Below are positions 1-50,632 of a stretch of DNA of 50,632 nt, piece by piece. Numbering within the stretch: the first letter of the stretch is position 1; every line of letters begins with the position of its first letter. A program made the translations under genes and the position numbers. Source of the DNA: an uncultured Caulobacterales bacterium (GTDB lineage: Bacteria > Pseudomonadota > Alphaproteobacteria > Caulobacterales > Caulobacteraceae); contig CAIOJR010000132.1 in assembly GCA_903858685.1 (NCBI GenBank), forward strand, positions 1-50,632, given 5' to 3'. Below the pieces are notes generated by a model. The model was not told the DNA's origin and did not search any database. It saw only the letters and a list, made by a program, of their open reading frames with translations.

Positions 1-66
1 AGGAACAGTCATTTCAATTGAACAAATGCGCCACAAACTCAGGTTCAAGCGTCACATAACCGAAAC

Positions 67-84
67 ATTGAACGTTGATTCAAT
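67..84. promoter_or_regulatory. BetI-type operator, left copy
   Basis: Perfect inverted repeat ATTGAA-N6-TTCAAT. Its minus-strand-aligned twin lies just before the betIB start (3963-3980): both read ATTGAACG, then a variable core, then ATTCAA. A further TTCAATTGAA palindrome lies at 13-22. The site is downstream of betA, so it probably controls a gene whose start lies left of this window. BetI binding is inferred from the shared motif, not shown. Confidence 0.6.
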
Positions 85-167
85 TTTCTGACCATCATCG
101 ACGCCAGAGCCCCCTGGCGCCAGGCGCTCAACCGACCCGTTCAGGTTCGCACCGAACCGGCCCGCCG

Positions 168-1844
168 CTATCGCTGCGCCGTCTGCCAATGCGGTGCGAC
201 AAAATAGTCGGCGTTGGAGGGGGCCAGGGGCTCACGCCCCAGAATATGATCCGACGCCTTTTCCGCCAGCATGATGGTTGGCGCATTCAGATTGCCCGTC
301 GTGATGGACGGCATGATTGAGGCGTCCGCCACACGCAGCCCCTCCACGCCGATGACGCGGGTCTGGGCGTCCACCACCGCCATCGGATCGTCGGCGCGGC
401 CCATCCGGCAACTACAGGACGGATGGTAGGCGGTTTCCGCCTTGTCGCGGATGAAGGCGTCAATCTGAGCGTCGCTGAGCACATGAGCGCCGGGCTGCAA
501 CTCGGCGCCGCGATAGGGGTCGAACGGGGCCTGGGCGAAGATTTCCCGAGTCAGGCGGACACAGGCGCGCATTTCCGTCCAGTCGTCAGGATGGCTCATA
601 TAGTTGAACCGGATTTCAGGCTTCACCATGGGATCCGGGGACTTGAGCCGAACCCAGCCGCGGCTCTTGGTGCGCATCGGGCCGACATGGGCCTGGAAGC
701 CGTGCTCCTTGGCCATGGACTGGCCGTCATAGGTCACGGCCAAGGGAAGAAAATGGTACTGGATGTCCGGATAGCGGATGCCGGGGCGACTGCGTATGAA
801 ACCGCAGCTCTCGAAATGATTGGTCGCCCCAAGACCATCTTTAAACACTATCCACCTTGCCCCGATCAACGCCTTTGCCAACGGGTTCATGGCCGAATAG
901 AGGGTGACTGGTTTTTTGCTCGCGATCTGGAAGTAAAATTCGAGATGATCCTGCAGATTTTCTCCAACCCCGGGCCGATCTGCGACGACCGCGACACCGT
1001 GCGCTTTCAGTTCGTCAGCCGGACCGATACCTGACAATTTCAGCAGATGTGGCGAGTTGATCGCGCCGCCCGCCAGGATCACTTCCGCACGGGCCCGCAC
1101 CAGGACCTCGCGTCCGCCCTGAACGCATCTCACCCCCACAGCGCGTCGTCCGCTCCACTCGATCCGTGTCACGAGGCAGCGTGTGCGCACCTCCAGATTT
1201 TTCCGACCCAGAGCCGGCTTCAGATAGGCGTTGGCCGCACTCCAGCGCCGCCCCTCGCCCACCGTCATGTCCATCCGGCCAAAGCCTTCCTGCTGATAGC
1301 CGTTGACATCTTCGGTCATGGGATAGCCCGCAGCCTGCGCCGCCTTCATCCAGGCGTCATGAAGCGGGTTCGTGAGGGCGCCGTATTTCGTCTTCAACGG
1401 CCCGCCAGATCCGCGATAGGCGTCTGGACCTTCAGCACGATCCTCCGCCCGGCGGAAATAGGGAAGCACATCGGCATAGGACCAGCCACTCGCGCCCTCA
1501 TCTCTCCACCGGTCAAAATCCAGCGGATTGCCGCGGATATAGACCAGACCATTGATGGAGGACGATCCGCCCAGAACCTTGCCGCGCGGCGTGTGCAGAG
1601 CGCGCCCACCCAGACCCGGCTCCGGCTCGGAATGGTAATCCCAGATATATTTGGGATTATTCATGGGAATGGACAGCGCGGTCGGCATCTGGATGAAGAT
1701 CGAATTGTCCGGACCGCCAAACTCCAGCAACAGAACGCGATGGCGCCCGTCCTGGCTCAACCGGTTGGCCATGACGCAACCGGCTGACCCCGCGCCAACG
1801 ATGACATAGTCGAACTGATCGTCCACAGGTGCGTCCGCGCTCAA
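168..1844 (-). CDS. betA: Choline dehydrogenase, GMC oxidoreductase family
   Basis: This 558-residue FAD enzyme should oxidise choline to betaine aldehyde, the first step of glycine betaine synthesis. The N-terminus has the FAD-binding VGAGSAG motif within the first 25 residues and the GMC signature [12 protein letters not shown] near residue 90. The C-terminus has the active-site [11 protein letters not shown] histidine and the later GNLNAP asparagine segment. The length matches BetA. Its ATG overlaps the stop of the upstream betI-betB fusion by four bases, so the two are translationally coupled. The specific choline assignment rests on this neighbour; other GMC alcohol oxidases share the fold. 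Confidence 0.9.
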
Positions 1845-3952
1845 TAGGGGGCGTCAATATCGCCCATGGCGACATAGACGCTCTTCAATTGGGAATAGTG
1901 CTCAATCGCGGCGCGGCTATTCTCCCGGCCTATGCCCGATTGTTTATAACCGCCAAATGGCAACTCAATCGGTGTGACATTGTACTGATTGATCCAGCAG
2001 GTTCCGGCCTGAAGATGAGCAATCACCCGGTGTGCGCGGGTCAGATCATTGGTGAAAACCCCAGCCGCCAGGCCAAATTCAGTCGCATTGGCGCGCGCAA
2101 CCACTTCTTCTTCCGTGTCAAAATCAAGCACGGTCATGACGGGACCAAATATCTCCTCCCGCACGACACTCATTTCGTCGGTGCATTGATCAAATATGGT
2201 GGGCGCGACGAAGAAGCCGCGGTCGAGCGCCCCGCCTGTCGCGCGGTGGCCGCCGGTCACGAGCCGCGCGCCCTCCGCCTTGCCCCGGGCAATGGCGCTG
2301 AGCACCTTGTTCATGTGGGTTTCCGATATCAGCGCGCCCATATGGGTCGCCGGGTCGAGCGGATCGCCCAGGATCATCTTTTCCGTACGCGCTTTCAGTT
2401 TTTCCAGAAACGCGTCCTTGATGGACCGGTGCACAAAGACCCGCGTGCCGTTTGAACACACCTCGCCCGCCGAATAGAAGTTGGCCATCAGCGCGCCGGA
2501 CACCGCATTATCCAGCCTAGCGTCCTCAAAAATAATCAAGGGCGACTTCCCGCCAAGCTCAAGTGTCACCGATTTCAGCGTCGGCGCGGCGTCCGCCATC
2601 ACCTTTCGGCCGGTGCCCACCTCCCCTGTCAGGGAGATCTTGGCGATGCCAGGATGGCGCGACAATAGCCGCCCCGTCTCGGCCGCGCCCTGAACGACGT
2701 TAAATACGCCGTCAGGGAGGCCTGCTTCTGTGAAGATTTCAGCCAGCTTCGCCGCCGTCAGCGGTGTAAGCTCAGCAGGCTTGAAGATCATGGCGTTGCC
2801 ACAGGCCAGCGCCGGCGCCGCTTTCCAGCACGCGATCTGGATGGGATAGTTCCAGGCGCCGATCGCGGCCACGACCCCAAGGGGCTCGCGTCGGGTGTAG
2901 CCAAAGGCCGAAGGCCCCAGATCCACGTGCTCGCCCGACAGGGTCGCCGCCAGCCCGCCAAAATATTCCAGGCAGTCGGCGCCCGACATGACGTCAACCG
3001 CTATGGTCTCCTGAATCGGCTTGCCCGTGTCGCGCGTCTCCAGATCCGCCAGTTCGGCATTGCGGGCGCGCAGCAGGTCGGCGGCGCGTTTCAGCACCCG
3101 GCCGCGCTCTGTACCTGTCATCTGCGCCCAAACCACCTGCCCCTTGCGCGCTGCGGCGACTGCGGCGTCCACAGTCTCTGGTCCCGCCATTTCGACGAGC
3201 CCCAGCAGATCGCCATTGGCCGGATTGTGGTTGGCGAAGGTTTGGCCGACCGCGCGAACATAGCGACCGCCAATATGATTGCGGATCGCTTCGACCGGGC
3301 CTGTCGGCATGGGATCGCGAGGCGACTGGCCCATATCGACCAGACGGGTGTTCACAAAAGCCGTCAGCATGGCGCGCGCAGATTCACTGTCCGCTTCACG
3401 CCACGAGGACAGAGCCGCGCGCAACCAGACCCCGTCGATCATGGCGGCGATCATCGCCGCCAGCCTCCGCGCCTCCTCCGCCGGGAGCAGCAGCTTCAGC
3501 GCGTGTCTGAGATTGGACAGCATCCGGCGTTGATACGCCCCCTGGACCCTGCGCAGGCGCTCGCTGTGGAGAACCTGCCCCCAGAAGGCGAGCCAAGCCG
3601 TGCCGGTGCGCTGGTCGAACTCGGTTGCATCCAGATTGGCGTCAATCACGGCCTGGACACGCTCACGCGGACTTCGGGCCTCTTGCAGCCTCACCCCCAC
3701 CGCGTCGCCCAATCGTGTTGTCAGAGCGCGAAACGATGCTTCAAGCAGGCCATCCTTATCGCCGAAATAGTGCGCGACAAGTCCGGGGGATACGCCGGCC
3801 CGCCCGCAGATCTGGGCCAGGGTTGATCCGACATAGCCCATCTCGGCCAGGCTATCGATCGTCATTTCGATCAATTGTTCACGCCGCCCCTCCTCCGCCT
3901 CAAGCTTTACGGGTGTGTCTTGAAGCGGATGCGACGGAGGAGGATGCGACAT
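1841..3952 (-). CDS. betIB: BetI-BetB fusion: TetR repressor joined to betaine aldehyde dehydrogenase
   Basis: A single 703-residue frame. Residues about 20-205 are a full BetI-like TetR protein: the helix-turn-helix lies around [18 protein letters not shown], and the ligand domain ends near the WLRAAL motif. Residues about 215-703 are a full-length NAD-dependent betaine aldehyde dehydrogenase with catalytic Glu465 (LELGGKSP) and Cys499 (GEVCSNG). These two enzymes are normally separate genes. I chose the ATG at 3952; an upstream in-frame TTG at 3979 lies inside the operator. An internal ATG at 3310 would give a stand-alone 489-residue BetB, the usual length. It oxidises betaine aldehyde to glycine betaine while probably sensing choline for autoregulation. 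Fusion is seen directly; dual function is inferred. Confidence 0.9.
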
Positions 3953-3962
3953 GCGAGCGCCC

Positions 3963-3980
3963 GTTGAATGTTCGTTCAAT
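3963..3980. promoter_or_regulatory. BetI-type operator before betIB
   Basis: Read on the minus strand this is ATTGAACG-AAC-ATTCAAC, an inverted repeat with TTGAA/TTCAA arms and a six-base core. It ends 11 bases upstream of the chosen betIB ATG, so repressor binding would block transcription or initiation of the operon. It matches the left-edge site at 67-84 at most positions. Autoregulation by the BetI domain is an inference. Confidence 0.65.
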
Positions 3981-4201
3981 TTCCAATGTTAGCGGCCTCT
4001 GACGGCGTGGCAAGGCGGCGTCGCGAAGTTAACCTTCCCTCAGAGCGCGGGCGTCAAAGGTCTCCAACCTCTGATGCATGGGGACACGGCGTCCCGGCAT
4101 TCGAACGAAGATGTCAGGGCGATAAAATCAGGCGCGGTCGATCCTCCCCGCTCGCCGGACGGAGCGACGCGCATCGAGACGTCCGGAGGCGACGCCTGCG
4201 C

Positions 4202-4621
4202 CTAGGGAATCTTTGGCTTGCCGCCGACCATTTCCACAAGGCCCATGCTGTTGCCTGCGGGATCGGTAAAAAGGCCCAGAACCACAACGCCCTTCACCTC
4301 GAAGCGCGGTCGAACAATCTTTCCGCCATGTGCGACGACCTGAGCGAGGCTTGCGCTCACATCGTCCACGCCGAGATAGATGATCTTGTCGGTTGGATCC
4401 TGTCGCAGAGCGCCAGAAAGCGCCTGCCCGGCGACGGGAATCTGCAATGTCCCGCCAGGACCGGTTTCCCACCCAAAGACGGCCCCATAAAAGGCGGCCT
4501 GCCTGGCCATGTCTGCTCCGGCGATGTCGAAGAAGACAATGGGCGCGGCCGTGGGAGCGCCCTGAGCCATCGGCGCGGCGATCAGGGTCAGAACGAAGAG
4601 GAGAACCGCTCGAAAGGTCAT
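4202..4621 (-). CDS. Exported VOC (glyoxalase/bleomycin-resistance fold) protein
   Basis: A 139-residue protein with a cleavable signal peptide (about residues 1-22, MTFRAVLLFVLTLIAAPMAQG) followed by one VOC domain. Typical VOC features are the opening FFDIAGADMARQAAFYGAVFGW strand-helix and the closing FTDPAGNSMGLVE strand. VOC proteins usually bind a metal or small hydrophobic compound; the substrate here is unknown. I chose the ATG at 4621 because it begins the signal peptide; longer upstream versions have an implausible Arg-rich leader. It lies 86 bases after the monooxygenase gene on the same strand and may be co-transcribed. An exported VOC protein is less usual than a cytosolic one. 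Confidence 0.75.
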   Translation of the reverse strand: MTFRAVLLFVLTLIAAPMAQGAPTAAPIVFFDIAGADMARQAAFYGAVFGWETGPGGTLQIPVAGQALSGALRQDPTDKIIYLGVDDVSASLAQVVAHGGKIVRPRFEVKGVVVLGLFTDPAGNSMGLVEMVGGKPKIP

Positions 4622-4707
4622 GTGCAAATCCCGCTTGCGTGAACCGCCCAAATAGCTTCGACGCCCGGCCCAGGGCGCCGTCCGCGCCTGCCGATCTGTC
4701 AGCCGCT

Positions 4708-6330
4708 TCACCGGATATCGAAGCCGTCAAACCCACTTGCCAGCATGTGATCGCACGTGGTGCGATATTGCGGAATGCCGCCAGCATAGGCAATCAGTTC
4801 GCCCACGCCGCCGTCTTTTCGTTTGTGCCGATACCAGGAGTTGGCGTTGGCGCCCAGCATGGTGGGCTCTGACACCTCCCTGTGGTGGTTCATCCAAGCC
4901 TCTTCGATGCTCGCGCTGGGTTCGATGGACTTGGCGCCCTTGGCGATCATGAAAGCAATCGCATCCCCGATCCAGTCGACCTGTTGATCTGCGCAGACCG
5001 GCAGATTGCACAAGGCTGAGGCGGGGGCGAACGGCGCCATGGTCATGAACAGGTTCGGGAAGCCATGCACCTGCATCCCGACCGTCGTTCGCAACGCCTT
5101 TTCCCATTCATCTTTCAACACCAGGCCGTCCCGTCCCGTGATGGCGATACGGTTGATGGAGCCGACCCCGGCCTCAAAACCGGTGGCGTAGATGATCACG
5201 TCCAGATCAATGTGTCTGGCGGAGGTATTTATGCCCGTTTCGTCGATGGACTGGATGGGTTCTTCGCGAAGATCAACAAGCTCGACATTGGGACGGTTGA
5301 AGGTTTCAAAATAACCGGTCTCCAGCGGGACCCGACGCGTGCCAAAATCATGGTCAGTCGGCAAAAGCTTGTCTGCAAGCCTGGGATCGTTGATCCGAGG
5401 ACGAATTTTGCTTCGAACGAACTCGGTGAGATAGCGCGACGCTGCGGGGTTGAAGAAGCTGTCTGCAAAAGCGCCCCAGATCTGCAGGGTTCCACTTTCC
5501 CACAGGGATTCCAAATGCTGAATGCGCTCCTCTTGCGTCGCCTCGTCGAACAGGGGTGGAGTAGCCTCATAGGCGAAGCCGCCAAAAGAGGCGTGAACCA
5601 CCTCTCGCAGCCTGGGGAAGTCGAGCTTCGCCGCCTTTCGTTCGGCTTCGGTGATGTCGGGGTTTTTCATCGGCACGGCATAGTTGGGCGTGCGCTGGAA
5701 CACTGACAGCCGGGCGACTTGCGGCGCAATCGTCTGGATCACCTGAATGCCCGTGGCCGCTGTGCCGATCACGCCGACGCGTTTGCCCGACAGGGCAATG
5801 CCCTCTTTCGGCCAGTGGCTCGTATGGCAGGACACGCCCTTGAAGCTCTGCGCACCAGGGAATGGCGCGGCCCTGGCCGTCGACAACCCCCCGGAATTGA
5901 GGACGATGAATTGCGAGACCACGGTTTGGCCATTGTCCGTCTCAATCGTCCAGCGACCAGCGCTTTCATTAAAGTTCGCGCTGATGACACGTGTATTGAA
6001 GCGAATGTGCGGGCGCAGATCGAGCCGGTCACACACCTTGTTGAGATAGGCTTCGATCTCCGGCTGGGCGGGAAAGCGCTGTTTCCAGTCCGTTTCTTCC
6101 CAGATCTCCTGCGAAAACCAGTACTGGTAATGGGGAAAATGGGAGTCAACGCGCGCGCCGGGATAACGATTATGGCGCCATACGCCCCCCACCCCATCGC
6201 TGGCTTCAAAGGCCACGACCTTCAGCCCCAGCCCAAGCAGGCGGTGGAGTTGATGCAGTCCAGCCAGCCCCGCCCCGACCACGACAGCGTCCACGATTTC
6301 AGATGTCGTGTGACCGACTGATCCCGCCAT
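4708..6330 (-). CDS. Baeyer-Villiger-type flavin monooxygenase
   Basis: A 540-residue FAD/NADPH monooxygenase that should insert oxygen next to a ketone, giving an ester or lactone. It has the FAD motif VVGAGLAG (about 17-24), the diagnostic Baeyer-Villiger fingerprint FKGVSCHTSHWP (163-174) and a second dinucleotide motif GTAATG (189-194). Length agrees with the cyclohexanone/phenylacetone monooxygenase group. The ATG at 6330 follows a GGGAAG-like ribosome binding site; an upstream in-frame start would add 32 residues unlike the family. Ketone substrate unknown. The exported VOC gene follows on the same strand, and a LysR regulator sits divergently upstream. Confidence 0.88.
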   Translation of the reverse strand: MAGSVGHTTSEIVDAVVVGAGLAGLHQLHRLLGLGLKVVAFEASDGVGGVWRHNRYPGARVDSHFPHYQYWFSQEIWEETDWKQRFPAQPEIEAYLNKVCDRLDLRPHIRFNTRVISANFNESAGRWTIETDNGQTVVSQFIVLNSGGLSTARAAPFPGAQSFKGVSCHTSHWPKEGIALSGKRVGVIGTAATGIQVIQTIAPQVARLSVFQRTPNYAVPMKNPDITEAERKAAKLDFPRLREVVHASFGGFAYEATPPLFDEATQEERIQHLESLWESGTLQIWGAFADSFFNPAASRYLTEFVRSKIRPRINDPRLADKLLPTDHDFGTRRVPLETGYFETFNRPNVELVDLREEPIQSIDETGINTSARHIDLDVIIYATGFEAGVGSINRIAITGRDGLVLKDEWEKALRTTVGMQVHGFPNLFMTMAPFAPASALCNLPVCADQQVDWIGDAIAFMIAKGAKSIEPSASIEEAWMNHHREVSEPTMLGANANSWYRHKRKDGGVGELIAYAGGIPQYRTTCDHMLASGFDGFDIR

Positions 6331-6535
6331 GGACTTCCCTTTCCCGAATTTTTTCTGATCGTCGCGCCAGGCTAATCGTGTTGGGCGCAGCCCTGCCGCC
6401 TGAAATCCTCGACAGCGATCAGACAAATTTCGGTGATGTGATCAAATCTTCACCGCGAACCGTCGTGACAGCTTCGCTGATCTGCTGCTCACGCGTTGGA
6501 TTGACGCGAGAGGCGCTGCTCCGGTCGCGCGATAT

Positions 6536-6688
6536 TTAGTGAACGGCGTATTGCGCAACCTGCAAAGCCATCCACCAGACCATCGCCCAGGTCAGAAACC
6601 CTGTTGCGACAATAAATGCGCCTGCGCTCGCGGCTGTCAGACCAGGATGGCCGGACGCAAGTTTCGCAAACAACCCATAGCGACCCAT
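6536..6688 (-). CDS. Small single-span membrane protein, 50 residues
   Basis: A short gene starting at 6688 with ATG, preceded by a near-perfect ribosome binding site (AAGGAGG, six bases before ATG). The translation begins MGRYGLFAKLASGHPGLTAA and continues into one hydrophobic stretch (about residues 18-45, with FIVATGFLTWAMVWWMAL) ending in AQYAVH. It looks like a single membrane-spanning segment with a short basic cytoplasmic start. I do not recognise a family. It lies 205 bases upstream of the monooxygenase on the same strand and divergent from the LysR gene, so it may belong to the same regulated unit. The strong start signal is the main support. Confidence 0.6.
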   Translation of the reverse strand: MGRYGLFAKLASGHPGLTAASAGAFIVATGFLTWAMVWWMALQVAQYAVH

Positions 6689-7033
6689 TTGTTCCTCCTT
6701 GTCCTGATGCAGTTCTCAGAGACTGCATTTTCAGGCGCCGGTTGCTGTCAGCAGGCAAAACGCCCGACCCGCACCGTGTCTGTGTTGAGGCTGAACCGGA
6801 AAAGCCAAATCCGCAAGGGTGAAGTTCCGCCAGATGCGTTGGGCGAGCGGGACATAATGCATGGATCGGTTCGTAAGATTCCAGCCGGCGGGCGTCGCTG
6901 CGCCGAACATGAGTGCGAAGAGTGTCGAGGTTTGACCAGCGCTTATCTTGGCCCGCTCCCATTTCCACCGGAAGACGCACAGTCCCGCATTTCGAATTGG
7001 ACATGCATATTAATAACTGTCTGATATGCGAAA
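6689..7033. other. Intergenic region between small membrane protein and LysR gene
   Basis: About 345 bases with no convincing gene. It must carry the divergent promoters. The last 30 bases are AT-rich and hold the inverted repeat described at 7005-7029. A plus-strand open frame running through 6539-7024 has no ribosome binding site and reads across the small gene, so I do not call it. Confidence 0.6.
7005..7029. promoter_or_regulatory. Candidate LysR-type binding site
   Basis: Perfect six-base arms GCATAT and ATATGC separated by 13 bases, in an AT-rich patch ending four bases before the LysR ATG. The dyad contains the T-N11-A pattern typical of LysR regulators, which usually bind next to their own promoter. 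Autoregulation is an inference. Confidence 0.45.
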
Positions 7034-7933
7034 ATGATGGATGCTGAAAAAGTCGATTGGTCTCTATTTCGAAGCTTTCTGGCCGTGGTCGATGCGGGAA
7101 GCCTGCTCGGCGCCGCGAAACGCCTGGGGACACACCAACCGACTCTGACCCGGCATATGGCGGAGCTGGAATCCCAACTTGGGGTGACCCTGTTCGAACG
7201 GACCGGAAGAGGGTTGATCCCCACGGCGTCGGGAAGAGCGATCATCGATTCCGCTCGCCAGATGGCGACATCGGCCCAGGCCGTACAGGCGAGCCTTGAC
7301 CGCGCCAAAGCCACAGCGACGGGAACGGTTCGAATCGCCGCCAGCGAAGTGGTCGCTGCGCATCTGCTGCCCGGCTGCATCACTGGTCTGATCGGGAAAC
7401 ACCCGTCGATTGAGGTAGAGCTGGTCACCTCGAACCAGATATCCAATCTGTTGCGCCGCGAAGCGGACATCGCCGTGCGGATGGTGCGCCCGACCCAGAC
7501 CAATCTGATCGCCCGGAAGCTGGGCGAGCTGCCGATAGGTCTTTATGTATCGAGGGACTACGCGCTTGCGCACGGCGCGCCGGCGTCCCTGAGCGACCTG
7601 CAAGATCACGCCCTTGTCGGACTGGACAAGGACGACTCGCTCATTCGCGCTCTGAGACGCCACGGCCTGTCAATTGACCGCGAGGACTTTGCCGTTCGGA
7701 CAGACCATCAGGTGGCCTATATCGAGCTTGTCCGATCTGGCGCAGGCGTGGGCGTGGCGCCAAGGGCCGTGGGCAGGACCATGCCTGACCTGCTGGAGGT
7801 CCTGTCGGACGCGCCCGCCACTGTGCTTCCGGTCTGGCTGGTTGTTCACCAGGAAATCCACGATAGTCCAGTCATACGAACAGTGTTCGACTATCTCTCA
7901 GACTATCTGTCGGGCGCATTACAGGGCGCCTGA
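7034..7933 (+). CDS. LysR-family transcriptional regulator
   Basis: A 299-residue regulator. The N-terminal winged helix is typical: FRSFLAVVDAGSLLGAAKRL, QPTLTRHMAELESQLGVTLF, with the helix-turn-helix at about residues 19-40. The remainder is a periplasmic-binding-protein-like effector domain (about 90-295). The start has two consecutive ATG codons (7034, 7037) and no clear ribosome binding site. It is divergent from the small membrane protein and the Baeyer-Villiger monooxygenase, which are its most likely targets, and has a candidate autoregulatory dyad immediately upstream. The inducer cannot be named. Confidence 0.92.
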   Translation: MMDAEKVDWSLFRSFLAVVDAGSLLGAAKRLGTHQPTLTRHMAELESQLGVTLFERTGRGLIPTASGRAIIDSARQMATSAQAVQASLDRAKATATGTVRIAASEVVAAHLLPGCITGLIGKHPSIEVELVTSNQISNLLRREADIAVRMVRPTQTNLIARKLGELPIGLYVSRDYALAHGAPASLSDLQDHALVGLDKDDSLIRALRRHGLSIDREDFAVRTDHQVAYIELVRSGAGVGVAPRAVGRTMPDLLEVLSDAPATVLPVWLVVHQEIHDSPVIRTVFDYLSDYLSGALQGA

Positions 7934-8093
7934 CCGGTCGATCTTGACGTGTACCTGGCCTGAATGGACCCGAACCCAAATGAACCTGGCTACGGCGATC
8001 AAGGCTAGCCACGACTCCGCCCGATGCAACAGGGGCCCCAAGCCCGGCCAAAAAGGTCGCTGGCCCGCCGCTGCCCGACACAGATTTCCCGGA

Positions 8094-8969
8094 TCAGGGC
8101 GAGCCCAGACCTTCGCTGTCCACGAACCTGGCGAAGCTGCGGGCGAAGCGATCCGGATCTTCCAGAAATGGACTATGCCCGCCCCGAAACTGCTCCAGCC
8201 GCGCACCGGACCGAAGGACCGCAGCGCGGCTGCGTCCCCAGCTGACGATCTGGTCGTCCTTCGCCCAAGCGAAGAACACCGGCGTCGCCAGCTCACAGAG
8301 GACTTCGCGGATATCGGCCTTGTGCTGCGCAAAACTCGCCCATGCCTGCGCCAGGACCGGCGCTGTCTCAAGACCAGCAGCGATGATCCGCCGCCGCTGA
8401 TCGCGCGCTTCGCGTCGCGGCAGCACGAGACGGTAGTAGAGGGCGAAAAACGCCGGATACCATGAGGCGCCCCTCGCCCCGGCTGCAAAAACGGCGGACA
8501 GAGCCAGGCAGAAGGTGCGGACAAGGCCATCAACGGGGGCCAGCCCGCCAGGATTGCTGAGCACAAGCGCACGCACCAGGTCGGGACGTCGGTGGGCGGC
8601 CAGGATCGCAGCGGCGCCGCCAATGGAATTGCCCACAAGGATGGGCGGTCGCGTCTCCAATCCCAGACGCTCGATCAGGGCCACAGCCACGTCCGCATAG
8701 CGCTCCGCGGACGCCGTGGCGCCCGTTGCGTCTGCAGGACTTCGCCCCTGCCCCGGCCAGTCGCAGCATATGACCTCGAAGCCATGGCCGGCCATCCGGT
8801 CCGAAAAGGCTTCGAAGTCGCGACCGCCGTGAGCGATGGCGTGAAGACACAGAACCGGCGCGCCCGCGCCTCTGCGGGAAACCGCGATCTGAGTTCCGGC
8901 GACAGACAGAAGCGAAAACGGCTCGACAATACCGGTTTGATATCGGAGGTTTGGGCTTGTGATTTTCAT
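8094..8969 (-). CDS. Alpha/beta hydrolase
   Basis: A 291-residue alpha/beta hydrolase with the oxyanion-side motif LHAIAHGGRDFEAF, nucleophile elbow GNSIGG (Ser), an acidic residue in WAKDDQIV and the catalytic His in FRGGHSPFLE. No signal peptide is visible, so it is probably cytosolic. The ATG at 8969 was chosen because residues before it (in a longer reading) are Arg-rich and unlike the family. The start codon lies at the edge of a palindrome shared with the divergent TetR gene, so repression by that TetR is likely. The substrate (ester, lactone or haloalkane) is unknown. Confidence 0.88.
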   Translation of the reverse strand: MKITSPNLRYQTGIVEPFSLLSVAGTQIAVSRRGAGAPVLCLHAIAHGGRDFEAFSDRMAGHGFEVICCDWPGQGRSPADATGATASAERYADVAVALIERLGLETRPPILVGNSIGGAAAILAAHRRPDLVRALVLSNPGGLAPVDGLVRTFCLALSAVFAAGARGASWYPAFFALYYRLVLPRREARDQRRRIIAAGLETAPVLAQAWASFAQHKADIREVLCELATPVFFAWAKDDQIVSWGRSRAAVLRSGARLEQFRGGHSPFLEDPDRFARSFARFVDSEGLGSP

Positions 8970-8983
8970 ATCACTAAGTGATA
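8969..8983. promoter_or_regulatory. TetR operator between hydrolase and TetR gene
   Basis: TATCACT-A-AGTGATA is a perfect seven-base inverted repeat about one central base. It begins at the first base of the hydrolase ATG and lies 42 bases before the TetR ATG, within a 56-base divergent gap. An extra TATCAC half-site follows at about 8988-8993. Such a site could control both genes at once. Confidence 0.65.
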
Positions 8984-9025
8984 CGAATATCACAAGCCTG
9001 TCAATCTGCGGCGAAGCACCAATCC

Positions 9026-9583
9026 ATGTCCAAATCGTCCGAAGCCACGCGCTCCGCTCTGATCGCCGCCGCCGCGGCTGCGTTCGATGATGTCGGCTTC
9101 GAACAGACCAACACCAATGACATCGCCCGTCGCGCGGGTTTTGCACCGCAAACCTTCTATCGCCACTTCAGGGACAAGCTGGCGATTTTCATCGCCGTGT
9201 ATGAGGGATGGACCCTCAGCGAACTGGACGCCATCGCATCGGCCGCATCACCGGAAGATCTGGCCCGACAGACCTGGCGCCATCATACCAACACCCGGCT
9301 GTTTCGCCGAACCCTGCGGGATCTCAGCGTCCGAAATCCGGACGTGGCGGCGGCCAGGGCGGCGTCGAGGCTGCGTCAACTGGAAGCCATTCGCCTGCGC
9401 GAGCCTGGGTTCGCAAAGCGCTCAGTCACGGCCCAGATCGGCGTCCTCCTCGCCTTTGAGCGCCTGTGTGACGCTATCGTGGAAGGCGAGTTTGAGCGAC
9501 TGGGCGCCGGACAAGAAGAGGCGATCGAACTCTTAGCCCGTCTGGTCAGAGCAGCGACCTCGGACAGGTCCTTCAAGGCCTGA
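9026..9583 (+). CDS. TetR-family regulator of the divergent hydrolase
   Basis: A 185-residue TetR protein. The N-terminal DNA-binding domain (about 8-55) reads SALIAAAAAAFDDVGFEQTN, then DIARRAGFAPQTFYRHFRDK, the classic helix-turn-helix followed by the YRHF motif. The C-terminal ligand domain is alpha-helical and unrecognised. I chose the ATG at 9026; an upstream ATG at 8978 falls inside the operator palindrome. It is divergently arranged with the alpha/beta hydrolase, the usual layout of a local repressor and its target. Confidence 0.9.
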   Translation: MSKSSEATRSALIAAAAAAFDDVGFEQTNTNDIARRAGFAPQTFYRHFRDKLAIFIAVYEGWTLSELDAIASAASPEDLARQTWRHHTNTRLFRRTLRDLSVRNPDVAAARAASRLRQLEAIRLREPGFAKRSVTAQIGVLLAFERLCDAIVEGEFERLGAGQEEAIELLARLVRAATSDRSFKA

Positions 9584-9612
9584 ACCGGGGCCCTTCGGCG
9601 CCGTGGTCAGAA

Positions 9613-10281
9613 TTACCTTAAGTCCGGTTCATCCGGGTCATCGAACCCTTTGGTCATCATGACAACGGCGGCGGCCATGCCGTTCCACGCGTCGTCGGAT
9701 GTCAAATCGAGACCGGCATACCAACGGATCTTCCTCTGCCGAAGCGCCAGATAGGAGACGCCTGCAGACAGGAGAGCGCTGACCGCCTGCAACATCGGCT
9801 TGTCTGGAACATCTGGAAACAGCTCCGCCATCAGTCTGAGGCCGAGGGTCTCGCGCGCCTCCTCCATGATGGCGGTCAGCTCGTTACGCTCGACCAGCTC
9901 CCACACCATCAGTTCCAGCACCACCGGTCGATCCAACAGAATCCGGGCGTTGCGGTCGATGACATAGGAGGCCCGCTGGCTGACAGGCATGGCCAGCAAC
10001 TGTTCGACGCTGAGTTCACCGCGCAGCACGTCAAATGTCGGGAAGAAGTCGTCCGCATAGGCGATCGATCTGATCAGGCCGGGCAAGTCGCCAAAGTACC
10101 GATAGATCAGCATCTTGTTGACCCCCGCGCGGGCGCCGACGGCGGACGGGGTCAGGGCTGAGAAACCGCCTTCCACCAGCAGGTCCTCAACCGCTTTCCT
10201 CAGTCTGGCCTCGGTCAGGCGGCGGTTCCGGCGCGGGCGTTCAGCGCCTTTTGATGGGGAATGGTCGTCGGGTTCCAGCAT
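9613..10281 (-). CDS. TetR-family regulator
   Basis: A 222-residue TetR protein. Residues about 15-65 form the DNA-binding domain: RRNRRLTEARLRKAVEDLLV, then SAVGARAGVNKMLIYRYFGD. The C-terminal part is helical with no recognised ligand motif. The ATG at 10281 was chosen because a longer frame would read through two operator-like dyads. No ribosome binding site is visible at this start, so the message may be leaderless. It is divergent from a gene for a polytopic membrane protein, its likely target, and ends convergently 29 bases after the other TetR gene. Confidence 0.88.
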   Translation of the reverse strand: MLEPDDHSPSKGAERPRRNRRLTEARLRKAVEDLLVEGGFSALTPSAVGARAGVNKMLIYRYFGDLPGLIRSIAYADDFFPTFDVLRGELSVEQLLAMPVSQRASYVIDRNARILLDRPVVLELMVWELVERNELTAIMEEARETLGLRLMAELFPDVPDKPMLQAVSALLSAGVSYLALRQRKIRWYAGLDLTSDDAWNGMAAAVVMMTKGFDDPDEPDLR

Positions 10282-10296
10282 ATTGGCACTGTAAGA

Positions 10297-10312
10297 GTAT
10301 CTTGACAGATAC
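10297..10312. promoter_or_regulatory. TetR operator copy 1
   Basis: GTATCT-TGAC-AGATAC, a 16-base dyad with perfect six-base arms, 16 bases upstream of the TetR start. A second site of the same length and outer arms lies 30 bases further on. Assignment to the adjacent TetR protein is inferred from position. Confidence 0.6.
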
Positions 10313-10326
10313 AAAAATGGAAATAA

Positions 10327-10342
10327 GTATCCAATAAGATAC
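10327..10342. promoter_or_regulatory. TetR operator copy 2
   Basis: GTATC-CAATAA-GATAC, again 16 bases with the same GTATC/GATAC arms as copy 1 and centred 30 bases (about three helical turns) away. It ends 14 bases before the ATG of the divergent membrane protein, just before its GGAGG ribosome binding site. Confidence 0.6.
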
Positions 10343-10356
10343 ATGTGGAGGTCGAC

Positions 10357-11367
10357 ATGACCCAATCCGAAGCCCCCGCCCACCGCACCGCCGCACTTGG
10401 CCGTGTCGCCCTGATCGCCGGGCTTGGCTGGATAGGTCTGAATGCGGCGATCCTGGCCCTGGCCCATGGTTATCTGCCCTTCGACCGACCGCACATGGCG
10501 GGTCAGCCCTTCTGGCTGCAGCTGGCCATGCCATCCCTGGCCATGATCGAGCAGTTCGCCCTGATGGGACTGGTCGCCATTCTCTCACGCGGACGCCCCG
10601 TCACCGAGATCGGCGAGCGATCCCCGCCGGCCAGCACAGCCGGACGCGAGGTCGCCCTCGTCCTTGCCTACGCCATGCTGGCGCAGGCCGGCGGCTGGTT
10701 CCTGGGAGCCGCACTGGGATTTCGACCTTTCAGCTTCCACCTTGCCGGAACGCTGGTGGGATGCTCCGTCCTGGCCTCGCCGGCTGAGGCGATCATCTGG
10801 TCCGGCTACAACTTCATCATGTTCGCCGTGGCGCCCTATGTCTGGTTCCGGAGGCGATACTCGAACCGCGAACTGTGTCTTGTCTTCGACCGGTCCGGCA
10901 GGGATGTCGTTGTTCTGGTCTGGGTATTGATCGTGGAGAGCGCGGTCCAGTTGGCGGCCATGCCGTCCTTGTTCTCACTTCCTCTGCCGGTCATTCTCCG
11001 GGCGGCGCCGCTGACCTTTTTCCTCTTCCTGTTCGGCACGGTTTTGCCGACCATGATCATCATCTACGCCATCCTCCTGCCGCGCTATTACAAGCTCACC
11101 CGATCGGTCTCGATCACGGTGATCCTTGGAGGCCTGACCTATGCGGCCATGCACCTGGTCGAGGGGTGGTCATCTTTTGCGACGCCGTCGGATACGGTGC
11201 TGTCCCTGCTGTTTGTGTTTCTGAGCTACACCGGTCCGGGCATGTTCAAGAGTTTCGTGACCCTGAGGACAAGCAATGCCTGGGTCCACGCAATTGGATA
11301 TCACGCCGTCGCCCCCCACACCTTGCTGGATACGCCGATGATTGCACGCGTCTTCGGGCTCGACTGA
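10357..11367 (+). CDS. Polytopic inner membrane protein of unknown function
   Basis: A 336-residue protein with about eight hydrophobic segments, for example VALIAGLGWIGLNAAILALA near the start, FALMGLVAIL, VALVLAYAMLAQAGGWF, VLVWVLIVESAVQLAAM, FFLFLFGTVLPTMIIIYAIL and a C-terminal pair. Two late histidine-bearing segments (YAAMHLVEGW and AIGYHAVAPH) faintly recall CPBP-type intramembrane proteases, but I do not see the full motif set. The ATG at 10357 has a good GGAGG site; a GTG four codons earlier overlaps that site. Expression is probably controlled by the divergent TetR through two operators. Confidence 0.75.
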   Translation: MTQSEAPAHRTAALGRVALIAGLGWIGLNAAILALAHGYLPFDRPHMAGQPFWLQLAMPSLAMIEQFALMGLVAILSRGRPVTEIGERSPPASTAGREVALVLAYAMLAQAGGWFLGAALGFRPFSFHLAGTLVGCSVLASPAEAIIWSGYNFIMFAVAPYVWFRRRYSNRELCLVFDRSGRDVVVLVWVLIVESAVQLAAMPSLFSLPLPVILRAAPLTFFLFLFGTVLPTMIIIYAILLPRYYKLTRSVSITVILGGLTYAAMHLVEGWSSFATPSDTVLSLLFVFLSYTGPGMFKSFVTLRTSNAWVHAIGYHAVAPHTLLDTPMIARVFGLD

Positions 11368-11387
11368 GCCCTGTCGCGTCAATCGCC

Positions 11388-11792
11388 GAGGCGCTGGCGC
11401 CAGCGATTGACGCGGGCCTCAGCATGGGAGGTTTTGGCGCCTTGAGGCTGGCCGGACAATATCCGGACCGCCTCGCCGGAGCATCGGCTCACTCCGTGAT
11501 CACCGATCTTACGGAAAGGGACAGCATGATCGAAGAACCGCAAGCGCGCAGGGTGATCGACTGCCTGTTGCGAAATCGCGCAATACTGCCTCCCTTGCGC
11601 TTCGATTGTGGATTGGGCGATGCGCTGCTCGCAAGCAACTGGACCCTGCACCAGGCCCTGACATCCGCAGGCGTCGGCCATATTTACGAGGCGTTCCCCG
11701 GCGGGCATGACTGGCCCTATTGGTCAGAACACCTGAGTGACAGCTTGAAGTTCCTTGAGGCGCAACTGCCGTCAAATCAGGCTTTCTTATAG
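11388..11792 (+). pseudogene. Truncated esterase (esterase D / S-formylglutathione hydrolase-like) remnant
   Basis: This frame encodes only the C-terminal half of an alpha/beta esterase: the nucleophile elbow GLSMGGFGALRLAG and the terminal catalytic-His segment FPGGHDWPYW are clear, but the first half of the domain is missing. Upstream the frame runs into the 3' end of the membrane protein gene in another frame. The only in-frame ATG near the start falls after the nucleophile serine, so a translated product would be inactive. I read it as a decayed gene, probably left by a deletion that joined it to the gene before it. Confidence 0.7.
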
Positions 11793-11802
11793 CATTTAAA
11801 TG
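11793..11802. promoter_or_regulatory. AT-rich palindrome before the phyH operon
   Basis: CATTTAAATG, a perfect 10-base palindrome in a short AT-rich patch 95 bases upstream of the dioxygenase start. It may be part of the operon promoter or a regulator site; the AraC protein encoded in the same operon is one candidate. Weak evidence. Confidence 0.25.
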
Positions 11803-11897
11803 AAAGAATATCCCCTGGCCGATGACAGGCTGACCTGCGGCCCGGACCGCCGCGCCATGCTAGGCTCGTCACCTGTTGTGGAGGCGCTCGACGCAAG

Positions 11898-12725
11898 ATG
11901 ACGTTCAACTCTGATCATTTACAGGACGAACTGGACGCACGCCTTGTGCTGTCTGCGGACCAGATTGCGCAGTTCAGGACCGATGGATTCATTCGGTTGA
12001 AGGACGTCTTTTCCACGGCGCTTCTCGAAGAGATAGGCGCCGAAATCACCCGGGCGACCATTGCGCTCAACACCCAGAACCGGCCGCTGGAAGAGCGGAC
12101 GACCTATGAACGCGCCTTTCTGCAAGTCATGAATCTGTGGCGCTCCAGCGAGGCGGCGAAGAGGTTTGTGTTTTCCCGCCGACTTGCGGCGATCGCCGCA
12201 GACCTTCTGGAAGTCGATAGTGTCCGCCTCTATCATGATCAGAGCCTCTACAAGGAGCCGAGCGGCGGCATCACCCCGGCCCATGCCGACCAGTATTACT
12301 GGCCGCTGTCCACAGACCGGACGGTGACGGTCTGGGTCCCCTTGCAGGCGACGCCGGACGAGATGGGCCCGCTGGGCTTCTATCAGGGAAGCCATGTCTG
12401 CGCGCTTGGCAGGGATTTGCCCATCTCCGACGACAGCGAACGGGAAATCACCGAATGGATGGAAGCCCAGGGATTTCCCTATCAGGTGTGCGCCTACGAC
12501 CTTGGCGAGGTGAGCTTCCACCTCGGCTGGACCTTTCACAAGGCGGGCGCCAACCGGACAACCCAGCCGCGCTCGGTCATGACGGTCATCTATATGGACG
12601 CTGAGATGACTCTCAAATCCCCATCCAACACCATGCAGGAGAAGGATTGGAAGACCTGGTGTCCAGGCGCCGAGGTCGGAAACGTCATCGACACCCCGTT
12701 CAATCCGGTGCTCTTCACCAGATGA
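11898..12725 (+). CDS. Phytanoyl-CoA dioxygenase (PhyH) family Fe(II)/2-oxoglutarate oxygenase
   Basis: A 275-residue non-haem iron oxygenase that should hydroxylate an unidentified substrate using O2 and 2-oxoglutarate. The iron-binding triad is visible as His129-x-Asp131 (TPAHADQYYW) and His214 (WTFHKAG), with Arg225 placed to bind 2-oxoglutarate. No signal peptide is seen. A GGAGG site lies 13 bases before the ATG. The stop overlaps the start of the GH92 gene as ATGA, so it is translationally coupled to two secreted glycosidases, suggesting it acts on a sugar-linked or lipid product of that pathway. The substrate is unknown. Confidence 0.85.
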   Translation: MTFNSDHLQDELDARLVLSADQIAQFRTDGFIRLKDVFSTALLEEIGAEITRATIALNTQNRPLEERTTYERAFLQVMNLWRSSEAAKRFVFSRRLAAIAADLLEVDSVRLYHDQSLYKEPSGGITPAHADQYYWPLSTDRTVTVWVPLQATPDEMGPLGFYQGSHVCALGRDLPISDDSEREITEWMEAQGFPYQVCAYDLGEVSFHLGWTFHKAGANRTTQPRSVMTVIYMDAEMTLKSPSNTMQEKDWKTWCPGAEVGNVIDTPFNPVLFTR

Positions 12726-14923
12726 GGCGCGCCATTCTTGGCCTGTTTGGCGCGCTTTGCATCGCCGGCGCCGCAAGGGCGAGCGGATCGGAATCGGTCA
12801 CGAAATATGTTGATCCGTTCATCGGGACGGATGGGACCGGGCACACTTTTCCAGGGGCCAGCGTCCCTTTCGCCATGGTCGCACCCGGGCCGGACAATGC
12901 CGATACGGGTTGGGACTACGCCAGCGGCTACCAATACAAAGCCCCGAAAATCATGGGCTTTTCCAACACGCATATCAGCGGGGCGGGGATCGGCGAGTTC
13001 GGCGACGTGCTGATCCAGCCCGCCCAAGGCACAGCCTGGAACCGGCAAACCAGCGACTTTTCCAGCTCATACGACAAGGGATCTGAAACGGCGCGGCCGG
13101 GATATTACGCCGTCTATCTGAAGCCATTGGGGGTTCGGGCGGAACTGACCGCAAGCCGAACCACGGCGCTCCATCGATACACATTCGACCAGTCCGGCCA
13201 GGTGCAGACCCTGGTCGATATCCAGCATGTGATCCGGTTTCTAGAAGGCCCCCGCATCCTCGATTCCGACGTGAAGATTGATGCCCGAAAGGGCGAGATC
13301 AGCGGTCGGTATCGCGTGAAGAACTGGGTCGACCGCGAAACCGCCTTCGTGCTGAAATTCGACCACCCCATAGCCGAGGCGACCTTCCTTCCGGCGAAGC
13401 CCGGAGAACATGCGCCCCGATATCTGTTGAATTTCAATCTGGGGGCCGGGCGTGTTCTGGAGGCTCGTATCGCCCTCTCGACCGTGGACGTCGCCGGCGC
13501 ACGGCGCAACCTGGCATCGCAAGACGGCGCCACGTTCAACCAGGTAAGGCGCGCCGCCGACCTAGCCTGGAACAGGCTTCTGCGTCGCGCGCAGATTGAG
13601 GCCGGCCCACAGCAAAAACGGATCTTCTACACCGCGCTCTATCATGCGCTTCTGCATCCCAGCGACATCGCCGATGTCGACGGGCGCGTGCGCGGCCCGA
13701 CGGGTCAGGTGATCTCGGCGCCAGGCGGCCAGTACGACTCCACCCTGTCCCTATGGGATGATGTCAGGGCGACCTACCCGCTTCTGGCGCTGATCGCGCC
13801 GGAGCGGATCAACGGCCTCGCGCGCACGCTGCTTCTGCACCAGCGCGCGATGGGCTATCTGCCGCTATGGACAGCCTGGGGGCGGGAAAACTGGTGCATG
13901 ATCGGCAATCCGGCGCTCATCGCGCTTGCTGAGTTCATGGCCTACGGCTTTGACGGATTCAACCACGACGAAGCGATCAGGGCCATGGTCGCCACCTCCA
14001 CCCAGCCTCGCAAGGATGTCCCGCAAGGCGTCCAGACCGGTTGGAGCGACTATGAGGCTTATGGCTATCTTCCCTTCGACCTGGCGTCAGGAGAATCCGT
14101 CTCCAAGACAATTGAATATGCCTGGGGAGACGACGCCGTCGCGCGCGCGGCGGCTCTGCACGGCGACAAGGCGCTCAGCGCAAGGTTCGCCGCGCGCTCG
14201 CAGAGCTGGCGCAAGCTCTTTGATCATCAGACCATGATGGTCCGGGGCAGGTCATCCAAGGGTGAATGGCGAACACCGTTTGACCCCACGATCGCCACCT
14301 CCCCCCTCAACAATCCGGGCGACTACACCGAAGCCGACGCGTGGCAATATACGGTCGCCATAGGGCTGTTCGACCCAGAGGGATTTGTTCGGGAACTCGG
14401 CGGCCGCAAGGCCGCAGGCGAATGGCTGGACCGGTTTTTCACCACCCCTTCCCAAGGCGCCGACCGGCATCTGGGCCAGGAGGCGATGATCGGTCAATAT
14501 GCTCACGGCAATGAACCCAGTCACCATGTCGCCTATCTTTACGCCTGGACGGATCGACCCTGGCGCACCCGGCAGATCGTCGAACAGGTTGCGCAGCAAT
14601 TCTATTCCGACGCGCCAAACGGGCTGACGGGCAATGACGACGCCGGTCAGATGAGCGCCTGGTACGTGCTCTCGACCCTGGGCCTCTATCCGGAAGCCCC
14701 GGCGAGCGGCGCTTTTGTGCTGGGCGCGCCCCTCGCCCGGCGCGCAACCCTCAATACCGGCCACGGGCGGCGTCTCGTGATCCGCAGACTCAACGCCGCG
14801 CGATCCGAAAGAGATACCGCGAGCGCGACACTTGACGGAGCGCCTGTGACCACGAACCAGCTTGGATTTGGGAAACTGTCGGCTGGCGGCCGCCTCGAGC
14901 TTCGCTATGAGGCGAAGGACTGA
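12722..14923 (+). CDS. GH92 family alpha-mannosidase, secreted
   Basis: A 733-residue glycoside hydrolase with an N-terminal signal peptide (about residues 1-20, ending ARASG). GH92 signatures run through it: GWDYASGY and FSNTHISGAG with GDVLI in the N-terminal domain, GNEPSHHVAYLYAW (catalytic-acid Glu) and GNDDAGQMSAWYVL (base Asp pair) in the catalytic domain. GH92 enzymes are calcium-dependent exo-alpha-mannosidases, mostly alpha-1,2. The start at 12722 overlaps the dioxygenase stop and begins the signal peptide. It is followed by a GH13 gene, again overlapping as ATGA. The protein should act in the periplasm or outside the cell on mannose-containing glycans. Confidence 0.9.
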   Translation: MRRAILGLFGALCIAGAARASGSESVTKYVDPFIGTDGTGHTFPGASVPFAMVAPGPDNADTGWDYASGYQYKAPKIMGFSNTHISGAGIGEFGDVLIQPAQGTAWNRQTSDFSSSYDKGSETARPGYYAVYLKPLGVRAELTASRTTALHRYTFDQSGQVQTLVDIQHVIRFLEGPRILDSDVKIDARKGEISGRYRVKNWVDRETAFVLKFDHPIAEATFLPAKPGEHAPRYLLNFNLGAGRVLEARIALSTVDVAGARRNLASQDGATFNQVRRAADLAWNRLLRRAQIEAGPQQKRIFYTALYHALLHPSDIADVDGRVRGPTGQVISAPGGQYDSTLSLWDDVRATYPLLALIAPERINGLARTLLLHQRAMGYLPLWTAWGRENWCMIGNPALIALAEFMAYGFDGFNHDEAIRAMVATSTQPRKDVPQGVQTGWSDYEAYGYLPFDLASGESVSKTIEYAWGDDAVARAAALHGDKALSARFAARSQSWRKLFDHQTMMVRGRSSKGEWRTPFDPTIATSPLNNPGDYTEADAWQYTVAIGLFDPEGFVRELGGRKAAGEWLDRFFTTPSQGADRHLGQEAMIGQYAHGNEPSHHVAYLYAWTDRPWRTRQIVEQVAQQFYSDAPNGLTGNDDAGQMSAWYVLSTLGLYPEAPASGAFVLGAPLARRATLNTGHGRRLVIRRLNAARSERDTASATLDGAPVTTNQLGFGKLSAGGRLELRYEAKD

Positions 14924-16503
14924 TGACGAAAGCCGGCGCCATGAAGGCCATCAGGTTGTTTGGACTGCTCGCCGCTGTATTCAGCGTCTTCACGGCGGGG
15001 TCTGCCGCCAGCACAGACGCGCCAGCAAAGCCCTCTCTCTATTATCATATATTTGTCCGCAGCTTTGCGGACAGCAATGGCGATCATATCGGGGATCTGC
15101 CCGGTTTAACCGCACATCTCGACTATCTGGAGGGGCTGCACGTCACCCACATCATGGTGACGCCGGTGCAGGCTTCGCCATTCTACCACAACTACTTCGC
15201 AACGGATTTCGATGCGGTCGATCCAGCCTATGGGGGCGATCCGGCCTGGCTGGCCTTCGTGCGCGCGGCCCATGCGCATCGAATGAAGGTCATTCTCGAC
15301 GAAGAGTTTCAATATGTCGCCCAGGGGCATTCCTGGTGGCGGGACAATGAGGCAAGGCCCGGCGGGCCATTCGGCCGCTTTGTCCTGTGGAACCGGCCAG
15401 ACGACCAGACCTCGCCCGAGCCGTTTTTGAGCGCGCCAAGTTACCGCAGCTATGACGGTTCAATGATCGGCATCGCCATGGTCAACCTGAATCAACCCTC
15501 GGTCAAAAAGTGGTTTCAGGATATGTTGCTGCGACGGGTCGATCCCCGGGGCGACGGCGACCTGTCCGAAGGAGTCGACGGATTTAGGATCGACCACATG
15601 ATGGACGATCTTGATTCCAAACACCGGATCACGAATCTTTTCAGTGCGTTCTGGCGCCCGACGATCGAAGGCTTGCGCCAGACCCATCCAAAGCTGGAGT
15701 TCATCGCCGAGCAGTCCGACTGGGGTTATGGCGCCGATTATCTGAAGCGCAGCGGCGCCGACGCGGTTTTTGCATTTCCTGTGCGCAAAGCCATTACGCA
15801 GCTCGACAAGCACGCGCTGATCGCGGCGATGGCGAAGACCGCCGCCGCCACGCCGAACGGCACGCGGCAACTGATCTTCATTGAGAACCATGATGTTGAT
15901 CGGTTCGCCTCGCTGGTGCGATCGGACCCCCGCAAGCTGCGCATCGGGGCTGTGCTGGACCTGACCCTTGGGCGCGATGCGATCATCTATTATGGGCAGG
16001 AACTGGGGATGCGCGGCCGCGAACGGGCTCATGTCCCCTCCGACGCCGCCCAGATCCCGATGCGGGAAGCCTTTCGTTGGGCGGCAGACCTGGACGCGTC
16101 CGGGTCGGCGATCTGGTATCGGGGGGATGACATTTGGTGGACCGAGCGCGCCAACCGGTCGAACGATGGCGTATCGGTTGAAGAGGAAGACCGGGACCCC
16201 GGCTCGCTGCTGAACACCTATCGCAAGCTGACGGCCCTGCGCGCCAGACGGCACGAGCTTGGACGGGGAGATTATGTGCAGGGATGTCAGGACAAGGGCC
16301 CGGTCTTCTGTTTCACCCGGCGCCTGCACGGCCAGATGACCTTTGTCGCCATCAACCTTTCACCCCGGACATCATCCGTGAAACGTCCGTCGGGCCGGGG
16401 CCTGATCAATTTGGTGGAGGGCGCCAGGGTCTCCTCGTCAACCCTGTCACTGGCGCCCTGGGGTCTGGCTGTGATCGGCACGCCCGCCACGGTTTCACCC
16501 TGA
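14923..16503 (+). CDS. GH13 (alpha-amylase family) glycosidase, secreted
   Basis: A 526-residue GH13 protein with a signal peptide (about 1-29). The catalytic triad is intact: nucleophile Asp224 (GFRIDHM), acid/base Glu263 (FIAEQSDW) and Asp324 (ENHDVDR). Conserved region I, usually DxxxNH, reads DEEFQYVAQGH, so the region I His is replaced by Tyr; this is a feature of some amylase-like subfamilies. A small C-terminal beta domain closes the protein. It is coupled to the GH92 gene by ATGA and followed 10 bases later by an AraC regulator. The substrate is probably an alpha-glucoside, possibly with transferase activity. Confidence 0.88.
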   Translation: MTKAGAMKAIRLFGLLAAVFSVFTAGSAASTDAPAKPSLYYHIFVRSFADSNGDHIGDLPGLTAHLDYLEGLHVTHIMVTPVQASPFYHNYFATDFDAVDPAYGGDPAWLAFVRAAHAHRMKVILDEEFQYVAQGHSWWRDNEARPGGPFGRFVLWNRPDDQTSPEPFLSAPSYRSYDGSMIGIAMVNLNQPSVKKWFQDMLLRRVDPRGDGDLSEGVDGFRIDHMMDDLDSKHRITNLFSAFWRPTIEGLRQTHPKLEFIAEQSDWGYGADYLKRSGADAVFAFPVRKAITQLDKHALIAAMAKTAAATPNGTRQLIFIENHDVDRFASLVRSDPRKLRIGAVLDLTLGRDAIIYYGQELGMRGRERAHVPSDAAQIPMREAFRWAADLDASGSAIWYRGDDIWWTERANRSNDGVSVEEEDRDPGSLLNTYRKLTALRARRHELGRGDYVQGCQDKGPVFCFTRRLHGQMTFVAINLSPRTSSVKRPSGRGLINLVEGARVSSSTLSLAPWGLAVIGTPATVSP

Positions 16504-16513
16504 TCGTTCAGCC

Positions 16514-17350
16514 ATGGGAAACGCCACCACACGTCCGCTCTGCGAACCTCTGGCGCTTCCCAAGGGCCTGCCGGTTCGGGCCGAACGCATTCGCCTGAGC
16601 GCGGATGCGCCCACCGTGGACAGGTTCAACCATTTCCATGATCTGGCGGAGATCGTCATCTTCAGACAGGGACACGGCGTCTTCATCAGCGGGGATCAAA
16701 GCTATGAGATCCAGCCCGGCGCCATCGTTCACATTCCGCCCATGGCGGCGCATGACTTTGCCCTTGAAGGGGGCGTGCGCGACTGGCTGCTGGTCCAGAT
16801 CGCACCGGAGCTTGTCTGCGATCCCGATCGCGGGTTCACCTGGCCAGACAATCTGGTTTGCACGCTGCCGTCCGAGGCCATGGCGACCCGTATCGGCCTT
16901 CTTTGCGAATGGCTGGTCGATCAGCCCAGTCAGGCTGAGACGGCAAGCATCATTCACCTTCTCAGCCTGACGATCGCAGGTCTGCCGGATCTTGGCCCAA
17001 GGGCGCATGCTCTGACATCTGCGGGCGCTCAACGTCTGCAGCGTGCGCTCGACCACCTGCAACGCCATCCGGGCGCACAGCTTTCCCTGCAGGAGGCCGC
17101 CGTGCTGTGCAGCCTCTCCCCTGCATATTTTTCACGCCTGTTCCAGAAAACCTTTGGCCGGTCCTTCAGCGAGCACGTCCTCGTTCATCGCCTTCACCTC
17201 GCCGCCAGACGGGTCGCCAGCGGCCACGATGGCTTTGCCCAAATCGCCTGGGATCTGGGCTTCTCGTCCCCGTCCCACTTCACCACGCGCTTTCGAGAGC
17301 GTTTTGGAATCACGCCCAAAATATACCGGGAAACCGCGCGGCGACGCTAA
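16514..17350 (+). CDS. AraC-family regulator with cupin sensor domain
   Basis: A 278-residue regulator. The first half has the cupin-like sugar-sensing fold (FNHFHDLAEIVIFRQGHGVF and IQPGAIVHIPPMAAHDF). The second half (about 180-278) is the double helix-turn-helix AraC domain with SLQEAAVLCSLSPAYFSRLF and the terminal IAWDLGFSSPSHFTTRFRER motif. It starts 10 bases after the GH13 gene on the same strand and so probably belongs to that operon and controls it in response to a released sugar. The inducing sugar is unknown. Confidence 0.9.
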   Translation: MGNATTRPLCEPLALPKGLPVRAERIRLSADAPTVDRFNHFHDLAEIVIFRQGHGVFISGDQSYEIQPGAIVHIPPMAAHDFALEGGVRDWLLVQIAPELVCDPDRGFTWPDNLVCTLPSEAMATRIGLLCEWLVDQPSQAETASIIHLLSLTIAGLPDLGPRAHALTSAGAQRLQRALDHLQRHPGAQLSLQEAAVLCSLSPAYFSRLFQKTFGRSFSEHVLVHRLHLAARRVASGHDGFAQIAWDLGFSSPSHFTTRFRERFGITPKIYRETARRR

Positions 17351-17412
17351 GCTGGCGGACGCCGATGCGTCAGTTGAACAGGGCCGGGAAAGCGCCCCGC
17401 CCCGCACCCTGA

Positions 17413-18063
17413 TCAGTCGGCTTTAACCGCCCTGACGGCCGCAAGGAGGCCGGCGGCGGGGCTGCTCAGCGGACGCTCCTCCCTGGGGAACAGAGCACAG
17501 GCGCCCGCCATGGAGGCTTGCGCCAGCGCGACTGTCGTAGCGCCCTCAATTTGGGCCTGTCTGGCGGCTTCAGCGATCATGTCCAGATAGCGCCCCTGCA
17601 GCCCCGCCTTGAAGGCCGCCCAGGCGCCAGGCGCCAGCCTCACCGTCACCTCTGCTCCGGTCGCTGAAGCAAACGTCTCAAACAGGTCTCTGGTCGGCTC
17701 CATCGTCGTCTCGACGGCGCACAGAACAACGACCCTGCCGCCATCCTTCACAGCCTCAGCCGCCAGAGCCGCATCAACGCGCAGGACGGGAACGGTTGCA
17801 TCTGTCGCCGCAAGCTCGGCCGCTTTTCCCAAGGTCGAGCAGGTCAGAAGAACGGCGTCGGCGCCGACACACAGTTGCGTCAATGCTTCAACCGTCTCGC
17901 GCATCGTTTCCGCAGTCAGGCACTGCTCCCGTTCTGCCGCCGCGAGCAGGTCTTCGCGCACGGCGTGGGCCAAAACGACATCCTTCAGACCAGCGCTCAC
18001 CATGGCGGAGTCAAACACAGCAATATTGGTCCGGGCTGTATGGAGGCAAGCAATACGGATCAT
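17413..18063 (-). CDS. Asp/Glu/hydantoin racemase-family protein with one catalytic Cys
   Basis: A 216-residue protein of the Asp/Glu racemase superfamily. The first catalytic cysteine is present at position 75 (LLTCSTLGK). The second, normally in a GCAG-type motif, is absent: the matching segment reads VALAQASMAGACA, with Ala/Ser at 183-184. True racemases need both; single-Cys relatives are decarboxylases or isomerases, so a non-racemase reaction is possible. It is convergent with the AraC gene and stands alone. The function cannot be set from sequence. Confidence 0.75.
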   Translation of the reverse strand: MIRIACLHTARTNIAVFDSAMVSAGLKDVVLAHAVREDLLAAAEREQCLTAETMRETVEALTQLCVGADAVLLTCSTLGKAAELAATDATVPVLRVDAALAAEAVKDGGRVVVLCAVETTMEPTRDLFETFASATGAEVTVRLAPGAWAAFKAGLQGRYLDMIAEAARQAQIEGATTVALAQASMAGACALFPREERPLSSPAAGLLAAVRAVKAD

Positions 18064-18197
18064 GGGCCTGGTCTCTCGCGGATTCCACTATTGCACCTTG
18101 GAAATATCATGAACCGGCCCGTTGTCGCCCACCCCCCCGAACACCTGCACGCGGTAAAGGCTCAGTTGATCCGATTTTCAACGCGGCAATTGAACTT

Positions 18198-19589
18198 TCA
18201 TGCAGACTGAGCGACCCATAGAGCGATCGTCCGCAAGACCGCTTCTGGCGCAATGGGCTTGCCCAGGTGTCCATCCATGCCGACGCTGAGGCATCTGGCG
18301 ATTTGCTCCGGCAACACGTTCGCCGTCATCGCGATAATCGGCGTTCTGCGCCCACGCGTGAGTTCCGCGGCGCGAATGCGCTCCGTCGCAGAGATGCCGT
18401 CAAGGTTGGGCATCTGAATATCCATCAAGATGATGTCAAAGGCTTCACGTTCATTCGCAGCGATCGCCTCCACGCCGTCACAGGCTGTCTGGATATCAAC
18501 GTCGAACGGCGAGAGCAGAGCGATGATCAGCTCTCGATTATGAGCGTTGTCATCCACAATCAATATTCTCGCTGGGCGGTCCAAACTCAGAACGGCCGGG
18601 GCGACGTCAACCCCGCCATCGGCCTCCTTGATGACCGGCGCGGTCACTTCAAACCAGAATGTGGCTCCGCCTGCGATGTTGTTCCGGGCGCCGATATCGC
18701 CGCCTAGCCCTTCCACAATGCGTTTCGAGATCGCCAGACCAAGTCCGGTCCCGCCAAACTGACGCGTTACGGTCGCATCGGCCTGTGAGAAGCGCTTGAA
18801 AAGGCGCTCGGGATGGTCGGGCGGGAGGCCGATCCCGGCGTCCTCTACCTCCACCCTTATGTGCGCCAGACCCCCTTCGATCTGAACATCGACCCCAACG
18901 CCGATCCGCCCGGCGGCTGTGAACTTTATCGCGTTTGAGAGGAGATTGAGGACAACCTGCCGAATCCGACTCTGGTCGCCAAGAACCATGCTCTGCGCGC
19001 CTGACGAGCAGACGGACAGTTCCAGACCTTTCGCCGCCGCCTGATCGGCCAGCAGCATGGCGGTCGATCTGACGATGTCGACCGGGTCCATCGGCAAGCG
19101 CTCGAACTCTATGCCGTCAGCCTCCAGCTTCGAATAGTCCAGCACGTCATTTATGATGTCCCTAAGGGCTTGGCTGGCATTGTTGACGAGCGCGACATAG
19201 CGGGCGTCTTCAGGGCTCAGCGCGTTGGAGCGGCCCAGAATAGCCGCAAACCCGATGATTGCGTTCAGAGGGGTTCGCAATTCATGGGTCATGTTGGCCA
19301 GAAAATCCGACTTGGCGATGGAGGCCATTTGCGCCGCTTCGACGGCGGCGGTCAGTTCCACCTCCAGCGCCGCCTTTTTTGCCATGGCGAGACGCAGGTC
19401 GAAATGCTGGTTCATCAGGTAATAGGTCACCGGCGTTCCAACAACGATTGTCAGGAAGGCCGTTGTCATAGGCGTAAAGGTATTTGGCGCGTGGCTTACA
19501 ACAACATTCATAGTATAGTCGCCAAAAACGGCCATACAGACGCAAAATCCGACGAGTAAAAGCGTTAGTGATAATTTTTTTATTATCAC
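18198..19589 (-). CDS. Hybrid sensor histidine kinase with receiver domain
   Basis: A 463-residue membrane kinase. Two N-terminal transmembrane helices (about 5-25 and 40-60) flank a very short loop, so there is hardly any periplasmic sensor. A HisKA domain follows with the phosphorylated His at about 102 (FLANMTHELRTPLNAI), then an HATPase with N box (NLLSNAIKF), G1 (DAGIGLP), F box and G2 (GTGLGLAISK). A C-terminal receiver carries the acceptor Asp in ILMDIQMPNLDG. No DNA-binding partner lies nearby. I chose the GTG at 19589, preceded by GGGGA; an upstream TTG at 19601 is possible. The start region lies in a hairpin. Confidence 0.9.
   Translation of the reverse strand: MIIKKLSLTLLLVGFCVCMAVFGDYTMNVVVSHAPNTFTPMTTAFLTIVVGTPVTYYLMNQHFDLRLAMAKKAALEVELTAAVEAAQMASIAKSDFLANMTHELRTPLNAIIGFAAILGRSNALSPEDARYVALVNNASQALRDIINDVLDYSKLEADGIEFERLPMDPVDIVRSTAMLLADQAAAKGLELSVCSSGAQSMVLGDQSRIRQVVLNLLSNAIKFTAAGRIGVGVDVQIEGGLAHIRVEVEDAGIGLPPDHPERLFKRFSQADATVTRQFGGTGLGLAISKRIVEGLGGDIGARNNIAGGATFWFEVTAPVIKEADGGVDVAPAVLSLDRPARILIVDDNAHNRELIIALLSPFDVDIQTACDGVEAIAANEREAFDIILMDIQMPNLDGISATERIRAAELTRGRRTPIIAMTANVLPEQIARCLSVGMDGHLGKPIAPEAVLRTIALWVAQSA
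19568..19589. repeat. Inverted repeat over the kinase start codon
   Basis: Eight-base arms GTGATAAT and ATTATCAC around six T (plus strand). The right arm includes the predicted GTG start of the kinase gene. In the message it would form a hairpin that hides the start codon, or it may be an operator. The AT-rich dyad stands out in this GC-rich region. Confidence 0.5.
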
Positions 19590-19812
19590 ATTGTTCCCCA
19601 AAACAGCCGAGGCGAGGCTGCCGCCCTACCCCATCGAGTCAATGCAAGCGCTCAGGCGCGGTTCAAAAAGCCCCACTTGCGAAAATACGACAATAGTTCC
19701 TAGGAAATCATGTACTCGACCCGCGCTTCCGCAAGTGGCAAGTTCGGCGCCTCCAGCCTTCACCCGTCAGAAAAGCGATAACGACGCGTCTCAAGGGCGC
19801 GCAAGTTTGACG

Positions 19813-20604
19813 TCAATGCGGAGCGGAACTGACGAAAGCAAGCAACTGATCACGCCACAAGCGATAACCGGTACGGCTGGGATGCAGGCTATCATTGAAC
19901 AATTCTCGCCTTTGGGCGCCTTTCGCATCCACAAAGGCGGAATAGAGATCCAGAAAGCGCAAGCCGGGGGTCTGTTGGGCAAAGGCGCGCAGGTTGGCGT
20001 TTACGGGCAGAACCAGATCGCGGTTTTTCACGTCATCATCTGTGGGCAATAGCGATTGCACGACGATTTTCGCTCCGGGCTTGCGCTCGCGGATGCGGGT
20101 GATGACGGCTTCAACGCCTTTGGTGATGCTGGAGACAGCCGGTTGTTCTGCGTCGAAGGAATTGTTGATTCCCAGCATGAGAAAGATGGTTTCGGGCTGC
20201 AAATCGGCCCGGTCGAGCCAGCCAGCTCCCCCCGTGTCCCTGGGCAAGAGGCGGTACAGCACATGTTCGATGCGATCACCGGAAACGCCAAGATTAAGCG
20301 CGCTTGCAGCAAAGCTTTCGTCCCATACGGTGCGGCCGCAGAATTTGCCCGGAAACCAGGGATTGGCGTCCAGACTCCAGAAATCCGTGATCGAATCCCC
20401 GATGAACACCATGCGCACGGACTTCAGGTTCGCCCGGCTGGACAGTTGTTGCTCAATGTCTGAAGCGCGCTTTTGCCAGTAGTCGATCCTGGGCGTCGGA
20501 GTCTGGGAAAGGAACGGCGCCTGGATCTGCGCGATGCTGATGGCAGGGACCGCGAGGCCAAGGCCCAGGACAAGGCCAGCCGCCCAAAGCTTGCGAACTC
20601 TCAT
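19813..20604 (-). CDS. SGNH/GDSL-type hydrolase, secreted
   Basis: A 263-residue secreted SGNH hydrolase. The signal peptide covers about residues 1-26 (MRVRKLWAAGLVLGLGLAVP). Block I is FIGDSITDFW with the nucleophile Ser; the block II Gly lies in LNLGVSGD, the block III Asn in LMLGINNSF, and block V D-x-x-H near DSLHPSRTGY. The family deacetylates sugars or cleaves lysophospholipids. The ATG at 20604 has a GGGAAGG site; a start seven codons earlier is possible. It is divergent from a secreted esterase, and both may act on acylated glycans. Confidence 0.85.
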   Translation of the reverse strand: MRVRKLWAAGLVLGLGLAVPAISIAQIQAPFLSQTPTPRIDYWQKRASDIEQQLSSRANLKSVRMVFIGDSITDFWSLDANPWFPGKFCGRTVWDESFAASALNLGVSGDRIEHVLYRLLPRDTGGAGWLDRADLQPETIFLMLGINNSFDAEQPAVSSITKGVEAVITRIRERKPGAKIVVQSLLPTDDDVKNRDLVLPVNANLRAFAQQTPGLRFLDLYSAFVDAKGAQRRELFNDSLHPSRTGYRLWRDQLLAFVSSAPH

Positions 20605-20750
20605 CCTGACCCTTCCCGAATCCATGCCGTTGATCGCTCCCTGTCAGGAACCACAGGCGCATCCGTTTGCAAAGTGGTTCCAAAATTATGCCATGCAGTT
20701 TATCGTAAACTCAGCTTCACGTCCCTAAGTCTGGAAGGGGTTTCGCGACC

Positions 20751-21671
20751 ATGCTCCTGAAACGATACGCCTGGCTTTTAGGCTGGTTTGCAATAATTTT
20801 CACAAGTCCAGCGCTGGCGCAAGGCTTCGGTCAAGGGCGGCTGATTGAGTATGAGCACGTCGCCGCTGCGGGTCTGCCGGAACAGCATCTGACCATCTGG
20901 CTGCCGCCTGGCTATGACCAGTCCGATCATCGCTATGCAGTGATTTACATGCATGACGGCCAGAACCTGTTCGACCCGGCGAAATCGGCGTTCAACAAGG
21001 TCTGGGCGGCGGACAAGGCGATGCTTGCCGCCATGGCGACCGGCAAGGTCGAGCCCCATATCATTGTGGGCATATGGTCGCCGGGGCGTGACAGGTATCG
21101 CCAGTACCTGCCGCAGGACATCTATCTGGCCGCGCCCGCGCCTGTGCGATCGCAAATGGACGCAATGGCGCAAGGCCCGATCGTTTCAGACGCCTATCTT
21201 GGCTGGTTGTCCGGACCATTGAAAGCGTGGGTCGACACCAGCTTTCGGACGCTGCCGGATCGCGATCACACCGCCATCATGGGCTCCAGCATGGGCGGCC
21301 TGATGAGTTGCTACGCCTTCCTGCATCGACCGGACATTTATGGCCGCGCCGGGTGCATCAGCTCGCACTGGCCCGCGATTGACCCCCGCGCGGTGGGCGC
21401 GACGAACACGACCATCGCGACCCTGTGGGCGGACGGGTTTGGCCATCAGCTCGGCGCACCCGATGGCCGCCGTCTGTGGTTTGACCATGGCGACGCAACG
21501 CTTGACGCCTTCTACGCCCCCTACCAGCAAATCGTCGACGCCCGTATTGCTTCGACAGGGTGGCGCAAGGGCGTGGACTGGGAAAGCCGCATCTATCCCG
21601 GCGCGGCCCATGAAGAGAATGCCTGGGCGGCCAGACTTCCGGAAATTTTCGACTGGGTCCTTGCGAAATAG
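20751..21671 (+). CDS. Secreted esterase (CE1-like alpha/beta fold)
   Basis: A 306-residue alpha/beta esterase with a signal peptide (about 1-23, ending ALAQG). Nucleophile Ser lies in GSSMGGLMSC and the catalytic His in GAAHEENAWAARL. The opening LTIWLPPGYD and YMHDGQNLFD segments are typical of feruloyl/acetyl esterase-like proteins of this group. The ATG follows a GGAAGGGG site. It is divergent from the SGNH hydrolase and convergent with the efflux operon. It may remove acyl groups from polysaccharides; the exact substrate is unknown. Confidence 0.82.
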   Translation: MLLKRYAWLLGWFAIIFTSPALAQGFGQGRLIEYEHVAAAGLPEQHLTIWLPPGYDQSDHRYAVIYMHDGQNLFDPAKSAFNKVWAADKAMLAAMATGKVEPHIIVGIWSPGRDRYRQYLPQDIYLAAPAPVRSQMDAMAQGPIVSDAYLGWLSGPLKAWVDTSFRTLPDRDHTAIMGSSMGGLMSCYAFLHRPDIYGRAGCISSHWPAIDPRAVGATNTTIATLWADGFGHQLGAPDGRRLWFDHGDATLDAFYAPYQQIVDARIASTGWRKGVDWESRIYPGAAHEENAWAARLPEIFDWVLAK

Positions 21672-21771
21672 TCGCACCTGACGGCGGCCTCAACGCAGGC
21701 GGCGCCGGGGAGCGTTCTGGTGGTCAATTGCGCGTCGCAAGGGCGCTGTTTCGCCATCGACGAGCAAGGCT

Positions 21772-23166
21772 TCAGGGTCTGGCGTCGATGTCGGGAAGCT
21801 GGGTCGTCGGTGGAGTCGACATCCCTCCCCCCAGCGCCAAGGATAGAACGCCGAAATTGTTCAGTTGGGCCAGGCGATTGCTATCCATCGCCAATTGGGC
21901 CGCGCGTTGGCTTTGTTGCGCTTCGAGCCAGATGCGCAATGCGACAAGGCCGGATCTGTACCGAATTCCATAGAGCCGTTCCGCCGTGGTCGCAGCGGTG
22001 AGCGTCTGGCTCAGCGACACTTCCTGATGAAGTAGTTCCGTCCGGTTGGACAAGGCGTTGTCCGTATCGGCCAGGGCTTGGAAAAGAGTGGTCTTGAAGC
22101 CCAGAACCGCAATCTCATAATTCATCCGGGCGACCTCGTTGTTTATCCTGTGACGCGGAAAATCAAGGAATGGCGCCGACACCGCTCCCATGAGGGCGCC
22201 CACCGGGTGAGCCAGCAGCGACCCCAGGGCGGAGCTGGCCCCGCCTCCGCTGGCCGTCAGGACGATGTCCGGATAATATGAAGCGCGCGTAGCGTCGCCG
22301 GTAGCCAGAGTTTCCCTCAACCGCATTTCAGCAGCCTTGAGATCTGGCCGCTGCGCCAAAAGCTGGATGGGCAGACCAGCGCGGACGTCAGGCGCCCCTC
22401 CCCCGGTCAGATCCTGGGGCTCGGCGTCCGGAGCCAAGTTTCCGCCGCCCAGAAGGACCGTCATGGCGGCGCGATCTTCGACCAAATGCTGCTGCAGCGC
22501 CGATAGGGACGTAAGTTGCAGGCTGACCGCCTGTTGCGCTTCAGCGGCTTCAACCTCGGATATAGCGCCTAGAGCGTGCTGTGTGGTGACGATCTTGTAG
22601 ATCTTCTGCTGATCGCGCAGGGTCGCCTCGCCCGTTGTGATCTGCTGGTGGGTGAAGCCGATATCCCAGTACAGGCTGCACGCGGTTCCCGTCAGGGCCA
22701 GCCTGGCGGCGTCCCTGTCCTGCGACGTCGCCTGGGCCTCCCACCGGGCGGCGGTCGTCGTCGATGCAAGCCTGCGCCACAGATCAACATCATAGGCCAC
22801 GGAAAGATTTGCGGAATAGCTCGACACCGAACCTGTTCTCGTGCCGACAATGCTCGCTGACGCCGTGGGCCATTGGTCGAGTTCGGCCAGACCCGCAAGC
22901 CGTCGGGCCCGTCTGACGGTCAGCGCGGCTACGGCCAGATCGCGATTGCTCGCGAGCGCGCGCGCCACAAGGCGGTCCAACCCCGCGTCGCCCACAGCGC
23001 GCCACCATGGCTCATTGAGCGAGGGCTGCGCCTCATAGGCCGTGGAATGGGCGAACCGGTCAGGCAGACCCAGATCGGGGCGATGATACACGCTGACGCA
23101 GCCGCCCAGCACAAGGCTGGATATGACAACGACCCCGAGCGAGCGCCTGGACATGGCTTCACTCAT
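21772..23166 (-). CDS. Outer membrane efflux lipoprotein (NodT/OprM type)
   Basis: A 464-residue TolC-like outer membrane factor. The N-terminus is a lipoprotein signal with lipobox LVLGGC (about residues 17-22), then two repeats of the OEP helical hairpin domain, with motifs such as LRDQQKIYKIVTTQHALGAI and LRETLATGDATRASYYPDI. It forms the outer membrane channel of the preceding MacA-MacB pump. The start at 23166 overlaps the MacB stop as ATGA; a longer frame reads into MacB. Convergent with the esterase gene. Confidence 0.88.
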   Translation of the reverse strand: MSEAMSRRSLGVVVISSLVLGGCVSVYHRPDLGLPDRFAHSTAYEAQPSLNEPWWRAVGDAGLDRLVARALASNRDLAVAALTVRRARRLAGLAELDQWPTASASIVGTRTGSVSSYSANLSVAYDVDLWRRLASTTTAARWEAQATSQDRDAARLALTGTACSLYWDIGFTHQQITTGEATLRDQQKIYKIVTTQHALGAISEVEAAEAQQAVSLQLTSLSALQQHLVEDRAAMTVLLGGGNLAPDAEPQDLTGGGAPDVRAGLPIQLLAQRPDLKAAEMRLRETLATGDATRASYYPDIVLTASGGGASSALGSLLAHPVGALMGAVSAPFLDFPRHRINNEVARMNYEIAVLGFKTTLFQALADTDNALSNRTELLHQEVSLSQTLTAATTAERLYGIRYRSGLVALRIWLEAQQSQRAAQLAMDSNRLAQLNNFGVLSLALGGGMSTPPTTQLPDIDARP

Positions 23167-25148
23167 TCCCTGGCCAGGGCGGCGACGGGATCCAGCTTTG
23201 CGGCCGACCGGGCCGGCAAAAATCCGAACACCACCCCGATCAGCGTAGAACAGGTGAAGGCCCAAAAGATCGAGCTCAGCGAATAGATCAGCTTGAAGTC
23301 GGAACTGAAGAGGGAAAACACCCCGCCGAATGAGAGCGCCAGCAGTATTCCGAAAACCCCGCCGATCAGGCAGACCAGCACGGCTTCAATCAGAAATTGC
23401 TCCATGATGTCGTTCTGCCGGGCGCCCACAGCCATACGAACGCCAATCTCGCCCGTTCGCTCGGTCACAGATACAATCATGATGTTCATGACCCCAATGC
23501 CCCCGACAATCAGGGAAATGGCCGCTATGACGGAGATCAGCAACACAAGGGTCTGAGTTGTGGCGTTGATCGTCTGGCGGATCGTGTCGAAATTGATGAC
23601 AAAGAAATCCTTGGTTCCGTGGCGCTTGGTCAGAAGCCGGGTGATCAGCGCCTCGGCCACGGCGTTGTCAGCCTTCTCACTGGTGCGAACGGTGATGCTT
23701 CGAAGGATCGTGGTCCCAAGCATCCGCGAATTGACCGCCGTATAGGGCATATAGATGCTCAGCGTATCGCCGGGACCGCCAAAGGCCGCGCTCGCTTTTT
23801 TTGTGGCGCCGATCACGCGCGCTGGCACCGATCCCAGCAGGATGACGTGGCCAATCGCGGCGCGCTTGTCTCCGCCGAAGAGCGAGTTGACGCTGTTCTC
23901 GTCCAGCACCACGCTCTGGTCGAAGCTGTCGACCGCCTGTTGATCGAAAAACCGTCCCTGGGCCAGTTCCAGTCCGTTGACGCGAAAATACTGCGCGCCG
24001 ACGCCGCTGACCTGAGCTGTGACGGCGATACCGCGATAGCGCGCCGTGACACTTGTCTGCACGACCGGCGTCACACTGTCGACATAGGGCTGTTTGGCCA
24101 GCACATTCGCATCGGCGACATTCAAAGTCCGGACCGCCGCAGAGCGCTGGTCTCCAAACCCGCTGCCGGTCCTGATATTCAGCGTGTTTGTGCCGATCGC
24201 ACTGATGCTCTGGATCACCTTCTGGCGCGACCCTTCGCCAAGCGCCACAACGCAAACCACCGAGGCAATACCGATAATGATGCCGAGCATGGTCAGGAAG
24301 GTTCGCAGCTTGTGCGCCGCCATGGACAGGACCGCCATGGCGAAGGCTTCTTTCAGGCTGTCGAGCGCCGCAACGCCCCTGTCGGTGGTTTCCCTTTCAA
24401 GGTCGGGCAGACCCCGGCTCTCGCTTTCACCGGTTCCCAGCCCCTTGCGGTCGCCGATGATCTTGCCGTCCTTGATCTCGATCACCCGATCGCAGTGATC
24501 AGCCACCTTCATGTCGTGGGTGACAACCACGACCGTATGGCCGTCGCGATGCAGCCCTTTCAGGATTCGCATGACTTCTTCCCCCGATACACTGTCGAGA
24601 GCGCCAGTCGGTTCGTCGGCCAGGACGATCTCTCCACCGTTCATCAGGGCGCGGGCGATGGACACCCGTTGCTGTTGACCGCCGGACAACTGGCCGGGGC
24701 GATGGCGGGAGCGCTCGCTCATGCCCAGGCGATCCAGCAAATCTGCGGCTCGCGCCTTGCGCGACCCTGAGCTGAGGCCGGCATAGATCGCCGGAACCTC
24801 CACATTGCCCAGCGCCGAAAGGTCCGGCAGCAGATGATAGCGCTGGAAGATGAAGCCAAAATGCTCCCGGCGAAGTTCGGCCAGTTCGTCCGGCAGCAGA
24901 TCAGAGGTTGACCGATCGCCGATCCTGTAAGAGCCGGACGTCGGTCGATCCAGACATCCCAATATGTTCATCAGGGTCGACTTGCCGGATCCGGATGCGC
25001 CGACAACCGCCACCATTTCACCGGAATCGATTGTCAGGTCGATGTCGTCCAGAACGGTTATGGTGGCTTCGCCGGCGGGAAAATCGCGACGCAATTTGCC
25101 CAGCTGCAATTTGGGCGGGGCTGATCGAGACGGCGCGCCATCGCCCAT
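23163..25148 (-). CDS. macB: MacB-type ABC transporter, fused ATPase and permease
   Basis: A 661-residue protein joining an N-terminal ATPase to a C-terminal permease. The ATPase has Walker A GASGSGKST, signature LSGGQQQR and Walker B IVLADEPTGALD in the first 175 residues. The permease has one transmembrane helix after the ATPase (LRTFLTMLGIIIGIASVVCV), a large periplasmic part (about 310-540) and three C-terminal helices with the FtsX-like motif GGIGVMNIMIVSVTERTGEI. This MacB architecture drives periplasmic substrates (macrolides, toxins, lipopeptides) out through the outer membrane channel. Three bases separate it from macA. Confidence 0.93.
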   Translation of the reverse strand: MGDGAPSRSAPPKLQLGKLRRDFPAGEATITVLDDIDLTIDSGEMVAVVGASGSGKSTLMNILGCLDRPTSGSYRIGDRSTSDLLPDELAELRREHFGFIFQRYHLLPDLSALGNVEVPAIYAGLSSGSRKARAADLLDRLGMSERSRHRPGQLSGGQQQRVSIARALMNGGEIVLADEPTGALDSVSGEEVMRILKGLHRDGHTVVVVTHDMKVADHCDRVIEIKDGKIIGDRKGLGTGESESRGLPDLERETTDRGVAALDSLKEAFAMAVLSMAAHKLRTFLTMLGIIIGIASVVCVVALGEGSRQKVIQSISAIGTNTLNIRTGSGFGDQRSAAVRTLNVADANVLAKQPYVDSVTPVVQTSVTARYRGIAVTAQVSGVGAQYFRVNGLELAQGRFFDQQAVDSFDQSVVLDENSVNSLFGGDKRAAIGHVILLGSVPARVIGATKKASAAFGGPGDTLSIYMPYTAVNSRMLGTTILRSITVRTSEKADNAVAEALITRLLTKRHGTKDFFVINFDTIRQTINATTQTLVLLISVIAAISLIVGGIGVMNIMIVSVTERTGEIGVRMAVGARQNDIMEQFLIEAVLVCLIGGVFGILLALSFGGVFSLFSSDFKLIYSLSSIFWAFTCSTLIGVVFGFLPARSAAKLDPVAALARE

Positions 25149-25151
25149 GAC

Positions 25152-26450
25152 CTACAGACCTCCCACATTGCGTGGCATTCTTGGCGTCGGGGACTTGGTC
25201 TGGGCCGCACCGGCGCCGCCCGAGGCCAGCAGGGATGAGGTATCCCCCACAACGACCTGCTCGCCTGCCGCGACGCCGGACAGCACCTGCGCCCGGGAGC
25301 CGTCGTTCAGGCCTATGGTGACCCGTCGGATCTGGGTCTTGTTGTCGGATCCGACGACCTTGACGCTATAGCTGCCATCCGTGGCGGCGTCGCCAAGGGC
25401 GGAGGCCGGAATGGTCAGGACGTGCTTGGCCTGGTTGGTGATAATGCTCACATTTGCGGTCATCGTGGTCTTCAGACGGCCATCGACATTATCCACGTCA
25501 AATAGGCCGTTATAATAGACCGCCGCGGCTGAGCTTGTGGTCGCCAGGGCCAAGGTCGCCGCCGCAGCCGACACGTAGGAAGACGGCGCCGGTTCGATCC
25601 GTCGAAGCCGGCCCAGGTATCGATGATCCGGATCCCCCAGAATGGTGAAATAGACGTCCATGTTCGGGCGAACATTGATCACATCGGCTTCCGCGATCTG
25701 AGCGTCGATGGTCATCTTGCTGAGCTGTCCAAGCGTCACGATCGTCGGGGCGCTCTGGGCGGCGTTGACCGTTTGCCCCTGCTTGGTCGCGACAACCAGC
25801 ACGGTGCCGGTGAAGGGCGCAGCAATGCGCGTATAGCCAAGATTGACCTTCGCCGTCTGGACCGAGATCGTCGCCTGATCGATCTGGGCATTGACAGACT
25901 TCATCACCGCCCGCGCATTTTTAAGGGCCTTCAACGCGGCCTCGGTGTCAGCTTTGGCGCCCGCATCGGCGTTGAACAAGGATGTCGCGCGATCAGAAGT
26001 TTGCTGGGCCAGATCAAGGCTCGCCTGATCAGCAACCTTCTGGGATCGCACATCGGTCAGAGCCGCCGTCGCCGTGTTCAGATTATTGGTCTGTGTCGCA
26101 GAGTCGATTTCGGCGATCAGTTCGCCTTGTTTGACAGTGTCGCCGACATCAACCTTCAGCGATGTCACAGCGCCTGATGCGCGCGAGCCAACATCGATCT
26201 GGAGAAACGGAACCAGCGTCCCGGTCGCCAGGACGGTCTTTTCCACGTCGCCCATGACGGCTGTTTCTGTGATCAGGACAGGCGGCTTGGGCCGGTTGAA
26301 GATCGCAAGCCACAGGACCAGCGCTACGGCGCAGACGACTGCCAGCGTGGCGGCAACGAAATAGCCGCGATTGGACTTGCGAAGAAGTTTATCGAAAAGC
26401 GTCGGCGCGGCTGCCAACGGTTTTGGCGTGGGAAGGACCGGCTCAGCCAT
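25152..26450 (-). CDS. macA: MacA-type periplasmic adaptor protein
   Basis: A 432-residue membrane-fusion protein. It has one N-terminal transmembrane anchor (about 38-58, VAATLAVVCAVALVLWLAIF), a lipoyl-like domain (VDVGDTVKQGELIAEID), a long helical hairpin with Ala-rich coiled coil (about 125-195) and beta-barrel domains. It links MacB to the outer membrane channel. The ATG at 26450 was chosen; the longer reading begins with an unrelated leader. It is the first gene of the macA-macB-outer membrane factor operon. Confidence 0.92.
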   Translation of the reverse strand: MAEPVLPTPKPLAAAPTLFDKLLRKSNRGYFVAATLAVVCAVALVLWLAIFNRPKPPVLITETAVMGDVEKTVLATGTLVPFLQIDVGSRASGAVTSLKVDVGDTVKQGELIAEIDSATQTNNLNTATAALTDVRSQKVADQASLDLAQQTSDRATSLFNADAGAKADTEAALKALKNARAVMKSVNAQIDQATISVQTAKVNLGYTRIAAPFTGTVLVVATKQGQTVNAAQSAPTIVTLGQLSKMTIDAQIAEADVINVRPNMDVYFTILGDPDHRYLGRLRRIEPAPSSYVSAAAATLALATTSSAAAVYYNGLFDVDNVDGRLKTTMTANVSIITNQAKHVLTIPASALGDAATDGSYSVKVVGSDNKTQIRRVTIGLNDGSRAQVLSGVAAGEQVVVGDTSSLLASGGAGAAQTKSPTPRMPRNVGGL

Positions 26451-26784
26451 GTCGCTTTCCACAAGCTCTGTGTGAGGCCGTTGCGGCCAAAGGCCTGGAT
26501 GACAACTGGAGGTCGATCTGCTTGGCCTCGTCGCGGCAATGGAATGGAACGCCCAACACGGCGCGAGATGCTGCGTGGAAATGGGGAACAAGCCGAGCAT
26601 CCGGCCGTCCTCAGATCGCGCCTATAAAGCGCCACCGGGCTCACAATAGGGTCGTTGCACGAACCAATGCAGGCCCGGAATCTACTCAGCCCGCCCAGGC
26701 CGCCTGAGCGTGGGCGGGTGCGCGACGCAGATCCGGCGCCGGAGCGCCTGTTGTGCTGACCCGAGCCAGCACGCTTTTCAGCTG
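26451..26784. other. Intergenic region upstream of macA
   Basis: About 334 bases without a supported gene. It carries the macA promoter and the 3' flank of the SnoaL-like gene. An inverted repeat CCCGCCCA/TGGGCGGG (26690-26718, 13-base loop) could end upstream transcription, but no T tract follows. An open frame at 26423-26707 shows no start signal or family features. Confidence 0.5.
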
Positions 26785-27150
26785 TCAGCCAGCCTCAGGT
26801 CCGCTCAATGTGTGGAAATAGACCTCGTTCACCGCGATGCGGTCGCCGTTCAGGATCACAAGATCAAAGCCGCGAATGCGCCCCGCTGAACCGCCCTCGC
26901 CAATGTCACAGAACCAGCGCCCGCAAAAGCCACCCGCAATGGGCCAGACCTCGTCCGGACTGTAGGTCATGGGCGGGGTCGCGGCGAACATCCCCACGAG
27001 ATAGGCGCGAAGTTGCGCCTGCCCCGTCAGGCCCTGGACGGTCTGGGGATCCTTGTAGACGCAGTCATCAGCATAGAAGGCGCACAGCCGGTCGACGTCC
27101 TTGTCGGTCCAGGCCCTGAGCCAGTCAGCATTGTAGGCGGCGATATCCAT
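26785..27150 (-). CDS. SnoaL/NTF2-like small protein
   Basis: A 121-residue protein of the SnoaL/NTF2 cone fold: WLRAWTDKDVDRLCAFYADD, CVYKDPQTVQGLTGQAQLRA, and the terminal RIAVNEVYFHTL strand. Members are small cyclases, isomerases or hydratases, or have no known activity. It starts six bases after the FAD monooxygenase stop, so the two are co-transcribed and may act in one pathway. The substrate is unknown. Confidence 0.8.
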   Translation of the reverse strand: MDIAAYNADWLRAWTDKDVDRLCAFYADDCVYKDPQTVQGLTGQAQLRAYLVGMFAATPPMTYSPDEVWPIAGGFCGRWFCDIGEGGSAGRIRGFDLVILNGDRIAVNEVYFHTLSGPEAG

Positions 27151-27156
27151 GGTCGG

Positions 27157-28422
27157 TCAGGCCTCCTGCAGCCCCAGAACACGATTGCGATGGGCGTCGG
27201 TAAAGACTTCGGGCGGCGCAGCTTCGGGACCGGCCATGACGGCGACGGCGTGCAGTCTCAAGGTGGGATCGGCGGCGGAGCGCTCATGCAGGCTGTGGCG
27301 TCGCGCCTGCGCCACCTCGCCATATTCCATGTCCAGCCGGGCCTGTATCTGAGCCACAAATCGCAGCCTGCGCAGGCGTTCGGTGCGCTCCTGCGCATAG
27401 AGAGCGAAGTCGGGCGTCCCGCCGGGGCCAGTCGCTTTCAATATGTCTGTGATGATTCGCACGTCGCGATAGCTGATGGACAGGCCAAGACCCAGGATCG
27501 GATCGTTCCAGCCCGCTGCATCTCCCGCCAGCACTCCGCCGGCCACAAATGGCTCATCGGTCCAGGCGTCGGCATTGATGAACCATTGCAGCGGCCCCGC
27601 CGGGCGCCCCTCGACCAGGTGCCGGTTCCTGGGGCTGCAATTCATGGCGAAGGCGTCAAGAAACCGACGCGGACCGTCCGGCCCTTTGAACCTGTGGGCC
27701 TGATCCAGGGCCCACCCGCCATAGACCCGCACGCGGCCATCCCCCTGCGGGAAGGCCAGAAAGCTGAAGTCCCCCTCTGTGCCGATGGCCTGGGTGTCCG
27801 CGTCCCAGCCGTGGGCGCCCTCTACCAAAAGCCCCGCGAACCAGTGGTGCGGCGGGTCCTGATGCAGAGCAATCCCGGCAGCCTCGCGCACCTGCGACGT
27901 GCGTCCGTCGGCCCCGATGACGAGCGGCGCGCGCGCCGAAAAGACCTGATCGCCGATGCAGTACTCAACCTGCGGAGCCGCCCCCAGATGAACGGCGGTG
28001 ACGTCAACCCCGCGCAGGCCGGTTGCGCCTGCGGCAAGGGCGGCGTCGAACAAGGCCTGACAATGGCGCGGATGCCCGATGCACAACGGACCGGCTACGC
28101 CGTCACAAAACATGTCCAGCGGCAAGGGCGCAGATTCCGCGATCGCCGGGTCAAGTGTCTCGTCATAGGTTATGTGCCGCGACAGATGGCGGCCGCCTGA
28201 GGCCACAAGCGTATCGTAAAGTCCGAGCCGGCGGGTTTCCGCCACGCCCCACGGCGCAATCCACTCCCCCCTGACCCGATCCACAAACTGTTCGGTCTTT
28301 TCCAGCAACAGCACCGACCAGCCCTGCCGCGCCATGACAGCGGCCGTCGCTGACCCGGCAATTCCGCCGCCGACGATGATCAGGTCATAGGCCGGGATGA
28401 GCGCGTTGTCGGTCTGGGACAC
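27157..28422 (-). CDS. FAD-dependent monooxygenase (PHBH/halogenase-like fold)
   Basis: A 421-residue flavoprotein with the N-terminal Rossmann motif IIVGGGIAGSATA (about 15-27) and the late FAD-binding motif GDAAGWNDPILGLGL. These mark the para-hydroxybenzoate hydroxylase/aromatic-ring hydroxylase class; the substrate is unknown. I chose GTG at 28422 because GGGAG lies six bases before it; an ATG five codons upstream (28437) lacks a good site and would place that GGGAG inside the coding region. It is followed by the SnoaL-like gene after six bases. Confidence 0.82.
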   Translation of the reverse strand: MSQTDNALIPAYDLIIVGGGIAGSATAAVMARQGWSVLLLEKTEQFVDRVRGEWIAPWGVAETRRLGLYDTLVASGGRHLSRHITYDETLDPAIAESAPLPLDMFCDGVAGPLCIGHPRHCQALFDAALAAGATGLRGVDVTAVHLGAAPQVEYCIGDQVFSARAPLVIGADGRTSQVREAAGIALHQDPPHHWFAGLLVEGAHGWDADTQAIGTEGDFSFLAFPQGDGRVRVYGGWALDQAHRFKGPDGPRRFLDAFAMNCSPRNRHLVEGRPAGPLQWFINADAWTDEPFVAGGVLAGDAAGWNDPILGLGLSISYRDVRIITDILKATGPGGTPDFALYAQERTERLRRLRFVAQIQARLDMEYGEVAQARRHSLHERSAADPTLRLHAVAVMAGPEAAPPEVFTDAHRNRVLGLQEA

Positions 28423-28783
28423 AGTATTCTCCCGCATTTTCGCCATTGGACGCCGCAATGGCGGCTCTGGCAAGTCAAACGCGGACGCCACGTCCCGAGC
28501 GCCAAGACGCAAGGTGTCCAATTGCACCAAGGCGAGGTCAAATGCATTATCCCGTGATCTCAACTGGGAGCGGCAAACGTGGATATCGGCGCCGACCTGG
28601 CCGCTCTGGCCATCTGGATTGGCTGAGCGTGAGCACCTGCGCGCCCTGCCCGGCCTGACGGAGAAGACACGTCGCTGTTCTGCGACAAGGGCGTGCAGAT
28701 TTCAAACGGCGGACGGTGGACAGCGCTGTGGCACAGGACAGGCTTGTGTCCTGTACCGTCGAACGGTTGTCGCCATTGGGCTT
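28423..28783. other. Intergenic region with a stem-loop
   Basis: About 360 bases between the epimerase and monooxygenase genes, which face the same way. No gene could be supported. A perfect eight-base stem-loop ACAGGACA/TGTCCTGT lies at 28733-28754 with a six-base loop, close to the 3' end of the epimerase, but no T tract follows. The promoter of the monooxygenase pair is presumably here. Confidence 0.5.
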
Positions 28784-29752
28784 TCAGCCGCCGTAGAATC
28801 CGCGATACCAATCCACGAAACGGGGCAGGCCGTCCTCCAGCTTCACCTTGGGCGAATAGCCGGTCAGGGCCTTCAGGCGAGTGACGTCGGCATAGGTCTC
28901 GGTCACATCACCTGGCTGCATGGGCTTGAAGATCTTCTGTGCAGGCTTGCCCAGGGCGGTCTCCAGCACCTCGATCATGGTCATGAGACCGACCGGGCGG
29001 CTGTCGCCGATATTGAAGATGCGGTGCTCTCCCAGCTCGCCGGGACGGTCGAGCACGCCGAGAATGCCGTCCACAATGTCGTCAATATAGGTGAAGTCGC
29101 GGGCCATGCGCCCCTCGCCAAACACCTCGATCGGCTCACCAGCCAATATCTTCCGGGTGAAACTGAAATAGGCCATGTCGGGACGGCCCCATGGTCCGTA
29201 AACCGTGAAAAAGCGCAGCCCGCTCTGTGGAAACCCGTAAAGTCCCGCATAGGTTTCGCTCATCAGTTCCGCCGCGCGTTTCGTTGCGGCGTAGAGCGAG
29301 ACGGGCCGATTGACGGGATCATCCTCACGAAACGCGCCCGCCGCCGACCTGTCGCCATAGACCGACGACGAGGAGGCGTAGACCAGATGTTGCACGGACG
29401 GCGCATGGCGGCACGCCTCCAGCACCGATAAATGCCCCGCCAGATTGGCGCGTTCATAGGCGAATGGATTGTCGATGGAGTAACGCACGCCCGCCTGCGC
29501 CGCCAGATGAACCACCCCTGTCGCATCGGTTGACCTGACCAGAGCCCGGAACGCCTCGTGATCGGCAATATCCATCCGCACCATGCGAAATCCGGCCTGG
29601 GCGTCGAGATGAGCGGCGCGCGCCGCTTTCAGGGCCGGATCGTAATAGGCGTTGAACTCATCAACGCCCACCACGGCCTGACCGCGCGCCAGAAGACGCT
29701 GGCACACCGCAGAGCCGATAAAGCCCGCTGCGCCTGTCACAATAATGGTCAC
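28784..29752 (-). CDS. NAD-dependent epimerase, UDP-glucuronate 4-epimerase type
   Basis: A 322-residue extended short-chain dehydrogenase: NAD motif GAAGFIG (7-13), catalytic Ser in YASSSSVYG and Tyr-x3-Lys in YAATK, followed by the RFFTVYGPWGRPDMA segment typical of UDP-glucuronate 4-epimerases. It would convert UDP-glucuronate to UDP-galacturonate for surface polysaccharide. Other nucleotide-sugar epimerases/dehydratases share the fold, so the substrate is moderately certain. No glycosyltransferase genes are adjacent. Confidence 0.85.
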   Translation of the reverse strand: MTIIVTGAAGFIGSAVCQRLLARGQAVVGVDEFNAYYDPALKAARAAHLDAQAGFRMVRMDIADHEAFRALVRSTDATGVVHLAAQAGVRYSIDNPFAYERANLAGHLSVLEACRHAPSVQHLVYASSSSVYGDRSAAGAFREDDPVNRPVSLYAATKRAAELMSETYAGLYGFPQSGLRFFTVYGPWGRPDMAYFSFTRKILAGEPIEVFGEGRMARDFTYIDDIVDGILGVLDRPGELGEHRIFNIGDSRPVGLMTMIEVLETALGKPAQKIFKPMQPGDVTETYADVTRLKALTGYSPKVKLEDGLPRFVDWYRGFYGG

Positions 29753-29856
29753 GCTGAACGCTCTCCCGTGATGGTCTCATACAGTCTATCCGGGCGCTCT
29801 ACGCTGGATGGGCGCACAGGCCAAGTCTTGTGAAGGACCGGCCGCAATAATGATCA

Positions 29857-30141
29857 TCAGCCACAAGGTGAATCCGTCGCCGCGGGTTCCTCGCTGATCG
29901 CCGCCCTGACGCCTCTTTCGGTCAGTCGGCAGACCAGCCATTCCGGCGCCAATGGATTGGAGAACCAACGCTCGGCCCATCCCTTGGCCAGGCAATTGCG
30001 GATCAGGTGAGGGCTGATCGACTGACCCTCTCCGTCAAAAAGCGGCAGTTTTCGCCCTGGCTGGTTCAGCCCCAGCCGCAAATAGCCCCGCTCAGCCTGA
30101 CTTGGCGCGCCTTTTCCCTGATTGCGATCCGGCTCAGACAT
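29857..30141 (-). CDS. Small conserved-looking protein, CtrA-box linked
   Basis: A 94-residue protein of unknown function. The N-terminal third is polar and disordered-looking. The rest has a compact helical pattern: HLIRNCLAKGWAERWF, then LVCRLTERGVRAAI, where the LTERG element resembles the wing of small winged-helix proteins. I chose the ATG at 30141 (MSEPDRNQ). A perfect CtrA box lies 24 bases upstream, and the divergent neighbour is tipN, so cell-cycle control of this gene is plausible. Its function is unknown. Confidence 0.6.
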   Translation of the reverse strand: MSEPDRNQGKGAPSQAERGYLRLGLNQPGRKLPLFDGEGQSISPHLIRNCLAKGWAERWFSNPLAPEWLVCRLTERGVRAAISEEPAATDSPCG

Positions 30142-30164
30142 GGTTATCCCCATCGATCAGCAAA

Positions 30165-30179
30165 TTAACCATAAATTAA
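30165..30179. promoter_or_regulatory. CtrA box (TTAA-N7-TTAA)
   Basis: TTAACCATAAATTAA is a perfect match to the CtrA consensus TTAA-N7-TTAA, and its left half is the stronger TTAACCAT. It sits in the 193-base divergent region between the small protein gene (24 bases from its ATG) and tipN (155 bases from its ATG). A GATTC (GANTC, CcrM methylation site) follows at 30205-30209. CtrA control is inferred. Confidence 0.7.
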
Positions 30180-30238
30180 ACTTTGCCTTCGGCTCAACCG
30201 GTGCGATTCGTCTTTTCTCTTATCTGAGGCGGAGTTAG

Positions 30239-30251
30239 CGTAAAAATTACG
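30239..30251. promoter_or_regulatory. AT-rich dyad in the tipN upstream region
   Basis: CGTAA-AAA-TTACG, a perfect five-base inverted repeat, 83 bases before the tipN ATG. It may be a regulator site or part of the promoter. Low specificity. Confidence 0.25.
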
Positions 30252-30334
30252 GTTGAATGCCAAGCTCGACCATCGTGCGCGCAGAACAGCCAAGCTCCGC
30301 TGGTTGATGTGCTCGTCTGGTTTCAAGGTCTCGC

Positions 30335-33043
30335 ATGAAGTTTAAGAAATCAAAGAAGCCTGATTTTCAGCCGCTGAACTTCACGCTTGATCCGGACCGG
30401 ACAGCGAATGGAGAGCGCACGCCGCGCCTTTCCGCTGGCCGGGACGAGTTGGCTGTGGCTGACTTTGTAACGCCGCTGGGCGGCGCCGGTCCCGCGCCGG
30501 GGATTGATCGCGACAAGGCCCTGAACCGCGAGAGCATGGTCGCGCGCTACGCCTATCCGGCCGCTGCGGCCGCCTCGGTGATCTGGGCGGCCTGCATGGT
30601 CACCTTTGCCCTGAGCTACAATACGCCGGATTGGGCTTTTGATTTTCAGCCGGTGCAGATCACTCTCCTGGTGATTGTAGCGGTCGCGCCGACCGTGCTC
30701 ATGGCCCTGACCGCCTATTCCATTCGTCAGAGTGCGCTTCTGACCGCCGAGGCAGAGCGCGCCCGCGCCGCCACGGACGCCCTGGTCGCCCCTGCGGTCC
30801 TGGCCGCCGGCGTCACCGGCAACGTGGTCAAGGATGTGCGCACCGAGATCAGTCGGGCCATGGCGGTGGCGGCGGAGGCGTCCCAGCAACTGAGCGTGCT
30901 GCGCCTGGCCCTGTCGCAGGAAAGCGACCGGATGAGCGCGACCGTGGCGGATGCGGAACGGGCGGCCCGCCTGTTGACCGCGAGCCTCAGTCACGAGCGG
31001 CTGGAAATGGGAACCCTTTCCGCAGAGCTCGACACGCGCGCCCAGGCGGTGGCGGGGTCGATCCAGCGTCAAGCCAAGATGGTGGCCGAAGCCTCCGATC
31101 TCGCCCAGTCTCAGGTTCGCGAAGCTGAAGCCGCTCTGGCGGCGCGCACGGCCGACCTGGCGGCGGCCGCCGCCGACGCCGGAGAACTGACCACTCTGGC
31201 CGGGCAACAGATCGGGCTTAATGCGGATCGCCTGGAGACCATGGGCAAGGCTGTTGAGCAACAGCTCAACGCTGTGTGGAAGGACATGGACGCCGAGCGC
31301 GCCCAGCTGGAAGGTATTTCTGAAAACCTGAGACTGGAAAACGCCGCCGTCGCCAATATGCTGGAAACCCACCGTGGCCAGCTTCTGGACGCGGTCGCCC
31401 ATGCCCGAGTCAGCACGAACGAAATCCAGGCCGCCGCCGCCTCCAGCGCAGAGACCCTGCGCAATCTGGTCGCCGAGGCGGCGTCTCAGGTCGGCGCGCT
31501 GGCCGATACCGCGCGCGCCGAACAGGACGCCATGGATGCCCAGGTTCGCGCCCGCCTGAAGCTGTTCGCCAGCGTCGTGGCCGACGAACGCGCCGCCATC
31601 GAGGCTGACAGCCGCCAGGCCATCGAAAGCCTGACCGACGCTGCAGAAGCCGCGCGCAACGCCGCCATGGAAAAGGCCAGCTCCGCCACGGCCGCTGTCA
31701 CCGACGATGCGCGAGAGGCCATAGAAACCTTGAGCCGAGCGGCCGATGACGCCAGGGCTTCCGCGCAGAACCATCTGGAGACAGCCCGCGAAGTCGCAGC
31801 AAACCACGCCGACGCCTCGCGCGCGCAAATGGAGCAATTGGCCGAAGCCGCCTATGCCGCCGGTCAGCGCGCTGATGAAATCTATGACGCGCGCATCGCC
31901 GCCGCACGCAGCCTGATCGAAGAATCCACCCGACTGGTCGAAGAGGCGGGGCTGCGATCCGCACAGAAGATCGAAATCGGGCTGACCGCTACGCGTAACG
32001 CCCTGACCGAACTTGAAGCCCTTCTGTCCGAGGTGGACGCCCGCGCCGGGCGCCTGCCCAATGAAGCCCAGGCCAGCGTTGAAGCCGTGCGCGACGCTAT
32101 TTCCAAAGGCGTCGAGGAACTGACCATCGCCGCCCGCCGCGCCGCTGAAGAAACGCAGGAAATCGACGCCGCGTTTCAGGATCGCGTGCGTCGCAACTAT
32201 GAAATGCTGTCGGACTCCGTGCGCCTGATGACGCAGGTCGCCAGCGACGCCGACGCCACGGCGCCCATGGCCCAGATCGAGCCCCCGGTCCTGAAGCCTG
32301 TCGAACCTGTGCCCGCCCCGCCGGAAATCGCCGCTGTTCTCGCCCGGGCAAAGGACGAGGCCGAAGCGGCCAACGCTGCTGCGGTCGAAGCCGAAGCGCC
32401 GCGGATGGCGGTTGGCGCCGGCGCTTCGACCATGTCTTCCGCCCCGGCGCGACGCATCGCCCATGACAATGGCGACGACGAAGGACCGCTGCTGAACCTT
32501 GGCGGCTCAACCCCATCGCCTGCCGCCGCCGCCCGACCCCGGCTACGCCTGACCGCCAGCGACCCGGCTGGCGATGACGTCATGAACGTTTTTCAGCCCG
32601 CGCGAACGGAACGCCGTCCGCGCGAGGATGAGGGCGACTGGACGTGGCGCGATCTGTTGAAGAATGTTGACGGCGGCGATCTGCCGACAGATGTCGCCCT
32701 CGCAAACCGCCTGATCAGCGAGATCGAAGCCCTGGGCATCGACACGGCGACCCTGCTGCCGCAAAGCCGCATCGACGAGATCGCCCGCGCCCTGAGCGAC
32801 GGCGACCTGGACGCCGGCCGAGACTCGGTCCGTCGACTGGCGCCCGCCGCCGTGCGCCGCCTGTCGCGCCGAATGGAGGCTGAACCCAATCTGCGCAGCG
32901 ATGGAACCGAGTTCACCCGCACATTCGGCGATCTGGTCGTGGACGCGCTGGCGCGCGGCATTGGCGCCGCGGCCGGCCTGCTCGGCTCAGACCAGGGCCG
33001 CATCTTCCTGCTGCTGGATGCGGCGGTCAGCCACACCGGCTGA
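30335..33043 (+). CDS. tipN: TipN-like polarity factor, membrane-anchored coiled coil
   Basis: A 902-residue protein (Caulobacter TipN is similar in length). A basic N-terminal segment (KFKKSKK) is followed by two transmembrane helices (about 75-95 and 107-130), then a very long Ala/Glu-rich coiled coil (about 135-650), a Pro-rich linker and a small helical C-terminal part (about 760-902). This matches TipN, which marks the new pole/division site and helps place flagellum and ParB/chromosome machinery. The ATG follows a weak AAGG site. It is followed by a dipeptide epimerase gene after 11 bases. Homology is judged by architecture and sequence recollection. Confidence 0.85.
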   Translation: MKFKKSKKPDFQPLNFTLDPDRTANGERTPRLSAGRDELAVADFVTPLGGAGPAPGIDRDKALNRESMVARYAYPAAAAASVIWAACMVTFALSYNTPDWAFDFQPVQITLLVIVAVAPTVLMALTAYSIRQSALLTAEAERARAATDALVAPAVLAAGVTGNVVKDVRTEISRAMAVAAEASQQLSVLRLALSQESDRMSATVADAERAARLLTASLSHERLEMGTLSAELDTRAQAVAGSIQRQAKMVAEASDLAQSQVREAEAALAARTADLAAAAADAGELTTLAGQQIGLNADRLETMGKAVEQQLNAVWKDMDAERAQLEGISENLRLENAAVANMLETHRGQLLDAVAHARVSTNEIQAAAASSAETLRNLVAEAASQVGALADTARAEQDAMDAQVRARLKLFASVVADERAAIEADSRQAIESLTDAAEAARNAAMEKASSATAAVTDDAREAIETLSRAADDARASAQNHLETAREVAANHADASRAQMEQLAEAAYAAGQRADEIYDARIAAARSLIEESTRLVEEAGLRSAQKIEIGLTATRNALTELEALLSEVDARAGRLPNEAQASVEAVRDAISKGVEELTIAARRAAEETQEIDAAFQDRVRRNYEMLSDSVRLMTQVASDADATAPMAQIEPPVLKPVEPVPAPPEIAAVLARAKDEAEAANAAAVEAEAPRMAVGAGASTMSSAPARRIAHDNGDDEGPLLNLGGSTPSPAAAARPRLRLTASDPAGDDVMNVFQPARTERRPREDEGDWTWRDLLKNVDGGDLPTDVALANRLISEIEALGIDTATLLPQSRIDEIARALSDGDLDAGRDSVRRLAPAAVRRLSRRMEAEPNLRSDGTEFTRTFGDLVVDALARGIGAAAGLLGSDQGRIFLLLDAAVSHTG

Positions 33044-33054
33044 GGCGCGCCACC

Positions 33055-34032
33055 TTGAAACTGGCCGTCACGCAGGAGACCTGGCCCATAGCGGGCGCCT
33101 TTCGCATCGCCAGGGGCGCCAAGACGCAGGCTCATGTCGTCGTGGCCGCACTGAGCGACGGCGCGCATGAAGGGCGGGGCGAGGCGGTTCCCTATGCGCG
33201 ATATGGCGAGACCATAGAGGGCGTCGTAGCGGACATCCACAGCCTGACAGACGAGATCCGGAACGGACTTGACCGGATCGGCTTGCAGTCGCGGCTATCG
33301 CCCGGCGCCGCGCGCAATGCGCTGGACTGCGCCTTCTGGGACCTTGAGGCCAAACGCGCAGGCAGACGCGCCTGGGAACTGGCGGGCCTGACGCGACTGG
33401 CCCCGGTGAAAACCGCCTACACGATCAGCCTGGACACGCCGGAAAAGATGGCCGAGGCCGCGGCCGCCGCCTCGCGTCGACCGCTGCTGAAGTTGAAGAT
33501 CGGCGGACCGGACGACCTGACCAAGGTCGAGGCCGTGAGGCACGCCGCCCCGCGCACGCGTCTGGTCGTCGACGCCAATGAGGCGCTGGATCTGGACGCG
33601 CTAAATCGTCTGGCCCCGGACTTCGCCCGGCTCGGGGTCAAGATGATCGAACAGCCCCTGCCCGCCGGCGAGGATGAGGCGCTGACAGATTATCGCGGCG
33701 ATGTGCCGCTATGCGCCGATGAGAGCCTGCATAGCCGGGCCGAACTCGATCACTGCGCGAGACTCTATCACGCGGTCAATATCAAGCTGGACAAGACTGG
33801 CGGCCTGACGGAAGCGCTGGCCCTGCGCGCCGCGGCCCGCGACAAGCGCCTGATGGTCATGGCGGGTTGCATGGTGGCGACCTCGCTGTCCATGGCCCCC
33901 GCGCTGCTGATCGCCCAGGGCGCAGAGGTTGTCGATCTGGACGGCGCCCTGCTCCTGGCGCGCGACCGCGAGCCCGGCCTCAGCATCACAGGCTCGATCA
34001 TCGCACCGCCATCTGTCGAGCTTTGGGGATGA
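33055..34032 (+). CDS. L-Ala-D/L-Glu dipeptide epimerase, enolase superfamily
   Basis: A 325-residue enolase-superfamily enzyme. Active-site residues are visible: Lys146/Lys148 (LLKLKIGG), metal ligands Asp173 (VVDANEAL), Glu199 (MIEQPLP) and Asp222 (LCADESL), and Lys247 (KLDKTGG). This KxK...DxN...E...D...K set matches dipeptide epimerases, which convert L-Ala-D-Glu to L-Ala-L-Glu in murein peptide recycling. The start is TTG at 33055; no ATG is available near the family N-terminus. It lies 11 bases after tipN and overlaps the MOSC gene by ATGA. A cytosolic role in cell wall recycling is likely. Confidence 0.87.
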   Translation: MKLAVTQETWPIAGAFRIARGAKTQAHVVVAALSDGAHEGRGEAVPYARYGETIEGVVADIHSLTDEIRNGLDRIGLQSRLSPGAARNALDCAFWDLEAKRAGRRAWELAGLTRLAPVKTAYTISLDTPEKMAEAAAAASRRPLLKLKIGGPDDLTKVEAVRHAAPRTRLVVDANEALDLDALNRLAPDFARLGVKMIEQPLPAGEDEALTDYRGDVPLCADESLHSRAELDHCARLYHAVNIKLDKTGGLTEALALRAAARDKRLMVMAGCMVATSLSMAPALLIAQGAEVVDLDGALLLARDREPGLSITGSIIAPPSVELWG

Positions 34033-34571
34033 GGGGAAAGGTCGTCGCCGTCGCCGCCAGCCCAGAGCACGCCTTTTCCAAGCCGGTCGCCGAATGGATC
34101 ACGCTCAAAAAAGGTCTGGGCGTCGAGGGAGACGCGCATTGCGGCGTGACCGTCAAGCACCGCTCACGCGTCGCCGCGGATCCTTCCCAACCCAATCTTC
34201 GTCAGGTCCATCTCATTCATCTGGAACTGATCGAGCAGCTTCAGGCCCAGGGCTTCGCCGTCGCGGCGGGAACCATGGGTGAAAATATCACCACCTTGGG
34301 GCTCGACCTTCTGGCCCTGCCCCGCGGCGCACGCCTGAAGATTGGCGACAGCGCCGAGATTGAGATTACAGGGCTTCGCAACCCATGCGCTCAACTCGAT
34401 CAGTTCCAGACCGGGCTGATGCGAGCGGTTGTTGAAAAAAGCCCTGACGGAGCCTTGGTCCGCAAAGCCGGCGTCATGGGCGCGGTGTCGGCCAGCGGGG
34501 TCGTTCGGGCGGCGGACCCGATCATCGTCATCCTGCCGCCTGAGCCCCATGAACGGCTTGAGCGGGTCTGA
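34029..34571 (+). CDS. MOSC-domain protein
   Basis: A 180-residue single-domain MOSC protein: WITLKKGLGVEGDAHCGVTV, then AGTMGENITTLGLDL, GARLKIGDSAEIEITGLRNP and a Cys in GLRNPCAQLDQF. MOSC domains handle sulfur or bind molybdenum cofactor; small stand-alone members may transfer sulfur or reduce N-hydroxylated compounds. The ATG overlaps the epimerase stop, so it is the last gene of the tipN operon. No molybdopterin-biosynthesis partner is nearby. Confidence 0.85.
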   Translation: MRGKVVAVAASPEHAFSKPVAEWITLKKGLGVEGDAHCGVTVKHRSRVAADPSQPNLRQVHLIHLELIEQLQAQGFAVAAGTMGENITTLGLDLLALPRGARLKIGDSAEIEITGLRNPCAQLDQFQTGLMRAVVEKSPDGALVRKAGVMGAVSASGVVRAADPIIVILPPEPHERLERV

Positions 34572-34585
34572 CATCAGGCCAGATC

Positions 34586-35758
34586 CTACCCTGCGGCGGC
34601 CGCTTGTCGCCGCAAACGCCACCTCAACCTCAACGCGCCGGTCAGCCCCAGCGCGCCCATGGTCGCCATGACGAAATAGGCGCCGACGCCAAAATGCTCA
34701 TACAGCGCGCCTGACGCCAAGGTGGCCAGGCCCGTCGCCAACCCGAAACTGACAGAGGCGGCCAGGGTCTGGGCGGCAGAGGCGTGGGTGGGCGGACTAA
34801 GGCGCTCCACCAGTTCCAGCGACGCCAGAAAGGTGGCCGCAAAGGTCAGGGCGTGCAGGCACTGCAAGGGAAAGAGCACCCACAGCGGCGGGGAAAAGGC
34901 CAGACAGGTCCAGCGCAAAACAGCCGCCGCCGCAGACAGGACAATCAGCCGCTCCGGGCCTATTCGGCGGCGAAGCGGTTCTCCGAGCCACATATAGGCG
35001 ACTTCCGCCGCGACGCTGACCCCCCACAACACTCCGACCAGACCGGCGGACACGCCCTGGGACGTCAATACAATCGCGGAAAAGCCGTAGAAGAAGGCGT
35101 GGGACCCCTGCACCAGACTGGCCGAAGCGATCAGCAACACCATCCTCGGGTCGCTCAGAAGGTCGAGAGTAGCCCTCCCCCTGCCGATGCTCGCCCGGCC
35201 ATCCCCGCCCGCATGAACCGGATCGTCAGGCAGCAGCACCAGCGCGCCCAGCGCGCCAAGGCCCGCCGCCGTCGCGGACCAGATCACGGCGGCCGCCGGC
35301 AAGGTCTGCGCCAGCACGACGCCGCCCGCAATATTGGCGACAATATAGGCCGCAGACCCGATGCCGCGCGATGTTGCGTAGGCAAAACCATCGATACGCG
35401 CATGTCGCAAGGTCAAGACGTCGGCAAGCGGCGACACGGCGTTGATGGCCGTATTGGCGATGAACCACAGGGTGAGCCACAGCCAGAACCCATGCAACGC
35501 CAACAGGCACAGATAGGCGCAAAGCCCGATCAGCGCAAAAATGAAGATGGGCGTGCGCCTCAGCACAAACCCATCGGCCCAGATCGCCGCAAGCGGTCCC
35601 GCCAAGGCCCGACCGATCATCGGGGCCGCGAGAATAACCCCGATCTGCGAGGCGCTCAGCCCCTCGCTGGCGAACCAGACCGGCGCATAGGGCGTGCTGA
35701 CGCCCGTCCCAAAATAGATGAGAGCATAAAACAGGCCGTGGCGCAGGACGGGTGGCAT
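34586..35758 (-). CDS. MFS transporter (HcaT/PPP-like)
   Basis: A 390-residue transporter with about 12 transmembrane helices. The N-terminal part, FYALIYFGTGVSTPYAPVWF and IGVILAAPMIGRALAGPLAA, resembles the phenylpropionate permease-like (HcaT) branch of the major facilitator superfamily. It lacks a cytosolic substrate-binding domain or a partner gene, so the substrate is unknown. It ends 15 bases after the MOSC gene (convergent) and is divergent from the DUF423 gene. Confidence 0.82.
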   Translation of the reverse strand: MPPVLRHGLFYALIYFGTGVSTPYAPVWFASEGLSASQIGVILAAPMIGRALAGPLAAIWADGFVLRRTPIFIFALIGLCAYLCLLALHGFWLWLTLWFIANTAINAVSPLADVLTLRHARIDGFAYATSRGIGSAAYIVANIAGGVVLAQTLPAAAVIWSATAAGLGALGALVLLPDDPVHAGGDGRASIGRGRATLDLLSDPRMVLLIASASLVQGSHAFFYGFSAIVLTSQGVSAGLVGVLWGVSVAAEVAYMWLGEPLRRRIGPERLIVLSAAAAVLRWTCLAFSPPLWVLFPLQCLHALTFAATFLASLELVERLSPPTHASAAQTLAASVSFGLATGLATLASGALYEHFGVGAYFVMATMGALGLTGALRLRWRLRRQAAAAG

Positions 35759-35822
35759 AGGACGGGGTTAGAATGGTTCACGCTCCAAGAAAAGGGGGCG
35801 ATCAAATTGTCTGGAGCTTGCC

Positions 35823-36200
35823 ATGCCGTCGCCGACCGCCGCCCCGCCCCGCCCGCTGGTCGCACTTGCTGCGCTCAACGGCTTTCTGGCTGTTGCGGGA
35901 GGCGCCTTCGGAGCGCATGGCCAGAGCGATCCGCGTCTGAAAGCCCTGCTCCAGACCGGCGCGCAATATGAGCTTGCAGCCGCAGCTATCGGGCTAGGGA
36001 TTGCGGCCCTCGCGGCTCAAAACCTGAAGGGCGCTGGACTGTCAGCCTGGCTGGTCCTGACCGGCGGGCTCGTTTTCGGCGTCAGCCTTGATCTGATTGT
36101 GGCGAGCGGCTTGAACATGTTTGGCGCAGTTACGCCTCTGGGCGGCCTGCTGATGCTGGCGGGCTTTGCCTGGCTCGGCGTCTGCGCGCTGCGCCGTTAG
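35823..36200 (+). CDS. DUF423 small membrane protein
   Basis: A 125-residue protein with the DUF423 hallmark GAFGAHG near residues 27-33 and about four transmembrane helices (for example AAAAIGLGIAALAAQ, WLVLTGGLVFGVSLDLIVA, LLMLAGFAWLGVCAL). The family is widespread in bacteria and eukaryotes with no settled role. A small hairpin GCGCTT/AAGCGC follows at 36209-36223 without a T tract. Confidence 0.88.
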   Translation: MPSPTAAPPRPLVALAALNGFLAVAGGAFGAHGQSDPRLKALLQTGAQYELAAAAIGLGIAALAAQNLKGAGLSAWLVLTGGLVFGVSLDLIVASGLNMFGAVTPLGGLLMLAGFAWLGVCALRR

Positions 36201-36280
36201 GCGGTATGGCGCTTTCTAAGCGCTGCTGCATTGCCTACATATCGTAACCACCCTGTTCACAGTCCGCCCGTCGAGAGCTC

Positions 36281-37324
36281 ATGACCCAGACCATCCCCGT
36301 AACCGTGCTGACCGGCTATCTTGGCGCAGGCAAGACGACCCTTCTCAACCGAATCCTGACCGAGGACCATGGCAAGCGCTACGCCGTAATCGTCAATGAG
36401 TTCGGCGAGGTGGGCATCGACAATGATCTGGTGGTCGACGCCGACGAGGAAGTGTTCGAGATGAACAATGGCTGCGTCTGCTGCACCGTGCGCGGCGACC
36501 TGATCCGTATCGTCAACGGACTGATGCGGCGAAAAGGCGGCTTTGACGCCATCATTGTGGAGACCACGGGTATGGCCGATCCAGGCCCGGTCGCCCAGAC
36601 CTTCTTTGTGGACGAAGAGGTCCGCGCCAAGACCCATCTGGACAGCGTCACGACCGTGGTCGACGCCAAGCATGTGCTGCTGCGCCTGTCCGACAGCCGC
36701 GAAGCGCGCGAGCAGATCGCCTTTGCCGACCAGATCGTGCTGAACAAGGCCGATCTGGTGTCGGAAGACGACCTGCGCATGGTGGAGAGCCGCCTGCGGC
36801 GGCTCAATCCCTTGGCGCCCATCCACCGCGCGACCCGCTCCAACGTGCCGCTGGATCTGATCCTGGGTCGCGGCGGCTTTGCGCTGGACCGGATCGTGGA
36901 ACTGGAGCCAGACTTCCTGAATCCTGCTCATGGCGAGCCCGGCCACGTGCATGACGACCACTGCCAGCATGACCACGATCACGCCCATGATCACCACCAC
37001 CATCACGAGCACGACCACGTCCATGATGACGACATCAAGGGCGTGGCGCTGACCCTCCACAAGCCGGTCGACGGCGCCAAAATCACCCGCTGGCTGAACG
37101 AGGTTCTTCAGGAACAAGGGCCCGACATCTTGCGCGCCAAGGGCATTATCGACGTGGCGGGCGATGAGCGGCGTCTGGTGTTCCAGGCGGTGCACATGAT
37201 CCTTGAGGGCGATTTCCAGCGGCCCTGGCGGCCACAGGACAAGCGCTACAGTCGCCTGGTCTTCATCGGGCGCAATCTGGACGAAACCAAACTTCGCGCC
37301 GCTTTCGAGGCCACCGCCGCATGA
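36281..37324 (+). CDS. COG0523 (CobW-like) metal-handling GTPase with His-rich loop
   Basis: A 347-residue G3E GTPase. The P-loop GYLGAGKT lies at 12-19, the metal-binding CxCC motif at Cys65/67/68 (GCVCC), then the GTP-base motif LNKAD. A His-rich segment with repeated HDHDH and a run of five His lies around residues 220-250. The C-terminal CobW domain closes the protein. The family delivers zinc or cobalt to client proteins. The stop overlaps the start of matB as ATGA. No cobalamin genes are nearby; zinc handling is at least as likely. Confidence 0.9.
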
Positions 37325-38826
37325 GCAACTGGCTCTATGACGCCCTGACGACAGCGCCCGATGCGGCGCTGTGGATCGACAACGCCGACGGCCGCCGCCT
37401 CACCTATGGCGATCTGAGAGCCCTGTCCGGGCGTCTGGCCCATGCGCTTGCAGACTACGGCGTGGAGCCTGGCGATCGTGTCGCCGTCCAGACCGACAAG
37501 AGCCCGGAGGCGCTGGCGCTTTACATGGCGGTGGTCCGTGCGGGGGCGATCTATCTGCCCCTGAACACGGCCTACACCTCGACGGAACTGGCCTATTTCC
37601 TGGAGGATGCGGAGCCGCGCCTCTTTGTCTGCGCGCCAAAGCGTCGGGACGAGGCGTTGGCGCTTGGCGTAGCCGTGGCGACGCTGGGCGTGGACGGGGT
37701 CGAGGGCGACCTGCTGGCATTGGCGAGCAAGCAACCGCACAGCTTCCAATCTGTCAGGCGCGGGCCTGACGACCTGGCCGCGATCCTTTACACGTCCGGC
37801 ACCACGGGGCGGTCAAAGGGGGCGATGCTGACCCATCGCAATCTTTTGTCCAACTCTTTGATGTTGAAAAATTTCTGGCGCTTCACTTCAGACGATGTTC
37901 TGATCCATGCCCTGCCCATCTATCACACCCACGGCCTGTTCGTGGCTTCCAACATCGTGGCTCTGGCGGGCGCAAGCATGATCTTCATGCCGAAGTTCGA
38001 CGCCGCCGCCGTTCTCGCCGCCATGCCCCGCGCCACGGCCATCATGGGCGTGCCGACCTTCTATACGCGGCTGGTGCAGGAGCCTGACTTCAACCGCCAG
38101 ACCACAGCCAGTCTGCGCCTGATGATTTCCGGCTCTGCGCCCCTGCTGGCCGAGACGCATCAGAAGGTGGCGGAACTGACCGGTCACGCTGTGCTGGAGC
38201 GCTACGGCATGACCGAGACCAATATGAACACTTCCAACCCCTATGACGGGTCGCGGATCGCTGGAACCGTCGGCCCCGCCCTGCCCGGCGTGGAACTGCG
38301 CATTGTCGATCCTGCATCGGGCAAACCTGTGCCCGACGGGGAAATCGGCATGATCGAGGTCAAGGGTGAAAACGTCTTTCAGGGCTATTGGCGCCAGCCT
38401 GACAAGACCGCTGCCGAGTTTCGCGCCGACGGCTTCTTCATCACCGGTGATCTGGGTCAGCGCGACGCGCAGGGCTATGTGTCCATCGTTGGACGAGGCA
38501 AGGATCTGATCATCACGGGCGGCTTCAATGTCTACCCCAAAGAGGTCGAGGCAGAGATCGACGCCCTGCCCGGCGTGGTCGAATCCGCTGTGATCGGCCT
38601 GCCGCACGGCGACTTTGGCGAGGCCGTCACGGCCGTGATCGTGGCTGAGCCCAATGCCAGACAAAGCGAGTCCGATATCGTCAGCGCACTGAAAATTCGC
38701 CTGGCCGCCTTCAAAAATCCCAAGCGCATAATTTTTGTGGATGAGCTGCCACGCAACGCCATGGGTAAGGTGCAAAAGGCTTTGCTGCGACAGACCTACG
38801 CCAAACTCTATGCTGAACAGGCCTAA
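37321..38826 (+). CDS. matB: Malonyl-CoA synthetase (MatB-like)
   Basis: A 501-residue acyl-adenylate ligase. It has the phosphate-binding loop [15 protein letters not shown] (about 155-170), the adenylate motif ERYGMTETN, and the hinge [20 protein letters not shown] with the catalytic-loop [13 protein letters not shown] Lys. The N-terminal half fits malonyl/methylmalonyl-CoA ligases, which make malonyl-CoA from free malonate. Coupled to the COG0523 GTPase gene by an ATGA overlap. No malonate transporter or decarboxylase is nearby. Confidence 0.87.
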
Positions 38827-38846
38827 AATCGTGCAATCCAGATCGT

Positions 38847-38864
38847 CCGTCACCAAACTGTTAT
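38847..38864 (+). promoter_or_regulatory. Pho-box-like site before pstS
   Basis: CCGTCAC-CAAA-CTGTTAT: two seven-base repeats resembling CTGTCAT with a four-base spacer, the standard Pho-box layout, 63 bases upstream of the pstS ATG. PhoB control fits the genes downstream. Two repeats deviate from consensus by one or two bases each. Confidence 0.6.
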
Positions 38865-38927
38865 GGGAGACGGCTATGGCAGGTGCGCGATGGCGATCGT
38901 GGGATCGCCTTCCGACAGGAGAGAACG

Positions 38928-39959
38928 ATGTTTAAGACGCTTGCGGTTGCGCTCGGCGCCACCCTGCTCGCGGGCGCCGCTTCGGCTGGCGACATTTCCG
39001 GCGCGGGCGCCACCTTCCCAGCTCCCGTCTACGCCAAGTGGGCTGAAGCCTATCGCGCCCAGTCAGGCGTCGGTATGAACTATCAGGCCATCGGTTCAGG
39101 CGGCGGCATCAAGCAGATCAAGGCCAAGACGGTCGAGTTCGGCGCCACGGACAAGCCGTTGTCCGGCGAGGAACTGAACGCGGCGGGTCTGTTCCAGTTT
39201 CCGACCGTCATGGGCGGCGTTGTGCCTGTGACCAATCTGCCTGGCGTTGCGCCGGGAGAGCTGAAGATGACGGGCGCCGTGGTTGCGCAAATCATGCTCG
39301 GCGAAATCAAGAGCTGGAATGATCCGCGCATTGCGGCCCTGAACCCCGGCAAGCGTCTGCCGCCCTTCCCGATCACGGTCGTTCACCGTTCTGACGGTTC
39401 GGGCACCACCTATGTGTTCACCTCCTACCTGGCTCTGAAGAGCGCGGACTGGAAGTCCAAGGTCGGCGCCAACACCGACGTGGCCTGGCCTGTGGGCCAG
39501 GGCGGCAAGGGCAATGACGGCGTGGCTGCGCAAGTGAAGCAGACCCCAGGCGCCTTCGGCTATGTCGAGTACAATTTCGCCCGCGCCAACAAGCTGGACT
39601 ACATCCAGCTCGCCTCGGCTTCCGGCGGCTATGTTCAACCGACGGAAAAGACCTTCTCCGCCGCCGCCGCCCGGGCCGACTGGACCAAGGCGCCGGGCTT
39701 CGCCGTCTCCCTGCTGGATCAACCGGGCGACGCCTGGCCGATCACCTCGGCCACCTTCATCCTGGTCTACAAGAACCAGCCCAACCCGGCCAATGGCGCC
39801 GAAGTGCTGAAGTTCTTCGACTGGGCCTACAAGAATGGCGACGCTCAAGCCGCTCAACTGGACTATGTGCCTCTGCCGGCTTCGGTGAAGGCTCTGGTGC
39901 GTGCGGACTGGACCAAGAGCGTCCTGAGCGCTGGCAAGCCGGTTTACGTTTCCAAGTAA
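38928..39959 (+). CDS. pstS: Phosphate-binding periplasmic protein
   Basis: A 343-residue substrate-binding protein with a signal peptide (about 1-20, ending GAASA). The mature start GDISGAGATFPAPVY and later IGSGGGIKQIK and HRSDGSGTTYVF are PstS hallmarks that bind phosphate. The ATG at 38928 has an AGGAGAG site. It begins the pstS-pstC-pstA-pstB operon and is preceded by a Pho-box-like site, so it should be induced by phosphate starvation. Confidence 0.95.
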   Translation: MFKTLAVALGATLLAGAASAGDISGAGATFPAPVYAKWAEAYRAQSGVGMNYQAIGSGGGIKQIKAKTVEFGATDKPLSGEELNAAGLFQFPTVMGGVVPVTNLPGVAPGELKMTGAVVAQIMLGEIKSWNDPRIAALNPGKRLPPFPITVVHRSDGSGTTYVFTSYLALKSADWKSKVGANTDVAWPVGQGGKGNDGVAAQVKQTPGAFGYVEYNFARANKLDYIQLASASGGYVQPTEKTFSAAAARADWTKAPGFAVSLLDQPGDAWPITSATFILVYKNQPNPANGAEVLKFFDWAYKNGDAQAAQLDYVPLPASVKALVRADWTKSVLSAGKPVYVSK

Positions 39960-39976
39960 TTGCGACCATAGCCAGA

Positions 39977-40013
39977 TCGGGCGCCAAGGCTGAAAATCGC
40001 CTTTGGCGCCCGA
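39977..40013 (+). repeat. Stem-loop between pstS and pstC
   Basis: TCGGGCGCCAAGGC and GCCTTTGGCGCCCGA pair over 14 bases with a one-base bulge and an eight-base loop. There is no T tract, so it is probably a 3' stabiliser or partial attenuator that raises PstS over the membrane genes. Confidence 0.65.
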
Positions 40014-40032
40014 CGACTGCCCGGGACCAAAC

Positions 40033-40995
40033 ATGAACGCTGCCACGGCCAGCCCCTCTGTGGGCAAGCGCGACAGACCTGTCGGCGCCGCATTCGATCC
40101 GGTCTTCCGGGTCCTGTGCTTCACCGCCGCCACACTCCTATTGTCAGCACTAGGCGGGATCGTCGCCTCGCTGCTGATCGGCGGGTGGCCCGCGCTGCAG
40201 AAGTTCGGTCTGAACTTCTTCCTGTCTTCGGAATGGAACCCCGTCACCGATATCTATGGCGGCGCAGGTCCGATCGTCGGCACCCTGATCACGGCGGTGC
40301 TGTCTCTTCTGATGGCCCTGCCAGTGGCGTTCGGCTGTGCGGTCTTTCTGGTCGAGTTCTGTCCACCGATCATGCGTCGTCCGATCGGCATCGCCATCGA
40401 GCTTCTGGCGGGCGTCCCTTCCATCGTCTACGGCATGTGGGGCCTGTTCGTCTTCGCGCCGCTCTTCTCCACCTATGTCGAACTGCCCCTGATCACCTGG
40501 GCGCCCCCCGGATCGATCTGGGAAAAACTGTTCCAGGGCATCCCCAATGGCGCTGGAATTCTCTCGGCCTCAGTGATCCTGTCCGTGATGATTTTGCCAT
40601 ATATCGCCGCCACCCTGCGCGAACTGTTCCTGACGGTGCCCGCAAAAGTGCGTGAGAGCGCCTATGGCGTCGGCTGCACCACCATGGAAGTCGTGTGGTC
40701 CGTGACCCTGCCCTATGTCCGCCGCAGCGCCATCGGCGCGGTGATGCTGGGCCTGGGTCGGGCTCTGGGCGAGACCATGGCCGTGACCTTCATCATCGGC
40801 AACAGCCATGCCTTTCCAAAGGGTCTGTTCGACGGCGGCTCCACCATCGCCTCCACCATCGCCAACGAGTTCGCCGAAGCGACATCGGATATGCATAGCG
40901 CCGCCCTGATCGCGCTGGGCTTCGTGCTGTTCGTCATCACCTTCGCCGTTCTGGCCATCGCCCGCGCCCTTCTTGGCGCCCCGAAACACGGTTAG
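40033..40995 (+). CDS. pstC: Phosphate ABC transporter permease PstC
   Basis: A 320-residue permease with about six transmembrane helices and the EAA-type loop near VPAKVRESAYGVGCTTMEVVW. Helix segments such as TATLLLSALGG-like opening and FGCAVFLVEFC place it as PstC. It pairs with PstA to form the phosphate channel. The start at 40033 was chosen over an upstream frame that lies in the stem-loop. Confidence 0.93.
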   Translation: MNAATASPSVGKRDRPVGAAFDPVFRVLCFTAATLLLSALGGIVASLLIGGWPALQKFGLNFFLSSEWNPVTDIYGGAGPIVGTLITAVLSLLMALPVAFGCAVFLVEFCPPIMRRPIGIAIELLAGVPSIVYGMWGLFVFAPLFSTYVELPLITWAPPGSIWEKLFQGIPNGAGILSASVILSVMILPYIAATLRELFLTVPAKVRESAYGVGCTTMEVVWSVTLPYVRRSAIGAVMLGLGRALGETMAVTFIIGNSHAFPKGLFDGGSTIASTIANEFAEATSDMHSAALIALGFVLFVITFAVLAIARALLGAPKHG

Positions 40996-41009
40996 GAGAC
41001 ACACGGCTC

Positions 41010-41858
41010 ATGGCGCTCCTCGACCGACGCGGCAGACGCAAGGCCGCAAACGCCCTCTTCGTCACCTTCTGCACCGGCGCGGCCCTGTTCGCGATCGCAG
41101 CCCTGGCGACCATCCTCTTCTCCCTGCTGATCAAGGGGATTGGCGGGCTCAATCTGGACATCTTCACCATGAGCACGCCCGCGCCGGAATCGCGCGGCGG
41201 CCTGGCCAACGCCATAGTGGGCTCTGTTCTGCTCTGCGGCGTGGCCATGATCGGGGCCGTGTCCGTGGGCGTTCTGGCCGGGACCTGGCTGGCGGAGTTT
41301 GGCGGGACAAGTCCCTACGCCAACACCATTCGCTTCCTCAATGACGTCCTGTTGTCTGCACCATCCATCCTCATCGGCCTGTTCGTCTATTATATCGCGG
41401 TGAAGCCGTTGGGCGGCTTTTCCGGCTGGGCGGGCGCTCTGGCTCTGGCCCTGATCGCCACGCCGGTCGTGACCCGCACCACCGAAGACGTGCTCAAGCT
41501 TCAGGCCCGTCAGCTTCGCGAAAGCGGCGCTGCCCTGGGCGCGCCCATGTGGGTGACCATCCAGAGGGTGCTATGGCGCGCGGCTGGAGGCGGGATCATC
41601 ACCGGCGCCCTGCTGGCCTTCGCCCGCATCTCCGGCGAAACCGCGCCCCTGTTGTTCACGTCCCTTGGCAACCAGTTCATGAGCTTTGATATGACAAAGC
41701 CCATCTCCAACCTGCCCGCCATCATCTTCCAGTTCGGCCTTAGCGCCTATGACGACTGGCAGCGCCTCGCCTGGGTGGGCGCCATGCTCATCGCCTTCGC
41801 TGTCCTTGCCATCAACATTCTGGTGCGAGTGCTCTCGCAGGAGCAAAAACGCTCATGA
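41010..41858 (+). CDS. pstA: Phosphate ABC transporter permease PstA
   Basis: A 282-residue permease with six transmembrane helices, the PstA pattern GTWLAEFGG and [16 protein letters not shown], and the EAA-loop [20 protein letters not shown]. It starts 14 bases after pstC and overlaps pstB by ATGA. It completes the membrane channel for phosphate. Confidence 0.94.
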
Positions 41859-42664
41859 ACGCCAATACCCCGGAAACCTTCGAAAGCTTCGTCGAAGACG
41901 TGCCAGCGGATCGGATCAAGCTTCAGACCCGAAGCCTGAACTTCTACTATGCCAAGTCCAAGGCGCTGCATGATGTGTCGATCCCCTTCCAGGATCGCTC
42001 GATCACGGCTCTGATCGGCCCTTCCGGCTGCGGCAAGTCCACCCTGCTGCGCGCCCTCAATCGCATCTACGCCCTCTATCCCGGGCAGAGGGCGGAAGGC
42101 GAGATCCTGCTGGATGGCGAGAATGTGCTGGACCGCGGGGTCGATCTGGCCCTGCTGCGCGCCCGTGTGGGCATGGTGTTCCAGCAGCCTACGCCATTTC
42201 CCATGTCCATCTATGACAATGTCGCCTTTGGCGTGCGGCTCTATGAGAAGCTGTCCAAGGCCGATCTGGACAACCGGGTTGAGGAATCCCTGCGCCGCTC
42301 CGCCCTTTGGAACGAAGTAAAGGACAAGCTCAGCACATCGGGTCTGGGCCTTTCGGGCGGCCAGCAGCAACGCCTGTGCGTCGCCCGCACCATCGCCGTT
42401 CGCCCCGAAGTCATCCTGCTTGACGAGCCCGCCTCAGCCCTCGACCCCATCTCGACCGCAAAGCTGGAAGAGACCCTTGTGGAGTTGAAGGCCGACTACA
42501 CCATCGTCATCGTGACCCATAACCTGCAACAGGCGGCGCGCATTTCCGACCACGCGGCCTTCATGTATCTGGGCCGCCTGATCGAGTTCGCCGCCACGGC
42601 GCGTCTGTTCGACAATCCCCGCGCCAGCCGCACCGCCGACTACATCACCGGACGCTTTGGTTAG
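41855..42664 (+). CDS. pstB: Phosphate ABC transporter ATPase PstB
   Basis: A 269-residue ATPase with Walker [11 protein letters not shown]-loop [20 protein letters not shown], signature LSGGQQQR and Walker [14 protein letters not shown]. The [11 protein letters not shown] segment is characteristic of PstB. It powers the PstCA channel. The usual next genes phoU and phoB are absent here, so the Pho signalling genes must lie elsewhere. Confidence 0.96.
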
Positions 42665-42809
42665 GATTGAGGCTCATCCGGACGGACGTCACGCCTTGCG
42701 GGACCGGATGCGCCACCGCCATGGCCAGCCGTGCCGCCATGAGACAGATCACTGCCGCCGCCACGACCTGAAGCCGTTTTGACACGATAAGCATGGCGGC
42801 GTAGGCCAT
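42645..42809 (-). CDS. Possible 54-residue signal-peptide-like small protein
   Basis: A short frame on the strand opposite pstB, starting at 42809 after GGAG eight bases upstream. The N-terminus [20 protein letters not shown] looks like a signal or membrane anchor. It overlaps the last 20 bases of pstB antisense. No family is recognised. Weak support. Confidence 0.25.
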
Positions 42810-42848
42810 AGCAAAGGCTCCGGTGGGGTTACGCCGCTCCGTAGCGCA

Positions 42849-42870
42849 AGGACCGCGCCAGTGCGGTCCT
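42849..42870. repeat. Stem-loop upstream of the beta-lactamase-fold gene
   Basis: AGGACCGC and GCGGTCCT pair perfectly over eight bases around a six-base loop, 25 bases before the start of the metallo-hydrolase gene. It may be a terminator-like or regulatory element; no T tract is visible. Confidence 0.35.
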
Positions 42871-42894
42871 GGTCAGGTTGGGGAGTTTGTCGCC

Positions 42895-43770
42895 ATGATC
42901 CCGTTCGTGAAGGACATGCAGTTCGAATATGGCCGCCCTGACCAGGTCTCCCCCCTGATCCGCCGGGTGGTGGCCAATAACCCCGGCCCCTTCACTTTTC
43001 TGGGCACCGGCACCTACATCATCGGCGACGGGGAACTGGCGGTGATCGACCCCGGCCCCGACGATCCGATCCATCTGGACGCCCTGTTGAAGGCGACCGA
43101 GGGCCAGACGATCAGCGCCATCCTCATCACCCACACCCATATCGACCACTCCCCCCTCGCCCGCCCGCTGGCGGCGCGGACGGGCGCGACCATATTCGGA
43201 CTGCCCGATCCGGCGACGGGCTCAGCCGATGAAGATGTGGAGGCGGGCTTCACCCCCGATGTGGTGATAGAGGATGGGCAAAAGATCACCGGACCGGGCT
43301 GGACGTTCGAAGCCATTCACACGCCCGGTCACGCCTCGAACCATGTCTGCTATGCGCTGGAGGAAGAGAATGCGATCTTTTCCGGCGATCACATCATGGG
43401 CTGGTCAACCACCATCGTCAGCCCGCCGGATGGCGATATGAGCGATTATTACGCCAGTCTGGACAAGATCGACGCGCGAGCCTTCGCCACGCTGTGGCCA
43501 ACCCATGGACCGCCGGTGACCGAAGTGGCTCCGTTCATCAGCGCCTACCGCGCCCACCGAAAAGCGCGCGAGGCCCAGATCATAGCCGCCCTGCAAAGCG
43601 GGCCAAGGCGTATCAGCGATATGACGCCGGAACTCTACGCGGCGGTGGATTCTCGCCTCCACCCCGCCGCCGCCCGCTCGTTGCTGGCCTGCCTGCTGCA
43701 TCTGGTGAAGACCGGCGCAGTGCGGGCCGATGGCGATCCCGGCCCGACCAGCACCTACCGTCTGAGCTAG
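42895..43770 (+). CDS. Metallo-beta-lactamase-fold hydrolase (LACTB2-like)
   Basis: A 291-residue hydrolase with the zinc motif THTHIDH (His80, His82, Asp84, His85), HTPGHASNH, the bridging Asp in FSGDHIMGWS, and His in LWPTHGPP. The C-terminal part (about 225-291) is a small helical, winged-helix-like domain as in LACTB2-type enzymes, which cut RNA or hydrolyse thioesters. The start at 42895 was taken because it begins the conserved fold. It stands alone after pstB. Confidence 0.85.
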   Translation: MIPFVKDMQFEYGRPDQVSPLIRRVVANNPGPFTFLGTGTYIIGDGELAVIDPGPDDPIHLDALLKATEGQTISAILITHTHIDHSPLARPLAARTGATIFGLPDPATGSADEDVEAGFTPDVVIEDGQKITGPGWTFEAIHTPGHASNHVCYALEEENAIFSGDHIMGWSTTIVSPPDGDMSDYYASLDKIDARAFATLWPTHGPPVTEVAPFISAYRAHRKAREAQIIAALQSGPRRISDMTPELYAAVDSRLHPAAARSLLACLLHLVKTGAVRADGDPGPTSTYRLS

Positions 43771-43798
43771 GCGGGCGTCAGCCGCGCCGCCTGGCGCC

Positions 43799-45484
43799 CT
43801 ATCGCGTAACGATCCGCTCAACCGGCTCGCCTGCAGCTTCTTCCTTGGGCGTATAGGGGTGGATCGTGGGAAGCACATAGTCAGCGAACCTGCCCCGCAA
43901 GACCTTCTTGTCGATCTTGCCCGTGGCGCCCAGCGGGATGTCATCGACGAACACGACATCATCCGGCGTCCACCACTTGGCGATCTTGCCATTCAGGAAG
44001 TCGAGAAACTCCTGCTTGTCGGCGGTGACGTCTGGTTTCAGTTTCACCAGCAACAGCGGGCGCTCGTCCCACTTCGGGTGGAAGACGCCGATCACCGCCG
44101 CAAGAGCCGCCTTGGGATGGCCCGCCGAGATGTTCTCAATGTCGATGGAGGATATCCACTCCCCGCCCGACTTGATCACGTCCTTGGCCCGGTCGGTGAT
44201 CTGCATGAAGCCGTTCGGATCAATGGTGGCTACATCGCCCGTGTCGAAAAAGCCGTTGGCGTCGATGGCGCTGTCGCTCTTGCCGAAATAGCCGCGCACA
44301 ATGGTCGGCCCACGCACCAGAAGCTTGCCGAACTGCTTGCCGTCGCGCGGGAGGCGTTCGCCCTCGTCGTTCTCGAGCGTGATGTCGATGCCGAGCGGCG
44401 GCCGCCCCTGCTTCAGGAGGGTCGGAAGCTGCTCCTCGAACGACAGATGGGCGATGGCCGCCGTCGGCGTGCCCAGCGTACCCAGGGGCGAGGTCTCAGT
44501 CATGCCCCAGGCATGGGTGACCGCCACGCCAAACCGGTCATGGAAGGCGCGCACAATGGCTTCCGGCACCGCCGAACCGCCGATCACCACCCGCTTCACC
44601 GAGGTGATCTGGTCGCCGGTCTGATCCAGATGCTGCAACAGCATCTGCCAGACAGTCGGCACCGCCGCCGACATGGTGACCTTTTCAGCCTCAAGCAATT
44701 CATGGATGGCCGCCCCGTCCATCTTCGCGCCGGGGAGCACGAAATTGGCGCCGACTGCGGGAACCGAGAAGGCCAGTCCCCAGGCGTTGGCATGGAACAT
44801 AGGCACCACCGCCAGCACTGTGTCTCGCTGTGACAGACCCATCACATCGCTCTGCAAGGTCATGAAGGTGTGCAGGAAGTTGGAGCGGTGGGAATAGAGC
44901 ACGCCCTTCGGATCGCCGGTTGTGCCGGACGTATAGCAAAGCCCGCAGGCCGTATCCTCGCTGAACTGGCCCCAGGCCGCCGTCGCTGGGCGTCCGGCGA
45001 TCAGGTCCTCATACATGAAGACCGAGTCCGGCACGCCTGCGGGCCGATGGGCCTCGTCGGTCAGAACAATGATCCGCTCGACCGACGGCGCCTTGTGCAT
45101 GTGCTCCAGCACCAGAGGCAGGAAGGTCAGGTCCGTGATGATGATCCTGTCGCCCGCATGGCTGGCGATCCACATGATCTGATCTGGATGCAGGCGCGGG
45201 TTGAGCGTGTGGCAGACCGCGCCCATGCCCATGATGCCGTACCAGGCCTCCAGATGGCGTCCGGTGTTCCAGGCCAGAGTCGCGACGCGGTCGCCCGGCC
45301 TTATGCCAAGCTCGATCAGGGCGTGGGTGACCTGCTTGGCGCGCGTGTGAATCTGGCTCCAGGTCGTGCGCACGATCGGGCCTTCGACAGAGCGCGATAT
45401 GACCTCGCGATCCCCATGCCAGCGATCCGCGTGATCCAGAATGCGGTCGACCGTCAAAGGCCAGTCCTGCATCAAACCCAGCAT
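43799..45484 (-). CDS. Acyl-CoA ligase (AlkK/DmdB-like)
   Basis: A 561-residue AMP-forming acyl-CoA ligase. It has the P-loop CYTSGTTGDPKGVLYSH, the substrate-side motif VVPMFHANAWGL, AWGMTETSPLG, the hinge DRAKDVIKSGGEWISSIDIE and the catalytic Lys in GATGKIDKKVL. This set fits medium/long-chain fatty acyl or methylthiopropionate ligases. The ATG at 45484 has a GGGAG site; a longer frame reads an unrelated leader. It lies 100 bases after the two-domain kinase gene on the same strand. Confidence 0.87.
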   Translation of the reverse strand: MLGLMQDWPLTVDRILDHADRWHGDREVISRSVEGPIVRTTWSQIHTRAKQVTHALIELGIRPGDRVATLAWNTGRHLEAWYGIMGMGAVCHTLNPRLHPDQIMWIASHAGDRIIITDLTFLPLVLEHMHKAPSVERIIVLTDEAHRPAGVPDSVFMYEDLIAGRPATAAWGQFSEDTACGLCYTSGTTGDPKGVLYSHRSNFLHTFMTLQSDVMGLSQRDTVLAVVPMFHANAWGLAFSVPAVGANFVLPGAKMDGAAIHELLEAEKVTMSAAVPTVWQMLLQHLDQTGDQITSVKRVVIGGSAVPEAIVRAFHDRFGVAVTHAWGMTETSPLGTLGTPTAAIAHLSFEEQLPTLLKQGRPPLGIDITLENDEGERLPRDGKQFGKLLVRGPTIVRGYFGKSDSAIDANGFFDTGDVATIDPNGFMQITDRAKDVIKSGGEWISSIDIENISAGHPKAALAAVIGVFHPKWDERPLLLVKLKPDVTADKQEFLDFLNGKIAKWWTPDDVVFVDDIPLGATGKIDKKVLRGRFADYVLPTIHPYTPKEEAAGEPVERIVTR

Positions 45485-45584
45485 GGCTTTGCACTCCCTG
45501 AAATCTTGTGTTCTTTGAGCTCTGCTTAAGGCCAAGACGCGTCGGGCGCAAATGCCATGCGCGGAAAGCCGACCCAGAGGCGCT

Positions 45585-47063
45585 TTACAACATCACCGAT
45601 GCGGCCTGAGCCGCCAGGGGCGCCGCTGCATCTATCAAGACCCAGTCCCCCACCGGACGGGCCAGCGCCAATTGCCGCTCCAGAACCTGCAGGTCGGCGT
45701 CGGAGGCGTCACAGGTCCGCGCGCCCACGCGCGCGCGCAAAACCTCGGCGGGCGCGTCCAGCCAGAAACCGCGCGCCGAGGCATGGAGCGCCATGGCCTG
45801 GGCCCGACGGGCGGGATCGCGGAAGGTCGCGTCCAGCACGACGCTGCATCCTGCCTCCAACACGATTTGGGCCGCATTGAACAGGGCCGCATGGATCTGT
45901 TCGTCCGCCTCTGCCGAATAGGCCTCAGGCGGCAGTGGCTCCAGCGCCGCGCGGCCAAACAGGCGCTTGCGCACCTCGTCAGAACGCAGGATGACAGCGC
46001 CCGGCGCAGCCCCCAGTGCAGGCGCCACGACGCGTGCAAGCGTGGACTTGCCAGAGCCGGACAAACCGCCAAACGCCAACAGTCGCGCCGGCTGCCGCTG
46101 AAGATGCTGCTCCGCCGCCGCCAGATAGGCGCGCGCCGCGTCCGGCTGCCCATTATGGCCGCTGACATGACAGCGAACGCCGGCGCGCACCGACAGAAAC
46201 AGCGGCAAGGCCGCCAGACCCCGATACAGCAAGCCTGCGTCCTGGATTCTCGCGGCCTCGTCGAGCCAGCCATTCAGCGCCCGGTTGGCGGGCCCTCGCC
46301 GCGCCCGAAAGCTCAGATCCATCAGAAGGAAAGCCAGATCATAGAGCACGTCGATCTCGATGAGCCGGTCATTGAACTCGATCCGGTCAAACAGGACTGC
46401 GCCGCCATTTTCCAACAGGATGTTGCCCAGGTGCAGGTCGCCGTGACATTCACGCACCAGTCCCGCCTGAAGTCGCGCATTCAACAAGGGCGTCTGTCGG
46501 GCCAGTTCCGCGTCGGACCTGGCCACGAGCCGTTCCACCGACTCTGCGCCCAGATCCGTCGTCAGAGCGCGCATCTGGTCTGCATTGGAGCGCAGCACAT
46601 AGTCGGTTCCGGCCGCCCCGCCGCCCGCCCTGCCCTGCAAAGCCCGCCCATGGAAGCGCGCGATTTCCCGACCAATTGTCTCGGCGAGCGCGTCATCCAC
46701 CCGTTCGGGGCATTCCGACAGCACGCTGGTCTCGTCGAAGCGGCGCATCTCGAGCACATAGTCGAGCGCGCCCTGCGCCTCGAAGGGCGCCAGGGCGAAG
46801 CTGTCGCCATCCGCCACAATGGCGTGCAGGGCGCGGTAGACGTCCGGCGCGGTGATCCGGTTCAGCCTCAGTTCCCGCTCACTGGCCCAATGCCGTTTTT
46901 CAAGCGTGGTGAAATCCAGAAAGCCGAAATCCACCGGCTTTTTGCGCTTCAGGGCCCGGTCGGCGAACAGATAGACCTGACTGATCGGCGTTTCGATCCG
47001 GCGGTCACAGGCGACGTCCCCGCCCGCCCCCGCCGCCAGCCATTGGTCCACCGCGTCATGCAT
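45585..47063 (-). CDS. Two-domain protein: APH-like kinase fold and P-loop kinase
   Basis: A 492-residue fusion. The first half (about 1-310) resembles aminoglycoside/choline-type phosphotransferases, with the catalytic CHGDLHLGNIL and metal-binding LFDRIEFN motifs. The second half (about 325-492) is a P-loop kinase with Walker A GGLSGSGKST and the lid region. Such proteins are widespread with no known substrate. The ATG at 47063 was chosen over an upstream frame. The two domains together could pass a phosphate or modify a small molecule; function unknown. Confidence 0.82.
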   Translation of the reverse strand: MHDAVDQWLAAGAGGDVACDRRIETPISQVYLFADRALKRKKPVDFGFLDFTTLEKRHWASERELRLNRITAPDVYRALHAIVADGDSFALAPFEAQGALDYVLEMRRFDETSVLSECPERVDDALAETIGREIARFHGRALQGRAGGGAAGTDYVLRSNADQMRALTTDLGAESVERLVARSDAELARQTPLLNARLQAGLVRECHGDLHLGNILLENGGAVLFDRIEFNDRLIEIDVLYDLAFLLMDLSFRARRGPANRALNGWLDEAARIQDAGLLYRGLAALPLFLSVRAGVRCHVSGHNGQPDAARAYLAAAEQHLQRQPARLLAFGGLSGSGKSTLARVVAPALGAAPGAVILRSDEVRKRLFGRAALEPLPPEAYSAEADEQIHAALFNAAQIVLEAGCSVVLDATFRDPARRAQAMALHASARGFWLDAPAEVLRARVGARTCDASDADLQVLERQLALARPVGDWVLIDAAAPLAAQAASVML

Positions 47064-47231
47064 CACAATCACCGCCCGTATGATCCACAAGCGCTTCGGC
47101 AAATTGCGACGATTTGGCAAGGCCTATCCCGCCTGACCGGCGATGCATTTTAGATGAGACATGTCATATGAAGCGCGTTAGCCTCGCAGATCACGAAAAT
47201 GAGCGGCGTAGATCGCGCGGGGAGACGACGC

Positions 47232-47972
47232 ATGAGCGATAGGAAGCCAACGGCCTGTCTGGTTGTGGGCGCCGGTGATGATCTGGGCGCGGCCATCGCC
47301 AGGGCCTTTGCTGCAGAGGGCCATGTGGCCTGCATCACCCGCCGCGCCCGGCATCTCGACCGGCTTGAGGCCCTGGCGGCCAGCATCCGCGACGACGGCC
47401 ATCAGGCCCGCGCCTTTGGCGTCGATGCGCGCGAGGAAGACGACACCGTCGCCCTGGTCCAGACCATTGAGGCCGAGGTCGGACCGATCGAGGCGGCGGT
47501 GTTCAATATCGGCGCAAATGTGCGTTTTGGAGTCGAGGAAACCACCTCCCAGGTCTATCGCAAGGTGTGGGAAATGGCGGCCTATGCAGGCTTTCTGATG
47601 GGGCGGGAGGTGGCCAAGGGAATGGCCCAGCGCGGTCGCGGCACGATCATCTTCACCGGCGCCACGGCCAGTGTGCGCGGCCGGGACGGCTTCAGCGCCT
47701 TTGCCGGCGCCAAACACGCCCTGCGCGCGCTCGCCCAGTCCATGGCCCGCGAACTGGGGCCGAAGGGCGTTCACGTGGCCCATGTGGTGATCGACGGTCC
47801 GATCGATTCCAACTTCATTCGCGAAATGCTGCCGGACGCCGACGAGCGCCGCGCCCGCGACGCCCTGCTGGCGCCCGCCGCCATCGCCGAAACCTATGTG
47901 TGGCTGGCGAAACAGCAACGATCCGCCTGGACCCACGAACTTGATCTGAGACCCTGGAGCGAACCCTGGTGA
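47232..47972 (+). CDS. SDR-family protein lacking the catalytic Tyr
   Basis: A 246-residue short-chain dehydrogenase-like protein. The dinucleotide motif is VVGAGDDLGAAIA (about 11-23). At the active site, Ser147 (GATAS) and Lys161 are present, but the usual Tyr is Phe157 (FAGAK). The usual NNAG is NIGA. The fold and the MARELGPKGVHVAHVVIDG segment mark a defined SDR subgroup. Without Tyr it may bind cofactor without normal redox catalysis. GTG overlap couples it to the isomerase gene. Confidence 0.85.
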   Translation: MSDRKPTACLVVGAGDDLGAAIARAFAAEGHVACITRRARHLDRLEALAASIRDDGHQARAFGVDAREEDDTVALVQTIEAEVGPIEAAVFNIGANVRFGVEETTSQVYRKVWEMAAYAGFLMGREVAKGMAQRGRGTIIFTGATASVRGRDGFSAFAGAKHALRALAQSMARELGPKGVHVAHVVIDGPIDSNFIREMLPDADERRARDALLAPAAIAETYVWLAKQQRSAWTHELDLRPWSEPW

Positions 47973-48571
47973 GCAAGACCATCGACTTCATCTTCGATTT
48001 CGGCAGCCCGAACGCCTATCTGGCGGACGCCGTCCTGAAGGACATCGCCGCGCGAACGGGCGCGAACATTCATCGCATACCCTGCCTGCTCGGCGGCATC
48101 TTCAAGCTGACCGGCAATCAGGCGCCCATGCTGGCCTTTGGCCCGATCAAGGGGAAGATGGACTATGAAATGCTGGAGACGCGCCGCTTCATCGCCCGGC
48201 ACGGTCTGACGCGCTTTCGTTTCAACCCCCACTTCCCCGTCAACACGCTGGCCATCATGAGGGGCATGGTCGCCGCCGAAGATCTGGGCGTAGTCGAACC
48301 CTATGTGGACGCCGTGCTGCGCGCCATGTGGGAAGATGGTTTGAAGATGGACGATGCTGAGGTCATCGCCCAGGTGCTGTCCGCCGCGGGGCTGGACGCT
48401 CCGGCCATCTTCGCCGCCTCCCAGACCCAGGCCGTGAAGGATCGGCTGGCGGCCAACACCCAGGCGGCGGTGGATCGCGGCGCTTTTGGCGTCCCCACCT
48501 TTTATGTTGGCCAGGAGATGTTCTTCGGCAAGGAGCGTCTGAGACAGGTTGAGGAACTCGCCGCGGAGTGA
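47969..48571 (+). CDS. 2-hydroxychromene-2-carboxylate isomerase (kappa-GST/DsbA fold)
   Basis: A 200-residue thioredoxin-fold isomerase. The N-terminal DFGSPNAYLA carries the glutathione-binding Ser and the C-terminal GAFGVPTFYV has the cis-Pro. Members isomerise chromene carboxylates in aromatic degradation using glutathione, but many relatives have other roles. It starts with GTG overlapping the SDR stop, so the two are coupled. The presence of an SDR suggests a short aromatic- or fatty-acid-related step. Confidence 0.87.
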   Translation: MSKTIDFIFDFGSPNAYLADAVLKDIAARTGANIHRIPCLLGGIFKLTGNQAPMLAFGPIKGKMDYEMLETRRFIARHGLTRFRFNPHFPVNTLAIMRGMVAAEDLGVVEPYVDAVLRAMWEDGLKMDDAEVIAQVLSAAGLDAPAIFAASQTQAVKDRLAANTQAAVDRGAFGVPTFYVGQEMFFGKERLRQVEELAAE

Positions 48572-48591
48572 ATAGGGAACAAAATCAGCCT

Positions 48592-48626
48592 CTCATCCGC
48601 TCGGTCCGACCAGGGACCGGCATGAG
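48592..48626. terminator. Possible bidirectional terminator stem-loop
   Basis: Between the convergent isomerase and pdxH genes. An outer stem CTCAT/ATGAG encloses an inner stem CGGTCC/GGACCG with a six-base loop and interior mismatches. It could end transcription from both sides, but no clear T tract accompanies it. Confidence 0.35.
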
Positions 48627-48649
48627 GGGGTGGAGTGGACCCCGCCCGC

Positions 48650-49285
48650 CTATGGATTGAGGCGCTGCTTGACCCACCCCTCGCCGACCGCCTTCCACTG
48701 CATCCGGTCATGCAGCCGGAACGCGCCATCGCGCCAGAACTCGAACTGCACGGGCCGGATGCGAAAGCCGCGCCAGTGATCCGGACGCGGAACCGTGCCG
48801 ACGCCGAACTTCACCGCATATTCGGCAACCTTCTTTTCCAGCGCGAACCGGCCCGCCACCGGATGAGACTGGTCCGAAGCCCAGGCCCCGATCTGGCTCT
48901 GACGCGGGCGTGAGGCGAAATAGGCGTCCGCCTCACCATGGCTGACCTGCGTCACCACGCCGCGAATCCGCACCTGGCGCCTCAGCGACTTCCAGTGAAA
49001 CAGGATCGCCGCCTTGCCGGTGGCCAGGATCTGACGCCCCTTGTCGCTGCCGGTGTTGGTGTAGAAAACAAAGCCGTTGGAATCATAGCCCTTCAACAGC
49101 ACCATGCGCACGTCCGGCAGGCCGTCTTCATCCACGGTCGCCAGGGCCATGCCATTGGGATCATTGACTTCCTTGGCCTCGGCGTCCTTCAGCAAATGGC
49201 CGAACAGGATGAAGGGATCGTCGTGCGGAAACATCTCACGATCCACCTCGTGGCTGGAGGTCGGGTCTGTATCTGCGGCGCTCAT
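48650..49285 (-). CDS. pdxH: Pyridoxine/pyridoxamine 5'-phosphate oxidase
   Basis: A 211-residue FMN oxidase making pyridoxal 5'-phosphate, the final step of vitamin B6 synthesis. Hallmarks are [49 protein letters not shown] and the C-terminal [18 protein letters not shown]...RLNP. The ATG at 49285 matches the usual N-terminus. It is divergent from aroC across 94 bases, a common alphaproteobacterial neighbour pair. Confidence 0.95.
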
Positions 49286-49379
49286 GAGGTATCCCTTCGC
49301 TTCCCTCCCATGTGGGGTGTTGCAGACAATTCGTCCAGCCGTTTGCGCAAACCCCGTCGCCTCCGCTAAGACAGTTTTC

Positions 49380-50483
49380 ATGTCGCACAACACATATGGT
49401 CATCTCTTCCGCGTCACTACCTGGGGCGAAAGCCACGGTCCGGCGCTCGGCTGCGTGGTGGACGGGTGCCCTCCCGGGTTGCCCCTTGCCGAGGCGGACA
49501 TTCAAACCTGGCTGGACAAGCGAAAGCCCGGCGGCAGCCGCTTCGTCACCCAACGCCGGGAACCGGACGCCGTGCGCATTCTTTCCGGCGTGTTCGAGGA
49601 CGACGAGGTGCGACGGCGCTTCGGCGGTCAGGTCACGACCGGCGCGCCCATCTCGCTGATGATCGAAAATGTGGACCAGCGCTCCAAGGACTACGGCAAT
49701 ATCGCCCAGTCCTTTCGGCCCGGTCACGCCGATGTCGCCTATCAGGCCAAGTACGGCCTGCGCGACTATCGCGGCGGCGGGCGCTCCAGTGCGCGCGAGA
49801 CGGCCGCCCGTGTCGCCGCTGGCGCCGTCGCCCGCAAGGTTCTGGGCGAAGGGATCGTGATCACTGGGTATCTGACCCAGATTGGCGCCCGCGCCATCGA
49901 CCGCTCGCGTCTTGACCTCTCAACCCTGGAAGACAACCCCTTCTGGTGCCCGGACCCTGTTGCGGCGGCGCTATGGGAGGAGGATCTGGACAAGGTGCGC
50001 AAGGCGGGCTCGTCGGTCGGCGCAATTGTCGAGGTGATTGCTGAAGGCGTCCCCGCCGGTTGGGGCGCGCCAATCTATGGCAAGCTCGACGCCGAAATCG
50101 CGGCTGGCCTGATGAGCATCAACGCCGTCAAGGGCGTGGAGATTGGCGAGGGCTTCGCCGCCGCCGCGCTGACCGGCGAGGACAACGCCGATGAGATGCG
50201 CATCACCGGCAATGGCCAGATCGCCTTCCTGTCCAACCATGCCGGCGGCGTGCTGGGCGGCATATCCACCGGCCAGACCATCGTGGCGCGCATGGCGCTC
50301 AAGCCCACCAGCTCGATCCTGACGCCGCGCCGCTCGGTCAATACGGCGGGCGAGGAGGTGGATGTCCGGACCACCGGCCGCCACGATCCCTGCGTAGGAA
50401 TCCGCGCGGTTCCGGTGGCGGAGGCCATGATTGCCTGTGCTCTGGCCGACGCAAAGCTGCGCCACAGGGCTCAGGTCGGATAG
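49380..50483 (+). CDS. aroC: Chorismate synthase
   Basis: A 367-residue chorismate synthase, the last shared step of the shikimate pathway, converting EPSP to chorismate with reduced FMN. Signatures: GESHGPALG near the N-terminus, [16 protein letters not shown], and [19 protein letters not shown], with the C-terminal [17 protein letters not shown]. The ATG at 49380 fits the family start [20 protein letters not shown]. Full length. Confidence 0.97.
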
Positions 50484-50490
50484 GCCCAAC

Positions 50491-50632
50491 TCAGCCCGCC
50501 AGTTTTTTCAGCATCTCTCCGGTCAGACGCCGCACAGTCCAGGCGTCCATCGCGGCCGCGCCCAGGCTGTCGTAAAAGCCGATGGCGGGGGCGTTCCAGT
50601 CCAGCACCGACCATTCCAGGCGACCCAGTTCC
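50491..50632 (-). CDS. GNAT acetyltransferase, C-terminal end (partial)
   Basis: The last 46 residues of a GNAT N-acetyltransferase running off the right edge, read on the minus strand: RLEWSVLDWNAPAIGFYDSL and LGAAAMDAWTVRRLTG, the typical closing strand-helix where the acceptor site lies. The rest lies outside the window. Convergent with aroC, separated by seven bases. Confidence 0.8.
   Translation of the reverse strand, partial: ELGRLEWSVLDWNAPAIGFYDSLGAAAMDAWTVRRLTGEMLKKLAG

Follow-up and report, generated by a model that had tools for sequence, protein, structure and literature searches.

A conserved CtrA box paired with a GANTC site as a predicted control region of tipN in an uncultured Caulobacterales bacterium

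A single CtrA box lies between two divergent genes in the genome of an uncultured Caulobacterales bacterium and raises the question of which of them it controls. The window, meaning the whole stretch of 50,632 nucleotides that was analysed, contains TTAACCATAAATTAA at positions 30165-30179 as its only TTAA-N7-TTAA, a predicted CtrA box assigned to neither strand, and the initial annotation was correct in both its sequence and its coordinates. On the minus strand, a small gene (29857-30141) encodes a 94-residue protein for which a winged-helix fold is predicted and which belongs to a family widespread in Alphaproteobacteria. On the plus strand, a tipN-like gene (30335-33043) encodes a protein of 902 residues with matches in 46 of the 60 genomes searched, its own included; we take it to be TipN, a name that no library model gives. 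The annotated distance of 24 bases from the box to the small gene is counted between position 30165 and the first base of the start codon at 30141. Cell-cycle control by CtrA had been proposed for both genes.

The TTAACCAT form of the CtrA box, given in the accessible part of PMC11527210, is present at 30165-30179 on the plus strand. The Hyphomonas CtrA consensus is TTAA-N7-TTAAC according to the accessible text of PMC7200025; its extra 3' C is absent from the box on both strands, and a perfect box means here a match to TTAA-N7-TTAA without that base. Dinucleotide shuffles give 0.02 expected occurrences per window, and two of 100 shuffles contained one. Throughout the genome, 23 occurrences were counted in 3.87 Mb, versus 17 for the reversed pattern used as a control. 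The full box alone is therefore weakly informative, and the case rests on conservation. Three of the 23 fall within 100 bases upstream of hemE (G000:C41:31396-31491, locus L086). The Caulobacter replication origin has the same CtrA-box layout, and the hemE cluster serves as an internal positive control. The genome encodes CtrA (NF045991, 416.7 bits, cut-off 350), the receiver domain of which matches the CtrA structure PDB 4qpj, as well as GcrA (PF07750, E 1e-55).

On the tipN side, 40 nt 3' of the box, a GATTC at 30205-30209 (no strand assigned) forms a CcrM (GANTC) site. Full boxes occur in five of the six genomes of the genus, against 0.003 expected from first-order Markov samples, and the sixth (G005) retains the box only in part. 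GANTC is found in all six, at -67 to -70 from the small-gene ATG, and the spacing between box and GANTC is 39-40 nt in each of the five genomes with a full box. All 15 letters of the box are identical in G000 and G002 despite diverged flanking intergenic sequence.

The arrangement extends beyond the genus. The 38 tipN upstream regions compared comprise the own genome and its relatives; among 40 tipN stretches, G038, G041 and G050 were left out as their tipN start could not be placed, and the start codon of the more distant tipN genes is uncertain. Boxes matching seven or eight of the eight letters, with a GANTC 27-42 nt after them (a range set after the spacings had been seen), occur in eight of the 38, versus 0.06 expected from first-order Markov samples that do not allow for the relatedness of the genomes. 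Profile searches with filters off detected the small gene in 10 of the 38. The composite is present in three of the 28 regions where this gene is absent (0.025 expected); these are G018, G023 and G032, representing three further genera, and the same search found no small gene in their tipN regions of about 2 kb, the G018 genome being only 82% complete. Persistence of the composite in genera devoid of the small gene indicates that the element tracks tipN. A motif CGA[AT]TCG, then a CTT-containing stretch, recurs flanking the composite in tipN regions. GANTC alone is not enriched upstream of tipN (24 of 38 regions, versus 29.4 expected), G012 and G046 have a full box without a paired GANTC, and 28 of the 38 regions lack even a seven-of-eight box in the scanned stretch. 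The absence of a convincing box from the other regions points to CtrA/CcrM control as a lineage-specific trait within the family. The region around 30165-30179 is thus, judged from its sequence, a well-supported prediction of a CtrA/CcrM control region of tipN. The earlier proposal of cell-cycle control stands as a prediction for tipN, for which a conserved box, a paired GANTC and genes for CtrA and GcrA are all at hand.

The way in which this region would act can be modelled on known promoters. The GANTC upstream of tipN is conserved and the genome carries gcrA, and the box and GANTC probably form one composite region with tipN as its conserved client, which would combine CtrA activation with a GcrA/CcrM-type start. 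Phosphorylated CtrA would bind the box and activate a tipN start at about 30200-30204, which would place the 5' base of the box at about -35 to -39. The methylated GANTC would serve a second, GcrA/CcrM-type start some 25-35 nt further down, at about 30229-30240, and the two starts could yield two timed pulses of tipN transcription, similar to the P1 and P2 promoters of ctrA. The divergent small gene would perhaps share the control region without being its main conserved target. In the accessible text of PMC4287350, activating full boxes of Caulobacter have their 5' base near -35, or at -39 for ctrA P2, several cell-cycle promoters have their GANTC at -24 to -35, and repression has been proposed for a full box at -14 of ctrA P3. 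We lean slightly towards activation of tipN by CtrA over repression. If the GANTC marks the sole tipN start, the box would lie near -58 to -68, a non-standard activating position. The ctrA P1/P2 region of Caulobacter likewise carries a full TTAA-N7-TTAA and a GANTC upstream of one cell-cycle gene (PMC4287350, accessible part); the present region differs in that the gene is tipN, a divergent small gene is present and the spacing is 40 nt. A scan of 30120-30345 found no consensus sigma-70 promoter, and the combined promoter and terminator scan around these positions gave nothing useful.

Control of both divergent genes by the single CtrA site, with equal or opposite sign, is the strongest competing reading, though a doubtful one. 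The two genes share one short intergenic region with one box, and full boxes were also detected in four of 44 other upstream regions of TipN-linked small genes (0.38 expected from first-order Markov samples), all in rhizobia-type contexts. However, the other 40 have no full box, and three of the four boxes belong to close relatives (L135, L150 and L151) and are not independent; L135 was added to the 44 by hand and its contig ends before the neighbour.

Less probable still, and rather unlikely, is that the small gene is the chief target of the box, through which CtrA would either activate a leaderless message or, if there is a leader, cover the -10 region and repress. The 5' base of the box, read on the minus strand, is 38-40 nt before the small-gene ATG in all five genomes with the box. 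Both modes have precedents in the accessible text of PMC4287350, namely the leaderless Caulobacter gene CCNA_01391, with a CtrA motif at -32, and the repression predicted for ctrA P3. Against a leaderless message, several genomes have purine runs resembling ribosome-binding sites in the stretch from the box to the ATG: a possible one here, GGGGA at 30147-30151 on the minus strand, and GGGAG or GGGGAGG at about the same place in G003 and G004, which suggest a leader on the small-gene message. With such a leader, the CtrA box would cover the -10 region. Among family members unlinked to TipN-like genes, full boxes are not enriched upstream of the small gene (one of 159, 0.44 expected from first-order Markov samples), and tipN retains the composite in regions that lack the small gene; exclusive control of this gene was rejected on the latter ground. 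The part of the earlier proposal that concerned cell-cycle control of this gene has consequently not gained specific support. That the motif is a chance or unrelated AT-rich element unused by CtrA is very improbable, since the genome-wide counts barely above the reversed-pattern control would allow it but the box is conserved with near-fixed GANTC spacing in five genomes and three further genera.

Beyond the tipN control region, the small gene has features of its own. Its dN/dS of 0.10-0.21 in five of five pairs gives it the appearance of a protein-coding gene under purifying selection. All ten aligned orthologs can start at the equivalent of 30141 and have M1 in common, so the annotated 94 residues are a better choice than the 98 obtained from an in-frame ATG at 30153, which was rejected. 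The description of the product as a protein with no known role agrees with the lack of any Pfam or NCBIfam match, a MarR sequence profile included. Scans of the family with Pfam, NCBIfam and PHROGs yielded no family, and a scan of 10 members returned only DUF6401 (two members, best E 0.0066) and GntR (one member, E 0.14). At least 566 relatives were confirmed in species genomes; a profile search found the gene in 127 of 387 Alphaproteobacteria genomes, and it is present in 16 of 249 Caulobacterales genomes. The conserved core reads QPGGKLPLFD..GQ.I...TIR.CI..GWAEPWF.NPLKPDWLVC.LT..GR.

AF2 models built from 10 and 51 sequences reached mean pLDDT values of 77 and 80. The protein is predicted to be winged-helix-like, hence of a DNA-binding type, with a helix-helix-hairpin-helix order and middling structural scores. 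In this order it is similar to MarR-like winged-helix proteins and to RPA3401 (PDB 2jtv), its structural match of best coverage (64 of 65 residues, Z 8.0, rmsd 2.3), the Z of about 8 being middling; it is shorter than MarR proteins. Foldseek with the model gave no E below 0.001, and the sequence search against solved chains gave matches at chance level, none of them convincing. The PDB fold searches provide ranked matches only, and folds outside the ranking are possible.

A divergent TipN-like gene, recognised with a profile built on the N-terminal membrane module of TipN, adjoins the small gene in all 15 Caulobacterales loci re-examined (L178-L192), and in the sixteenth genome of the order, G010, the two are also paired. 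On the other strand of the small-gene loci this profile found no match. Similarity to the TipN C-terminus was detected in 18 of 18 partner targets (16 distinct genes) and in none of a shuffled set. TipN-like divergent neighbours were found for 30 of the best 80 of 566 relatives, a ranking by likeness to the window protein and hence biased, and in seven of 123 class loci. The 123 are those of the 127 genomes left without G000 and G004, of the own genus, and G581 and G650, with fragmentary matches; class stretches ending at contig ends include L210, L238, L251, L266, L268 and L275. The majority of class members have neighbours other than TipN-like genes. Divergent MFS and CutA1 clusters comprise 44 and 40 of 218 small-gene loci (some genomes counted twice), and clusters of this size argue against one universal partner of the family. 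The sequence data point to a pairing that is strong in Caulobacterales and some other lineages and not universal. Outside Caulobacterales, the small gene often has a CutA1 or MFS gene as its divergent neighbour, as in L111 (2597-3124) and L168 (835-2289), respectively.

Of the 30 TipN-linked loci among the best 80 of 566, 17 have an Hpt gene following the small gene on its strand, compared with one of the 50 without a TipN link, L135, the contig of which ends before the neighbour. Such a gene follows in five of 15 Caulobacterales loci. The 30 class loci with flanks of 1.5 kb, all of them without a TipN link, have none; the other 93 of the 123 class loci extend only about 300 bases downstream, so absence of Hpt there is meaningless. 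Pfam confirms Hpt for two members. No Hpt match was found in the 50,632-base window. Hpt proteins after the small gene are almost confined to loci linked to the TipN superfamily, e.g., L328 (9750-10280) and L127 (3197-3772).

One tentative interpretation, which we hold to be possible rather than probable, is that the small protein acts as a regulator dedicated to polar scaffolds of the TipN superfamily. An ancestral alphaproteobacterial module of a gene for a TipN/GPR-like scaffold, a winged-helix gene divergent from it and an Hpt phosphotransfer gene would have linked a phosphorelay to the construction of the new pole. Most Caulobacteraceae would then have lost the winged-helix and Hpt genes; if true, this loss explains why the small gene went unnoticed in Caulobacter work. 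The interest of the small protein lies in its conserved company of TipN-type scaffolds and a phosphotransfer protein, and synteny suggests its gene as a partner of scaffold genes of the TipN/GPR type in several orders. The view of it as a candidate polarity factor is favoured by its association with TipN/GPR-like genes, and not by the box from which it had been derived.

The putative TipN of the window, of about 900 residues, has profile matches among its relatives, in a comparison that covered the N-terminal module of two transmembrane segments and the C-terminal domain. Partner frames reach 1787 residues in Roseibium polysiphoniae (L144/L328) and 1385 residues in a Phyllobacteriaceae genome (L329); both carry PF01442 domains and match the N- and C-terminal TipN profiles. 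RgsE has been described with PF01442 apolipoprotein domains (PMC7327166, accessible part), and the presence of these domains in the two long partners marks them as GPR/RgsE-like, judged from descriptions of GPR of Agrobacterium and RgsE of Sinorhizobium. In contrast to RgsE, the 902-residue window TipN has no PF01442 match. Similarity between GPR and TipN has been published (PMC8546619), and the two have been termed analogous (PMC13170164), both in the accessible portions of these papers. In rhizobia-like genomes, the intergenic regions of GPR/RgsE type at loci L135, L150, L151 and L171 contain full CtrA-type boxes on the upstream side of the small gene; L114 and L136 have one-letter variants.

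No description of a CtrA box upstream of tipN or of the small gene, or of the Hpt linkage, was found in searches of the open-access literature. The name tipN is absent from the accessible main text of PMC4287350 and from that of PMC3973325, and the main text of PMC4433202 contains none of SMc00190-192, rgsE or TTAA. The neighbourhood of TipN superfamily, winged-helix and Hpt genes is apparently unreported. In Caulobacter, loss of tipN lowers the activity of a CtrA-dependent reporter, more so with loss of cpdR (PMC7083601, accessible part), and control of tipN by CtrA would for this reason close a loop. The conserved CtrA/CcrM composite upstream of tipN thus provides a concrete candidate input to the timing of tipN transcription.

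Other genes border the locus. Downstream of the small gene, 28784-29752 on the minus strand encodes an NAD-dependent epimerase/dehydratase (PF01370, E 4.9e-58). A long antisense frame at 30350-32464 was rejected as a gene, being a GC-rich shadow of tipN. Directly downstream of tipN, 33055-34032 corresponds to a gene for a DgcA-type N-acetyl-D-Glu racemase (NF042940, 466 bits, cut-off 400).
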